From NCBI GenBank assembly GCA_006503535.1, contig QYRS01000003.1, positions 3,410,001-3,474,000 on the forward strand: a stretch of 64,000 nucleotides of DNA, given 5' to 3'. Within the stretch, counting starts at the first letter, position 1, and each line of letters opens with the position of its first letter. The translations under genes were made by a program, and so were the position numbers. Below the pieces are notes generated by a model. It saw only the letters and a program-made list of their open reading frames with translations, made no database searches and was not told the origin of the DNA. The stretch comes from Arthrinium phaeospermum (Eukaryota > Ascomycota > Sordariomycetes > Amphisphaeriales > Apiosporaceae). This document shows positions 1 through 64,000 of the stretch, piece after piece.

Positions 1-54
1 AAGGTTGTCGTCATCTTATGCCCCCGGTCTTCATGTCCTTCTGCGGTGTTGTGA

Positions 55-348
55 GCGCTGGTGCTTGAAAATACGCCACCGTTATCAGGGTCTGGCGGTG
101 GTGGTGATGGTGATGGTGGTGATGGTGATGGTGATGGTGATGGTGAGAGCGAAAGCGACGGCGACGACGACGGCGACGGCGATCACAGGTACAAGGAACC
201 CGAAAAGCTACGAGAAATCGGCGGACCCATCACGGAGGCGGCAATTCCTGCCGGCAATTCACTTTCAGTGTACCGCTACCAAGCTACTGGCCTTAGCTCT
301 CGATCTGGGAAGGGGAGGCGAGTCTCTACAAGTGCATACATGAAGTAA
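55..348 (+). pseudogene. Family A fragment: 3' end with acidic Gly/Asp repeat and REIGG tail
   Basis: The open frame follows a TGA at 52-54, has no ATG, and ends in TAA at 346-348, so it is a 3' exon or a remnant. It encodes a Gly-Asp low-complexity stretch from a 6-bp GGTGAT repeat, then an acidic Glu/Ser/Asp run, then Y-K-E-P followed by REIGGPITEAAIPAG. The same tail (Y-R-D, then REIGGLITGAATPTG) closes the minus-strand copy at 9047-9590, which is why I place it in family A. The N-terminal part would lie left of the window or is lost. I do not recognise the tail as a known domain. It could also be the last exon of a spliced gene. Confidence 0.4.
105..153 (+). repeat. GGTGAT hexanucleotide microsatellite
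   Basis: Near-perfect repeats of GGTGAT with one GGT interruption. They encode the Gly-Asp run of the family A fragment; another frame reads Val/Met, giving a spurious hydrophobic stretch. Confidence 0.8.
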
Positions 349-581
349 CAGTTTCTATTACTTTAGAGTCTACTCATAGTTAATGAAGCGATACGGAGGT
401 GAAGCCACATATTCTACAATATCATTTGGGGATTCCCTTCTGCGCAACACGGGTAACACTTTGGCGATTCGAAGTTTTGGGGGTTTTCTGGGGTTAGAGT
501 AACCTTCTGGCTGTTCAATGGCATACTTCTCTTCCCCCTTATTTCTATTAGATGCCTTCCTTGTCACTCTTGATGATACCT

Positions 582-1133
582 TCAGTTTGAAAGTGCCGAA
601 AACTCCCCCTTGCTGGTCCTGAAAGTGGCTAGGTGTAGACCTGGCCGGCCCAAGTCCTTGGCCGTTTTCCAAACCCGCTTATACACATCGTAAGTTGAAG
701 GAGTGTCACATCGTCCCCCGACTGTGTCATAGCGATACTGATGGTTCCGGACGCAGTACGATCCAGCCCCCGTCTGTAGAATGTGCCATTTGGGCAGAAA
801 CCGCTCCGTGCCCTCGCCGAGGTCTCGGCTGCAGGTGAACCGCACACGCGCCTCGCGGCCGACCACCTCTACGTGGTATTCCAGATCGCTGTGGCAAAGG
901 TCGCAGACATAGATATTCCGGAGGTTGCCGCCCCAATTGCTCCTCCAATTGGCACCCGCATCGTCTCTCCATCGCCCGTTGGGCGGAAACGTGAGGCGCA
1001 ACGACACCGCGAGTAGCCCGTCGTTGTCCACCACCTCGAAGTTATGCATATGTACATCTTTGTGGTGGCAAACGCGGATATGGAACACCCGAGTTGTTTT
1101 GAGATGATTTCCTGGTGGAAAACGCCATCCCAT
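582..1133 (-). CDS. Family B protein, short paralogue with CxxC core (function unknown)
   Basis: A 183-residue frame, clearly paralogous to the last 175 residues of the 410-residue protein at 7144-8376. Shared blocks in order are RVC-H-K, NDGL, S-x-R-x-TFPP-x-GRW, Y-x-C-x-x-C-x-SDL, YHVEVVGRE-x-RVRFTC, LPKW, SPSTY-like TPSTYDVYKR, and a GEF near the C-terminus. The CxxC plus later Cys suggests a zinc-binding or disulphide-stabilised domain. The pattern CxxC-x-(S/T)D followed by a Leu-Gly/Pro-Trp block resembles the C-terminal region of many fungal F-box-type hypothetical proteins; that link is inference. The first 230 residues of the longer paralogue are missing. The frame stays open upstream past 1240 without clear similarity, so this is a truncated copy or has an unseen upstream exon. 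Confidence 0.55.
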   Translation of the reverse strand: MGWRFPPGNHLKTTRVFHIRVCHHKDVHMHNFEVVDNDGLLAVSLRLTFPPNGRWRDDAGANWRSNWGGNLRNIYVCDLCHSDLEYHVEVVGREARVRFTCSRDLGEGTERFLPKWHILQTGAGSYCVRNHQYRYDTVGGRCDTPSTYDVYKRVWKTAKDLGRPGLHLATFRTSKGEFSALSN

Positions 1134-1288
1134 GGCTGTTCCAGAACCAAGCCTGATTGAAACCTTAACGTTCAGGGCTTGTCGTTTGAGAGAGGGTATT
1201 TGTATTGGAATGAAGGTGGAACCAGTTAGAAGATTGCCCGTTATGTGAGTATATGTACCGATAGAGACGAGGACCCAGACGGAGCAAG

Positions 1289-1477
1289 ATGGCAGGACAA
1301 GACGACGTTCTGATCAAGTCGGCGCTCAACGTAACGGCCCAGTTCGCGATACGGCTGCACTACGGTCACACGGCGCCGTACTGGGAGGGCACGTCGATAA
1401 GCCACCATCACTGGGGCCATAGCGACTGGAGATATTGCTCTTGTAAGTCCCGAGGCAGAAAAGACGATGCAGCATGA
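1289..1477 (+). CDS. Small hypothetical protein, possible distant family A exon
   Basis: A 62-residue frame starting at ATG 1289. It contains TAPYWEGTSISHHHW, which resembles the APW-x-SD-x-x-x-HYWYE block of family A, followed by C-S-C. A GTAAGT donor-like site at 1442-1447 lies directly after the Cys pair and a CTGAT branch-like site plus CCAG acceptor follow near 1515, so the real gene may splice on rather than stop at 1477. The frame lies just downstream of, and divergent from, the family B copy. The similarity is short and there is no membrane segment here, so this is tentative. Confidence 0.25.
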   Translation: MAGQDDVLIKSALNVTAQFAIRLHYGHTAPYWEGTSISHHHWGHSDWRYCSCKSRGRKDDAA

Positions 1478-1519
1478 TGTCAAGTCATGACTGATGCGGG
1501 CGGCCTGCTGCCAGGGCAT

Positions 1520-2746
1520 AGGTACAGTATGGCCAGCAGTGCCTTTGGTGATGGCGGCGAGGGACCACGACTGGCGGATCCCGGGTACACAATGCCGCCC
1601 ATACGGTGTTTTGTTTATATTTCTGGATCTTTAATGGCTGCGGCGTCGTTGTATGGCTGATGATAGTGACTCGAGGGCAAAAGGGGGAAAGGGGGACAAG
1701 ACAGGGGCCGAAGACATCAACTCAACAGCTTTGTGTCAATGCTAGCTATTCTCATTCAAAACTATGGAGTTAAAGGCTCTGCATCTTTCTATAGTTAGGC
1801 ACATGTTTGTCCAATCCAAAGAGCATACGGCGAACGACTGCTTAATAGATTAATGCCTGCCTGACTTACACCGAGAGCTGACTAGGTGAAATGGTTACTT
1901 ACCCGACGTGCTGCCCCGGGTATAAGGGATAAGCCTTCAAAGGACTCTCTTGATTAAGTAGTTCATTCAGTCACACAGTTGGCGTCAGCTTTTGGAAAGG
2001 TCAAAGAAGCTTCAAGCAAGTATTTTAAGGGGTTCGCTGAAGGCAGAACCTCCTGTATATGGCCAATACCTAGCGCGCACAGCTCTAGTAGCTTATGACT
2101 GCTCAACTAACACCATTTGGAATCAGATTCTTCTTTTGAATTGCATATAGCACCATCTATGTAAGCTGAAGCGCCAAGAACTCTTTTGCCATGGCTTTAT
2201 TAGGGATATCAGGAGATAATACCACTAATCAGGTTGTATTCTTTGTGCAAACTCGTTAAGTAAACGTCAAGTAGATGATCTACATGCATCCTCATGAGCA
2301 TATGGCGAAGGGCACTGCCCCTTTTACAATGGCTGCCATCTCTAGCTTCCCGGATGGGATAACCACAATGACGTCTACCCGCTGGCTGCGTATGAATGCG
2401 TAGAGTAAGCGCAACAGACACCCGCCATGCGCCGGAGGGTCTGCCTTCCTATGGAGCTCGGGCCTTCCGCGAACGAAGGCGCTCTTTCGAGCACCTGGCG
2501 ATTCCGTATCGAGGAAGGAGCAATGCGATGCGTTGCACGATGCAGTCTGATGGCGCGGCGCCCGAGTCTGAGTTCGTTCTGCTTCTCCTTTGCTCCCCGA
2601 CCGAACCAGAGAACCCGACGCCGACGACAGCGACCGTAACGACAACGACTACGACTACGACTACGACGACGACAGCGACGAAGACGACGCCGACAAGAAG
2701 AAGAAGAAGAACAAGAACAAGAAGAAGCGGCAGCAGCAACAGCAAG
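1520..2746. other. Intergenic; leader of the intact family A gene
   Basis: No convincing gene. The last 120 bases before the ATG at 2747 hold GAC-type triplet repeats (2640-2690) followed by AAG-type repeats. Similar GAC/AAG-rich leaders precede the ATGs of the minus-strand copies at 10126 and 9590. Confidence 0.6.
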
Positions 2747-3319
2747 ATGCCGAACGTAACATACGACGGCAGAGACGCCCCCTGGTTTTCGGACGGCAGC
2801 GTGCACTATTGGTACGAGTTTACTGCTGCCCCTGCAGCCGTTTGTATCATTATTTATTACATTGCAAAAACGATCCGCTGGATCGTTTCCTTCTTCCAGA
2901 AGGAGAAGAAGGAGCCCGCCAAGAAGGGCGATAAGGGCGACAAGGGCGATAGGGGCGAGAACGGGACCAATGGCATCAATGGTGTCAACGGCACCAATGG
3001 CACCAATGGCACCAATGGTGTCAATGGTACCAATGGTACCAATGGCAAGGACGGCGAGCGAGGACCCCCGGGACGCCGCGGCCCCCCTGGTGTTTGCGGC
3101 TGCTGTGCGGCTCGACGATACCAGGATTTCTTCGGCCTGCCCCCCTCCTCCGTCCCCCTCCCCTCCTCCATCCCCCTCCCTCCCTCCCGCTCTCCCTCTC
3201 CCTCTTCTCCTCCCCCTCCTCCTCCCCGCACCTCCTCCTCTTCTTCCAAGAAGAAGACGGAGACGACGGCGACAGCAGCGGCAGCGAAGAAGCCGTGGCG
3301 CCCCGCAGGCGGCCGTTAA
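2747..3319 (+). CDS. Family A: membrane-anchored collagen-like protein, best intact copy
   Basis: A 190-residue protein. I chose the ATG at 2747 over the longer frame from 2396 because paralogues start at the same M-[SP]-N-[VS]-T. Residues 1-25 carry NVT, a glycosylation sequon, and APWFSDGSVHYWYE. Residues 26-50 are hydrophobic with one Cys (membrane segment). Residues 51-60 are Lys-rich. Residues 61-115 are 18 uninterrupted Gly-X-Y triplets: GDK/GDR, GEN, then GTN/GVN/GIN repeats, GKD, GER, GPP, GRR, GPP. Residues 117-132 read CGCCAARRYQDFFGLP, conserved in the broken copy at 9.8 kb. A Pro/Ser tract encoded by an almost pure pyrimidine run and a Lys/Thr/Ala tail end the protein. Gly-X-Y with GPP indicates potential triple-helix trimerisation. 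Function is unknown. The tail may be spliced differently, because another frame there is more like the acidic tail of paralogues. Confidence 0.65.
   Translation: MPNVTYDGRDAPWFSDGSVHYWYEFTAAPAAVCIIIYYIAKTIRWIVSFFQKEKKEPAKKGDKGDKGDRGENGTNGINGVNGTNGTNGTNGVNGTNGTNGKDGERGPPGRRGPPGVCGCCAARRYQDFFGLPPSSVPLPSSIPLPPSRSPSPSSPPPPPPRTSSSSSKKKTETTATAAAAKKPWRPAGGR
2962..3045 (+). repeat. 9-bp GGN-ACC/GTC-AAT repeats coding the Gly-Thr-Asn collagen-like tract
   Basis: Tandem 9-bp units with mostly synonymous or Thr/Val/Ile variation encode G-T-N, G-V-N and G-I-N triplets. The unit length keeps Gly at every third residue. Confidence 0.75.
3137..3247 (+). repeat. Polypyrimidine tract inside the family A gene
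   Basis: About 110 bases that are almost only C and T on the coding strand, following the Cys cluster. It codes Pro/Ser in the reading frame used. Comparable C/T-rich tracts lie at 9229-9298 (purine-rich on the plus strand, so pyrimidine on the coding minus strand) and at 11232-11337. Confidence 0.75.
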
Positions 3320-6300
3320 GAAGAAGAAGAAGAATTGAATATTCTTAACCAAGTGTACGATACGACGACGACGACGAGGAAACATCATCAGCGCATCGCC
3401 AGCCCCCACCTCTTAAGACATGCTTAGGGGTGGGGGACTTCAACCATGGAGACTGTGGGTCACTCGCTTCATCCATCAACAGCGTACCCGTTGAGGTCTA
3501 GTAGGCATCATCCAAGCCGAAGCCAAATGCAGCTCCCTCGCCTTGCTACAGTCACAAGCAGGCGTAAAGGCGACACCAAATCAAGCGCACTCGTCAACAC
3601 CACAAACCACTCTTACAAAGTCAACAAACAATCAAGTCGTTCATCGTCAGTCACTTTGGAAATCATCAGAATAACACAATTCATTCAACTCTTCTCTTCC
3701 AGAACCTACTTCAACACAAGCATCGGAAGTCCACCCAAGTCCAATCAAGTCAGGGGTTCTTTCTTCATCCAACATCATTCAGGGTCGTCACCAACCCAAT
3801 TTCAAACATGGCAAGAAACACTTTCAACACGGGAGGAACCAACTTCGATTCAAGTCGAACATTGCAGACATGAATTTCGAACTTGGAAGAAACCAAATTC
3901 GAACTCAGCTCGAACATGACGGGCTCGAGTCTTCACACAGGAGGAACATTCAGACACAGGAACCACAATCCACCAGGAGAGATTGGAAGCCGTACTCAAG
4001 CATGAAGACAGCACAGTCTTGCGTCACAGTAAGCCACCAGAATCACACTTCACCACAGAACTTGGAAGCTTACCAAACCTGCTCAGGGGCTCTGTCTACA
4101 CTTAGGGGTTTCGTCTTCGTTCAGGGGAGTCATCAATGACAACCCAAACATGGAAGAAATCACCTTTCACTCAGGAGGTCTCTTCAGACATAAGAGGCAT
4201 AAACCATTTGGAGATATCGGAGGAAACACCCGAGCATGGAGGCACTGCTCGTTTCCACACATGTTGACATGCTCACAAACATGGGAAACAACTATCGTCA
4301 CTGCGAGTGAACATGGAGGCACATTTGAGGATTGAGGCATCGCTCACGCAGGAGGTATCTCTCAAAAAGAGACACTCAGATGCAAGAGGATTTGTTGCAC
4401 GCATAGCTCGAAAACTGGATGCAGCGAAGGAACTCGAAGGAAACCAATCGAACACGGGATGATACACTCCGCGAATGGTCATTTGCCCACTGGAAGCCCG
4501 TCTGCTTCACACAATCAGAGGGATCGGGGTGCTATCTGCTGAGCGGATCAACAAGTTGCACTCGAGGGTCGTCTGCTCTACACAACAAAGCAATCGCTTC
4601 GCTTCAAGCTGCTCGAACCAAGAACCAACCATTGGCCGTTTAACCAATAAGCGGCAGTACCGTTTTCTTCTCAGCTAACTACTTACTTGTTCTTCCTTCT
4701 AGTCTAGTCTTCTTCCGTCAAGTCGTCGCGTCCAGTCAGTCGTCTCGTCAAGTCGTTATGTCCAGTCGTCTCGTCAAGTCGTTATGTCCAGTCGTCCGGC
4801 AGTCGTCTCCTCCAATTCTGGTTCTTCTTCTCTCGTACGTAAAAATCATATTTTGGTTTCTCTCTAACTATCTCCATCTCTACTACAATTGCATGAAGCA
4901 ATTGATGTGTCATTGTGGCACCTTTTGGCGGTATAACTTGTAAGTGATTGGCTCTCTGGTGGATGCGAAAACTCGAACTTCTAGCATCTATCCTTAACTC
5001 TGCGTTAGCTAACTAACTGGCTTGCAGCCGCAGGAGCATATCTTTGGGAAAGGAAAACTTACCCAACACCAAACCGCCCACACCTTGCAGACCTGCCCTT
5101 CATTGATGTAGCAATGGTAGCCACTCGAGTTACTCGATCTTGAATGCCCTCCAAGATTGCACACAGTCGAGTGTACCTGCGTTATTTAACGAAAAACGCG
5201 TTCGGCAAACCTAGTTGAGCAGATTCAGACTTCTCTATCGGGGTTTCAACTGGCGACCATGCCTCACATGCCCAACCTCTGCCTGGTCTCAAGAACTGTC
5301 AAAGCGATGGTTGATCTCGGCTTCTCCAAAAACGACCTTCAGCCCGCTGATCTTCTTTGATTGCGCAGTCCTCAGCCATGGGCATGGATCACTTTTCCAA
5401 TCTCGGCCCGGATTTCGACGGTGTATTTGCCGACACGACCTGCCAGTGTAGTTGGTTGGATTCTGGTGCTTTCACCAACATTTTCGATGCTATTCTTCAT
5501 TGCTTCGAACACAGTGATTGTTCGTTACACCATTCAAAGGGCGCGAGAGCGTCGGCACACAGTTTGCAAGGGTGAACAGCACATTGCACAAATTGTTCGT
5601 TCTGGCATCTTCCAGTCCCTCTGGCAATTTACGAGATCAACCTTCATCCGAGAACCTGAACGCGGCCAACTGAATGAGAACAAAATGCTCTCAAGTTCTT
5701 GCTCTCCAAGACCCAACAGAACCAAATGGGAGAAACGAAAACAATCAGGAACAATGCACAAAACAAGCATACTTGGTGCATTTGTCCATTACCAAGCTTG
5801 AGTCGGCTTACCGATACGTTGAAGAGAATCGAGGAGAGGTCTAGATCCATGCAACTTCGACAGCTCCGTATTGACCAATTCAAAGAGGTATCAAAACCTC
5901 ATGCTACAAGCGGAATCGGATCGGGGCACGGAGTCTCAATTCAGCCCACCCAAGCAAGGTGGCTATTCTACATAGTCTGGTGTCAACTGAACTACTGTTG
6001 TACTGCACCTGCTTGTTCGGCTATGCGGCCTTGCAGTTTCGGACTACCTCGAGAGCCCCCGAACGAACGAACAGACACTCCGTTCGAGATCATCGATCCC
6101 GTGACACCTGTGTCCTGGAGGTTTCGAGGTGCCTCTGATTCCGAAATCTTGATCTTCGTTTCAAACGTTGTCAGACAGAAGCGAAGATCTCAGCTATTCT
6201 TGATAGCTTGGTGTCAAGGGAACTCAAAGCTGGCTGACGCAGGCTGCACCCATACTTGATCGCCTTTCACACTACCCCAGATCGCGAATTCTAAAATCAA

Positions 6301-7143
6301 AACGTATCGCTGTTGGGAAACAAACTGAATTGAGCCTTGGTGGGATGGTTTCGGCAGGCTTACTTTGCGCAATCACCTCACCGTTACACGATTTCATCAT
6401 GGCATTGATTCGAGACGACATCTAGCCATTCGTCTTCTGACATGCCCAAGCCCATGTCTTAGAGAAGGATGCGATCGAACTCAGGATCCCAGATCTGAGA
6501 AGCCTTCAGAAGTCTCCTGCAACAACGCACCAGTTCAATACAACTTGACTTCACTATAGATTTCGGCAAACTTAACTTTACGGAATCAAATCCATGTCGA
6601 GTGAGCTCTGGTGCAAAGAACCTTGAAAGATGACCGTCGCCATCTTGTTGGAACAACTCAACAAGCGGTTGTTTTGAAAGAGCACAGGGAAATACACAAA
6701 CACAGAACCCCGGCGAGGAAAATGCATTCGCCAAATGCTCATTCAAATCAGGATGCCTGGAAGAGAGTAGCTCACAGTACTCGACCAGTTGTAGATACAT
6801 TTGGCCACTTAGGGCCAGGGTCACCTCGGAAGAGGATCTGCTTCAAACATCACACGAATATTGCGATGGTGGAGTCCGAGTTCAATGGCTGCTCAAAGAT
6901 TGATGGCATGATCGTACCTAATGAAGAGTGGGATACTCATGAGCTTTCATCAACTCACCGGAAGTCGTCACTAAATCCGTTACTCGCCCCCACGCTGGCA
7001 AAGGGATGGTTCCCAGGAACTTTCGAGGTAGAAATTGTGTATTCAATACATCTGAGTCTGTCGATTCTACCCAAGAATGTGCTTTAATCTAGATCATGCA
7101 CAAATTGTGACATTAGCCACGCCATCCAATACGACGGGGACTT
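3320..7143. mobile_element. Gene-poor region, probably a decayed retroelement
   Basis: No intact gene. The first 1.3 kb is strand-asymmetric and A/C-rich, with recurrent near-repeats such as GGAGGAAC, TTGGAAGAAAC and CATGGAAGAAATC. Short plus-strand frames continue to about 7.08 kb. One includes W-L-D-S-G-A at 5453-5470, which resembles the aspartic protease motif of Ty1/Copia polyproteins; another, near 6080-6115, reads PFEII-x-PVTPVSW, loosely like an integrase core start. Stops and frame changes break every stretch. I could not find terminal repeats, so class and borders are uncertain. Confidence 0.35.
4741..4792 (+). repeat. 26-bp perfect tandem duplication
   Basis: The unit CGTCTCGTCAAGTCGTTATG plus TCCAGT occurs twice head to tail (4741-4766 and 4767-4792). 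Diverged partial units flank it from about 4715 and again after 4792. Confidence 0.9.
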
Positions 7144-8376
7144 TCAGACTTGAACTGGTGCGAATTCCCCTCCCTTGGTCATGTAAGTGACTAGATGCAA
7201 ATTGGGCCGGTTCAGACCCTTGGCTGCCTGCAGAACCCGCTTATAGGTTTCATAAGTGGACGGGCTGTCTTCTCTGCAGTTCACATAGTTCGAGTCGTAC
7301 TGGCTTTGCCGTATTCCGTGAGGCCAATCCCCCGTCAGAAGGTTCTGCCACTTAGGCAGGGATCGCTGAGTGGCAGCACCTAAGTTCCTGCAGCAGGTGA
7401 AGCGCACACGGACTTCGCGACCTACCACTTCTACGTGGTACCCCAAGTCGGAGTCACACTTATTGCAGAAGTAGAGGTCGTTCTTGCTGCTACCATTCGA
7501 GCTATTCCAATACACTCCGGGATCAAGAAACCACCGTCCCCATGGAGGAAAGGTGACACGCATCGACACGGAAGTGAGCCCATCGTTCTTCCACACCCTG
7601 GAGTATCCCAGACGTACGACCTTATGAGAGCAAACGCGAACCGTGATAGAAGGCCAGAAGGTGTGTCGTGCATCCATGGTATACATCAGCTCTTGCTTTT
7701 GCAAGAAGGTGTCCTTGTCGAAATAGATCTCGCTCGACCAGTTACATGGCATATCCCGCTGCATGGTAGACTTGATGACGGACCGGCCGTGGCACGATAT
7801 CTCGGGAATGAAGGCAAGTTTGACCTCGGGGTCTAGATTGCGGCGCGCGTAATCTAGATGATAGAACGCGAGATGGTAGGGTATGGCGGCATGGATGGGC
7901 TGCAGGGTCGTGATCGAACCAGTATCGAAAGGCAGGTCTGACGTGAATGGCGCACTCTTTCCGGCGGCGCTGACAACCGGCGTCAATTCGACCTCATCGT
8001 CCTCTGTGGACTTCAGTGGCGCGTAATCGGCAGCTGTCGTCCTGCTCCAGGCTACATGGTGCAGGATGGATTCGGCGGCAGACAAGTACCATGGCTTTTT
8101 CGGAAAGAGGCTGAGGTTGTGACTAATGGGCTTTTGTGAAGGATTGTGTTGATCACAACCCTCGTGGTAGTAACAGACGCAGGGTGATTGACCTTGCCAA
8201 GGTCCGTCGTGCTGGTCGTCAGCACACACCATTGTACTCGAGGATTCGAGGCTCATAGACTTATTGGATAAAGACATCGTGTCTGTTACGAAGCGGAGCG
8301 CAGGAGGAGTCCTGGTAGTTGGATTAAAATTTGGAAAAGGAAAGATGTAGGGAATGATGGCTTGGCGGCTGGACAT
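7144..8376 (-). CDS. Family B protein, full-length copy with CxxC core (function unknown)
   Basis: An uninterrupted 410-residue frame. The first 230 residues carry scattered Cys (SPCVCYYHEGC near residues 65-74) and no recognised domain. Residues 240-410 form the part shared with the copy at 582-1133: TVRVCSHKVV, NDGL, RVTFPPWGRW, YFCNKCDSDLGYHVEVVGRE with CxxC at 304-307, RFTCCRNLG at 326-333, LPKW at 340-343, and SPSTYETYKR at 371-380. There is no signal peptide or membrane segment, so it is probably cytosolic or nuclear. An alternative start at Met34 (8277) is possible. It sits between the decayed element and the broken family A copies. The CxxC block looks like the C-terminal part of fungal F-box-like proteins, but no F-box is visible here. 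Confidence 0.6.
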   Translation of the reverse strand: MSSRQAIIPYIFPFPNFNPTTRTPPALRFVTDTMSLSNKSMSLESSSTMVCADDQHDGPWQGQSPCVCYYHEGCDQHNPSQKPISHNLSLFPKKPWYLSAAESILHHVAWSRTTAADYAPLKSTEDDEVELTPVVSAAGKSAPFTSDLPFDTGSITTLQPIHAAIPYHLAFYHLDYARRNLDPEVKLAFIPEISCHGRSVIKSTMQRDMPCNWSSEIYFDKDTFLQKQELMYTMDARHTFWPSITVRVCSHKVVRLGYSRVWKNDGLTSVSMRVTFPPWGRWFLDPGVYWNSSNGSSKNDLYFCNKCDSDLGYHVEVVGREVRVRFTCCRNLGAATQRSLPKWQNLLTGDWPHGIRQSQYDSNYVNCREDSPSTYETYKRVLQAAKGLNRPNLHLVTYMTKGGEFAPVQV

Positions 8377-9046
8377 ACAATGCGCTTTTATGTGTCATTG
8401 TATACTAACTGTATAAGTTATTTCTACTTCCTGTATTAAGTTCGCCTGTTTGAGGCCATCTCCGCCGAAGAAGAGTGTTCAGCAAACCCCAAATTCGGCG
8501 TGGTCCAAGCCTGGGTCAAATTCAAATTATAGGGGTACTTCGGACGATGCAGGTTCTGCGTACCTGTGAAGTCTGGCACAATGCTCAATGCAATTTGTAC
8601 TGCAAGACAGGTAGGTGGGCAAGAAAAGATTGCAGATCGATTTGTTGCTTGTGTAGGTGACCATGGTCTCAGTATCTATCGCCTGTCAACACTCTTCTCA
8701 ATCTACTCAATCTTGCTCGTCTCGCTTCTCCCGATTAGATTCTTGGCTGCTTGGCGGCTATCGTAAACAGAGCAACTTCACCATATTGCACACTTTCGCA
8801 TTAAGAACCGGGATATTCCGATCTTTGCTCCAATTGCCTATGACCACATATACGCACTCATGACAACTCGTCTCCCTTTCCCAGACCGAGAGCTGGAAGC
8901 CAGTAGGTTGGTGGTGGTACACTGAGAAAAGACCGCAACTCGGAGCAGAAAAAGGTGTATGATTGATCAGAGAGCCACTACTGACGCCCCCAGGCGTCCT
9001 GTTACAGACCTAATCTAGCGCATTTTCTCTATCTACCCCCCCTTGT
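8377..9046. other. Intergenic, nothing recognised
   Basis: Only short unsupported frames. It would hold the promoter of the family B gene on the minus strand. Confidence 0.5.
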
Positions 9047-9228
9047 CTATCTAGCGTCCTTCCTCACTGGACATAACGCGCCGGTAGGAGTCGCCGCTCC
9101 CGTGATGAGCCCGCCGATTTCCCGTTGCTGTTCCAAGTTAGTGTCCCTGTAATAGCCGGCGCCATCACCGCCGCCGCTGCGTTCCTCGACGTCGACGTGG
9201 TTGCCGTTGTCTTCGTCGTCTCCGGCCA

Positions 9229-9298
9229 GGGAGAAGGCACGGAGGGAGGGGGAGGGGGACGAAGAGAAGAAGGAGAAGGAGGAGGAGGGAGAGAGCGG
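9229..9298 (-). repeat. Purine/pyrimidine mirror-like tract inside family A copy
   Basis: GA-rich on the plus strand, hence C/T-rich on the coding strand, with GGAGGAGGAGGG-type repeats. It occupies the same relative place as the tract at 3137-3247. Confidence 0.65.
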
Positions 9299-9339
9299 CC
9301 GATGCTGTCGTCGTCGTCGCCGCCACGCCCCCAAGCCCG

Positions 9340-9363
9340 CTACAGCAGCAGCAGCAGCAGCAG
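9340..9363 (+). repeat. AGC trinucleotide microsatellite
   Basis: Seven to eight AGC units. On the minus strand they extend a hydrophobic Leu run (CTG codons) just before a TAG. Confidence 0.8.
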
Positions 9364-9792
9364 CCACTTCACGGCCGCCCACACCACCCCGAGCACCACG
9401 GCCACCACCACCACCACGTAGGCCAACTCCGCCGCCACCCCCAGAAACCACCATATTCCTGGCCCTACAGGGTGACGAGGACGAGGATGGTGCTGGCGTA
9501 GGCGAACAGGGCCGCCGAAAACTGGTAATGCCAGTTTAGGTGGGCATCCGACAACCAAGGCGCCCAAACCCCGTATGTCGAGTTCGACATCTTTCTTCTT
9601 CTTCTTCGTCAACGTCGTCGGTGTTGTCGCTACCATCGCTTGGCTTGCCCTTATCGCCCTTCTCCTTGTCATCGTCTTGGTCCTCGTACTTGAAACAGGA
9701 TACAGCTCAGCGCACTAAGAGGAGGAGAGGAAGATGGGAACGGGCGGTTTGGCCGACAGATGTGCCCATATTGTCGGTGGCAGCGATGTCAA

Positions 9793-10126
9793 TTAGGGGG
9801 ACAGCCAGGATGAGGCCGACCGGAACAAGGGGAGGCCGAAGAAATCCTGGTATCGCCGAGCAGCACAGCAAAGGCAACGGCCCGGGGGTCCTTGTCGCCC
9901 TTGTCGCCCTTGTCGCCCTTGTCGCCCTTGTCGCCCTTGTCGCCCTTGTCGCCCTTGTCGACCTTCTCGGCGGGCTTCCTCTTGCGTCCGACAACGATCT
10001 AGTGGATCATTTTTACAATGGAATAAGTACTGACGATATAGGCCACGATAGAAGCAGTTAATTCGTACCACCAGTGTATGCTGGGGCCGTGGAGGAGTCC
10101 TTGCCGGTATATGTCACGTTCGACAT
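9793..10126 (-). pseudogene. Family A collagen-like copy, inactivated by frameshift and nonsense
   Basis: From ATG 10126 the frame reads MSNVTYTGKD and then goes out of register; TAA follows after about 23 codons. One frame away, IHWWYELTAS and a hydrophobic run match the membrane block of the gene at 2747. At the position of the conserved Arg-Trp the Trp codon TGG is TAG (I-H-stop), so the copy is broken twice. Beyond it lies a 9-bp repeat array of Gly-X-Y type, then GPPGRCLCCAARRYQDFFGLP, whose last 14 residues are identical to the intact copy. The nonsense change and several C-to-T/G-to-A differences around it would fit repeat-induced point mutation, but indels are also needed. It lies head-to-tail upstream of the copy at 9047-9590. 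Confidence 0.7.
9891..9962 (-). repeat. 9-bp tandem array, seven perfect units plus one variant
   Basis: Plus-strand unit CTTGTCGCC repeated seven times, then CTTGTCGAC. On the minus strand one frame reads Gly-Asp-Lys and another reads Gly-Arg-Gln, so two of three frames give collagen-like Gly-X-Y. The Gly-Arg-Gln frame is the one continuous with the downstream GPPG-Cys motif. Confidence 0.92.
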
Positions 10127-11111
10127 CATGCTTCTTTCTCATGTTGTCGTCGTCGTCGTCTGGTTCTCTCGTACGTGCGGGGAGGAAAGGAAAAGTAGAA
10201 CGATACCAAGACGCGTATTCCAAAAGTGACAGTTAGGGCAAGGAAATTAGGTCGAGAAATTTTCAATAAGTTCCAAGAATTGAGGTCCTCCTCGCCAACA
10301 AGGTTGCGGCTTGGAATGTAATGCATTGCTCCTACCGCGACAGCATTGCTTAGCGTGCGTGAGAAAGAGCTCCTCCCTTCACAGGCTGTTTCTGTCCGTA
10401 GCGGGAGTCTGGTCGGGTAGTTACTCTTCACATTTCTATGGCAGGAGGCAGTTGTCCCACATTTTATGCTAATTTAGCATTATTCCGCGCCAGTATTTTG
10501 CTGCGCCAGTTTTATTCCATGCTGGAGTTATACGAGCCTTTGGTAGAGTTGTACAAGATGATGCTATAAGTTATGAGTGTTGCGCCTGGGAGAAGTTGCA
10601 TATAGATGGAGCCGAAGCGTTATGAGAGAATCGCGTTTCCTAGAAATCATTTCGCGGCAATCCAATTACGATATTCCGCCCGACGAGCGGTACCTGGCGG
10701 TTCGGTGTCGAACATGGTAGTGAGCATCCGCGTACACGTCGAAGAAGGCAACGAGTTTCCGGATCCGAGTCCTCCAGATTATGTAGGCGTCACCGTTCCA
10801 GACGGACCATCAGTCCCGGGTGAACCAAAGAGTCGGCGACTCTCCCACTTTTACCACCTTCATGTGGCTGGTTCCGGACCGGCCGGCTGTGGGTCGGAGA
10901 TGTGGGAATGGGCGGCGCGGCGACGAGGATAGAATGCCGCATCCCTCCATTCTCCCCATGACCCTCCCCCTCCCTCCCCATCCGTGCCTACCGGGCTGGG
11001 GAAAGAGAATACGAGCATAATGACGCAGATGACGGTGGTAATAAGGACGAACCCGAACAAGAAAGTAAACGGAAACGAAGGAGATGAAGTCGATATTAAT
11101 ATCAGGGGATT
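10127..11111. other. Intergenic; one unassigned frame
   Basis: Contains the GAC-repeat leader of the minus-strand copy (10145-10160) and a 108-codon plus frame at 10606-10932 with no recognisable domain. Between 11020 and 11090 an acidic stretch is followed by Lys/Arg codons, similar in order to the leaders of other family A copies. Confidence 0.4.
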
Positions 11112-11219
11112 ATGATTGGGCCCATATGCTCATATGGCCTGCCCTCGCAGGTGAATTATTGGTACGAGGTGGGCCAAGTGATCGGCGGTGAAGAAGCAGT
11201 GGGGTTGTTGCGACGGTGA
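11112..11219 (+). pseudogene. Family A fragment with the aromatic membrane-proximal block
   Basis: A 35-codon frame that contains GLPSQVNYWYEVGQVIGG. The V-N-Y-W-Y-E core matches VHYWYE and IHWWYE of the copies at 2747 and 10126. It lacks the M-x-N-x-T start and a full hydrophobic segment and stops at 11217. It may be a remnant or one exon of the adjacent downstream gene. Confidence 0.35.
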
Positions 11220-11231
11220 CGGTCATGGCGG

Positions 11232-11337
11232 ACATGCAATCCTCCCCTCTCTCTTCCTCTTTCTCCCTCCTGCCTCCTGCTCCTCGTCTCTCTTTCATCC
11301 AAAACCCCAACCCCCTCGTTTCCCCCCTTGCGGGCCT
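11232..11337 (+). repeat. C/T-rich tract between family A pieces
   Basis: About 100 bases dominated by C and T on the plus strand. It follows the family A fragment and precedes the MSNST start at 11387, echoing the tracts in other copies. Confidence 0.55.
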
Positions 11338-11386
11338 GCTCCTTGTCTGGAGCAGGAAAAGAAGGAAAAAAGAACAATAATAGAAG

Positions 11387-12154
11387 ATGTCAAACTCGAC
11401 CGTTATGGCTCAGAGCAGAAAGCCCAGCCCAACCGAGCCAGCCACCCGCCCCAGCCCAACGGCGCCAACTACGCCGACTCGGCCCAGTTCCAGCCCAAGT
11501 CCCAACAAGCCTAAACCCAACCCTAGCTCCATCACCAGCTCCTTTGCTTGGGCAGAAGGACGAGAGCTGCTGAGCCAGGGCGTTGGGTCTCAACTGGAAC
11601 TTTTCAAGGCCTTCACCTCGACGTCAGGATTCTGGGCCCGCTGGTTCAGATATCTCGTTCTACTCGCACTAGTCGCCCGGGTTCTCCACCACGGTGGTCG
11701 CCTATTCAGGCATTACGGCCATCGTCTGTTCGGGGCGGTCAAACGGCTTGGCGGCTGGGTCAAGGGCGGCGGCGGCGGCGGCATCTGGGACAGTGTAGGA
11801 GGCAGTATTATTGGCAGCGCCCGCGAGGGCAAGAACGGGAACCAGGGTCCCCTAGGTATCTGTGCCTCCTGTCACACACAGCTGCCGAAACAGCAGCTAT
11901 CTATACATACCTGGGAGGTGTCTCCTAGACTCCCCTGCAACAGGCAGACCCCCTTCGCCTCTCACGCGGCGTATCCCTCTCCATCTTTCCGGCCCTCGTC
12001 GCGCACCTGCTCCTCGCCTGTTTCGACCTCGTCCCAGGCCGGCTCAATACGGTCCGCGCCCGCCGCACTGCCGCCGAGACGGGAGGAAAAGAAGAAAACG
12101 AAACCCACCACCGCCCCAAGAAAGAAGTTCTGCAACGACCGGCCCATTTTCTAG
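11387..12154 (+). CDS. Divergent family A relative: MSNST start, membrane segment, short collagen-like stub
   Basis: A 255-residue open frame. It starts MSNST like the copies at 9590 and 10126. Residues 10-50 are Pro/Ser/Thr-rich and disordered. About residues 83-103 (RYLVLLALVARVLHHGG) form a membrane segment, followed by Arg/Lys-rich residues and a Gly-rich run. Then comes GKNGNQGPLGICASC, a short Gly-X-Y stub ending in a C-x-x-C pair, in the same order as the GPPG-Cys cluster of the collagen-like copies. The C-terminal third is Ser/Arg/Pro-rich with Lys-rich stretches and may be partly intronic, since GGTATCTG at the stub could act as a donor. Function is unknown. Assignment to the family rests on order of features more than on strong residue identity. 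Confidence 0.45.
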   Translation: MSNSTVMAQSRKPSPTEPATRPSPTAPTTPTRPSSSPSPNKPKPNPSSITSSFAWAEGRELLSQGVGSQLELFKAFTSTSGFWARWFRYLVLLALVARVLHHGGRLFRHYGHRLFGAVKRLGGWVKGGGGGGIWDSVGGSIIGSAREGKNGNQGPLGICASCHTQLPKQQLSIHTWEVSPRLPCNRQTPFASHAAYPSPSFRPSSRTCSSPVSTSSQAGSIRSAPAALPPRREEKKKTKPTTAPRKKFCNDRPIF

Positions 12155-14939
12155 TTGATGTCTTTGTTCGATTTTGCGGCTACACGGGGACGGACCTCCA
12201 TTCGTACTCCGAGAATCAATACGACCTTCTTATCGCTCCTCTTCGGTTATCGATACAATATTGACAGCGTTTACTTAGCCGCCGAGTCAAGAATGTGTCT
12301 CGGCCAATGGAGGGAACAATCTCAGACTCCGTATTTGGGTGTGGCTTCGGACACTCAGCGGCGATGGATGACGTTTGGCGGAAATCAGATGTGACCATGA
12401 ATTGATCGCGATGATTCAAGGGACACCATACCATTTCGAAATATCATGTAACTCTCGCTTCCTAACCACTACATGACCGAAGCATTACCCCCTGCAATAT
12501 ACATTTAGCAGACGACTTTCCCAGGATAGGGCAAAGGGCCTCGGACAACTTTGTACCGCATGCAGTCGAGGCATAATTGTGTGTATTTTTAGCGAATTGC
12601 GGAGCCGGGCTGGCGGAGTGGGCTGTCCAAGGATGAGGATCCTCCGGGCGATATTGGACAAGGGGTAAATGAAAAAAAGGGGCGTTGAAATGGAAAATAA
12701 AATGGAAAACCAAACTTCTCAGCAAATCATCCACGATAAATTAAGATGCGACACCTTGAACAACTAGGCCTCTACCAGGTAGTTGGTAAGTTCAGGATAA
12801 CCTTTCGTGCACAATAAATGCATGCTTCTGATATGCCAGTTTCCACAGCTGACATCATCGGACACAACCTGGTTGGTCATCTCGAACGTCGTCTATCATG
12901 GCATACTCAATCATGTGCAGTGACGAGCGCCTCCCTTGACACCCGAGGTGGAGAAAGATCGAACTGTGACGGTCAGCAAAGATTTCCAAAAGCCATGACG
13001 CTCAGCCTGGATTCGGTCCCGTGGTTCAGTGGGCTATGCCTGGTCGGTTCCAGTAAGCAGACTGGCTCAACGTCATTCCTTCACGGAGGAGCAACCGACA
13101 GCACACGGCCAAGAGCACCGATTTGCAGCCTCCGGGGTCACCTGACGGGCCGGGGCAGTGTGGAGGTGGGGATCTGTCAGCAAAATACGGGACGGCGGTG
13201 CATGGCGGGGCAAGGCCGTATTAGATCGCCGAGTCGGCGACTCTAGTTGGCATTCTCCATTTACCAGCCCAATCCATCATCTTCGCTCTTCGCCTCTTCC
13301 TGAAAGGGCGGAGGTGGACCTCGCCCGACGATCGGGAAGGCCCCTAAAAGACACTAGGCACTAGTAAACGCCGACGTGTACGGCGTAGTAAGTCAAGATT
13401 GTGCCGAAAGGTGGCGGAGCACGCTGAAGAGATCCATCAGACTAGCATCTCAACTGCCACCATTCCCTAATCGCGCCCCAGCCTCGAATATCTGTTTGGG
13501 CTGACATTAGCTTGCCTGTCACCAAACCTGTCAGCCTGTTGCTCTTGGTATTTTCCAGAAGATGTAGGATTGTTTTTCTCCCAGGGGGGGTGGCGGAGGC
13601 ATTGGTGAATTTGGAATATGATCTGGGAGGAATCTGACGGGCTGAGTCCATTAGCTCATCTTTTCCCACCTCTACCAAAATGGAAGGCTTCTGGAAACTT
13701 TCCAGGCAGCAGATCGCCAACGGTGCATGACCAATGTGCACGGCCACTATCAGGTAGTCTGTCTGTCTGTTTGTCTGGGGTTTGAGAATATTCGCTCATT
13801 CGCAAATTGAAGCCGTCAGATGATTCCGTCTATCTGGAATCGCCGTACGACGTCCTTTGCAGTGGCAAGGGGTCCACGTCTGGGTGGCGTCATTGCAGAA
13901 AAAACGCAGATGTAATTCGTGCAACCGAATCAGCCCATACATACATACCATATGGGCCGGGCGCGGAATGCAGTGCTAATTGACAATATTTGTCTCGGCT
14001 AGAAGAACCATAGTCAGCCGACCCTAACTACAGTAGACCCTTGGGGAGCTTGGGAGCTTGCCGATTGAGCCGTTTGAAGATCTTGGCAAAAATGTTCAAC
14101 GCCAAGCCTGCCCGGCAGCACTGTCAAATCATCCTTGCTGGCGCAGTGTCTTGAAGGATTCTAATTGGTCGGAACTGCCCATTGATCGTTGGCCATGCAA
14201 CATCCGTCAAGCAGTCCCAAGTCCCAAGCCAATATCCATGACAACCACATTCCCAGAAGGAACTTTTCGTCATCTCGCGTGCATCGTATCTGCGTATCTG
14301 AGCTGAAAGCCAGTAGAAAGCGCCAAATACGGCACGAGAAACAGTGCCTCATTAGGCAGACATTTAACGACCCGATTAGCTCCAATTCCAATTGCCCAGG
14401 ATACCTCGTCAACAGACTTACACGGAATTCCCAGATCAAAACGCCTCAAAGGAGCGCAAGCGCCACGAAGTACTCCGTAGCCAAAAGCGCAATTGCCCGG
14501 AAGGATTCACCAAACAAAATCTCCGAGGTACACAGGAGCATTGCGCTGTGTCCCTTTTATGCCTAACGGCATGTGAGACAATCGCTCCCAGCATAAAAGT
14601 CAATGGCGCAAAATTGAAGATGAGTGAGTAGTGACTGCCCATCGTGTGCCTCGTCTACTTGGGGACATCTGTACCCAAAGTAGAAAAGTGCCTCTTACTA
14701 AATAAACACAGCCCCATGCTGTTTCCCCGCAGTACCTTGCGTTCAGATGGTTCCACAAGCTCCACTCTAGCTGTTCCCGTCGCCGTCCTCCTCGACTTAC
14801 TCAACTCACCAGCGAATACTTAAAACACCCGCAGCCCGCCTTGAGCAAACGTGATTTTTCCATATTATTGCATTAAATCAATCGATCAACCATTACTGCA
14901 AGGAATCGATCTCAATACTTCATCATCAAACCCATCCTT
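12155..14939. other. Intergenic, no gene supported
   Basis: About 2.8 kb with only short frames and no recognisable domain, RNA or repeat. The right end carries the promoter and C-rich leader of the stomatin gene. Confidence 0.55.
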
Positions 14940-16046
14940 ATGAGTGACACATCAAACACCTCCACAATGGAACACCAACCCGCAACCACCACAGCCAAGG
15001 GCCAGGCCACCAATGGAGCTGGCACCGGCAGCTCGACGGCAACATCCGGGGGTTTCCGCCCACACCAAAACATGAGCACCGTGGTCGAGCCCCCACGACC
15101 CCGCGATCTGCAGGCCAGCTATGCCTCCATCGTCGGCGACGACGCCAACCCGGAGGGCTGGTACGGATCCATGGTCAATGCCTTCGGCGCCTGCGTCGGC
15201 ACCCTCGGCGCCATCCCGTGCTGCATCTGCTGCCCCAACCCCTACAAGCAGGTCCACCAGGGCAACGTGGGTCTCGTCACCAAGTTCGGCAAGTTCTACA
15301 AGGCCGTCGACCCGGGCCTCACCAAGATCAACCCCATGTCGGAGCGCCTGCTGCAGGTCGACGTCAAGATCCAGATTGTCGAGGTCCCTCGCCAGACGTG
15401 CATGACCAAGGACAACGTGACGGTCCACCTGACCTCGGTCATCTACTACCACATCATCTCCCCCCACAAGGCCGCCTTCGGCATCGCCAACGTCAAGCAG
15501 GCCCTTATTGAGCGCACCCAGACGACGCTGCGCCATGTCGTCGGTGCCCGCATCCTGCAGGACGTCATTGAGCGCCGCGAGGAGATCGCTCAAAGCATTA
15601 GCGAGATCATCGAGGACGTCGCCGGCGGCTGGGGTGTGCAGGTCGAGAGCATGCTGATCAAGGACATCATCTTCTCTCAGGAGCTGCAGGAGTCGCTGTC
15701 CATGGCCGCGCAGAGCAAGCGCATTGGTGAATCCAAGATCATCGCCGCCAAGGCCGAGGTCGAGTCGGCCAAGCTGATGCGCCAGGCCGCCGACATCCTG
15801 AGCAGCGCCCCGGCCATGCAGATCCGCTACCTCGAGGCCATGCAAGCCATGGCCAAGAGCGCCAACTCCAAGGTCATCTTCCTGCCCGGCGCTTCCCAGA
15901 ACATTCCGGCCAATGCCCTTAATGCTGCGCTCGCCAGTAACGAGGGTCACCAGGACTTTGGCGAGTCGAGTTCGGGCGACAACCCCTTTGGCGGAGATAA
16001 GGCGTTCCAGGACGCGATGAACGCCCGCGTCGTCGAGAACATCTAA
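14940..16046 (+). CDS. Stomatin/prohibitin-family (SPFH, band 7) membrane protein
   Basis: An intron-less 368-residue protein. The first 90 residues are Ser/Thr/Ala-rich. CCICC at residues 94-98 is a likely palmitoylation or membrane-hairpin site. It is followed by NPYKQVHQGNVGLVTKFGKF, the start of the SPFH domain, which continues through ERLLQVDVKIQIVEVP, TKDNVTVHLTSVIYYHI, QTTLRHVVGARILQDVIERREEIAQSI, and GVQVESMLIKDIIF. An Ala/Glu-rich coiled-coil region (AAQSKRIGESKIIAAKAEVESAKLMRQAADIL) and the stomatin-type YLEAMQAMA and SKVIFLPG follow. Such proteins scaffold lipid microdomains at the plasma membrane or endosomes. The start at 14940 is the first ATG; a second at Met10 is close by. The family is clear; which fungal paralogue it is, is not. 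Confidence 0.92.
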   Translation: MSDTSNTSTMEHQPATTTAKGQATNGAGTGSSTATSGGFRPHQNMSTVVEPPRPRDLQASYASIVGDDANPEGWYGSMVNAFGACVGTLGAIPCCICCPNPYKQVHQGNVGLVTKFGKFYKAVDPGLTKINPMSERLLQVDVKIQIVEVPRQTCMTKDNVTVHLTSVIYYHIISPHKAAFGIANVKQALIERTQTTLRHVVGARILQDVIERREEIAQSISEIIEDVAGGWGVQVESMLIKDIIFSQELQESLSMAAQSKRIGESKIIAAKAEVESAKLMRQAADILSSAPAMQIRYLEAMQAMAKSANSKVIFLPGASQNIPANALNAALASNEGHQDFGESSSGDNPFGGDKAFQDAMNARVVENI

Positions 16047-16438
16047 GAGATACGAGATGTCTGGAAAGGAGAGGAGTCAATGATTGGTTTTGCTAAATAC
16101 CCTTGGTGATGAATGGATGGATTGACTGACGATTACATGCGAACCGGACATGCTTGGAGGATGGACTTGAGGATACCCCAATCGCTTATTGCTTTGACTT
16201 ATGTACATAGTCACTACCTAATGATATTACCGTGTCTTGAACCAACCCATGCCTCCTCATGTGAGAACTCTGTATTTCCTATGTCTCTACTCTAACTGTA
16301 TCCGAGTATACCGTGCACTTAAGCCATCCGAGTGTTCATTCCATTGGGCTAATAATTATATACGCCTGCTGGAATCAATGCCTTCGACTGATTATTCAAG
16401 GGCGCATCAGCTATTCGAATGTCTGTACTGTAATACAT
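16047..16438. other. Convergent intergenic gap
   Basis: 3' flanks of the stomatin gene and of the family A fragment behind SPB4; nothing else seen. Confidence 0.5.
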
Positions 16439-16609
16439 TTATCCACCGGTTATTCTCCTTGCAGAGACAACGATCCAGCGGATCGCTTTTACAATGTAAG
16501 AAATAATGATACAAACGGCTGCAGGGGCAGCAGTAAACTCGTACCAATAGTGCACGCTGCCGTCCGAAAACCAGGGGGCATCCCTGCCGTCGTATGTCAC
16601 GTTCGACAT
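16439..16609 (-). pseudogene. Detached 5' copy of family A directly behind SPB4
   Basis: A 56-residue frame starting MSNVTYDGRDAPWFSDGS, then VHYWYEFTAAPAAV, a hydrophobic segment and IRWIV, after which similarity stops and TAA follows at 16439-16441. Over roughly 140 bases it is nearly identical to 2747-2887, so it is a recent copy. It has no Lys-rich, Gly-X-Y or Cys part. Its ATG comes 4 nt after the SPB4 stop codon on the same strand, so it would be transcribed as 3' UTR of that gene. It is a 5'-partial duplicate, and the frame is still intact. Confidence 0.7.
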
Positions 16610-16613
16610 CGTG

Positions 16614-18571
16614 CTAATCACCACCAGCCGCCGCCTCGGCAGCGAACTTCTCCTGGTTCTGGCGTCGGATCTGGGCCAGCAGCTCGTCGAGTTCACGTGC
16701 CTTGAGCTTCTCCTCTTCCGTCATAGTGCTCAATGTCTTGGCGTCCTTCTTCTTGCGGCGCTTCTCCTGGCGGACGGTCCGGACCCCTTCCTGCTCGTGC
16801 TTGCCGCTCCATGCCTCGGCGTTGCGCTTGCGCTTGGACTTGAACGCCTCGGCCTTTTCAGCGTCGGCTTCGGGGTCCTCGGCTTCCATCGCGGCCCGCC
16901 GCGCCTTCTCGCGCGTCTTGTCCTTGTACTCGTAGGCGTCCCAGTCCATCGTGACACCCAGCCTCTTGTCGCCATTGAACGACTTGAGCTCGGGCATCTT
17001 AGGTAGTCTCAGGAGTCCCCACCCGCGGCCCAGCTGCGTCCAGTCCAGATCTTCGATGCGGAAGATGGAGCTGGCTTGGTGCTTCCCGTAACTGCGAATG
17101 AAGGAGGGGAAGGCGCGTTGGGCCTTTTCGTGAAGCGCGCGGTCTTCCTTCACCAGAGCCCTAATCTTCTCGGTGACTGCTGTAGCTTCCGCGTCGCTGA
17201 CATCGATTTCCGGGTGCAACAGCGGCGTGATTGGCGTCTTCCTGATGTCCAGGAACTGCACGTAGTCCTCCTCCTTCCCGGGATGGAGGAAAACTACAGC
17301 GAGACCTCGTCTCCCTGCGCGACCCGCACGTCCCGCTCGATGGATGAAGACCTTTACGTCTGACGGGGGATCCAATTGCACACTGAGATCGACTTGAGGG
17401 ATATCAATACCTCTCGCCGCAACATCCGTCGTAAGAAGAATGATGGGCTGGGATGAAGTTTGGAACTTGTCGAAGTTTCGCTTGCGCACCTGAGGCTGAT
17501 GTTTGCCATGCAAAGGCACGAGCTGGTAGCCCTCGGGGAGCAACGGTGGCAGTACGTGCTGGAAGTAATCAACTGCAGCGCATGTTGATAGGAAGATGAT
17601 GGTCTTTTGCGGCCGTTGTTCTAACTTGTCCAAGATCTGTACAAGAGCTGGTAGCTTGCGACTGGCAGGAGTGACTAGGTATGTCATCTGTAACGATGCT
17701 GGTGTGCGTCTGTCCTCAATGATGCCGCCGGTCTTCAAGCTCTTGACCGTGACTGATACACGCACTGGGTTGCGCAATCCCACGCGGATGATCTCCGACA
17801 CGGCTTCGCTAATACTGGCACTGAAAAGGCCAGTCCTCCTCTGCTTGGGCAGTCTAGCCAATATTTTCTGGATGTCGGGCTTGAAACCCAGATCGAGCAG
17901 GCGATCGCCCTCATCGAGCACGAGGCACTCGAAGGAAGACTGGGGCAATGCACATGGGGGCTCGAAAGGAGTTCCACCAGACGGCCGGGGGTGGCGATGA
18001 GTATGTTCGGGCTGTGGCGGAGGAAGAAGGATAAATCCTGGGCGGGCGTGGTGGTGCCTCCAACGACGAGCTGTGGCAGAATGAAGGGCGTCGTGGTCGT
18101 GGGCCTCTTTTCGAAATCGTCCGAGAGGAAGGGCAGGAGCTCGGCAGAGGTCGTGTGGAAGGCAATCAAATCGGTAAGAACCTTGTGGATTTGACTCGCC
18201 AATTCGCGGGTTGGGGTGACGACGATGGCGGCGACATGATGGCGCTTCGTGGGTTCTTCGATGCGAAGCAATCTCTGAATCAAAGGGATCAAGAATGCTA
18301 GCGTCTTTCCGGATCCCGTGACAGCCTCGACGACGACGTCTTTGTTGGTCAAGAAGAGCGGCACTGGGGCATACAATGTCAGCGGTCTCCGAGACAGGTT
18401 GGAAGGAGAAGGCAGGAGAGGGCAGCACTTACGGACAGCAGCCTGCACAGGTGTCATTCGCGAAAAGCCACTACTCGATACATATTCCAAGATCCAATCT
18501 GCGAGGGGCGGCGTCAGAGCATCCCAGGCTCTGACATCCTTTTTTGCTGGCGCTTTTGCTTCGGGTGCCAT
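16614..18571 (-). CDS. SPB4: ATP-dependent RNA helicase Spb4 (60S ribosome biogenesis), apparent 1-nt frameshift
   Basis: Exon 1 is 18433-18571 ([11 protein letters not shown] start); intron 18364-18432 (GTAAGT...CCCCAG); the rest runs to TAG at 16614. Motifs in order: Q-motif region [11 protein letters not shown], Walker [20 protein letters not shown], motif II DEGD, SAS, and [13 protein letters not shown]. The downstream blocks [13 protein letters not shown] and [13 protein letters not shown] and the basic C-terminus fit Spb4, a nucleolar helicase for 27S pre-rRNA processing. The reading frame changes by one base at CCCC 17942-17945: before it [10 protein letters not shown], after it [13 protein letters not shown]. 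One extra C restores a 629-residue protein of the expected size. Motif II reads DEGD instead of DEAD. Because the gene is essential in yeast, a base-call error in the homopolymer is the simplest reading. A family A fragment begins 4 nt after the stop. Confidence 0.88.
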
Positions 18572-19389
18572 TGCGAGGAAGGGTGGGTTTGTGTTTGGGT
18601 TTGGATGCACTGCAATCTGCGACGATGGATTGCGACTGCCAATTCGGTTGGCCTTCAAGTTCTGAACTTTTTTTGTCGATAAGACTTTATCGGTCGGTTG
18701 GGTGGGGGCAGGTGGTTCCACTCCACTACGCCGTAGTCTGACCCCGCGACCCGCTGGGCTTGGGGAGATCCAAGGAGGTTGAGGCTGGGGAGGTTGGAAG
18801 CCAACTGTAGATTGAAGGACAGGCTAACACATTCGACCTAAATAGCTCTGCTGTGTTGTTGTTGATGGTTGTATCACAATTTAGCACCCTTCTGGACAAG
18901 ACAAGTAATTTGGAAGCTTGCAATCGCTGCCGTTCCTGCCAATATTGTTTTCCGGAAAGCATCCAAGTGTGTGGCTCTTGCCTACCCTATGATCCGCAAA
19001 TACACTTCGCCCAAGCAATTTTCATGGTGGACAAACAAGGTTACTCTCGGCAGAAGTTGTATTATTAAACACAAGCCAGGCTGTACTATTACATCTCACA
19101 TTTTCTTATTGACACAATCATAAATAATATGTAGCCGGTAAGACCTTGAACCTGCTTGAGATGTTCCATCTTCTATTTGCTCGTCCAATATGAAGTGAGA
19201 ACCATAGCAAAGAATCAGTCTGTATTTAGCCCATTTAGTACCCTTAACATATATACCCTCATTAAGAAGGAGCCCATCTGGTGTACACTCAAGCTTCGAT
19301 GTGGAGTACTTCATTGTATTATATACTTTGACATCATCCGTTCTGATGTGGTTTCTCATCCTCACTCACACATCCACGTGCGGAGGCCT
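18572..19389. other. Intergenic, nothing recognised
   Basis: Upstream region of SPB4 and 3' flank of the DUF3176 gene. No supported feature. Confidence 0.5.
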
Positions 19390-21155
19390 TCATTCAGTAA
19401 GGTGATTCGTTATCACCGCCGTCCGCATCCTCAAGTATGACCGAGTCCAGAGTGGTTTCTGCCCCGCCCTGGACATGGGATACGACTCTTGCGACAGTAG
19501 GAGCGGCGTCAAAGAGGATTTCCAGATCAGGTGCTCGGCGCGATGCGTCTGGCATATGATGACGAGAAGGAATAAACACATGGCAGCCACCAAAGCGGTC
19601 GGCAGGGAGATCCAGGCCCAGCGAACCGTGATGACGATCTGCTCCTTTAGGACAGGGACGTTAGTCACCGTCGCGTTGGGTCCGCTGAGCATGCGGTGCG
19701 ACATGGACTTCGAAATGTTGGCCATCGTCGCCGGTATGTCTGCGCTATCATAGAGGGGGACATTCAGTCGGACAGAATCAGGAGGCGCGGGCGCCAGGGC
19801 GTCTTCCAAGATCTGACGCATGTTGTTCATATCCATGAAGTTGACGCTGAACGTGCGGTTGTGGGGAAATGTATGGTCCAGGACGGTGTATCCAACCAGG
19901 TAGCCTGGTTCCGTGAGATTCAGGGGGTACGCCTTCGTGAGCCCCGGGTCGATCGTGCCATTAGTGATGGACCAGTCGGAATACTCGAATGCAGATAGTG
20001 CGTAAGTGCACTCGTGGACCCGCATACCATCTTTCCATGTTGAAGAACTGGCGAAATTAGGCGCAAATCTAATTACCCCAAAGCGAAGCAAAGCATCCTT
20101 CATAGGCGACCAGTCTCCCACTCCTCTTTCCAATGAGGTATTGACACGTGTGTGGGTGAAACCCCAATGGGCGGAAGAGGCAGTTTTCGCATAGAGTTGG
20201 AGCCCAGCCGGCGTGGTGAATATGCATCTCTCAGATCCAGTCCGCTTATCCTGGGTGCAGTTCTCTCGAGCGGGTATAGTCACATCCAGGCAATTGGCTG
20301 TGATCCCTATAGATGCGAATGGGGGATATTCACAAACAGACCCGGGACAGACAAGATCCGGTAGCTGGGGCTCACTATAGAGAGCCAAGTTCACCGCACT
20401 CCTCATGGGGATATCTCTGGGGCTTTCTGTCGGGCGATTTCGTTTAGTTACGGTATATTCAGTTCCGCAGACACAACTTACGAAACGCACTCCCTCCCAT
20501 ATCGGGTGCGCCTGTGGACCCGAAGTCGTATATCTGGGAAGTTTTGAGCCGTGAATGAACACCATCTACCTCGGCTAGCCTCGAGTCGAAACGAAGGATT
20601 TGCTGTGTGAAAGGATCTAGTGCGATAGCTGCCAAAGTCATCAAACAGCCCAAGTAGGGCAACAACGAATTGGTTGGTCTTTTGTAGAAGAATTTTGATG
20701 AGCCCATTGGACCTCTGCTAGCATCGTCATACTTTTGAAGGTCGGTCAATCTGGCAGTCTCGTCAGTTACTGATAAGCCGCTAGCATCAGGCTATACAGC
20801 CTTTGATATGTATGTACCTGTCCGGTTTCGGGGATTAGAGAAGGTGCAACCACTTGAGCTGGCTGATACACTCCGATACTGGTTGAATGAGACAGGCCTT
20901 GGAGGCCGTAGACAAGATAGAGAGGACGGCATTAGGCGATACTTCTAATGACCACGCTGACAGTGGTTGGTCCTGAATTCGTGCCAGTAGGATAATCATC
21001 CCCAGCAGACACATCAGAGAAAGAAGAGCGTTCCCAATCTCTAGGAACCAGTCGGTCTTGGAATGGACCTTGAAACAATTTCGAGTACCATTCGAGATCT
21101 TCGTTGAGGATGCTGCGGTTTTGGTATCAGAGCCTTCTTCAAACAAGGGTTCCAT
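19390..21155 (-). pseudogene. DUF3176-family membrane protein with in-frame stop
   Basis: Three exons: 20818-21155, 20482-20750, 19390-20426. Introns 20751-20817 and 20427-20481 have good donors and a TAACTAAAC branch site. The spliced frame has 547 codons after the start. N-terminal signature: TDWFLEIGNALLSLMCLLGMI, LSAWSLEVSPNAVLSILSTASK, QLKW, then DLQKYDDASRGPMGS, the hallmark of the fungal DUF3176 family. A long Cys-containing ectodomain follows and one C-terminal membrane segment (TALVAAMCLFLLVII). Codon 107 is TAA (20835-20837), between QLKWLHLL and SPKPDRLTDL, with the frame intact on both sides. CAA to TAA is one transition, as repeat-induced point mutation would give. Alternatives are an unusual splice or a base error. 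Function of the family is unknown; three or four membrane passes are expected. Confidence 0.7.
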
Positions 21156-21657
21156 TTTGGTTAACTTGATATCGAGTTTTAAAGATGAAGATGAATACCA
21201 CTGTCTTCTGACATCCTATGTTTTCGAGCTGGATGTTTGCTACTTTTGGTTTGTCCCCATCAGCTGAAGACGAACTTTCTTGCTTTTGTACAAAAAGCAA
21301 ATATAAGTTAAGTAAGGCTGCCTATCACATAGCCCAGCCGCCGACCAATTTGGGGGGAGGGGGCTTAGGGGCCGGCTGGGGGCCAGTAACCCGCCTCTTT
21401 AAATAGCTAGGTTAGATTCTTGTTACATATGGGGTCGATTCTCGGGCGATCGATTTGTTTGAACCGTTTCAGGTGATACCTTGCATATGATTCCGTCCCC
21501 CGTTTCTAGGAACCAATACCGGTTTCCCAACTGCATTGGGATGGTCGCCCTTCAACAATTGGAAATTTGCAAGCCTAACCCTTGACCATGGGGAATTTGG
21601 TGACGAAAATAGCTGGTGAGAGCTGTGGGCACCACATTCTTTCCGTATACCGCCATC
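21156..21657. other. Intergenic, G-rich patch
   Basis: A G-rich segment near 21350-21390 (runs of 4-7 G) that could form a quadruplex; otherwise nothing. Confidence 0.4.
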
Positions 21658-23264
21658 TCAGCCGCTATCTTCGCACATCTCTGCGCGGCAGTAAGCCTCA
21701 ATCCCAGCCTGCATCTCGTCCCTCATCTGCTGAGCCAGGGCCTCTTCGCCATGAATTTCCTTCATCTGGCGCGAGAGTTCCGCATGGGACTGTACCGTCA
21801 AGATACTAGTCCAGCCGAAGCTGTCGACGAAGTGGCGGACGACCAGCGGTATCAACCGAAGACACTCCTCCCGATCGCCCCGCATCGTCGCAATATGGAC
21901 CCGAAGCTGATGGCAAGCAGCCTCATACCGCAGTCGGTCACCATTCTGGGCGGCGTCCATCTCCTCGGCCGTGAAGGGCCGTGATAGGACTTCGGCGGTC
22001 AGCTTCCAGGCTCTCTCCACCTCGCCCGTGTGAAAATGCAGCCAGGCGAAGACGCCCTTGATGTACCGGGCGGCGTAGCTGTGCTCTTCTCCGCGTGCCT
22101 TGAGTCGGCTCAAAAGATACTCGGCCCTGTCGATGAAGACCTGTGGGTTTCCTAGGTCGTGGAAGGCGAGGTTGGGGGTCATGCTGCCCATGTTGGTAAT
22201 CATGGGCTGGCTGGGGCCGGAGTAGCTTTCCAGCTCATCCATGTAGAAATCGCCGAGATGTCTCGCCGCCACGCATGCGGTTTCGGAATCCATCAGACAG
22301 AGCTGCTTCATGAGGCGGTCGTGCAAAGGAAAATGCAGAGGTTTGATGATGGCGCACAGCTGGTGGATATGCCTCGCCAGTGACATGCCGAGGGCAGGGT
22401 GATGGTGGGTTAAGTTGACGATGACCGTGAGGGTTAACGGGAAGAGGTTAGCAAACAGGCGCTTATCGCGCAAGAGCAACCGGTACTTGCTGAAAAGAAC
22501 GTTGAAGAACCGAAACGCTTCTTTGGTTCGATGTTGATTGAGTAGTTGAATGCCTGCCTCCGCCAGACCGGCCCAGTTGCCGATTTTGGTATGAGACCCT
22601 GCTCCGTCGAATCGCCATTCTTCGTCGCGTAGCCACTTCTCCTCAATGGTCCAGGCACCAGTCTGGAATCCTCTGGAGATATACTCCCGCAGCATGTGCA
22701 TAGTCTCCTCCGGTAGTCGTACAACATCCGGTGCCTTTAATGCCGTCGGTTCAATCTTGCAGGAGCAAGACCGCGTGGGGCCATGTTGCAGATGAGCAGA
22801 GCATGGCACTTCAATAACCTTGCCGTCTTGTATCTTCCGGCGGTCTAACGGATGGGCACGAACCCGTGTGCCAGGTGGCTGACGTGCTCGGATGACCACC
22901 TCAGTCTCTTCGCCATCCGCTTCTGCTGCAGCATCCTCATTCCGGGAGCTGGTAGTGGCAGCGGCATCGCTGTGCCGCAGGTTCTTCCAGAGACCCCACT
23001 GCTTGATCCGTTTCTTGTACATGGTCTCCCTATGCGAAAGCGTTAGCAGACAACCCAAAATTGTGTCGATCGCCCCGATTTTGTTGGGTGTCAATATCTT
23101 ACGTACGTGGCGCTGAAGCCATGTTGGACCTGCATCGTCCTCACGACTTCTTTCAGGGGGCGGTTCTGCCTCTGATAGAGCTCCGTGACGAGCTCGCGGA
23201 CCTCGTCGGTCCAGTCGACGCGGGGCCTGGCCCAGCGAATCTGCTTGGCGGGTGCAGCAGACAT
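21658..23264 (-). CDS. Clr5-domain protein, putative transcriptional regulator
   Basis: Exon 1 is 23107-23264 (start MSAAPAKQIRWARPRVDW), intron 23030-23106, exon 2 21658-23029, giving 509 residues. The N-terminal Clr5 domain reads WTDEVRELVTELYQRQNRPL, EVVRTMQVQHGFSAT joined to ETMYKKRIKQWGLWKNLR across the intron. Clr5 is named after the S. pombe silencing factor and is found on many fungal regulators. The remaining 380 residues are helical and TPR-like (WAGLAEAGIQLLNQHRTKEAFRFFNVLF, YIKGVFAWLHFHTGEVERAWKL), as usual for this family. The longer unspliced frame reaching 23505 lacks the start of the domain, so I prefer the spliced model. Probably nuclear; targets are unknown. Confidence 0.85.
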
Positions 23265-24202
23265 TTCTACGATCCTCCGCTGGTATGGGACATGCTTGGC
23301 GAGAAGCGATGCGCGATGCGGCTGTTTGATGACATAAGGGCGTCTGTCTTGTCAAGCGCAATGACGGCACGGCGAGATTCTCCGACCAGGTAAGCACTTG
23401 TCCAGGTCGGTGAAATATGAGAAAAGGATTGATAGGTCCAAATATTAGAAGTGATGGAGGGACGGAATATTCAGGTCCAGTAACTTGTGTTGGCGGCCAG
23501 CCCAATTATTGACCATTATGACTTGGGTGCGGCCCCCAACGATGCAAGGGAGGAAGAAGACCAGCAACGGGGAAAGTGCTTGTTTGGCCCGTCGGCCTGT
23601 TACGGATCCCTGGTTGCAACGTCTTGGATATTGATTGGTCACTATCCGTACATGTACCTGTCGGTTTTGTTCTAAAACTGTCGTGGGCAGGGTCGCTCCC
23701 CGCAGTGGGCTAGCCCGGCGCCGTATATTACGAACTCTTTATAACTGTAACATATTTTTCTAACTCCTCACTTTTCGACTTTCCTGCGGTGGGTATGGTT
23801 GAAATTGTGCCTGCAAATGAAAAGGCTTCAAATGGCCCTAGGGCTTTCGAATACCTGCAAGAGTTCATGCCGGTAGATGTAGCTCACAGGACGGTAGTTG
23901 CCGAGAGGGGCCAGGCACAAAGCTTGTCACGCCACTATTGGGCACTGCACTCCTTCCCTCTGTTATCTCCACATCAATGTGAGGAAATGTTGGTCAATAT
24001 TACCATCGCAATGTCACTATACGAGTAACTGAGATGTTGCCAAGTGATCCGGCACGTTATCGTTACGGCCGACATTGACGCAACTAGACGCATCATGTCG
24101 CATCTCGAGGAGAGTCAGCATACTCCGAAGGCATATATTGCCTCGTACATTAAGGCAATGTACCCATCTTCTTGGACTGCATACTAATATAGCATCTCCT
24201 AG
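23265..24202. other. Intergenic between divergent genes
   Basis: No gene supported. TACTAAT (24182-24188) and CTAG (24199-24202) just before the next ATG look like the end of an intron, so an upstream exon of the F-box gene may lie here. Confidence 0.45.
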
Positions 24203-25171
24203 ATGTATCTAGCGAAAAACGAAAACGAAATGGCCGAACACACAGCCCAGAATAGGGTTCTTCTGGAGATCCCAGAACTCCTGGAGAGCATCCTACTCCA
24301 CCTCGACCAGAGAGACCTCCTCGTCAACGTCCAGCGCGTATGCCGCCAGTGGCGCCAGTGCATCACGGAAACACCCTCGATTCAGCAGCATCTGTTTCTC
24401 CTCCCGGAGCCCGCCAGTCGTACCAGCGACAGCAGCAATGCCAACGCCGACACCGTCCCAAAGCCAAGGCAGAACCCGCTGCTTGCCCATGACTTCCCCG
24501 AGTGGTTCATGCACGGCAGCACCTGGCCACCCGACCAGCGACTCCGATTCGTCCGCACCACGGAGCCCTATCTCCGGGGCTTCGACAGGGACCAGGTCTT
24601 CCCGGTGCTCCCAAACGTCACCAAGCGCCTCGAGGCCTACACTTATCCTCAAGCGAGCTGGCGGCGCATGCTGCTGGTGCAGCCCCCGCCCAACGGCGTC
24701 GGCTTAGTCTCGACGCGCTGTGGGCGCCTCGTGAAGCAAGGCACGCAGCCGCAAACCGACACGGAGCCGCAACCTAACTCGGAGGACATCGACAGCGGCG
24801 AGCCGCCGGCTGATAGGCCCGTGACCATGCCCGAGCTCCTCGAACTAACCAACAGGTTCATCCACGTCATGAGGCCTGTCCTCGGGCCCTACTGGGAAGG
24901 TCCCGCGGCAAGTGGAAACCAGCAGCCGCTGCGGCAAGAGGTAAAGTACGCCTTCAGCCGGTTCCGGGTCATGTGGTGGAGTCTCTCACCCGACTTGCAT
25001 GAGTCGGCCTTCGACTCCGACTCTGAGGAGCTCTACCTGGCCGCGCGGGAGAAGATGCGTAAGTATGGCATCGTAGTGCAGCATGACCACTGCCCCCACG
25101 ACCCGACCGATCAAGATGAATTGGTGCACAGGTTGCGAGGTCTACTTCCCAACCGAATGGTTGGCGAGTAA
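24203..25171 (+). CDS. F-box protein
   Basis: A 322-residue protein. Residues about 20-65 form the F-box: LLEIPELLESILLHLDQRDL, then NVQRVCRQWRQCITETPSIQQHLFLLPE. F-box proteins bind Skp1 in SCF ubiquitin ligases and choose substrates through the rest of the protein. The C-terminal 250 residues have no recognised repeat but resemble the fungal F-box families with conserved PEWF, ASWRRMLLVQPP and VMRPVLG-type stretches; the substrate is unknown. Met1 (24203) follows an intron-acceptor-like sequence, and Met10 (24230) is an alternative start. No intron within. Confidence 0.82.
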   Translation: MYLAKNENEMAEHTAQNRVLLEIPELLESILLHLDQRDLLVNVQRVCRQWRQCITETPSIQQHLFLLPEPASRTSDSSNANADTVPKPRQNPLLAHDFPEWFMHGSTWPPDQRLRFVRTTEPYLRGFDRDQVFPVLPNVTKRLEAYTYPQASWRRMLLVQPPPNGVGLVSTRCGRLVKQGTQPQTDTEPQPNSEDIDSGEPPADRPVTMPELLELTNRFIHVMRPVLGPYWEGPAASGNQQPLRQEVKYAFSRFRVMWWSLSPDLHESAFDSDSEELYLAAREKMRKYGIVVQHDHCPHDPTDQDELVHRLRGLLPNRMVGE

Positions 25172-25552
25172 TTGGAGCGGCTCAAGCATGAATGGCGCAA
25201 GCTCCGGGGCATTCAAGGGACCTGATTTGCTGGTAGCATGTAGGTACAGGGGGTAAAAGGAAAGTATCGCATACAGTGGGTTGTATAGCTTGCGCTGACG
25301 TGCAAAATTGACCAATAGTGTGTACCGAGTCAATTCTGGCGGCGTGACTCATGCGGCCTAGAATGCTGAGCCACCGAAGCGCAGGAAGCCTCCATAGTAC
25401 TTTGCATACATACTTACCTACATATAGTATTATATAGCGTTGCCAAGTCTGTATAGGAAATTCCAACTCTCTTTCTGCAGACTCTACCGTCCCAAATCAA
25501 AATTAAATCGTATACCATCGAACCCCTCCTAGACCTAGACTGACCAAGCACG
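25172..25552. other. Intergenic, nothing recognised
   Basis: Short convergent/tandem gap with an A/T-rich part near 25400-25440 that probably serves the methyltransferase promoter. Confidence 0.45.
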
Positions 25553-26592
25553 ATGGAGTTCCACGAAGCATCGCAGTCCAGCTGGGAAGCCAACGCGGCC
25601 CACTGGGACGAGGCCATCGGACAGGAGGGCAACAAATACTGGAAAGTCCTGCAGCTCCCAGCCCTGGAACGTCTGATCCCGCACGGACGCCCGAACAAGA
25701 AAGCCCTCGAGCTCGCGACGGGCAACGGCCTCGGCGCCCGCTGGCTCGCCTCGGCCGAGGGCGGCGGCTTCGCGTCGGTCCTGGCCACGGACGGCAGCGC
25801 CGAGATGCTGAAACACGCCGAGCGTCGCCAGGACGACGCAACGGCCGCCGCCAAGACGGCGTACCGGCAGGTCGACGTGACGGACGGCGCGGCCTTCAAC
25901 GGGCTGCTGGCGGACGAGCCCGGCGGGTTCGATGCCGTCTTGCTCAATATGGCGATCATGGACATTGCCGATCTGAACCCCTTGGCCAAGGCGCTTCCGA
26001 AGCTGTTGAAGCCGGATGGGGTGTTAGTCGACCCATCCATACCTGCGTCTTTCTCTCAATTGAGTGATGTTGCGTGAATGCTAACCTGATGAGAGGGGGT
26101 TTTCCCCCCTTCCGCTCTCGCAACAGCTTCGTGGCAACGCTTCTTCACCCCGTCTTCTTCACCTCCGACTTCACGCGCTCTATTGAGATCAAAGACGGGA
26201 AGGGCACCGAAGAGCCGGAGGTCACCCGCGCCAAAGTCATCCGGGGGTATCTCGATGTGCCGCCTGTCCATGGGGTGGCGCATTGGGGCCAGCCGGCGCT
26301 CCAGGTAGGTTGATCTTGTATTGTTGCCGAAACCCGTGAACCGTCACCTCTCTTCCTCTTGCATTCATGATCCACAAAAGCAATACTGATGAAGGATGGT
26401 TGCCGGGAAAAGGTTTATTTCCATCGTCCTATCCACGAGCTCTTCATGATATTCTTCCGCGAGGGCCTGGTCATGGACGCGATCGAAGAGCCCGCTTTCA
26501 CAGAGGCGGACAAGGTCGAGAGTATCGAGTCGCATTCGAACTTCACCCAGCTCCCGACGCTGTTGGCTTTCCGACTCCGGAGGTCTCAATGA
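25553..26592 (+). CDS. SAM-dependent class I methyltransferase
   Basis: Exons 25553-26022, 26127-26304 and 26413-26592 give 275 residues. The first intron (GTTAGT...CAACAG) joins PDGV to FVATLLHPVFF; the second (GTAGGT...AAAAG) joins QPALQ to VYFHRPIHELF. Motif I is ALELATGNGLGARWLA (SAM binding), followed by VLATDGSAEML (motif II acidic residue), VDVTDG, and DAVLLNMAIMDIADL; the post-core KPDGVFVATLLHP matches the beta-strand after the LKPGG loop. The start WEANAAHWDEAIG and the end are typical of Methyltransf_11/25 enzymes acting on small molecules. Substrate is unknown. No signal peptide; cytosolic. Confidence 0.85.
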
Positions 26593-27023
26593 AGCATCAT
26601 CACCTCCGAGCCTTAGTGAGGCTGTTACCTGGTCGATGGAAGATCAGATAAACACATACAATTATGGTATTAACCTATCATGGCACTTCGGTCCCAGCAT
26701 TTCATATATCGCTGTATATGGCCATAGCTAGAATTAGATAGGCTATACAAGACATACCCAATCTCCAGCCTCTAAGGCGAATTAGAAGAAATCCTTCGAT
26801 CATCATAGCAGATAATATAACCTGAGAACATCCCCTCAATCAAGGGGTAGTTCAGTGCTATTGATATCTATTAAGTAGGGGAGTAGGAGTAGGAGTCCTT
26901 GCTCCTGTGTTGGCCCGCATTAGTTCTGCATGTACCATCAGCTGAATGGTATACACCTCGATTCGGCAACTTAGAGAGCGCGAAGTAGTCTTTTCTTGAT
27001 AGCGATTGGTATGTGGAACACTG
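26593..27023. other. Convergent intergenic gap
   Basis: A/T-rich 3' flanks of the two converging genes; nothing else seen. Confidence 0.5.
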
Positions 27024-29145
27024 CTATTCGGTCGAAGCAGTGTCAAACCTCACTCTTCTGTCAGTTCTAATCGTTTTGGGTGATCTGAATCTCGGTCTCT
27101 CCCGCAAATCCGCCCCCCTGCGCAATTCTGCTACCAGCCATGCAAATTGTGTTGAGAAGCCCGTAGGATTGCAATCCTGGCAGACTGTCTCGAGAACCTC
27201 CTTGACCAAAGCGTTGTCTTTGACCATCGGTAGGTCTTGCAGAGATGGCCGCCAGTCCGAGACGAATCTCTTTGCATAGACCTCCAGAAGCATCTCGAGT
27301 ACAGCCGACCTCTCTTTGGTCCCCGGTTCTTCAGAGCCGGGTCCGTTCCAAAAGTGGTGCTTGATGACGGCACAAAGCTCCTCTTTCGCTAGATCTTCAC
27401 ATGCACCATGGTCTATCAGCATCTTGCAAGCCGCATATCCCAATATATAGTTCCCCGAGGCAGAGAACAAGTGGAAGGCAGGGATTCCGCAATACGCGCG
27501 CGCCTGCGCATCAGCCCCTCTCTCGAGCAACAGCCGCAGCAACGTGTCGTCCCAGATATCCCTGCCGAACATATAGTTTTCTAGGGAGAAGCCAATCGCG
27601 TGGAATACCGACTCCCCGTTTTCTGCGGTCTGCCATACATCGCAGCATGCCTCTAATAAATGCAAGACAGTATCGAGTCTCGGTTTGGAAAGATCGCATT
27701 CGGTCTTCAGTGCGGCAAGAAGAGCGTTTTGGCCGGACGAGTCCCTTGCCTTGACCGAGGCACCGGCCTCGAGCAGGCTGGAAACAACGGGGGCAAGGCA
27801 TGACCGTGAAGCCAATAGCAATGGAGAGGCGTCTCCATTCGATGTGTCTTCCACGTCCGCCCCCGCGTCAATCAACTTTCGCACAACGACGGCTCTCAAG
27901 CATTCCCATTTGCGGAGAGCTGGTCTGTCCAGGCCCCGGTCAACAAATAAAGAGTATTGCCCGTGAACTTCCGGCCAGTTTGTCTCGGCATCTTCCAATC
28001 TGAGGCCCCAATCGCGCCTGGGCCTATTGAACTTAACACAGCAGGCGAGAAGTGGCGTAGTGAAAAGGCGCGAAGTGTTGTTGACACTGGCTCCGTGCCG
28101 GAGCAACATCAAGGCGGCTTCGAACCGTCCGTGCCAACACGCGTCGAGCAACAAATTGCAGTCATCAGATACCATGAGGTTTGGGCTGGCGCCCTTTCGA
28201 ATCAAGTAGTCCCCGATAGAATCCTGCGTGCCGAGGATACTCCAGTAAGCCAGCGGAGGCATGCCAGATTCATCAAGGGCATTCACATCAGCCTGATATC
28301 CACTCTCTACCAACCATTTCACAAGCTCATAGTCCTGAATAAGTGAAGCATAATGGAGCGACATTCGGGGCACTACCACGCCTTGCGGTAAATGTGTGTC
28401 GGCCTTAAATATGCAGTGCGAGGCCCCCGCTTGGCTAAGGATTTTGACGGCTTCGAGATGACCACGCTCCATTGCGACCTGAAGTGCTGTATATTGAGCT
28501 TGGATACACCTCTTAGGCCTTATATCCTCAGCCATCATCTCACTTGCCGCAGCCAGCTTGTCAAGATCGACTCCATGGCTGATGAGAAGGTGTATAATAT
28601 CAGGGCAGCCATACCAAGCAGCTACATGCAATGCGGGAGTGTATGGAACAACTCCCGGAGGCCAAATCATCTCAGTCGTATTCAATAGGACTTCAGGCGG
28701 CTTAATCCTTGAAGCTTCACTATAAGACCTGTTTCGGCCCCCTTTCGTTGGTGGTCAGCGTCCCGACACTTGTGTATTATGGCAAAAGAACTAATTATAT
28801 GTACTGATGGCCAATTAAAAGAGCTGCCAGCATGAAAACTCGTCGCTGGTATATACGGGAGTCTCTATTTGGGGATATTCACTCACATCGACTCCGCAGC
28901 CGAACATTCGGACTGGTGCCAAATTCAAGAGCTCGTTTGAGACTCCATGGGCAAGAGTTCCGAACTGCCCAATACAGGAAATCGGAACCAAGACCCATGG
29001 CTTGCAGACTAGGCATAATCGTGCTGCCCACTACCCAATCTGCGTTTCGACACGTCGCCGCAAGTGCCGTGATGTCCCTGAATGAGGTCAGATATCCTGT
29101 GATCTCGAGTACCAGCTCGTTTGGGAGTTTCTTGAAAGAGGCCAT
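27024..29145 (-). CDS. F-box and ankyrin-repeat protein
   Basis: Exon 1 starts at ATG 29145 with MASFKKLPNELVLEITGYL, an F-box (LPNELVLEI, TALAATCR), and ends near 28880. An intron of about 180 nt (GTGAGT or the overlapping GTGAAT donor) leads to exon 2, which runs to 27024. Exon 2 encodes about ten ankyrin repeats, e.g. TPALHVAAWYGCPDIIHLLI, TALQVAMERGHLEAVKILSQ, NALLAALKTE, ASPLLLASRSCLAPVVSSLLEAG, LLRLLLERGADAQARA. In fungi such proteins recruit substrates to SCF ligases through ankyrin repeats, or are of unknown role. The exact splice site pair is not settled: two options keep the frame. The C-terminus ends VRFDTASTE. Confidence 0.78.
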
Positions 29146-29690
29146 TATTCGTAAGATAAGAGGGCTCAATGAATATTGGAATAGTTGGTTCGCAAAAATG
29201 AATGAAATAGGATTAGAAGGCGCAAGTAAAATTAAGAGATGGGAAAGACAGGAGCGAAGAAAGGGGATGCTACTCGAATATATGGCCCAAATAATTATGC
29301 TTGTAGTCACCATTGTCTACGTCCAAGATCGAAGTTTCGGTTGGCTCTTCTGACGCTACCCTTGCACCATCGATACACCTGATCTATTGTTTGTTCTAGC
29401 AACGCGCGAATCAAGATTGGCAAGATGCAAACATCCTCAACCTTGAAGAAAGGGGCAGCAAACTGTTCAAGTTTCGATTTGCTACAGACCCGAATCAGCT
29501 GCTCCCGACACCGCTCAGCATTTGGCCATCACAGTCATCTGTTTTCGCACATAGATCAACCTGTGATACATGGACGATACAGGATCGTGGAATTCTGCCG
29601 GCAAGCATGACCCTAGTCGAGGTTCTAAAATTGCCGGTCGGACTCAACATGTGAGCAAAAGGGGGGAGGGGCAAAAAGAGAAAAAGGGAG
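29146..29690. other. Intergenic, nothing recognised
   Basis: Promoter side of the F-box/ankyrin gene and downstream flank of the tRNA; no supported feature. Confidence 0.45.
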
Positions 29691-29698
29691 AAAAAAAA
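29691..29698 (-). terminator. RNA polymerase III terminator of tRNA-Gly
   Basis: Eight A on the plus strand (T8 in the transcript sense) begin 4 nt beyond the discriminator base of the tRNA. Confidence 0.85.
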
Positions 29699-29702
29699 GC
29701 GT

Positions 29703-29773
29703 TGCATCAGCCGTGAATCGAACACGGGGCCCATCGATGGCAACGATGGATTTTACCACTAAACCACTGATGC
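29703..29773 (-). tRNA. tRNA-Gly (anticodon GCC)
   Basis: 71 nt, no intron. The acceptor arms GCATCAG and CTGATGC pair fully; the anticodon stem CATCG/CGATG encloses TTGCCAT with anticodon GCC. The T-arm contains GTTCGATTC (B box) and the D-arm TGGTTTAGTGG (A box). A T8 terminator follows. Confidence 0.96.
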
Positions 29774-29902
29774 ATGTTGTTCTCATTGTTCTTGTGTGGT
29801 AGAACTTGGTCTAACCTAAAACATATTCATTGATTCGTAAAATTCGTAAGACCCCTTCGATCCTGACAGCCGCCAGTCAATATGCCAGTGTGCCAACAGC
29901 AA

Positions 29903-31146
29903 TCACTGGATCCCGACACTCTGCCCATTGACGGACAACTCCGCCGTAAAGAGCGACCTCTCCCCCGTCGAGCCCTCGCCCGGCGCCGTCCGCCCATGGA
30001 ACACAGCCGTCCTGCCGTTCCAGTCAATGTCCAGCCCGCCGGGCCCGTAGATGCCGTTGTCGGTCATGGCCGTGGTGAGCAACGTGCCCTTGCGCTCGTA
30101 GTCGCCGTCGACGGTGCTAGACCAGGCGTACTTGATATCGTCTGGATGGACGTTCCAATTAGCCAAACAAAACTCCTATCCAAGGTGGTGGCTACCTAGT
30201 GAGGGTAATCTTGGTATCGACTTACAGTTATCGCTCGCATAGCAATTCGACGAGTAAAACAGCACGAACCCATCCCCCGCCCGCGCCAGCGACGGCGCCT
30301 CGACGATCCCGTCGTCACCGGCGCCGTTGTTGTCGAAGATGGTCTTGGGCGCGCCCGCGGGCCGGACGGCGTCGCGCTCCATCCGCTGGATCTCGATGGC
30401 GGTGGAGATGTACTCGTCGGACGTGCCGCCGCCGATGCAGTTGGTTGCGCCGCCCAGGGCGCTGCCGTCCACCTTCCAGACGACCCAGCGGTTGGTCCCG
30501 TCGTCGTAGCCCGCGGCGTCGATCAGGCCGCCGCCGGCGTCGTTGCAGGCGAGGGGCGCGTCCTGAGGGGAGAAGGGCCCCGTCGGGCTACGCGAGGTGG
30601 CGACGCCGATGCAGTGGCGGCCCCCCTTTTGGGGTGCCGTGTAGTACATGACGTAGTCCAGATTATCCTATCAAACAGTCAGTATTGGGCGTTTTCATAA
30701 TCATGAGTAGAGAGGTGGTATCTCACATTTCTCACCACGTCTGGCGCCCATATCCTCGGCGCGGGGACGCTCATGTCGACCCAGCCGCCCACGTCGGGCA
30801 TCGCCTCCTGGGGCGACGACCAGGACAGGACGTCGTTGGACACGACGACGGGCACGTTCTGGTCGCCGGCGCTGGTGCCGTAGGCGAACCACAGGCCCTG
30901 CCCGTCGCCGATGATGGACGGGTCCGGGAAGTCGCCGACGAAGGGGCCGGCGGCGGCACGTCTGCTCAGGGGGGATGAAGAAGAACCCTCATCACCGCGC
31001 GCCGCCGACGCCGCCCTCGCCACATTGGTGAGGCTGAGGGTCGGCGCCCTATCGTCTAGGACCGATGGGCTATCTCGGGCGGAGAAGGAAGAGGGAAGCA
31101 CAGCAGCGAGGCTGGCGCCAGGGAGGATTAGTAATATGCTCTTCAT
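29903..31146 (-). CDS. Secreted glycoside hydrolase family 43 enzyme (arabinanase/xylosidase-like)
   Basis: Exons 30727-31146, 30226-30667 and 29903-30141; introns 30668-30726 and 30142-30225; 366 residues. Signal peptide: MKSILLILPGASLAAVLP. A Ser/Arg linker precedes the five-bladed beta-propeller domain. Motifs: GDFPDPSIIGDG (residues 71-82, Asp of FPDPS as likely base), WAPDVV, and DDGIVEAPSL with the Glu as likely acid. Blade sequences include LWFAYGTS, YVMYYTAPQKG, GVATSRSPTGPF, GFVLFYSSN, and YDIKYAWSS. It would act outside the cell on arabinose- or xylose-containing plant polysaccharides; the exact substrate cannot be read. A TATA-like box lies about 108 nt upstream. The gene ends 130 nt from the tRNA. 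Confidence 0.9.
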
Positions 31147-31253
31147 AGTTGCGGTAACAGTATTGTGCCGTAGGCTAAAGGTGTGTGTGAGACTGACTAC
31201 TTCAAGGCATAGCCTTTGCTTCCAATCTACTCTTCGCGGTCGCACCGCAGTAG

Positions 31254-31260
31254 TTATATA
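31254..31260 (-). promoter_or_regulatory. TATA-like box of the GH43 gene
   Basis: TATATAA on the minus strand, about 108 nt upstream of the ATG at 31146. Confidence 0.5.
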
Positions 31261-33287
31261 CCGATGGGACATACAGTATCTTGTCGTGGGCCTTGGTCCA
31301 TGACGTTACGTTCCTCCGGGCAACAACTGCCGGGACCCCAAGCAGCCAAGCGCCGGCGACTGACAAGAGAGAGCAGAGATACCCTGGCGGTCAGTTGGAC
31401 CCTTTGGCCATGTTGTCAAGTGACGACGGTGACGGTTGGCTCAACGGCGCGCCCCCCTCGTTGGCGAACGGCTAGTGGTGCCTTGCGATCTAGGGTTGTG
31501 GCTTCCTCGTGTGAACCCACGTTACCCCCCATGCTTACCCCCCTAGCATCCAGCTAGCCTTGCGGCCTAAGATCGACAGTGATATGTATCGCTTTCCGAG
31601 GGGGACTCGCATTTTCATTCCCATGGTCCGGGAGGCGTAGGGCGAGCCTGTCAGCCTATGAGGTCGCAGCAGGGAGGGATCCTCCGCTGCGTGCCATGCG
31701 CTCCTTTTCCGAGTTCCGCCCCATCCATCTATCGTAGATCCCTTGCATCACCACATGACTCCCGGCTGCACGTAGCACCTTAGCGCAGGTGGGATTGGGA
31801 GCTTCTGGAAACGTAGCAGTGCGTTATTGCCTAGCTTTGTTTTTCTTAGGTACTTGATAAGTAATCAGCCAGGGAGTCCATAGAATCTCAAGAAACTCAG
31901 TGCGTGGGTTTGCGAGGTTATGGCTCGAGGCTGACCCATCTCGGCAGGCATACGGGACCTTGGTGAGCAGACAGGCAGGCAGGCTTGTAAGCTTGGCACT
32001 TGGAGCAATTGGATGCGAGCTTGCAACTCAGTAACGCGAAACGCTCTAACGAGTGCCATGTATTTGTTGGCAGTGCTTCTCACGTTTACACGACATATGC
32101 ATCGTGTCGAAAAAGACTGAAATAAAGAAAACAGTAAGCGAAGATCTTTCCTAGTCGGGTTCGTCTTCTCGTCACATTCTCACCCAAGAGCTGAAAAGGC
32201 GCCCGCCTACTGGACGGCGGCCTTTCTCGTCTGATGTCATTTGCTTGCTGACGGACAGGCAGCCTGCCCCGAAAACTAGGCGTGCGCCCATCCCGTCCGC
32301 TGGAAGGAAACATGATGCACCCCCACACCGGAATTCATTCCGACCCGGACACAACACTGCATGGAAAGTCACCTACATAGATACCTGACTAAAGATGTGG
32401 GTGACGGATGGTCTCCTGCAAGTGATACCCCGAAAGAAAGAAAAAAAAGAAAAGATCAATCGTTAGTGCTTTGCTCGCAATAGCGATCGGAACAAGTGCT
32501 CAGTCCGTCCATCTCGGGTTTCTGTTAATTGAAGGCGAGCCCGCTTGGCGCTAGAGTCATATAACCACATGTGACCAGGTCAAACTTACTCGGGGTTGGT
32601 CGCGAGCGAGCCAGCGGTTGTCTGCTGCCTATGCAGATCTTCCCATCTCACTATCCACTCTTTCCCCAGATTCCATCCCCCCAGGCAAGGGCGTGGGGCA
32701 CGCACCCAGGGCAGGGTCAGCGCTGTCATCGATGACGAGCGGCAGAGAAACCATTGGCCCGGGTTCCGACCAGCTGACCGTATAATGGTGGTTTGTTGTT
32801 CATGGGCTACTACTATAATCTTGGTCAGCACTCAGAATGAAATTTCCCAAACTCCTATTGGATGCGAACTCATGGAATATTCCCAAGGAATTTGATGGCA
32901 AGATTACCTAACGGATTAGTTGGGTGGCCCCTGAGAACCTTAACATCTTAGATCATGGAGCGAATAAGATAGCTCACAATCGGACAGCTGGCTATGGAAC
33001 ATAATAGTCCTATACCAAGAGCCCAGCAATGTGTTAGGTGCCAGAATGACCTCATTGTAGTTTGCTTTTCGTCTTCCGGCCAACCATCCGGTCCCTTGGT
33101 ACTTCATCAAACAGCAGTGAGGCTACACCGATTTTTCATTTGCATCTGACAACAGGAGAAAACGGGTTGGTGTTCCGTGGAGAAGACCAAACCCGAAATT
33201 CAGATAATATCCCCTTGATGGCCAGAACGCTGCTCCCACCAGATTATGCCGTACTGTACATACCAGAAATCAATTGGTGCTATTGGC

Positions 33288-33335
33288 ATAACGTTTATTC
33301 CGTTGAATGGAATAACGTTTATTCCGCTGAATGGA
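33288..33335 (+). repeat. 24-bp tandem duplication containing a palindrome
   Basis: Two units of ATAACGTTTATTCCG...GAATGGA differ by one base (GTTGAAT versus GCTGAAT). Each contains TTATTCC and, reading on, GGAATAA, so stems of 7 bp can form across the unit junction. Confidence 0.85.
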
Positions 33336-33470
33336 ATGCACGATTGGATAACCTGGCCTGTTAATTATCCACGGGAAGTACTGTACGAAAAGCAGCGCAA
33401 TCGCCATCAAGGAGATAGTTCTATTCCAGCATTAAGAGCCCTACCCTTCTAATAGTCTAATATACCACTA

Positions 33471-36039
33471 CTACAGGGACGACATGACGTCAGATAAGTC
33501 AGCAGCGAAGGTCATGCCGAGAGACCGGCTGCTGTCCTTCTTGGCCGAGGTCAAGGCCGACTCCACCACCGAAAGCACCTCCTTGACTCCCACGTCGACT
33601 CGCTGGGTCCCAGTGGCGTTCTGCAGCTCATGCAGGGCCTCGTTGATGTCTGCGTCCTGGAACACGCCAGTCGCAGCAAGCAGAGCCTGGAGCTCGGTGA
33701 GGTCCGACACGCAGGGCACAGCCAGCTTCCGGTTGAAGCCTCGCATGTCCAGGGACTCGAGGACTTGATGCTGTGACGATGTGCCGATCACCAGCAGCCG
33801 TCGACCCTGTCGAGGTTAATTAGTAAAGGAACAGTGCAATCTAAAGTCGTAGAATAAGACATACCTTTGGCGGCTCAGCTCGCATCAAGACGCTGATGAT
33901 TGTGGCGATTTCACTCTGAAATCTAGGTCCTACCGGAACGTAGGAGATCATGGTCTCGATCTCATCGAGAATCAGGATACTTTGTGTTGACTTGTACGCA
34001 TCTGTGAACGCCTTTTTGATGTAATCGATCTTGCTCGCTTCGCTCATGCCGATCATGTTTCTGGCCGTCACCAACTTCACGAACGGGAACCCAGAGTTGA
34101 GTGCAATATCGGCTGCCAGAGCTGTCTTGCCAGACCCATTGGGGCCATATAGCAGAATGCTGAAAAGACTACCTTTACCAGTAGCCACCTGTTCAGCAAA
34201 GATACTGCCGTTTTGTTGGATTCGTCGGATGTGAGGGCTGAAAGGAATAATGCCCTGCTCCCTAGCACGCTCAAGCTCATCCTCGGCAACACCAAAGGCA
34301 GGCTTGACATCGTCAAGAGCTCTCAGGAAATCCGCTTGCTCGAGCTTGATCTTCTCGACATCTTCAGGCTTGGGGCCCGCGCCTTCTCCAATCTTGACGT
34401 GTCGCTGGAAAGCGTACGACACCGAAGCCTTGCACAGACCGTTGATCTCGGCACCCGAGAAGTTCTTCGTCAAGGCAGCAAGCTCTGCGATGTTGACGTC
34501 GTCTGCCAAGCGGTTGTTGTCGCGCATCTTTCCTGTGTGGATCTTGAGAATCTGCTGGCGACCGTTCTCGTCGGGGAGTGCGATCTCCACGTGCACCTCC
34601 AGACGTCCTGGACGGAGCAGAGCCTCATCGATCATGTCCTTCCGGTTCGTCATGCCAATAAGGAGGATGTTGTTCAGCTGTTCCACACCATCAAGCTTGG
34701 TGAGAAGCTGGTTCACGACACTGTCGCCGACACCTGTGCCACCGCCGCCGCCACTTCCTCTCTGTTTGCACACGGCATCCAGTTCGTCGAAGATGATGAT
34801 ATGAAGTCCACTTTCGTCGCCCTTTTCCTTATATTCCTTCTCGGCATCCGCAAACATCTTACGCACGTTCTCTTCTGACTGACCCACGAACTTGTTCAAG
34901 ATCTCGGGACCGTTGATGATCTTGGGCTCGCGTGCGTTCAGCATCTTACCGATTTGCCTTGCAATGAGCGTTTTTCCGGTACCCGGAGGACCGAAGAGCA
35001 GTAGACCCTTCACGTGTGGCAGGCCCATCTGCTCCACGATGAAGGGAGGCATGAGCCGCGACTGGAAAGCTCGTCGGAAAATGGTCGAGAACTCGGTATC
35101 CAGACCACCAATACCCATATCTGCGAACTTGAAGTCTGGGCGCAAAATTGCATTGGCCACTGGTCTCCGGCTCGAGGCCTTTAGGTTGACGGTTGAAGCG
35201 GCATCCTTGAAGAAGTTGATGGTCGAGGCGTTGAACAAGATACCTCTGGCGTTCGGGTCACTGGTAGTGGGAGCCTCGGAGCCTTGGCCTTTCTCGCTAA
35301 GGTCGATGAGCGAGATAGTCTTCACAGTCATGGTGAATTTGACACCCTGGTAGTCCATCAAGAACTTCTGGCCAGGGGCTAATACCTGGTTCTGGTAGAC
35401 AGACTCCACGACTTTAGCCAACTCATCCTGGTCGTAAGGCTGGTCGGAAACGGCCTTTGGTGAAGCAAAAGCGATCTCGAGGTCGATAGTGCCAAGATAC
35501 GCCTTGCTTCCGCGAGAGAATGGGTCGTACTGCACACCCATGAACATATCCTGAGTACCTATACCGCACCATCTTCTCTGGGGGTCCGACAAGCTGATGC
35601 CACCCGAGGGGAAGCCTGGAGTTGGTCGTGCAGTCACCACATACTCTCCACGGATGTTTCCGCCCATCAGCATGACGTAGATGTCGCCCCCGTCACGGCT
35701 TTGGAAGTCTTCAGGGGAGACAGCGACAAGGTTGCCAAAGATGTAACGGTCAGCCATGCTGCCGGGCGGCAGTTTCTCCACCCGTAGCTGGACTGGTTGA
35801 GCTGGAGGCATGTTTTGTTGAGGCCTGCTCTGAGGTGGTGGTTGTTGTTGTCGCATCATTCCGGGGGATCTGGGACCGCCTGCACTGGGAGCGGGAGAGC
35901 CGTAAGAGCCTCTATCATAGCCTCCTGGACCACCTGGAGGGGGCGGCGGTGGGCCACCTGCAGCACCACCTACCTGCCGTCCAGGCAGGCCAACGTTGCC
36001 GCGAGGGCTCTTTCCGAATAAGTTATTGCGCAAATCCAT
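33471..36039 (-). CDS. SEC18: Sec18/NSF, AAA+ ATPase that disassembles SNARE complexes
   Basis: Exons 33865-36039 and 33471-33806, intron 33807-33864 (GTATGT, branch TACTAAT, GACAG); 836 residues. The start MDLRNNLFGKSPRG is preferred over in-frame upstream Met codons because the family starts near here. Order: Gly/Pro/Gln-rich N-extension; N-domain (VEKLPPGSMADRYIFGNLVAVSP); D1 with Walker A GPPGTGKT near residue 349, Walker B IIFDELDA near 413 and the MTNRKDMIDEALLRPGRLEV second-region motif; D2 with Walker A GPNGSGKT near 632 and LILDEIET near 688. With alpha-SNAP it recycles cis-SNAREs at ER, Golgi, endosome and vacuole membranes. Length fits filamentous fungal Sec18. Confidence 0.96.
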
Positions 36040-37728
36040 CTTTTTGTGATAATTTGCGAAAAGAGACAAGGAAGGACAAAGACGTGACGTTGGGGGTGGA
36101 ATAAATAATACCAGGTGTTGAGAGTACACGTTGATCTGACTACCTGACGCTGTGGCTTGAATAATCACCTAACCGGCCACTGGAATAGCGTGGAATAACC
36201 AACCCCACCAAGCCGCCACACATGTGCTGTCAATCGCTGCATAACCAGTGTATAATTGAAGGATAAGCTGGATAACTCTGTTTATTAGCCACGTTTACCC
36301 CACTAGCCAGCAAGGAGGTCGCGCAAGCACAGGCTCATGCGGCAGCTTTGTCACAGCTGGCGTTTCGGAATAACAGAAGACAAGTGAGAAACTTCCACTA
36401 GGAATTCAAAGTATAACTACAGGCAACAGGTTCCAACAGAATACCTATTCACTCATACGTATCAAGCAAGCATTTGCGCCCCTGGGGACAGGTCGCACAA
36501 CGTGACAGCTAGTGGGGCTGCCGTGGATCGAGTGGGCTACTACTCCGTACACTTTGATGTATTTATCTGCACATGTGGTTCAGGTACGGACTGGCAGTTC
36601 TGTGGTGTTATGTGATTGCACCATCGAGGCATCAATTCACTCGCTTCAAATCGGAGAGACCTCTACGGACATGGCTGTTACAGTTGGCTGGACCGCGCGG
36701 CAGCGTTTGAAACCCGCTCCATTGCCCAAAATCCTCGAACTGATTAGTTCGTTCATCCCACAACGGGAAGGAGGAGATGGGTACCTGCACGATGGCAGGC
36801 TGGGGGATCCTGGAAAACGTTCATGTTGGATGGCTGGCTCATGAGTCTGGCTACTACGTCAAAATATCACCAACACACATATGACTCAACATGGAAGTAG
36901 CAAGCTTATATCTCATTGCTTGCGCGGATTGATTACGAAACATGGATGTAGGGTTCAATACGGAAGGCAGAAGGGGCAGGCTCCAGTGTGACTGCTCGCA
37001 CCGACCACGGCGCACTGATAACACCCGTCGCGAAATGCTGCAGCCTTTGCAGAAACGCTCTTTCCATTGGAAGAGAGGGGGATGTTGATGGGTAGGTACG
37101 TTACATGAATTCGTGTCTTTGAAAATTATGTAATAGGAGCATTCAATACTGAAGCATTCGTCCTTCGGAGGATATCGTAGGACAGCCTTCTAACATGCCC
37201 GTCCGACTCTAGGTTCTCTTGTCTCAGACATGGCAGAACCAGATCCTGTGAATCATGCGCGCCTGATGATAATTGTGACAAGTAGTAATCTGACGAGACT
37301 GTGACTCTTGGTCATATACGCCGTTTAAGGCGATGTGATTCAATGGTCTGCTTCTGGCGTGAAGTCATGAAAAGATGGACCATCATTCTCAGCTCCGATG
37401 GTAAGGCGTGTTAGGTGCATATAGCTGAAAGGGGTGCAGTATTGTCGCATAGTTCAGGTGGTCATTCTAAGGTTGCGGCTTCCCGCCACATAGTCTCAGA
37501 TGAAGAAAAGTCCGTGACCGTCGTGGTTCCGCCTTGTGTGACCGGACAGAATATGTGCGATATGTGATGGATGACATGTCTCCTAATCCATGGGGCAAGA
37601 CAGTCATGGCGCGATTTCGGTCTCAGCCGTTACGGGGCTTCAGAGACCTGCAGCGAACGCCTCTCGGCCAGTATTTCGCATCCCCAAACTGGGAAATCCA
37701 CATTCGATTTCGATTCCCACCTGTCTTC

Positions 37729-38112
37729 TTAGACTTCTACGTGCTCTGACATGTCTTTGATAAGTTGGAGGCAGTGCCCGTCATCATCCTCGTAGGAGAG
37801 CAATCTTGCGGCAACCTTCGAGTCCTCCTCAGACACCAGAAGTTGTTCAAACAGCCGACAGTGTAATATGTGCGTGAGGAATGACAGATAGTACTTATGC
37901 CATCTGTCGATTCCACCGATGGCGGATGACGGCGGTTCATCGGAGATAAAGGCAAGGTTGTTGCTGCCCTGTAGCCATCTCAACATGCGACTACTGAGCG
38001 CTTTAGACGATCTAAGAGCCCCATCAGTTACCACGATGTAGCTTTCAGGGAATGCGATGTAAGTAATAAGCAGAAGAACCAAACGATAAATCGAAATCCT
38101 GTCTGCCGACAA
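37729..38112 (-). CDS. Hypothetical protein fragment
   Basis: An open frame of 127 codons without an ATG at its 5' end, so it would need an upstream exon. It has an N-terminal hydrophobic stretch (RLVLLLITYIAF) and an acidic end. No domain is recognised. Balanced amino-acid use is the only support. Confidence 0.2.
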   Translation of the reverse strand: MSADRISIYRLVLLLITYIAFPESYIVVTDGALRSSKALSSRMLRWLQGSNNLAFISDEPPSSAIGGIDRWHKYYLSFLTHILHCRLFEQLLVSEEDSKVAARLLSYEDDDGHCLQLIKDMSEHVEV

Positions 38113-38464
38113 GCCACGACGGAAGGAAGCCGCACATGGGCACGGTTGAGCTCACCTCTGTGGGAATATGGATCTGGAGCAATAGAGTATTGATCAGCCT
38201 TCCCCATCTCCACACAACGGAATGGGAAGCATTATCAAAGAGATCGGCTCCCCCTATACACCATTCGGGATAGTCAGCAGTCTTGGCGCTTCCCGGACTA
38301 CCAACTCCTCCTGCCGCAACTGGCCGATCAGTGGTTTACCCATAGTCTTGGTACTCAGCCATGGGGATCCAGTGAAGCTATCAGGCGTTGGGTTTGATCC
38401 AAATACTGGCATAGCTGTGTCTGACCTGAACCTTCAACAAGGCTGCAACTGATGTCTAGTGGCC

Positions 38465-38471
38465 TATATAA
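38465..38471 (+). promoter_or_regulatory. TATA-like box of the subtilisin gene
   Basis: TATATAA about 100 nt upstream of the ATG at 38571. Confidence 0.55.
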
Positions 38472-38570
38472 CATGAGTATGGCCGCCCATCTTTGGGGAT
38501 TGTTTCTAGTCATCATCGCAGGCCTACTTCCCAATCTTCCGATCTCCACGCCAGAAAACCCTGATTCAAC

Positions 38571-39997
<1,427 letters not shown>

Positions 39998-41345
39998 GAA
40001 AGCAGTTGCTCAATTTTTTAGTTATACCCTGTTGAGGACCTGGAGTTTGATGTGGATGATATGACAGGCTTCTGATAGCCTACCAGGTAGTTAGGTCATC
40101 AAGTAATGCCTATAATTCAGCCGTTATATAGATTGGAAAAGGGGTTGGTAGAATAAGCACTGATCGTCATTTCTCGTTGTATATTTCTTATTCCAAATAC
40201 ATTCATGCATGCCTTCCGCGTTTCGAACTGCTCTTCAGGCATTTTATGCCGTGCTGCCCTTAATTTTACGTGTACGTGTAAGGTTTAGCTGGGCTACTAC
40301 TGCTTGTACTGGCAGCATTGCAATTTGGCGTTAGCGACTCAGCGATTCAGCGCACATACATCGCCTATTGTCCTCGGAACAGTAGTCTGGAAGATTCTCA
40401 AACATCAGAGCAGGCAAAACCACGTCTTTTTGAGTCGCAGCAATAGTAACTCCGTTTGTCGGATTGAACTACAGACCCGAATACCGCGATGTATGTAAGC
40501 TTACAAAGCGAGGGAGCGTGTCCTGCATGTGTGTATTTTTACCTCTTGTGTGAAGCATGAATAGTTGACGTTGCACAGGCCACAACAGCAGCCAGCGCAC
40601 TTGTGTGGACGGGGTGCACAGTGGAGATTATTAGTGGTGTTCGTTCACTGTAGCGGGAACTGCGGAAGCGGCAGGCCCTGGTTTAGTTGGCTGTTCGCGT
40701 GATTTTATGTCATCATCCATGCCAGATCCTGCCCATGCGTTCTGCCCTGGTCCTCTATCGGTGCCAGAGCCCTGTTTGTCTGTCCGCTGCTTTCGCTTGT
40801 CTGGTGGTTCTCGGTTCTATTCTGGCTTGTGAAAATTCCTACACAAACCGGCAGCCTGGAATCTCGAACGTGTCTTTCCCAGGGTCACACCCACAGCCAG
40901 TCCCTTGATTGGCAGATGACGATTAGTGGTTACATCAATACATGTAACTTTACCAGATACCAGCACAGCACCAGCCCGCCTGTGCGCCTAACCCAACTTC
41001 GTCGGCTCGCGTGACTGACGTCCTACCTACTACCTGCGCGTGGCTTGAGTGGTGCCTTGCCTTGTACCGTACCGACTAGGTTGGAAATCCGCTGTCATCA
41101 CAAACCCCGTTGTCAGCAACAATGCGGCGGAGCTCGACTTCGCTGCAATCTTCTTCACCGTGGATCCGTTAAGTTTCGTCACCTCCATTTTCAGCAGCGC
41201 CGCCCATTTAAACACGCGTGAATCTCGGAGGGACCAACAACACGATCACCTGCACTGCACCTTCTGGCCTCTACGCTTCTACGACCTACAGCGGCTGTTC
41301 TCGGGCACCGTCTCGCTCCAGAGCCTACCGCCTTTCCCCTACAAC
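39998..41345. other. Intergenic and 5' leader of the DGK1-like gene
   Basis: No gene supported. The frame of the next gene is open back to 41049 but reads unlike protein N-termini of the family, so I treat it as leader. Confidence 0.5.
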
Positions 41346-42617
41346 ATGTCCGTCCGTGGCAAGCCGGCCATCCCGGCCACACCGCGCGTCATATCGCCGA
41401 GCCCCACGCCCTCGGAACTTCAAGACGATGCCTACAACGGCCCCGTCACTCGCTCGGCCGCTCGCAGGCGCCAAGTCGCCCGGGGTGTGTCTTCTCCCTC
41501 GATACCCTTCCACGAAACCATCGACGAGGACTCGGATCCAGAGCTGCGACGAGCCCGCGCCCGATCACGAAGCCCGATAAAGCCGAGGAAGGTACCGGGC
41601 TTCACTCCGGCGGCAACCCCCGCTCGGGCGAAATCCACAAGACTGGCGAAAAAGAAGGCGCTGGACGTAGTGCCATCAGAACAGCAAGAGGGTCTTTCGA
41701 ATGGGGCTGCAGCTGCGCCTGGAGAAGAAATAGAGGAGCTTTCAAATGGGGCAGCGGCTGTCACAACAAATGGACATCTGGCACCGCCCAAGTCCCCTGC
41801 CACCCCCGGCTGGAGCTGGCGAGACTTCAGTCGAAGCCCGAGTCCACTTGGTCTGATTCCCATACATCGGCATTTCAGAAACTTCGTACATAAGCACGAA
41901 GTCCCCAGGAAGGTGCTCCATGTGTCCATCGGCTTCTTCGTCTACTGGCTATACGTATCAGGTACCCAGACCACGAGCGTTACGCCCTGGCTGATGGCAG
42001 CCTTGATCCCGATTGCGACGACGGACTACCTGCGCCTCACCTACCCGTCTCTGAACCGCTTCTACGTCAAGTGCCTCGGTGCCTTCATGCGCGAGACGGA
42101 GTACGCGGGTGTCAACGGCGTTGTTTACTACCTTCTCGGCGCCTGGATTGTGCTGTACTTCTTCCCCAAGGACGTCGCGGTTGTTTCTGTCATGTTGCTC
42201 AGCTGGTGTGATACTGCCGCGAGCACATTTGGCAGACTGTACGGCAGGTACACTCCGCGCATCCGCCGCGGAAAATCCTTCGCCGGGTCGTTCGCCGCCT
42301 TCCTGATCGGTGTCGCCACCGCGGCATGGTTCTGGGGTTGGGTAGCACCCAATACACCTTCGTTCCCCGACGAGCAGCAGAACTTGTTCATGTTCCGCGG
42401 CGTTCTGCGACTTCCGGCCTACATCGCGGAACTTGTTGGCTTGAACGAGCAGCAGGCTACCGTTAGCGGTGGCGTTGCGCTCGGCATCATGAGTTTGTGG
42501 TCTGGCCTGGTGGCGGCGGGGAGCGAGGTGATCGATCTGTTTGGTTGGGATGACAACCTCACCATTCCGGTGTTGAGCGGTATTGGCATGTGGGGTTTCC
42601 TCAGGGTATTCGGCTAG
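41346..42617 (+). CDS. DGK1: DGK1-like CTP-dependent diacylglycerol kinase / CTP-transferase family membrane protein
   Basis: 423 residues, no intron. I chose Met at 41346 (MSVRGKPAIPATP); an upstream in-frame Met at 41049 would add 99 unlikely residues. Residues 1-165 are disordered, Ser/Pro/Arg-rich. From EVPRKVLHVSIGFFVYWLY onward there are about six membrane segments with the family signature: KCLGAFMRE, GVNGVVYYLLGAWIVLYFFPKDVAV, LLSWCDTAASTFGRLYGR, and RGKSFAGSFAAF. In yeast Dgk1 makes phosphatidate from diacylglycerol with CTP at the nuclear/ER membrane and counteracts the Pah1 phosphatase. The C-terminal segment WSGLVAAGSEVIDLFGWDDNLTIP is also typical of this family. Confidence 0.85.
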   Translation: MSVRGKPAIPATPRVISPSPTPSELQDDAYNGPVTRSAARRRQVARGVSSPSIPFHETIDEDSDPELRRARARSRSPIKPRKVPGFTPAATPARAKSTRLAKKKALDVVPSEQQEGLSNGAAAAPGEEIEELSNGAAAVTTNGHLAPPKSPATPGWSWRDFSRSPSPLGLIPIHRHFRNFVHKHEVPRKVLHVSIGFFVYWLYVSGTQTTSVTPWLMAALIPIATTDYLRLTYPSLNRFYVKCLGAFMRETEYAGVNGVVYYLLGAWIVLYFFPKDVAVVSVMLLSWCDTAASTFGRLYGRYTPRIRRGKSFAGSFAAFLIGVATAAWFWGWVAPNTPSFPDEQQNLFMFRGVLRLPAYIAELVGLNEQQATVSGGVALGIMSLWSGLVAAGSEVIDLFGWDDNLTIPVLSGIGMWGFLRVFG

Positions 42618-43414
42618 GTCCCAAAGGGGGAGGGTCGCCACGGGCATATATTCTAGATTGGTTGCATATGGGCGGCGTCTTGGGGATGTGTTTAGGGCTA
42701 GAGTCACCGGCATTTTCTGCGGTACTACCCCCTTTTGATAGGATAGAAGCGACACGACTAATGGGCACCACGAAACGGATGATACCTATACAGGGAACAA
42801 CTACTCAATCAATACCTACTTACGAACCTATGCCATCAGCCTGATTACTGCTGATATTGTCGTGCTGTGTGGGACTGGTTCCCCTTTGTACTGTCTCTCC
42901 ATTTGTGGATAACGGAGACGACGAAGGTACTCGTTCTGGGATTCGTTGAGTTCTTTCTACTTTCGCCTTCTAGAATTTTCGTTTGCTGCAGGTTTGTCTC
43001 GGGCTGTATAGAGATCTGCCCCGGATTGATGAAGAGATGACCATTTACGGAGCACAGGCTTGTAATCGGTTCATTGGCCTCGAAAACTGGCCGCCTGGCT
43101 GATTGAGCCTTTGCAATGGTGTGTACCATCAACCCAATCCATGCTAATGGGCGAATTCATGTATCAAGACCAGGAATCATCAAAATAGGATCGTCGTCAT
43201 GGGGCTTTTCTACATCGATGATGGGGAGCCTCGGCAGCAGGGGGGAAACAATTCGAGGATTTGCAACGTCAGGATGGGGGGAGCTCATCATGTTCTTCAT
43301 CCTTTCCCGCCGTGCCGCAGCAATTGACCTCTCAGGACGAAGCGACTCCCGTCTTGGTTGCCGATTTTTCGTCCTATTAGATCGTGCCCCATGGTACTGC
43401 ATATGTATATCTTC

Positions 43415-43429
43415 CACACACACACACAC
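43415..43429 (+). repeat. CA dinucleotide microsatellite
   Basis: About seven to eight CA units. Confidence 0.9.
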
Positions 43430-46400
43430 CCAAGCCCTGCCACCACTCTTTACACACATGATCACCCAATAAGCAGTATCCACATCCTGCCGCCACTTAC
43501 TCCTTCTGCCTTGTGCAGCAGGCAGGTTGAAGAAAGAAGGAAACGGCTGTATCTGACACTTTTCAACGTTCTTTTTCTCAACTATCCTCTCGGCCTGATG
43601 TCCGGAGTGGAACAGGATGGATGATCTGTCCTCCCTCACCCTCTGTCTTTCTCCGGCTGAGGTTGCATCCATACTTCCCTTTTGCCGTAGCTATGTAGTT
43701 GCTGTTTGGTCGAATGCGGTACTTGTTATTCCTTCATGCAAGTGACTTTTCCACTTGTACGTATCATCCCAAATCCCTTGCTGGTACACAGAAATACTAC
43801 TACACTGCGGTAGGCGACGTTACCACCTGCGCAAGGTACGACATGCAACACCATCCTGGTCTTGTACCTCCCTCTCACGTGTTGGCCATAGAAAGATATC
43901 AAATCATTGATCTTCATGAATGTTGGGAATTTCCAATTGCACTGTCTGGGCCCGTCTATCCTGCTGATATCGAGGCTAAGCACCCCCTCACCTACATAGT
44001 AGCAGCAATCGTTCGTCTCGAGACCGGGTCCTTGAACTTGACCAACTGACTATCCCCCTTCGATCCCAGGCTCCTCAGTTGGAATCTGCAGTAGTTCGGT
44101 TTCCGGTATATATGGGGATGGCTTTTTTCTGTTAAGGGCCCCACCGAACCCTACTCGAAACGGATAGGCTTTTTGGGGGGAGATGGAGACTGCACGATAT
44201 ATCCCAGTCCATGAATGCTATACCGCCTTTGGGTATGTATGTCAGTACGTCAAGCTTGATGCACGAGATGGTAGGATAGGTGAGCAATCGGCTCCGGCTC
44301 TATTAAGCCACTACCAGTAGATTACAAGCACTTCAAGGTCTATACCTGTCAGAGCCCAGCCCGTGTCCACCCCATTCGGCCCCATGTCCTTCACCGAATG
44401 ACGTCTCGTCTCAGACCTCCTCCCGTGGATCTTGCACGCGGTTCAAATCACAGCGCTTCGGTGACTTCCGGCTGTTGCACAGAAACAGCAGGCTTGGCTT
44501 CACCTCGCTCACAGGCCTATGGCTGGGCACCATTTGGCCTACATACTCTTGCACTGTAGAGCAAACGGTTGAACCTGCTCCTTATGGTGAATGGGTAGTT
44601 CGTCGGTGGCAGTGGTATATCTCGTCATATATACCCTTCCCTTTGCATATACTCGAAGTCATCCTAGATAAATCCAGATCGCGTACGTACATTACATACC
44701 TAGCAAGGTAGGAACCCACTACCAAACGTTGCCAAAGCCTCCCTAACTTGAACAGGACATGGCGATTTGTGTAGTGGCTTACCTTGCCTACTTGCTGGAG
44801 ACTCTCAGAGGCAGCCAGCGCATGCAGCAGCAGCCTGGTCATGTACATGTATGTACCTCGGGATGCACCTAAGATCACCCGCAGGACGCTGCCTCTCCGA
44901 TAGCCCATTCATGGGCTCAAGTCCTCTTCAGGCTGGTCTCAGGCGAGATAAGTACCTACGGTTGGGCATTTGCCTTGAGATCCACAGCCCTAAGCCTTGC
45001 AACACGGAAATATCAGGTGTAGATAAAATGTAAGAGTTTTTTTTCGGCCCTAATACTGGTGATATCGTATAGTCACCATCTGGACCTGGATTGCTATTGA
45101 TAGGTAGGTCATGACTGTCCAATCCCTGATTCCAATCCCGACTCTCACCGCGGGGCAAAAAGACGGTTGACGTTGGCGCACTGCTCTCATAGAGGGGCAC
45201 TCCCTGGGCATGGATGGGCCATGCTCACGCTTGCTTGGGCATGGGTAAAAAGAATGCGGAACCCACCACCCCTGTCCATCCTCCATTCTTTATTGAATTT
45301 CCATCAAATGGCCGCTTCCCAATAGATCGAGCCGTGGAAGCGAAGTTTTGTCTTTTTGAGCCAATGGAAAATGAGACAAACAAGGATGCTAGGGGATTGA
45401 TGCATGTGGTATCTCGGTGTATTTCTCTATGCCTGAATGTTTCCAATGGATTCATGGGCACATGGTTAACCCAGGAAGGTTTTCGTCATGTTTGGTGATC
45501 GATGCACTCATGGGCCTTAGGTAATATTGAATCTGCTAGTTACAAGTACAGCCACTCTCACCAGTGCTTGAGCAATTTGAATATATCATCGTTGAACCCC
45601 TGCCTGCAAATTCAACGGTGCAGTCAATTAAGCAGAAAAGAAGTACTTCTACGTTGTCTTGTCCCGCACGCCTGGACCCCCCGTCAATCAATCAATTATG
45701 TACACAAAGCAAGTGCTGGCTCTCCGTGCATTGGGGAAGGAGGGGATTGGGGGGAAGTTTCCTAAACGGATCATTCTGAAATCTGAAGAAATTCAACCAT
45801 TCGCTGCGCATCCCGGGAGACTGACAACACATCATCTCACAAAATGCCCGACTTGCTGCACTTCTGCCTGACCTGGCTGACGTTGATTTGAGCGTTATTG
45901 CACACTGTCTTCTTGTCCCTTCCGTCTCTCTTGCTTGTCTGCATCAAACGGCCGATGGATGGATGAATGCAATGCCTCCCACCCTTTTTCCACTTCTTTG
46001 CTGGCCCGCCGACCCTGCCTAGACGGACACACTTTTTGCACCTTGCAGCAGCACCAAGTATCTCGTGCGTGGCCAGGACGGAAATCCCTCGCTGCTTTTG
46101 CCAGGCTCTCTCCTGCTCCCCTTATTTTTTTTCCCTCCCTTAGCGTCAGCGCGCTTGTTGGACAATTCATCCACCGGCTTGACTTTTCGTCGATATGCAT
46201 CGAGGAGGGTCACTTACACGTAGACACCAGGAAAACCTATGAATTGGTCCGGCCCCCATGCTGCGACAACCGACTTCAGATATGCCCCCGTTCATTGTTG
46301 TACGCACACCACACCGTCCGGGTCGACTGGCGTCCCTAGGCGAACGCCCGTGTCTTGATAGAAAACGTGTACATGGCCTGCACCGCTCCTGTACATGTCC

Positions 46401-47146
46401 CATCTGCAGCTGATGGACCCGCCGCAAACCATGGACTGACTCTTCGGCCCAGTCTCCATTATCCATCCTTGGCCATACCGTTAGTTGGTACCGATGGGTC
46501 CGTTGCTTTGCCAGTCCCGGGAAGGCTGCGAAAGCCTAGTCAAACGCGTGCATCGGAATTCCACCAAAGAATCGTTGTCTTCTCTCTGCTCGGCTCCTAG
46601 GTAATTACTACGCGCAGCATATGGAACTTGACATATGCAGAGATCTGACTCTGCCTCTTCTCCCTTTGGTTTACTTGCTACACGCCCCTCCAATCCATCG
46701 TCTCCTTTGCTAGGGCCGTCGTACCGTGGATAGAAGATCGTCGCCACTCGGCATATGCACCAGAGATTTTCTGATATCCTCATCTTAGCAAACTAGAGGG
46801 CCACCCCCATACAAGGGAACCACTTCGGACCGCCTAATACGTACAGACAATGTATTTCCAAGGTCTAGTCCCATGGGCTAGACTCCCCCTGGCGTTTGCC
46901 GGCTCACATATCACCCGCTCGCGCAGCGAGGAAGACGGCTAAGCCAGTACGTAGCAGACCGAGAGTTCGGCATGGGGGTAGGCATCGTCATCCACTTAGC
47001 ACATCTCGGACTCTTTGTCTGCTTGCTCGCCCACAACATCGCCATCGAGCGGGGTCAGTCGTCGTTTGACGAATCGTCTCATGGGGACTTATCCTCGGGA
47101 GAGGAAGATGTCGTTCTCCTCGTTGACTAAGTTGGTCCTGAACGGG

Positions 47147-47154
47147 TATAAATA
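47147..47154 (+). promoter_or_regulatory. TATA box upstream of the KxDL gene
   Basis: A consensus TATAAATA about 280 nt before the ATG at 47435; a long C/A-rich leader lies between. Confidence 0.6.
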
Positions 47155-47434
47155 GGGGTGAAGTTGACGGTGGTGAGTAGTTGTCTTCTTCCTTCCTCAT
47201 CATCACTTCCCCAAGCACTCAACACTGGTCTATTACCATATCTGAATCATTCTGCTACTATCTTGATCACAAGTGCCCTTGACCACTTGAACCGATCCCA
47301 ACACATCCACCCTACCCAAACTTTCAAGAGCTGCCCCATACCTATCGGCTTCTAGCCTCGCAATATCTGCATACCTATCCACTTACACGCCGCACCCTTG
47401 CACCACACACCACTACCGCCCCATCTTCGTCAAC

Positions 47435-48139
47435 ATGTCGGCCTACGCAGACCAGTACTACGCCAACGCCATGGCCATCCCCACCAAGGGGGACCAGTAC
47501 CCAGCCTACTACAACGCTGACAGCAACTACTCAGTGTCACCCCCCGAGGACAACGATGCTTCAGTGACTTCTGGCGTCCCCTCCTACGGCAACAGCTTCT
47601 CAGTCAATGGCTCCGGCTACGATGCTAGCTCCGGCAGTGACTGGGACAGCTCCGCCTCAGCAAGCGGCATTGACTTCAACGAGTACATCCAAGACCGCTT
47701 TGCCGAGTCCTTTGACCCCATCCCCCTCGATCGCAGCTTGGCTACACAGGCACAAACGTGAGTGACTGACTCCGCTGAAATCCGGCGACCCATACTAATG
47801 GAAACCCACAGGTCTGGTCAGCTCAACAACAAGCACCGCGAGCTGATGGAGCTGCAAGCCAAGGCACAGGCCCGACTTGCGAAATCGAGAGCTCGATTCC
47901 AAGAGGGAGTTCAAGATGCGCAGGAAGTTCGCGCCAACCTGGAGTGGACGTCAAAGAAAGTCTCGTAAGTACCACAGAGCCGCAGTCTCGAAAAGGGGGC
48001 GTCAAATGGTGCCTTGCAGCTTGCATTCAATTGCCTGTGCTAACGCATAAAATCCAGATCTATGAAGACGAAGGCGTCAAAGAAGCACGCCAAGGAGTAC
48101 CAAAAGGCTCGCCAGCGATACCCTTCTCCCGAGTACTAG
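47435..48139 (+). CDS. KXD1: KxDL-domain protein (BLOC-1-like complex subunit)
   Basis: Exons 47435-47757, 47812-47964 and 48058-48139; introns 47758-47811 and 47965-48057; 185 residues. The first 85 residues are Tyr/Ser/Asn-rich and disordered (YADQYYANAMAIPTKGDQYP). The rest is the KxDL helix region: RSLATQAQTSGQLNNKHREL, LQAKAQARLAKSRARFQEG, then LEWTSKKVSSMKTKASKKHA. In yeast the KXD1 product belongs to a BLOC-1-like endosomal complex controlling Rab GTPase traffic. The basic C-terminus ends ARQRYPSPEY. The splice joins were chosen because each keeps the helix in frame. Confidence 0.72.
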
Positions 48140-49506
48140 ATCTTCAGCCTCATCGAAGAGGCCGGGGTTCTACGAACTCACCTTACCCAGATTTCAACCC
48201 TTGTCGTTTTACTAGCGGAGTTTTGGGGATTTACGGTTTTTGGCGTTCCCGGTAATGGATCTCAGATCTGTCACTTTCACATATGCACACACCCCCTTCT
48301 ATTTTTGGGTCTTCTGCACAATTGATGCATTGCATGTACCGCAGTGTGGGTGTTGGAGGAGCGCGCGGCAAAATGCCTGCCCTGCGTCTAAACGCCATCT
48401 TCTCGCCGCTTTTATCGGCGCCCTCGTGGCCAAGGGAGGGAGGTGTGGGCACAGACAACGGGCGTACCTGCGTCAAAGCAAGCATTAGCTCTTTCCCCAC
48501 GCAGCGGCCGGGGGCGCTGACGCGCAGAGTTGGCGGGGACGGGAGCAGCGGGCGAACCGCTGGTGTTTCACGACGTTATGATTAATGATTGGACGACGGC
48601 GAGCAAGGCCCTGGGGTAAAAAGTACCATCCTTTTCGGCATCCCGGGGAGCGGGGGGATGCAGCAGCGGTCACTGGTGTGTTGACAAGACTGGCAGGGCT
48701 GCAGATTCGGTGCAGATCCTGCAGCAAGTAGACACCAGAGTACCCGCTGTCAACAGACAAGGACGGAGGGGGGTGTTCTGGGAAGTCACAGTACCAAGCC
48801 CACACCCAAGTCCACAGCGGAGGCGTAATCGGGTACGATGGAGACAGTAGCGCCCCTAGGGCCACACTTGGGGGGTGGGAAACGGGAAAAGTAGATAGAT
48901 CACACACACTGTTGACAAAAGCACCATGCCGTTTCGGGGGGATAGGCAGGTTGATATTGCCTATTCCAGGATAGAGTGTAGGTCTTCAAGCCCTGCCAGC
49001 ATGGGGCTGGGCGTGCTGGCATTGTTCCCGCCAGCCGTCCCAGCTGTGCCCCGGGGGTCGGGTGTCATAGACCACAGCTACCTTTCCTTTCGTATTAATA
49101 CATATGCTTCTCCTCTTGTTGACCCTTCGTGCCTGCTCGTGATGATGCTTGTTGACACTGTGCAGAGGTAGTTGTTCGACAGACCCCGAGGTGTCGAGTC
49201 CCAAGGGTGACAGCTGTCACGTCATCGGATGTGTGTCGACTTGGTGAATGGTAGTGCGCAGGGTAGTCACGTGATGTCCCGCTGCCCAGAGACGGATATG
49301 GGTGTGGAATAATTGGTGGTACCAAGATAAAACGTGTCTCGCATAATAAAAGCGCGGGGGTAGTCGGTGTTCAATGACGGTCATGAGGAGGTGTGTCCAT
49401 CTTCTCCCTTTCCCTTCTCTCCTTCCACAGTAGGCCGAAGCCACATCATCATGGACTCGAAGTCACATGTACCGAGCGATGATGTCAAGAGGATCGCGTT
49501 CAAGAC
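48140..49506. other. Convergent intergenic region, nothing recognised
   Basis: 1.4 kb of 3' flanks with no supported feature. Confidence 0.5.
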
Positions 49507-50253
49507 TCATGCGGCTTGCGCGACGGCCTCAGCAGTAGCAGCGGATACCGATGACGACGCCGCCGCCTCGGTCCTGATCGCCGCCCACTTCGCCTTGGAC
49601 TCGTCGTAGGACAGCCAGGTGCCCCGCGGCTCCATGCCCTGCGCCTTCTCGAGCTGCTCCCACGGGTTCGTGTTGAAGGCCGGGTCGTAGTAGTCGTTCC
49701 ACCACGGCTCCTGCGGGTTTCTGTCGCCTCCTCCTCGCCCGTGACGCGGGCGGTCGGGGCGGCCCGGCTGGGTGTGGCCTTCCCCGCGGCCGGCGTAGGG
49801 GCCCCATGTGGGTTTGGCGGGGAGGCCGGGTTGGGCTTGGTTGGGGGGTTGGGATGTGTCGATGTATTGCGGTTCTGGGTCTTGCGCCGCGTCGTCGGCT
49901 TCCTTTGAAGCGCCGGCCGCGGCAGCACCAGTATTCCCATCATCGTTTCCGCCATCTTGGTCTTCGTCGTCGTCGTCGTCGTCGAGATCGATCTCGTTTG
50001 CGTTGGTCTTTTGCTTCTTCGCCGCCGGCTGTTGTCGCCGCTCGCCCAGCGGCGTGTTGTTCGATCCCGAGCCGGCGTCGTGGAAGGGCAGCGTGGACTC
50101 GTCGCCGCCGGCGACAAAGGCGTCGTCGGCGCGGGCGTTGTACTTGCGACGCTTGGAGCCATGGCTCTGGCCGCCGAAGCTCGCGAAGCCCATGGCTTCG
50201 GCCATGGCGGCGGTGTCTTCGTCCCACTCGTCGGGGTCCATGAGGTGGGCCAT
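49507..50253 (-). CDS. Conserved-looking fungal protein, disordered, nuclear-like
   Basis: 248 residues in one exon. It opens MAHLMDPDEWDEDTAAMAEAM, continues with FGGQSHGSKRRKYNARADD (possible nuclear signal KRRK), a Gln/Lys/Asn stretch, an Asp run of about seven, and an Ala-rich linker. A Gly/Arg-rich piece precedes the only ordered block, EPWWNDYYDPAFNTNPWEQL followed by EKAQGMEPRGTWLSYDES. That Trp-rich block looks conserved, so a short binding motif is likely, but I do not recognise a family. The start is the first ATG. Confidence 0.65.
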   Translation of the reverse strand: MAHLMDPDEWDEDTAAMAEAMGFASFGGQSHGSKRRKYNARADDAFVAGGDESTLPFHDAGSGSNNTPLGERRQQPAAKKQKTNANEIDLDDDDDDEDQDGGNDDGNTGAAAAGASKEADDAAQDPEPQYIDTSQPPNQAQPGLPAKPTWGPYAGRGEGHTQPGRPDRPRHGRGGGDRNPQEPWWNDYYDPAFNTNPWEQLEKAQGMEPRGTWLSYDESKAKWAAIRTEAAASSSVSAATAEAVAQAA

Positions 50254-52032
50254 GATTATGTGTGAGCCGGGCGAGGGTTTGTTGATCGGGGTCTTTGATC
50301 GACGTTGAATTAATTCTGGGTAGGGGGCAGGCAGTTGCGCCTGGTGAAGAAAGTCAAAATGAGGAAGTGGAAGAGAAGAGAAGAGAAGTTGTGGTGGTGG
50401 TGGCTGCGGTTGTTGAATGGCCAGGCTAGCCTAGCTACTTTGCTAATGCCGGAAATCAAAAAGTTCGGTTGCTGGGGCGGTCCGTTGAAGAGGGTCGTGC
50501 ACGCGCCGTCCCGGAGGCTGGAAGGTCGGTGCTAAAAAAGAATTCGAGGTTCGGAGGTGGAAAAATTCCGGAGGGGGTTTCTGGAAAGGGAACGGGGATT
50601 GAAGGCCAATGGGCCCTCTTGGACAAGGGGAGTTATTAGTTGGGCAGGCACGTACCGTACTGCTACGTCAGGTTCCAGATTCAGTCAGGTTCATTCAACA
50701 GATCTCCGAAGTTGAGAGGGACATGTGGGTGGCAAGGATTCGCTCGCTTGGCTTTCTGGTCTACCCGAGGATTTGGTTCTCGGAAGGTGTTTTGTTCGTC
50801 TGTCATGAACTGAGACCCCTTCACACCACACTGCTGCTGCTTGTACTACGAACTAACGTTACTGGTGGTTGCATCCTCGCGGATTTAGGGTTTGGAGCAA
50901 CGTTCCAGTCGCCTTGTCTCTCTCGTCCTTTTCTCCAAGTCAAAGACAGATTGACCAACAGGAGAGGCAGGAACCCAAGATCACAAGACCGGTATCCCCT
51001 GCAACCAAGCGAACGCCGGTCCAGTCAGTCGGCCGCCTCGTGGTTGCGGGCAGTCGTCCAAGTGGAAGATTGAAGGGAAGAGGTTGCGGTGTCACTTGGT
51101 GTGTGGTTGGCACCCGACGGGAAGGACCTGTCCGTCCAGCCGTCTCACCCTGGGGAAGCAGAACCGATGGAAGCTTCTAAACATCCATGGCAAAGTACAG
51201 CCGTGTACACACATATTGATCAATCCTACGGACCCGAGCAGTCTCTCCTAGCGGGACTCTCTCCCACCACCTTTTCGCATTCGTCCTCCCGAACGTCACC
51301 TATCAGCCGCTAGTGCGGCGCCGATATCAGTCCTCTTGCGCCTATGAGCGAGCGCAAAGTGTTGTCTTACGCTCCTATACTCTGACCGAGTGTATCAGCC
51401 GCGACTGCCCGACGTATGACAGCATTAAGGTTCTGTGCGAGGCAGGCTGATGGCGGCGTGCTGTCAATCGAAGCTGGACCTGGAATTCACCATGGCCCCG
51501 AACCGATGTGGAGAAGCAGAGCGGGAAAGCCGCAGCCTGTGTTTCCGGAGCCCAATACCCACTGCTCATCTTGTTTCTCTGTCTCTCCAGAGCTGACAAC
51601 GCATCCGGCTGGAGCAGGTGGTACATCTAGTACCTAATGCACGAGTCACTACCTAATGGACTCGTGAGGATTATCGCCAAAAAGACTGCCTTTATGGTCA
51701 GTGTTGAAATACGCGCTTGCAGATTGGCCACAGCAGCAGCGCTTGGCGTTAGTGGCGTTTCATCTCGAGTCCTATCGCGAGCAAGTGCCGGATACGACAG
51801 CTGCCGAAATGAGCAACTCCAGCAGCACCTGGAGCTATCTACCAGCTGCCCATGTCGCATATCGTCATTAGACAAAGGTAGGTTATTTGATAGAGCTACC
51901 TACCTTGTTTCTACACTTCTTCTTGAAATCTCGAGAATCGCCTTGTCGCATTGGTTTAGGTACGCGACAATACATACATACCTACTCATACAGCTTTTGC
52001 GCGACACCTCTCTCCCCAGCGACTCAAAAACA
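50254..52032. other. Intergenic, nothing recognised
   Basis: Divergent promoter region of 1.8 kb. The frame of the right-hand gene extends back to 51637 without family-like sequence. Confidence 0.5.
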
Positions 52033-52734
52033 ATGGCGTCCGATTCCACCAAACCCCCGTCCACCATCAGCCTCCGGGCCCCGTCGGCCTACCTGACGGA
52101 CAAGTCGCAGCCCTCGACGACGGACGGCGGCGTCTTCGTCTCGCCGCCGCTCGAATGGCTCTACCGGACCTGGTCCGTCACGCACTCGACCCTGCCCATG
52201 TGGCGCTCCGCCCGCAACGTCCGCATCACCTACAAGCCGCTGCTGCCGACCGCCACCGCCGGCGCCACGTCCGAAGTCCACATCGACGACCTGGTCGAGT
52301 ACGAAAAGGCCAACAAGAGCGGCGCGTACAAGACGGTCGCCGGCGTCGACAAGCCCGACCCCACCGTGCCCGCCTCGTGGAACTGGCGCGGCAAGGGCTG
52401 GCTGAAGATCGCGAGCAGTCACTGGGAGGTCCTGGGCTGGGGCGAGAAGCCGCTGTCCCCGTCGGCGGCGGCGGCGGCAGAGCAACAGCAACAGGAGCAG
52501 CAGCCGGCCGCGACGGTAGAGCGCTGGGTCGTGACCTGGTTCGCCGCGACCCTATTCACGCCCGAGGGAATCGACATCTACTCGGACCGTCCGGAGGGCA
52601 TTTCCCCCGAGACGCTCGCGGGCGTCACGGCGGCGCTGAATAGTCTGGAGAGTGCGCCCAAGGTGGTCGAGTACGTCGCCAAGGACCTGCGCGAGATTGA
52701 AATACAGCTGCCCTGGAAGCAGGGCAAGTCATGA
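52033..52734 (+). CDS. Conserved fungal hypothetical protein (possible lipocalin-like fold)
   Basis: 233 residues, no intron, start at ATG 52033 (MASDSTKPPSTISLRAPSAY) after a leader. Alternating hydrophobic strands with many Trp (GVFVSPPLEWLYRTWSVTHS, NVRITYKPL, WNWRGKGWLKIASSHWEVLG, RWVVTWFAATLFTPEGIDIY) suggest a beta-barrel that could bind a small ligand; this is inference. A Gln/Ala-rich loop separates two strands. The C-terminus is a helix (PETLAGVTAALNSLESAPKV). No signal peptide, so cytosolic. I recognise no named family. Confidence 0.68.
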   Translation: MASDSTKPPSTISLRAPSAYLTDKSQPSTTDGGVFVSPPLEWLYRTWSVTHSTLPMWRSARNVRITYKPLLPTATAGATSEVHIDDLVEYEKANKSGAYKTVAGVDKPDPTVPASWNWRGKGWLKIASSHWEVLGWGEKPLSPSAAAAAEQQQQEQQPAATVERWVVTWFAATLFTPEGIDIYSDRPEGISPETLAGVTAALNSLESAPKVVEYVAKDLREIEIQLPWKQGKS

Positions 52735-53154
52735 ACGCGCAGGAGGAGAGCCTGAACCATTGTTATTATATACCCCGTATTTGAAGTTCTGAGAGGGGGC
52801 GCGCATTGTTTCGCGCATACAAACAAACCCCTCTCGTGGCTTACGCGATTTACACACAAACCACGGCTAAGCCAGCTTGCTATGAGAACTTAACCATCGA
52901 ACAAAACGGCACGCCGGTCCTCTACTAGATTCCCATAGGAGTCGCTCACGCATAATCAAGCGACGGACAGAAGGATATGGTATATCGAGACCCGGGCTAC
53001 ATGTGCCTCCTATGGATGTATGAACGCTTGGTGTCATGGGTGGCCTTTATGGCCTATCCCGATCAGGCTTGTATCTTATTGGGGTATCTATCTCGCTCGA
53101 AATGCATACGGCGGAGGTATGCCATGTAAGTGTACATAATTAATCATAGTTTCG
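52735..53154. other. Convergent intergenic gap
   Basis: 3' flanks only. Confidence 0.5.
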
Positions 53155-54523
53155 TCATCGCCTCGACTCGCGATGTTGCCTCTTCTCGGAGCGCTCGTCA
53201 TCTGATCGCCTCTGTCGCTTCTCGTCGTGATGTGACGACCTGTGGTGTCGTCGCCTCTCGTCCTCCTCGCCGAACTCGTGACGGTGGTGTCGTCTGCTAC
53301 TGCTCCTCTCTGTATCATCGTCTTGTCCACGCCTGCTTTGCCGGTCCCGACTCCTTTCCCGGTCGGCGTCTCTGTGTCTGTGCCTACTATGCCTGTGATC
53401 CGTATGGTGTAATTCTGTGCGGGCCTCATCGCCGCGAACTTCCTCGCGATGCCGGCGGTGACGCCTCTTCCTCTCCCGCCGCCGCTCCTCCTCTTCGCGC
53501 CGTAGCTGCCGCGATGCCTTGTCGCGCTCCTCGTTCGCCGCCCGCCGCTCGTGCTCGACCTGGCGCACCTGCGCCGCGCCGCGCTTCATCATGGCCAGCG
53601 GGTCGCTCGACACGATGCGCGCCGCCTCGCGCTCGCGGCGCCGCGGGTCCTCGTTGCCCCATACGTCTTTCCCCACTACTGCTACCTCTTCTGCCGTTGC
53701 CTTGTCATTATTATTCCCAGCGGGGGCGGAGGCATACCAGGGCCCAGCCGCCGTCTTGGACAGCTCCGTCCGGAAGCCGGCCGCGTTGCTGAAGCGCATC
53801 GTGTACTGGTCCTCGAAGGAGCGCTGCTTCCGCGCCGCTTCGGCCTCGGCTTCGGGGTTCTTGTCTACTGCTTTGTTCTTGGTCTTCTTCTGGGCGTCGG
53901 CGGCGGGCGGGGGCGCGAAGAGGTCGATGTGGCCGGTGGCGTCGGTGAGGGGCGCATCGCTGCTCTTGTGTTTGACGACGAGGGACGAAGAGGAGGGTAT
54001 GTCGGCGGCTGCGACTGCTTCAGAAGTAGATGCGCTGCCGCCTCCTTCGGCCCGGGACCGCGCAAGCCGCATCTCGAAATCCGTGTCGTCTTCGCCGGCG
54101 CGCTTGCGCTTGCGCTTCTCGCCACCGCCCATGCGCCATGGCTCGCGATCGTCATCGTCCTTTCGATACCGGCCGGGCGATGTCGGCTCGGTGGGTGGCG
54201 GCGGGAGCGGGGGCGGTTCCTCGCCGCGGAGGATGGCGAGGCGGCGCTCGGCGTCTTGCTCTTGCTGTTTTTGTTCTTCGGCCTCCTCACGCGCCCGGGC
54301 GGCTTCCTCGTCGGCGCGCACGCGGGCGATGTTGGCCGTGTTGTAGACGTTCCATGACTTCTTGCCCAGGAGGTGGCTGTGGGTTGTTTGGTTAGCTTCA
54401 GGGTCTCTTTTCTTTTCTTTTGCCTCCTCCGGTTACAGAATACGCGCAAGTAGCGCGGCGATCAATCGGAAACGCGCCGCAGATTGAGAGATGTAGTACG
54501 ATGAATACGACTTACAGAGGCAT
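53155..54523 (-). CDS. CIR_N-domain protein (LENG1-like, pre-mRNA splicing related)
   Basis: Exon 1 is only 8 nt (54516-54523, ATG-CCT-CT); intron 54377-54515 ends CCACAG; exon 2 is 53155-54376; 409 residues. The join gives MPLHLLGKKSWNVYNTANIA followed by RVRADEEAARAREEAEEQ, the CIR_N domain with its K-K-S-W-N-V signature. Then come Pro-rich, acidic/basic and low-complexity parts (PWYASAPAG, KDVWGNEDPRRRER) and a long Arg/Asp/His/Ser-rich RS-like tail to the end. CIR_N proteins of this type associate with spliceosomal complexes, so a nuclear role is likely. Without the micro-exon no Met would precede the domain, which supports the model. Confidence 0.8.
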
Positions 54524-55245
54524 TTTGGGATATGGTCAAACGCACGCAGGGCGGTTACGTAGGCGTGTGTGCAGCAGCTGGGCTACAGTCGCTGGGATTC
54601 TGCTTGAGAGCTAAGGGTGGTCGGCAGATACCCCTGGGGGCTGGAGCTTTGGAGGGGCATTAAGGTTAATTGCTAGCTTGGCGGGGGGCTGCAACTGTGT
54701 GGGCCGCCATGCCCATCCGCTTCGTGCCTTTTTTCCCACCGTCCAGAACCTGATAGTCTTTGGTACCTTTTCTCAGATGTCATTGGATCCATGTTCTATT
54801 CCCTCTTATCAATGGATGTTATACTCGTCACCAGAAGGGGCAAGCAGGATGGATCGTCGTCATTCCGTGATTGACTAGGTCTTCATTAATACGCCCTATA
54901 TCCGTTACCAAGCCACTGAGCCGGCAATGCACCTGACTCGGCAATACTGTTCCTTGGCCTGGCACTGACTACTGCACTGACAAATCTTTCAGCTGCCGGC
55001 CAAGGAACATGCTGACAGGGGAAACACCGGAAGTCGAGTCGAGCACCAAGAGTGTAGTTCGAATGTCAACCCTTTCAGGTGGAAATAGGGGCATCATTAG
55101 ACTGTGCTATCTTTTTCAAATAGACGTGATAGATAAACGAGCCACTTGGCGAGACATGACATATCTTGGTACAACAAGTCAAGGTCAAACCATTCCTTCT
55201 ACTGCGTAACCAATGTATCTGGCGGCAGTCTGCCACTATGCCATA

Positions 55246-55426
55246 TCCCCTTGATTGCCAAATACCGCAATAGTTGTGGGGCGATTCTATACTTCAACTT
55301 CTGTTGTTACCTGCGCGCGTCACAAGTCCTCGACGGCGTAAACTCTCACCATCCGAGTATATCTGATATTCTAATTTGACCGGAAGCTGTCCCCACTTCT
55401 ATTGCGGTATTTGGCAATCAAGGGGA
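55246..55426. mobile_element. MITE-like element with ~36-bp terminal inverted repeats and TA flanks
   Basis: The left arm from 55246 (TCCCCTTGATTGCCAAATAC and on through CGCAATAG) and the right arm ending at 55426 are perfect inverted copies over about 28 bp, and after two mismatches the match continues as GTGGGG. TA is directly outside both ends (55244-55245 and 55427-55428), as for Tc1/mariner-type insertions. The 181-bp size and lack of a coding frame suggest a non-autonomous element. Confidence 0.72.
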
Positions 55427-57896
55427 TACTGTAGACATTATTACTTCGAGGCCCGGTTTCTAAGGTTTCCCTGTGGGTAAGCCCTTGGGCCCCTTCCTGC
55501 TTGTTTGGGCGTGGTGATAACGTGCACGCCTGGTCCGAAGAGTACTGCGAAGAGGGGGATGGGGGATGGGGGAAGCACTGCCTCATGGACGTTTTTCGCT
55601 GCCCCGGACTCCCAGAGCCAGTCGCATCGGACGTTCCTCCTGAGTTCATCAGATGACATACACGGAACATCCGAAGAAGCCTCCTGGGCTAGAACGGGTG
55701 ACCCCAGTACGCGATGCCTGATATCCGGGGGCTGTGAATTAGACCAACACACGGCAGCGTGCTCTTCCAGCCAAAGGTGGGTGCATGAAATCGAACGAGT
55801 TTTGCGACGAAATAGCCTACGATGTTGGTAATATCAGTCTCGAGGTTAAGGGATAGACAACAACAACAACGTGAGCTGAGCCCATCTACCCGAGGACGCG
55901 TCCCTTGTCTGTGACCGGAGGTCGTCTTTTCAGGTATGTCCGATAGATAGAGGGGGCTGGAGGACGATCAGGGAAGCAGAGATGGATCGTCGGAGGCTTG
56001 TAGGATGTGCGGCGGCGATTGTCATGCAAAGACGAGCTTATTCAGTTCGATGTCGATCTATGCGCGATTGGGATCAGCTTAATCGACGGGAAGAACCATG
56101 TCGTCGATGCCCATCCTTCTGCCCATCCCCCGTGAATCTCGAGGAGCTGAAGCCATACTGGACTTCTTACAAGCAACGACGCTAGCTAGGTGAACCAGGG
56201 TACGACCGGGAGATGGACTACCGAGTGGGTACGGGGCCAGGGGAGAAGGATCAATGAGGCTTCTATGGAGCACCCCAGCCTTTCCCATCACGTTATGTTA
56301 GGGGGGCGGCCGTCACAACCGAGAGCATTCCAGGCCCCCGACCAAAGCAGCGCAGCCCAACAGGCGCGCCGAGGCAGCTGCTGGCATCGACAAAAGATGC
56401 TAGGTGTGTGGTGTGAGGTGTGTGCGTCAGATACCGGTGGCAGGGGTTGTTTTTGAGAAAGCGGGCTCTTTAGTGTCCCAAAACTCCAAACTCCAAACCC
56501 GAAACCGTCTGCGGACTGGGCACATGTAAGTACGTAGCAATCTGGACACGACCTGGACTCACGGCATTTTGGTCCGATCTAGATGCTCCACCGGCCTTGG
56601 AGCCCTTGGCTCCCAAACAATGTGCCAAGAAGTCCACCTGAAGTAGGTTAAGACGAGCGGTGTTTGAATCGTTGAATCAGATCAGAGAGACCTTGTTATT
56701 TGCCCTGCTAAGTGGCTGTGCTCGCCCGATGCGGCTCTTTTGATGTTCTGACAACAGCGAACCCCAGGCTGGGCCGGTTCAGCGTCCATCTAATTGAGTT
56801 GACGGCCGCCGCCAGCGATGCATTGGGTACTGTCACTGTTTCCTACCTGTCACCCGCTGTTGCGGCATACCTAATTCAGTGGCCTCAACTGAAGCCCCAA
56901 CCCCCAGCGTTGAGGCCCAAGTTTGAGCGTGATGGATACAGCTACGCAGTAACGGTATCCGTATTGCGTATCCTCTTGAATGTCACCCAGTGGGTGCGAG
57001 CAAACATTCCGGACGTTTACAGGGCGTCTAATAATATCAAATGCACGGCGTGAAATGTTCGGGCTGAAAAGTTTACGCTGGTGTTCGTAGCACAAAACAT
57101 CGAGCCCGTCGTACCCGCAACTCTGATGGGCAAACAGGTAGCCTACCGGCTGGAATTGACATAACGTTCAGAAGGGTTTCGCCTAGATTTCTGAGACCAA
57201 CCCTCCAAGGAGGGTAGGGCGCCACCGGTTGTTTCCTTGGATAAAATCCGATTGATGATTTGGAATTTGGGCTCAAGTCACCACAGATGGACTGTATGTA
57301 CTGTGTCGTGTGCAAAAATGCAAACTAAACGCCTAGACGAACAACACTCTCGGCGACTCGTCTATTGATCCCTAACGTCTCTATCTCAGGTCACTTAGTC
57401 ATCGGGAGCCAGCTGCCCCTGCCAAGTCGGGTCGTAGCCGTGCCTTGTGCCCCTAACGGTTAGCCAATGGCGCTAGAAGACATCCACTGCAACGGCTGAT
57501 CCGCACTACTACCGCCCGCTGAACACAACATCATGATTGACTGTGAGTAATTGAGACTAATATGAACGAAGCAATGATTTGATATGAGCGGCAGCCGAGG
57601 GAGGCACCCAAGGATCCGGCCCCAGCAAATCGAAATCGATAATTCTCCGACCTGAACTCAATCGTCGGCGTAGGTGACCGACTTGGACGCATCGCAACAT
57701 CTCAAACAAGCAGAGCCCCGTCTTCTCGAAGCACGCAAGCCGAAACGGGGTGGATTTTGAAACGACCTAGACACTCAGCACCACCAGCAAACCGCCAAGG
57801 GCCTGCCATCAGCAATGGACACATCGTCACCGTCGCATGATCCCGGCCTCGGTGGTATCGGGCCATCTGATTCGAGCGAGCAATTCGCAAACATGC

Positions 57897-57916
57897 CTGT
57901 GCCTGTGCCTGTGCCT
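57897..57916 (+). repeat. TGTGCC hexanucleotide repeat
   Basis: Three units of TGTGCC. Confidence 0.75.
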
Positions 57917-58384
57917 GGCTCCACCTGCTCTGAGGCCCCCCCGGTCCCGCCGAAAGATCGTTCCATGATCCCATCCTCCATCGCATCGGCCTGCAAGGTC
58001 TGGGTCCAAGGCACCAGATATGACGAGAAGCTTCAAGGTCCCCAATCGCGCCCTGGCCCTTGCTGGGCCCCCCAAAAACCAAACGGCCACCCATGAAACC
58101 TAGGGTGCTCAGACTGCCAAAGTCTTGTCTCGTCGATGATCTACGACAAACCCGCACGCACAGCCTCGCCGCCCATGGCCAATGACGCCCCCATGTTAGC
58201 CAAGGTGGGCTCTCGGTTCTGGGCTCTAGCCTCTCTCGACTAACACGACCCCTGCTGTGCTGGCGACAACGAGAGTGCGTCCCATAGTCCCATAGTGTTC
58301 ATAGCCTGAGAGCTCTATAGGCTGACGAGGATACTGTGGACTCGGGATCTAGAAAGTTATGGGTAACAGATGAGTTCCTGCTGA

Positions 58385-58392
58385 TATATATT
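58385..58392 (+). promoter_or_regulatory. TATA-like box and CT-rich leader of the Pro/Ala-rich gene
   Basis: TATATATT about 230 nt before the ATG at 58624. A CT-rich stretch (58420-58510) that often marks strong fungal promoters follows. Confidence 0.5.
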
Positions 58393-58623
58393 CCAGATCT
58401 CGTCGCTTCATTTGGAAATACTCTCTCTCCTCATCCTCAACACACTGTTCCATTCTACCATTCGCTAGTCGAATATCCTTCTTTCTTCCCTTCTTTCCTC
58501 TGGAGTTGACCTTCTTTCATCTTTATAATCGGACTTTGATCTCGTTTTTGAAGACCCCATACTCCAGACCACCCTTTCAACACCTCGGCTTGTCCTGAGT
58601 TTTTTCACACCTTCTTTCCGACA

Positions 58624-59651
58624 ATGCATTACTCAGCTTTGGTACAGGTCCTGGCCACCGGCCTGGTCACTTCGACCGCCGTGTCCGGCTTCCAGATGGG
58701 CGCCCTCCCCAACCGCCGCACTGCCGGTGCTCTCATTGCTCTGACCGGCCCTGCCGCCGCCGCTCCTTTCGCCAACATCGGCCGTCAAGCCACCCCCGTG
58801 GCCCCCGCTGGAAAGGGCAAGGGCGCCGCCGCCGCCGCTGGCAAGGGCGCCGCTGCTGTCGGTGCCGCCTCCGTCCCGGCTGCTAAGGCTGCTACTCCCG
58901 CCAAGGCCAATGCTGCCGCTTCCGGCTCTGCCGCCGCGCCTCCTCCTCCCGCGGCATCTGGCGCACCGCCGCCACCTCCTCCTGCCGCCTCTGGCGCGCC
59001 CCCGCCACCTCCCCCGGCTGCCTCTGGAGCTGCTCCCCCGCCTCCTCCTCCTGCCGGCTCTGGTGCGCCGCCGCCGCCTCCCCCTAAGGGATCTGGCGCT
59101 CCCCCGCCTCCTCCCGCCGGTGCTGCGGCTCCCCCTCCTCCCCTCCCGCTGGATCTGGCGCTCCCCCGCCTCCTCCTCCTAAGGGATCTGAGGCTGCCGC
59201 TGCCGCACCTCCCCCTCCTCCTGGAGCTTCCGGCGCTCCCCCGCCTCCTCCCCCAAGGGATCTGAGGCTGCTGCCGCTGCTCCCCCGCCACCGCCTCCTG
59301 CTGGTGCCTCTGGCGCTCCCCCGCCTCCCCCTAAGGGATCCGGTGCGCCCCCGCCTCCTCCTCCGGCTGGCGCTGCGGCTCCCCCGCCTCCTCCCCCGGC
59401 TGGCTCTGGCGCTCCCCCCTCCTCCTCCTGCTGCCTCGGGTGCTGCTCCCCCGCCTCCTCCTCCTGCCGCCTCTGGCGCTGCTCCTCCTCCTCCCCCTCC
59501 TGCCGGTTCCGCCGCCGCTCCTCCTCCTCCTGCCGCCTCTGCTGCTCCTGCTGCCTCTAGCGCTGCTGCCGTTGCTGCCCCGGCCAAGTCTAGCTCCGCC
59601 GCCGCTAAGGCGTCGGCGTCTGCTGCTCCCAAGCGCCGCCACAACTACTAA
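58624..59651 (+). pseudogene. Secreted Pro/Ala-rich low-complexity protein, frame broken three times
   Basis: Starts MHYSALVQVLATGLVTSTAV, a signal peptide, then Ala/Lys/Gly repeats and units of Pro5-6 followed by Ala-Ala/Ala-Gly/Lys-Gly-Ser-Gly-Ala. The expected repeat is regular, but the frame slips at about 59140-59143 (one C short), 59251-59256 (one short) and 59413-59420 (one C extra). In the last frame the repeats continue and end SAAPKRRHNY, TAA at 59651. With the three corrections the protein would be about 340 residues, probably a cell-wall or surface protein. All three shifts lie in C runs, so they may be sequencing indels; replication slippage in a real decaying gene is the alternative. 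As written, the first frame stops at 59265. Confidence 0.68.
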
Positions 59652-60658
59652 GTGTCGGGTCGTTGGTTCCCTGCTCACGGGATGAGTGAGGAGGATGGCG
59701 TTGATGGAGAGAGATGTGTGGAATTACTATGTAACTCTTGTGTGTTGTTGGGTTGTATTTTATGATAAAGGGGAATTATGGAGTGTACATCAGGGGCGAG
59801 GGTTGCCAGCCAAATATTGATACCATAGAAGTCACTCATTTTTATTGTTTTTGTCGGAAAACAATCGGGAAACTGTCTATAAGATGCTAGAGTGATGTGA
59901 GCATGATGTATTCCATGTACGTTGATGAAAAGAAAATAGTAAAAATATTTAAAAGAAGTCTGAAAACGAAATCTTATGTGCTTGTTTGATTATGAGCTAT
60001 CTCGGCTATGTGTTCTGTATGCCTGCCTGTATTTTGTGAATAGCCTCTTGTTGTGTATCATCTCCTGTCTGTCTGCTGGACTCTCCGTGTCTATAAAATG
60101 CGATGTCCAATCGCCCTTTTTTGTACATGATTCGTATTCTGCTTGGCTTCTGCTGTAAACCCAATTCGAGGGCGAAACCGTACTACGTGCCCGGGCTAAA
60201 TTGCTGATGAGCGAATCGGGGGAGAGGGGGGTTTATCGAGAGCCAGTCGGCGATATGCAGCTTTCGTCAAAAGGTTAATATCAGGCGATTAGCTTGTCGC
60301 TTACACATGTGCTGGTCACATCGTTCCTTACCGCTCTCGGGGTTTTTGGGGTATGAGGGGATGGGAGGGGGATGAAAGGGGAAGTCAAAACTGCCGGCAG
60401 CAGTGGCCAGGTAGTTATTGTTCCGCAAAGATCAAGGACTCTTTGGGAGATAGATCTGCCCTTACTTCCGCATTTTGTTGTTTCCTGGCTGAGTGCTGTT
60501 ACATTTCGAGATACTATTGCATCCCCGCCGCTGGAATATCTTGTAGCTTGTGACATATCTTTTACATATGAATTCTTCTTGTGGAATACAGTCGATCAGA
60601 TCAGACTAGAGTCGCCGTCATCTCTAATCCGTGAAAACGTTCTCTTCCAGAACTGAAA
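59652..60658. other. Intergenic, nothing recognised
   Basis: A/T-rich 3' flank followed by the promoter of the monooxygenase gene. Confidence 0.5.
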
Positions 60659-62116
60659 ATGTCCAATTCACCAGAAGAGAAGACAAGGGACCCGTTCCGC
60701 ATCGCCATCATCGGAGGCGGGATAGGAGGATTATTCTGTGCCCTCGCCATCCACCACCACTATCACCACCAATCAACCACCACCTCGCCAAGTCATGACG
60801 GAAACGGCGATGGCGGCAGCAACAAAACCAAGCGAGCCCTCCAGATCGACGTCTACGAGCAGGCCCCCGAGTACCGCGAGATCGGCGCCGGCGTGGGCAT
60901 CGGCATAAACGCGGCCCGCCTGCTGCACCGGCTCGGCCTGGGTCCGGGGCTGGTCAAGGTCGCGGGCCGCCGTCAGGGCACCTGGTTCACGTTCCGCCGC
61001 TTCGAGGACAGCGGCGAGGTCGTCAGCATCCCCGACGCCGACGCGGAGCCGGGGGACGTGCGGCAGTCGCCTTGCGCGCGCTCTGATCTGCTGGAGCTGT
61101 TTCTGGCGGCGGTGCGCGAGAGGGGGGCGGCGGGGCTGCATACGGAGAAGGCGTGCGCGGGGGTCTCGGTTCTCGATGATGACGTCGATGGTGGGGAGGG
61201 GAAAGGGAAGGTCGAGGTGCGGTTCCGGGACGGCACCTCGACGATCGCGGACCTGGTCGTCGGCTGCGACGGCGTGCACTCCGTAGTGCGGGACCAGTTC
61301 GTCACGGACGCCAACAACAAATCCGTCGAAAGCGGCATGATCGCCTACCGCGGCATCGTGCCCACCGCGGCCCTCGCGCCGGACTGGCCCTTCGCGCACT
61401 GGTCCAACATCTGGGTCGCCAAGCACCGCCACTTCCTGTCGTACCCCATCGCGGACAACACCCAGCTCAACGTCGTGGCCTTTGTGACCAAGCGCCTCGG
61501 CGGCGGGCGCCCCATCAACGACGCCGCCGAGATCGAGAGCAACAAGTACAAGAACATCCGCGAGAGCTGGTCCTCGCTCTGCGACCGGGAAGAGGTCGCC
61601 GCCGACTTCGCCGGGTTCGACGCGCCCGTCCAGCGCGTCATCGGCCTCATGGACGAGCGGCCCGGCCGCTGGAAGATCAACGACCACGAGCCGCTGGGGC
61701 GCTGGCACTTTGCGGGGGGTCGCGTCGTGTTGGTTGGGGACGCCGCGCACGCCATGCTGCCGCACATGGGGGCCGGGGCGGGCCAGTCGATCGAGGACGG
61801 GTGGATTCTCGGGCGGGTGGTGGCCGAGTATTTGGAGGGCGGCAGCAGCAGCAGCAGCAGTAACGAAAGATTCAAGTCGCTCGAGTCCGCGATGCAGTTC
61901 TACCAGGACATCCGGCTGCCGCGCGCCCAAAAGGTGCAGGCCGCCAGCCGGGTCGGGGGCAACCTGTACGAGCTGCAGACCGAGGAGATGAGCAAGCTCA
62001 GCTACGAGGATTCGCTGCCCGTGCTGGCCGAGAGCATGCGGCAGCGCATGAAGTTCGTTTGGTCCGAAGACGTCGACGATTCGTATTGCCGGATGCGGGA
62101 CGGACAGGTCGTGTAA
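60659..62116 (+). CDS. FAD-dependent monooxygenase, salicylate hydroxylase-like
   Basis: 485 residues, no intron. FAD-binding Rossmann motif GGGIGGL at residues 19-25, then an inserted His/Ser/Gly loop, and IDVYEQAPEYREIGAGVGIG. The DG motif is VVGCDGVHSVVR and the GD motif GRVVLVGDAAHAMLPHMGAG followed by AGQSIEDG. This order defines the class A aromatic hydroxylases that use NAD(P)H and O2; TPFAHW-like FAHWSNIW and HFLSYPI are salicylate 1-hydroxylase-type. The natural substrate could be salicylate or a secondary-metabolite aromatic; no biosynthetic neighbours help. A poly-Ser loop near residues 398-404 comes from an AGC repeat. Cytosolic. Confidence 0.92.
   Translation: MSNSPEEKTRDPFRIAIIGGGIGGLFCALAIHHHYHHQSTTTSPSHDGNGDGGSNKTKRALQIDVYEQAPEYREIGAGVGIGINAARLLHRLGLGPGLVKVAGRRQGTWFTFRRFEDSGEVVSIPDADAEPGDVRQSPCARSDLLELFLAAVRERGAAGLHTEKACAGVSVLDDDVDGGEGKGKVEVRFRDGTSTIADLVVGCDGVHSVVRDQFVTDANNKSVESGMIAYRGIVPTAALAPDWPFAHWSNIWVAKHRHFLSYPIADNTQLNVVAFVTKRLGGGRPINDAAEIESNKYKNIRESWSSLCDREEVAADFAGFDAPVQRVIGLMDERPGRWKINDHEPLGRWHFAGGRVVLVGDAAHAMLPHMGAGAGQSIEDGWILGRVVAEYLEGGSSSSSSNERFKSLESAMQFYQDIRLPRAQKVQAASRVGGNLYELQTEEMSKLSYEDSLPVLAESMRQRMKFVWSEDVDDSYCRMRDGQVV
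61844..61861 (+). repeat. AGC microsatellite in the monooxygenase gene
   Basis: Six AGC units coding a Ser run in a surface loop. Confidence 0.85.
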
Positions 62117-63366
62117 ATTTGGATTGTGGGACTCGACACCGAGAAGAACATGCGAATTAGCGGGATAGCAGCTGAGTTTGTGTGACGAACGAAGACTGCG
62201 ACGTATCATGGAATGATACCGAGTAGCTAGTTGTAGCAAGCAGTACGATGATCAACTTTGCCAGAACAGCACACAGGCAAATCTTCATTGCTAGAGGAGG
62301 ACAGGCTTAAAACAACTTTATTGATTCAACACCTTATATATTTCCGAAGCATCCGTGGTCCATTACTCGTTCAAGATGAATGCTGATGAACTCGAACAAC
62401 AAGGAATTATCAAAATAACATAATCAATGGGAGTTCCTTTGGGTTTGCGGCTCATGTTGTCCATAATGCAGGCCATTCGTCATCGCGACCTCACGAAGCC
62501 CGTCCTGGGCGCCATAGCTTGTCGCCGGATTCCCCAGACAGGTACTCTGGGCAGCTCGAGCTTGGTCTAAATGATGCCGAGTCCTTTTGCACTTTGCAAT
62601 AGCGTCGAGTGGAGAATTGCATGCACGTTGTAGTGCTGTTAATTGTTAACTCATCATCTGAATGATAGACATTACAAATGGACAGTCTTCCCACACCCAT
62701 ACAAATATGGTACCAAACCGATTTCAGCCAGATCAAGCCTCCACCACTCTCATCGTCATTGTTCTTTCGATACCCGATTTGTATGGCGAGGGAAACTACC
62801 CAGCTGCAATATCTATCATGCATGCCAATAAAGTAGCCCCTTTGAAGTAGCCCCTTTCAATGTTCCAACCAGCTCTGAGTGTGATCCGGATAATGCCAAT
62901 ACGACCCCTAGGGCTACCTTGACCAGGGATGCAAACTGGTCCCTGACCTTCAGTTGCATAACTCATAGGCCTCCTGATAATTTAGTGACGAGAAGGCTAT
63001 GAGGACGTTCTTTAAAACTGTCTCTGGCGAGAACGCCGAAGCTGGTCTCAATATTGAGAATGTCCTCTGGCTCGGTACAGATTAGACTGCGATGATTGTC
63101 CTTATCCATGTCAATCTCCGACATGCCCTCCATGTGCTGGAGTATATCGCGAACAGTTTGGCTATATCTCAACAGCACGGGTGCCAAGGCAATGGATGGG
63201 CGGATGCGTGCAAGTGTACCTTGGCAGTGGGCCGTACTTATGTTCATAACCCGCATGCGTCTTCCGCGCGTGGAATGCCTGAAGCAAATAATTCGATTTA
63301 ATGGGTATCTCGTAGTAAAAGCACTTCTCGATCTGCAGTTCCGTCTCGCAGACCCTCATAACTTGT
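62117..63366. other. Convergent intergenic region
   Basis: 1.25 kb of 3' flanks with no supported gene. A short direct repeat AGTAGCCCCTTT occurs twice near 62835-62860. Confidence 0.5.
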
Positions 63367-64000
63367 TCAATCGTCATCATCGGAATGATATATCTTGCGG
63401 GGCCAATCGGCCGCAATGTCGATGCTGTCCCTTGGGAACACCCACTCGCAGAAGACGAACAGCAGATAGTCGATGACGGCGCAGAGGCAAAACAGCTTGC
63501 CGGCCCAGACACCGCAGCCGTAGTACCGCTTCAGCCGGTCGATCAAGGCGAAGCTTCGGACACCTGAGTGGCTCTCGCCGTTCCAAGCCGCGGTATTGCC
63601 CACGTCGTAGCCGTAGAAGTCGGCCTCGGGTATGTCGCCCATGATGCCCTTGTATACGCGTTCTGTGCGTTTGGCGATGTTGTCCCATGAGTACATCGCC
63701 TTGACCTGGTCGTGGAACTTCTCCGTACGGACCTTATTCACGCGGAGGGCAGATATCGCCTTGCCAGTGGCCACCACGAGGTCGTCTTCCTCTGGCTTGG
63801 CAAAGACCGTCATGTGGCCGGGCAGAACCTCCGGGATGCCGCCGACGGCAGTACATACGACATAGAGACCACAGCTCGCAGCTTCTACCAGGACTGTGCC
63901 GAAAGCCTCAGTCAAACTTGGGTGCAAATAGATATGACCGCGAATCATCACGTCCCGAACTTGCTCATGGCGCACAGATCCCAGCATTTCTACCTTGTCT
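63367..64000 (-). CDS. GPI3: GPI-anchor GlcNAc-transferase catalytic subunit (PIG-A/Gpi3), C-terminal part
   Basis: The 5' part lies beyond the right edge; about 210 C-terminal residues are seen, in frame to the window end. Glycosyltransferase family 4 signature: GHIYLHPSLTEAFGTVLVEA with the E-x7-E pair (EAFGTVLVE), then ASCGLYVVCTAVGGIPEVLP, FAKPEEDDLV, and YSWDNIAKRTERVY. The C-terminal membrane segment KLFCLCAVIDYLLFVFCEWV anchors it in the ER. It transfers GlcNAc from UDP-GlcNAc to phosphatidylinositol, the first step of GPI synthesis, within the GPI-GnT complex. Ends with four Asp. Confidence 0.94.
   Translation of the reverse strand, partial: DKVEMLGSVRHEQVRDVMIRGHIYLHPSLTEAFGTVLVEAASCGLYVVCTAVGGIPEVLPGHMTVFAKPEEDDLVVATGKAISALRVNKVRTEKFHDQVKAMYSWDNIAKRTERVYKGIMGDIPEADFYGYDVGNTAAWNGESHSGVRSFALIDRLKRYYGCGVWAGKLFCLCAVIDYLLFVFCEWVFPRDSIDIAADWPRKIYHSDDDD

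Follow-up and report, generated by a model that had tools for sequence, protein, structure and literature searches.

Sequence analysis of a candidate two-branch family of Apiospora membrane proteins, one branch of which carries a collagen-like tract

Several small open reading frames near the start of a 64,000-nucleotide stretch of the Arthrinium phaeospermum genome (the window) raise the question of whether they form a single family of collagen-bearing membrane proteins and which of them are working genes. The locus lies 3.41 Mb into a 4.79-Mb contig. Of the seven loci grouped together in a preliminary description, four (A, B, C and D) belong to one family, a fifth (G) is a probable distant relative and two (F and H) drop out. 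The reading favored here, with a probability of about 0.5, is that of a small family of membrane proteins in Apiospora, with two branches and with the duplication history and the working of A proposed below. The features of A are as follows.

2747..3319, forward strand: copy A, an intact 190-residue frame for a collagen-like membrane protein with relatives P0002 and P0003
2747..2803, forward strand: A residues 1–19, M-P-N-V-T start and Trp-bearing head (frame translation, AlphaFold2 model)
2804..2908, forward strand: A residues 20–54, predicted helix containing the membrane segment (AlphaFold2, hydropathy)
2927..3088, forward strand: A residues 61–114, 18 Gly-X-Y triplets, mostly covered by 9-bp tandem arrays
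3089..3142, forward strand: A residues 115–132, GVCGCC-AARRYQDFFGLP block, kept in A, B and P0003 and, up to FFG, in P0002
3143..3316, forward strand: A residues 133–190, Ser/Pro tract and Lys/Ala-rich tail, low-complexity DNA

Pattern counting gives 20 Gly-X-Y triplets in A (residues 61–120), of which 18 are clean because the final two (GVC and GCC) form the Cys cluster; the longest run in 2000 codon-shuffled versions is five. The protein scores 37.6 bits against the Pfam Collagen family (PF01391; cut-off 27.2) and passes the Pfam cut-off for this repeat only. The tract contains four Lys/Arg-Gly-Asp/Glu pairs and also N-G-T sequons. A single membrane helix precedes it, within a helix spanning residues 20–54 of the AlphaFold2 model (block means of 80 and 74 over residues 31–50), and the CxCC-AARRYQDFF block that follows contains a model helix at residues 118–128; the model is poor overall (mean pLDDT 49). 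The first cysteine is residue 33, within the membrane segment, leaving the head free of Cys. No Lys or Arg occurs in the 15 residues before the membrane segment and six occur in the 15 after it, a distribution from which the tract is predicted to face the cytosol.

The other three copies lie on the opposite strand.

9706..10129, reverse strand: B, a broken relative of A with start, membrane segment and Cys block in three frames with stops
9468..9590, reverse strand: D, 41 codons with an MSNST start and membrane segment, ended by a stop
16466..16609, reverse strand: C, a 48-codon copy of the start and membrane segment of A, 95% DNA identity

A profile made without B and D recovered both, B at 21.1 bits (E = 0.0002) and D at 17.5 bits (E = 0.0025), with the best unrelated frame at 11.3 bits (E = 0.22); across 30 shuffles of the complete peptide set of 84 kb the best score was 11.8, and the reversed peptides gave 10.9. 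C matches A at 139 of 147 positions, after which the sequences part, and is located directly after the stop of the frame at 16614–17687, presumably helicase-like from its motifs. The Cys part of B occupies 9796–9891 and a 9-bp array of 8.9 copies occupies 9890–9969. Such arrays are present in A and B. Within the window the Gly-X-Y tract is found only in these two, so that a plan including this tract is not supported for the six loci for which it had been proposed.

Calculated by kilobase over the first 20 kb, the TA/AT ratio ranges from 0.25 to 0.90 and peaks in 9001–10000, which holds D and most of B and has a (CA+TG)/(AC+GT) ratio of 0.97; removal of the tandem arrays gives 0.91 and 0.90. 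The values for this kilobase are near the usual thresholds for repeat-induced point mutation, a possible cause of the broken copies. B alone, however, has a TA/AT ratio of 0.70, a (CA+TG)/(AC+GT) ratio of 1.11 and a G+C fraction of 0.57, and its start and membrane part shows 14 C-to-T changes relative to A, of which only 4 are in CpA.

The two loci rejected as family members are the following.

11112..11219, forward strand: F, not above chance (E of about 7)
55..348, forward strand: H, not a family member on this evidence, 105 bp in common with DNA downstream of D

F is at chance level in the profile search and was unlisted at E 10 in the leave-out runs. H resembles the DNA downstream of D at 73% over the 105 bp, with 9, 10 and 9 differences by codon position, and has no start, membrane helix or sign of coding constraint; a genome search with its 56 residues found nothing but H itself.

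In a six-frame search of the 48.4-Mb genome the N-terminal unit was found at no locus other than A, B, C and D, all lying within 14 kb, indicating that the expansion is local and mostly dead; the described expansion thus holds for this locus and extends nowhere else in that search. Since the six-frame searches score best candidates only, these counts are lower bounds. The 20 kb upstream of the window gave no significant match to the unit (best E of 0.82 to 1.1). G was found once, with one other match at E = 0.39. A genome-wide family was not found, 17 of the 21 genome matches to A starting at residue 44 or beyond, in the tract or tail. PF01391 itself has 23 six-frame matches (E up to 0.001) in 12 places, ten of which, A included, are over the cut-off. 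Two of the PF01391 places, matched on both strands, are probably low-complexity DNA.

P0003 from A. marii and P0002 from a metagenome have sequence in common with A beyond the Gly-X-Y tract. A GPxGxCxCCAARRYxxFFG block is present in A, P0002, P0003 and B, and within the genome of A at A and B only. In P0002, 15 triplets and the Cys block remain and the PF01391 cut-off is exceeded (32.8 bits). P0003 falls below it, lacks the W-Y-E block and has an interrupted tract with only four unbroken triplets, so a long rod is not kept there. The remaining database matches to A, including named bacterial ones, appear from E-value and coverage to involve the tract only, and A-type proteins turned up in only one named species. 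The N-terminal part of A used alone as a query returned one candidate and no match; as this query also missed P0003, the result was given no weight. The A. marii tags are consecutive, PG985_009281 being of the G type and PG985_009282 being P0003, and both records give a longest contig of 5,858,985 bp.

11387..12154, forward strand: G, an intact 255-residue frame conserved in Apiospora, without a collagen tract, CxxC at residues 159–162
11579..11764, forward strand: G residues 65–126, conserved membrane and cationic helix, with nine of nine sequences identical at 36 of 62 positions
11831..11872, forward strand: G residues 149–162, KNGNQGPLGICASC hinge, resembling the A branch

G is a real gene. 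It has homologs in eight Apiospora species (P0122–P0129; 93% identity in A. marii), retrieved with a query of which P0002 was a part. One membrane helix is predicted, with helices at 69–78 and 80–121 in a model that is poor overall (mean pLDDT 49). The membrane block SGFW[AS]RWFRYL[VI]LLAL is present in all nine members and absent from A, P0002 and P0003, which places A outside the G branch proper. The longest Gly-X-Y runs in the homologs are of two to seven triplets, some of them plain poly-Gly, and none of the nine members reaches the PF01391 cut-off. A named domain for G was rejected, as searches found no match in Pfam (E 0.1), NCBIfam (E 0.1) or solved structures (E 1); the eight homologs are also without a Pfam match at E 0.1. 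The records carry no functional name for the G homologs or the collagen-bearing neighbor, except for an unsupported UniRef label of Copper transporter on one A-type relative. The matches sharing more than the tract are thus P0003 and P0122–P0129 from Apiospora and the metagenomic P0002, and the suggestion of a lineage-specific family is supported so far. That of one or two live copies among relics also agrees with the state of the loci, with intact frames at A and G, conservation of G, a broken B, and C and D that end at the membrane helix.

It could be that only G works and that the A branch consists of decaying duplicates whose Gly-X-Y pattern is minisatellite DNA in a lucky frame, a reading with an appreciable, if less than even, chance of being correct. 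The broken or shortened state of B, C and D, the tandem arrays covering most of the tract and the interrupted tract and missing W-Y-E block of P0003 are all consistent with it, and constraint was not seen between A and C (three synonymous and six changing differences, p = 0.30) or between A and B in the start (p = 0.31) and membrane part (p = 0.47). However, the Cys block of A and B is constrained (seven synonymous differences against four changing ones; p = 0.006 in a one-sided Fisher test, one among four comparisons), the frame of A is intact across 190 codons and P0002 retains 15 triplets with the Cys block. The 20-triplet run is also unbroken despite varied third bases in its Gly codons (12 C, 5 T, 2 A and 1 G), a weak argument because the run was selected for this very continuity and consists of units copied from one another. 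The family had also been described as fast-evolving; this fits the tract and tail, which differ among A, P0002 and P0003, and not the Cys block.

The animal membrane collagens of types XIII and XVII have the N-terminus inside and the C-terminus outside the cell. As in A, one membrane helix precedes their Gly-X-Y part, whereas the flanking charges of A predict the reverse orientation and its tract is far shorter. The bacterial collagen-like adhesins SclA, SclB and Lcl also contain a Gly-X-Y tract, and their NCBIfam models match that of A with E-values of 9 × 10−12, 3.9 × 10−11 and 1.2 × 10−9; these matches cover the tract only and reach 37–45 bits against cut-offs of 325–500. In the available text of PMC6350332, the MCL1 type of Metarhizium has a Cys-bearing hydrophilic N-terminal domain, 22–52 repeats and a C-terminal domain of variable size, and is secreted onto the cell surface. 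As far as this description goes, it resembles A in being fungal, in the central position of its Gly-X-Y tract and in having potential N-glycosylation sites. In A, by contrast, the clean repeats number 18 (20 formally), the first Cys is residue 33 and a membrane helix stands ahead of the tract; A was rejected as a member of this type on repeat number and head. A could still be a surface protein in the manner of MCL1, with its rod outside the cell, glycosylated at N-G-T and serving in masking or adhesion. The sequons in the tract and the surface location of MCL1, according to the available text (PMC6350332, PMC7348879), favor this, but it is unlikely given the Cys-free head and flanking charges that predict the opposite side of the membrane. 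Compared by description only, CgnA of the Aspergillus fumigatus HAC cluster is, like A, a fungal collagen-like gene; in the available text of PMC8545126 its cluster is strain-variable, and degraded frames resembling bafB, another gene of these clusters, are reported. HAC is subtelomeric, unlike the position of A within its contig. Matches to Apiospora with collagen in the open literature were unrelated, judged by title and abstract.

A link between A and G is likely from sequence comparison. Both have the M-[SP]-N-[SV]-T start and the QGPxGxCxxC hinge, and hhalign gives a probability of 94% over 18 columns. P0002 scores 92 against G (shuffle mean 32, reached by 0 of 500); its hinge alone scores 60 (mean 21, 0 of 1000) and the part behind the hinge 46 (mean 26.5, 3 of 1000). 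Residues 106–135 of A against seven G homologs were equaled by 0 or 1 of 300 shuffles each and the P0003 hinge comparisons by 0 to 7 of 300, while P0002 as a whole is only weakly similar to P0125 and P0128 (14 and 13 of 300). Counting both strands, the window has 2187 ATGs, and the pentapeptide M[SP]N[SV]T begins at 5 of them, namely those of A, B, C, D and G, with 0.09 expected when codon columns are shuffled and 0 of 2000 shuffles reaching five; as the motif was drawn from these same loci, the count is only modest independent evidence for G. The best local match of A to G (score 68, 0 of 500 shuffles) is the Ser/Pro tract, a low-complexity region that was given no weight. Shuffled sequences often reached the scores of A against G for the membrane segments (57 to 410 of 2000) and tails (81 to 756 of 2000), and for the N-terminal half of G against the N-terminus of A (111 of 500). 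Both tails are basic and not alike beyond chance, contrary to the acidic tail given as a common feature. With membrane segment and tail not alike beyond chance, it is adjacency and two short elements that support the link. That A and G are unrelated neighbors, with start and hinge shared by chance or low-complexity convergence, would suit these differences and the short common block, but is improbable, since the hinge similarity of P0002 to G lies above all shuffles, the start pentapeptide is rare and the two A. marii tags follow one another.

In the favored two-branch reading, the G branch is the conserved one, with a head rich in Pro/Ser/Thr in most members, one membrane helix running into a cationic helix and a Gly-rich stretch ending in the QGPxGxCxxC hinge before a variable tail. 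The A branch has the start and hinge of G with another membrane segment; growth of the 9-bp minisatellite would have extended its hinge to about 18 Gly-X-Y triplets, and local duplication near G would have left one intact A and the three broken or cut-off copies within 14 kb. In A, the N-terminal helix would serve as the membrane anchor and the Gly-X-Y parts of three chains might coil together into a rod about 16 nm long, aided by the Lys/Arg-Gly-Asp/Glu pairs and, from the flanking charges, facing the cytosol. Where the rod ends, the CxCC cluster could link the chains or bind metal or lipid, and the rod could act as a tether that keeps the AARRYQDFF helix and the Ser/Pro/Lys tail away from the membrane. 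The longest run is of two to seven triplets in the eight G homologs, four in P0003, 15 in P0002 and 18–20 in A. These stages might reflect a collagen rod being born, in which a Gly-rich hinge before CxxC in a membrane protein known from a single genus became an 18-triplet cytosol-facing tract by 9-bp repeat expansion; this is a long shot.

For annotation, the analysis provides a gene found in eight Apiospora species and a collagen-bearing neighbor. If A is expressed and takes the proposed fold, it would represent a membrane-anchored collagen in a fungus, with a layout not found in searches of the open literature, as far as the available texts go. The locus and its close relatives hold short, interrupted and long tracts and, should this hold for A, would therefore offer a route to test the origin of a collagen triple helix from a minisatellite.

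The genome holding the window comprises 48.4 Mb in 19 contigs, and the window lies on contig 3 at 3,410,001–3,474,000. The loci compared are:

2747–3319 (+): A, intact frame of 190 residues, collagen-like membrane protein
9706–10129 (−): B, broken copy
16466–16609 (−): C, copy cut off at the membrane helix
9468–9590 (−): D, copy cut off at the membrane helix
11387–12154 (+): G, frame of 255 residues

The best named relatives of both A and G come from Apiospora marii, and these two proteins suggest that the window stems from an Apiospora species near A. marii.

The preliminary description assigned parts of one shared plan to these loci and to F, 11112–11219 (+), and H, 55–348 (+). Profiles and genome searches uphold a relation among A, B, C and D. 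A profile built without B and D still scored them at 21.1 and 17.5 bits, against 11.3 for the best unrelated frame and control maxima of 11.8 (30 shuffles, all peptides) and 10.9 (reversed set). Within this genome, residues 1–58 of A matched A, C and B, codons 1–41 of D matched D and, weakly, C (E 0.036), and the Cys block was matched at A and B only. Every one of these matches falls within window positions up to 17 kb. F was dropped at E about 7. Copy counts are lower bounds, as the searches score best candidates only. H shares 105 bp with the DNA downstream of D, and the differences there fall almost equally on the three codon positions (9, 10 and 9 of 35), so that it bears no sign of coding. 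A small frame at 1289–1477 (+) has NVT, APYWEG and SDW stretches that recall the head of A and is absent from the profile matches at E 10 to 20.

The breaks in B, C and D are described as they stand, without repair. From a point just 5′ of the start codon through the whole membrane segment, C and A are identical at 139 of 147 positions; beyond that, C diverges. D ends by a stop at almost the same point. The start, membrane part and Cys block of B lie in three different frames, with TAG and TAA stops. Repeat-induced point mutation may have taken part: within the first 20 kb, dinucleotide values come closest to its signature in the kilobase containing D and the greater part of B (TA/AT 0.90, (CA+TG)/(AC+GT) 0.97). 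B alone (0.70 and 1.11), however, lacks this signal, and of the 14 positions where a C in A is a T in B, only 4 are in CpA context. In the Cys block, seven synonymous and four changing differences separate A from B (one-sided p = 0.006), which is one of four comparisons made; the other three gave no constraint (A/B start, p = 0.31; A/B membrane part, p = 0.47; A/C, p = 0.30). C starts immediately after the stop codon that ends the frame at 16614–17687 (−) (window 16466–16614) and so may be transcribed within the 3′ end of that gene. Two related frames with CxxC pairs, 7147–8376 (−) and 585–1133 (−), flank A on either side, one adjoining D; they are 53% identical over 163 residues, fall among eight matches at six places in this genome and gave no Pfam family above its cut-off.

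The collagen repeat is the sole Pfam match of A above a cut-off. Its Gly-X-Y pattern runs for 20 consecutive triplets, the final two being the Cys cluster, and in 2000 codon-shuffled trials the longest run never exceeded five. All four third bases occur in the Gly codons of this unbroken run, and in nine 9-bp units at 2966–3046 the Gly and Asn codons vary silently only, while the remaining codon shows three residue changes; both observations are weak, since the run was picked because it had no breaks and the units derive from one another by copying. Other PF01391 matches above the cut-off (L039, L041, L043, L044 and L049) lie on contigs 10, 5, 4, 6 and 12, and some in this genome have Pro-rich tracts of the GPPGPEGPPG type.

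A search of A against 5.8 billion proteins gave 810 hits. Among the best 120 of these, two relatives stand out, P0002 from a metagenome (E 3e-28) and P0003 from Apiospora marii (PG985_009282; E 2e-26), the next being at 3e-15. Both share with A the membrane segment and a C-x-C-C-A-A-R-R-Y-x-x-F-F-G block. Inspection of P0004 showed the tract alone in common, and from their E-values, coverage and Pfam column the other listed hits were judged to share no more than the tract. P0003 is closer to A than to B at its start (82 versus 43) and closer to B than to A in its tail (229 versus 168). Ahead of the W-Y-E block it diverges from A, with residues matching a neighbouring frame of C; this may be genuine, or an artefact of sequencing or of the gene model, all compatible with the protein sequence. 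The UniRef name of P0003, Copper transporter, found no support in a Pfam scan.

Predicted models of A and G are poor overall (mean pLDDT 49 each); judging by block means, residues exceed 70 only near the membrane helix. Helices are predicted at 20–54 in A and at 69–78 and 80–121 in G. The positively charged flank of a membrane segment lies on the cytosolic side (the positive-inside rule), and in A, Lys and Arg are absent from the 15 residues ahead of its segment but number six in the 15 that follow it, so that the tract is predicted to face the cytosol. At the 0.29 nm rise per residue of a collagen-type rod, 18 triplets would form a trimeric rod about 16 nm long. Trimerization, the function of the Cys cluster and the side of the membrane that A faces are inferred.

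Homologues of G were sought with an alignment of G and P0002. Ten hits had E up to 0.1; eight were Apiospora proteins (P0122–P0129), and the remaining two were P0002, already part of the query, and P0130 (E 0.0055), a generic collagen hit.

Identity of Apiospora homologues to G
A. marii: 93%
A. saccharicola: 87%, over a quarter of the query
One further Apiospora species: 76%
A. phragmitis: 58%
A. hydei: 56%
A. rasikravindrae: 54%
A. arundinis: 48%
A. kogelbergensis: 47%

In the nine-member alignment, 36 of the 62 positions at 65–126 are identical throughout, around SGFW-RWFRYL-LLAL. A variable Gly-rich stretch follows, then a QGPLGVCAVC-type hinge (its Cys missing in the A. saccharicola model) and a Ser/Pro-rich part; six of the nine end in RKK-F-NDRP[LI]F. 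Judged by its sequence, G is a real, conserved gene, occurring once in this genome with one further match at E 0.39. The initial residues of the A. saccharicola model, P0129, match a frame upstream of G, 10606–10932 (+) (63% over 57 residues), so that the neighbourhood of G is conserved in that species as well; the frame is probably conserved upstream DNA pulled into the gene model. The longest Gly-X-Y runs in the eight homologues are of two to seven triplets, and Pfam gave no match at E 0.1 for any of the nine members; G is therefore not a collagen. The plan of the preliminary description had been stretched too far in taking in F and H, and its collagen part in taking in C, D and G.

A and G are likely to be related. 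The start M[SP]N[SV]T occurs at 5 of the 2187 ATGs in the window, those of A, B, C, D and G (0.09 expected). A profile comparison of A and G gave a probability of 94% over 18 columns, P0002 bridges the two branches, and in A. marii the genes for P0003 and the G homologue bear consecutive locus tags. Against this, the membrane segments and tails of A and G are no more alike than shuffles, and for P0125 and P0128 the bridge that P0002 forms is weak.

Published accounts consulted cover the collagen-like CgnA (PMC8545126), an Mcl1-like candidate in Colletotrichum (PMC4546252) and MCL1 (PMC6350332, PMC7348879); among the open papers listed on fungal collagen-like proteins and on Apiospora, no title or abstract points to the A/G family. 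This family is real and small, with one conserved and one collagen-bearing member, and has so far been found only in Apiospora and one metagenome. As an orphan family it is ordinary; it is the layout of A that is unusual.
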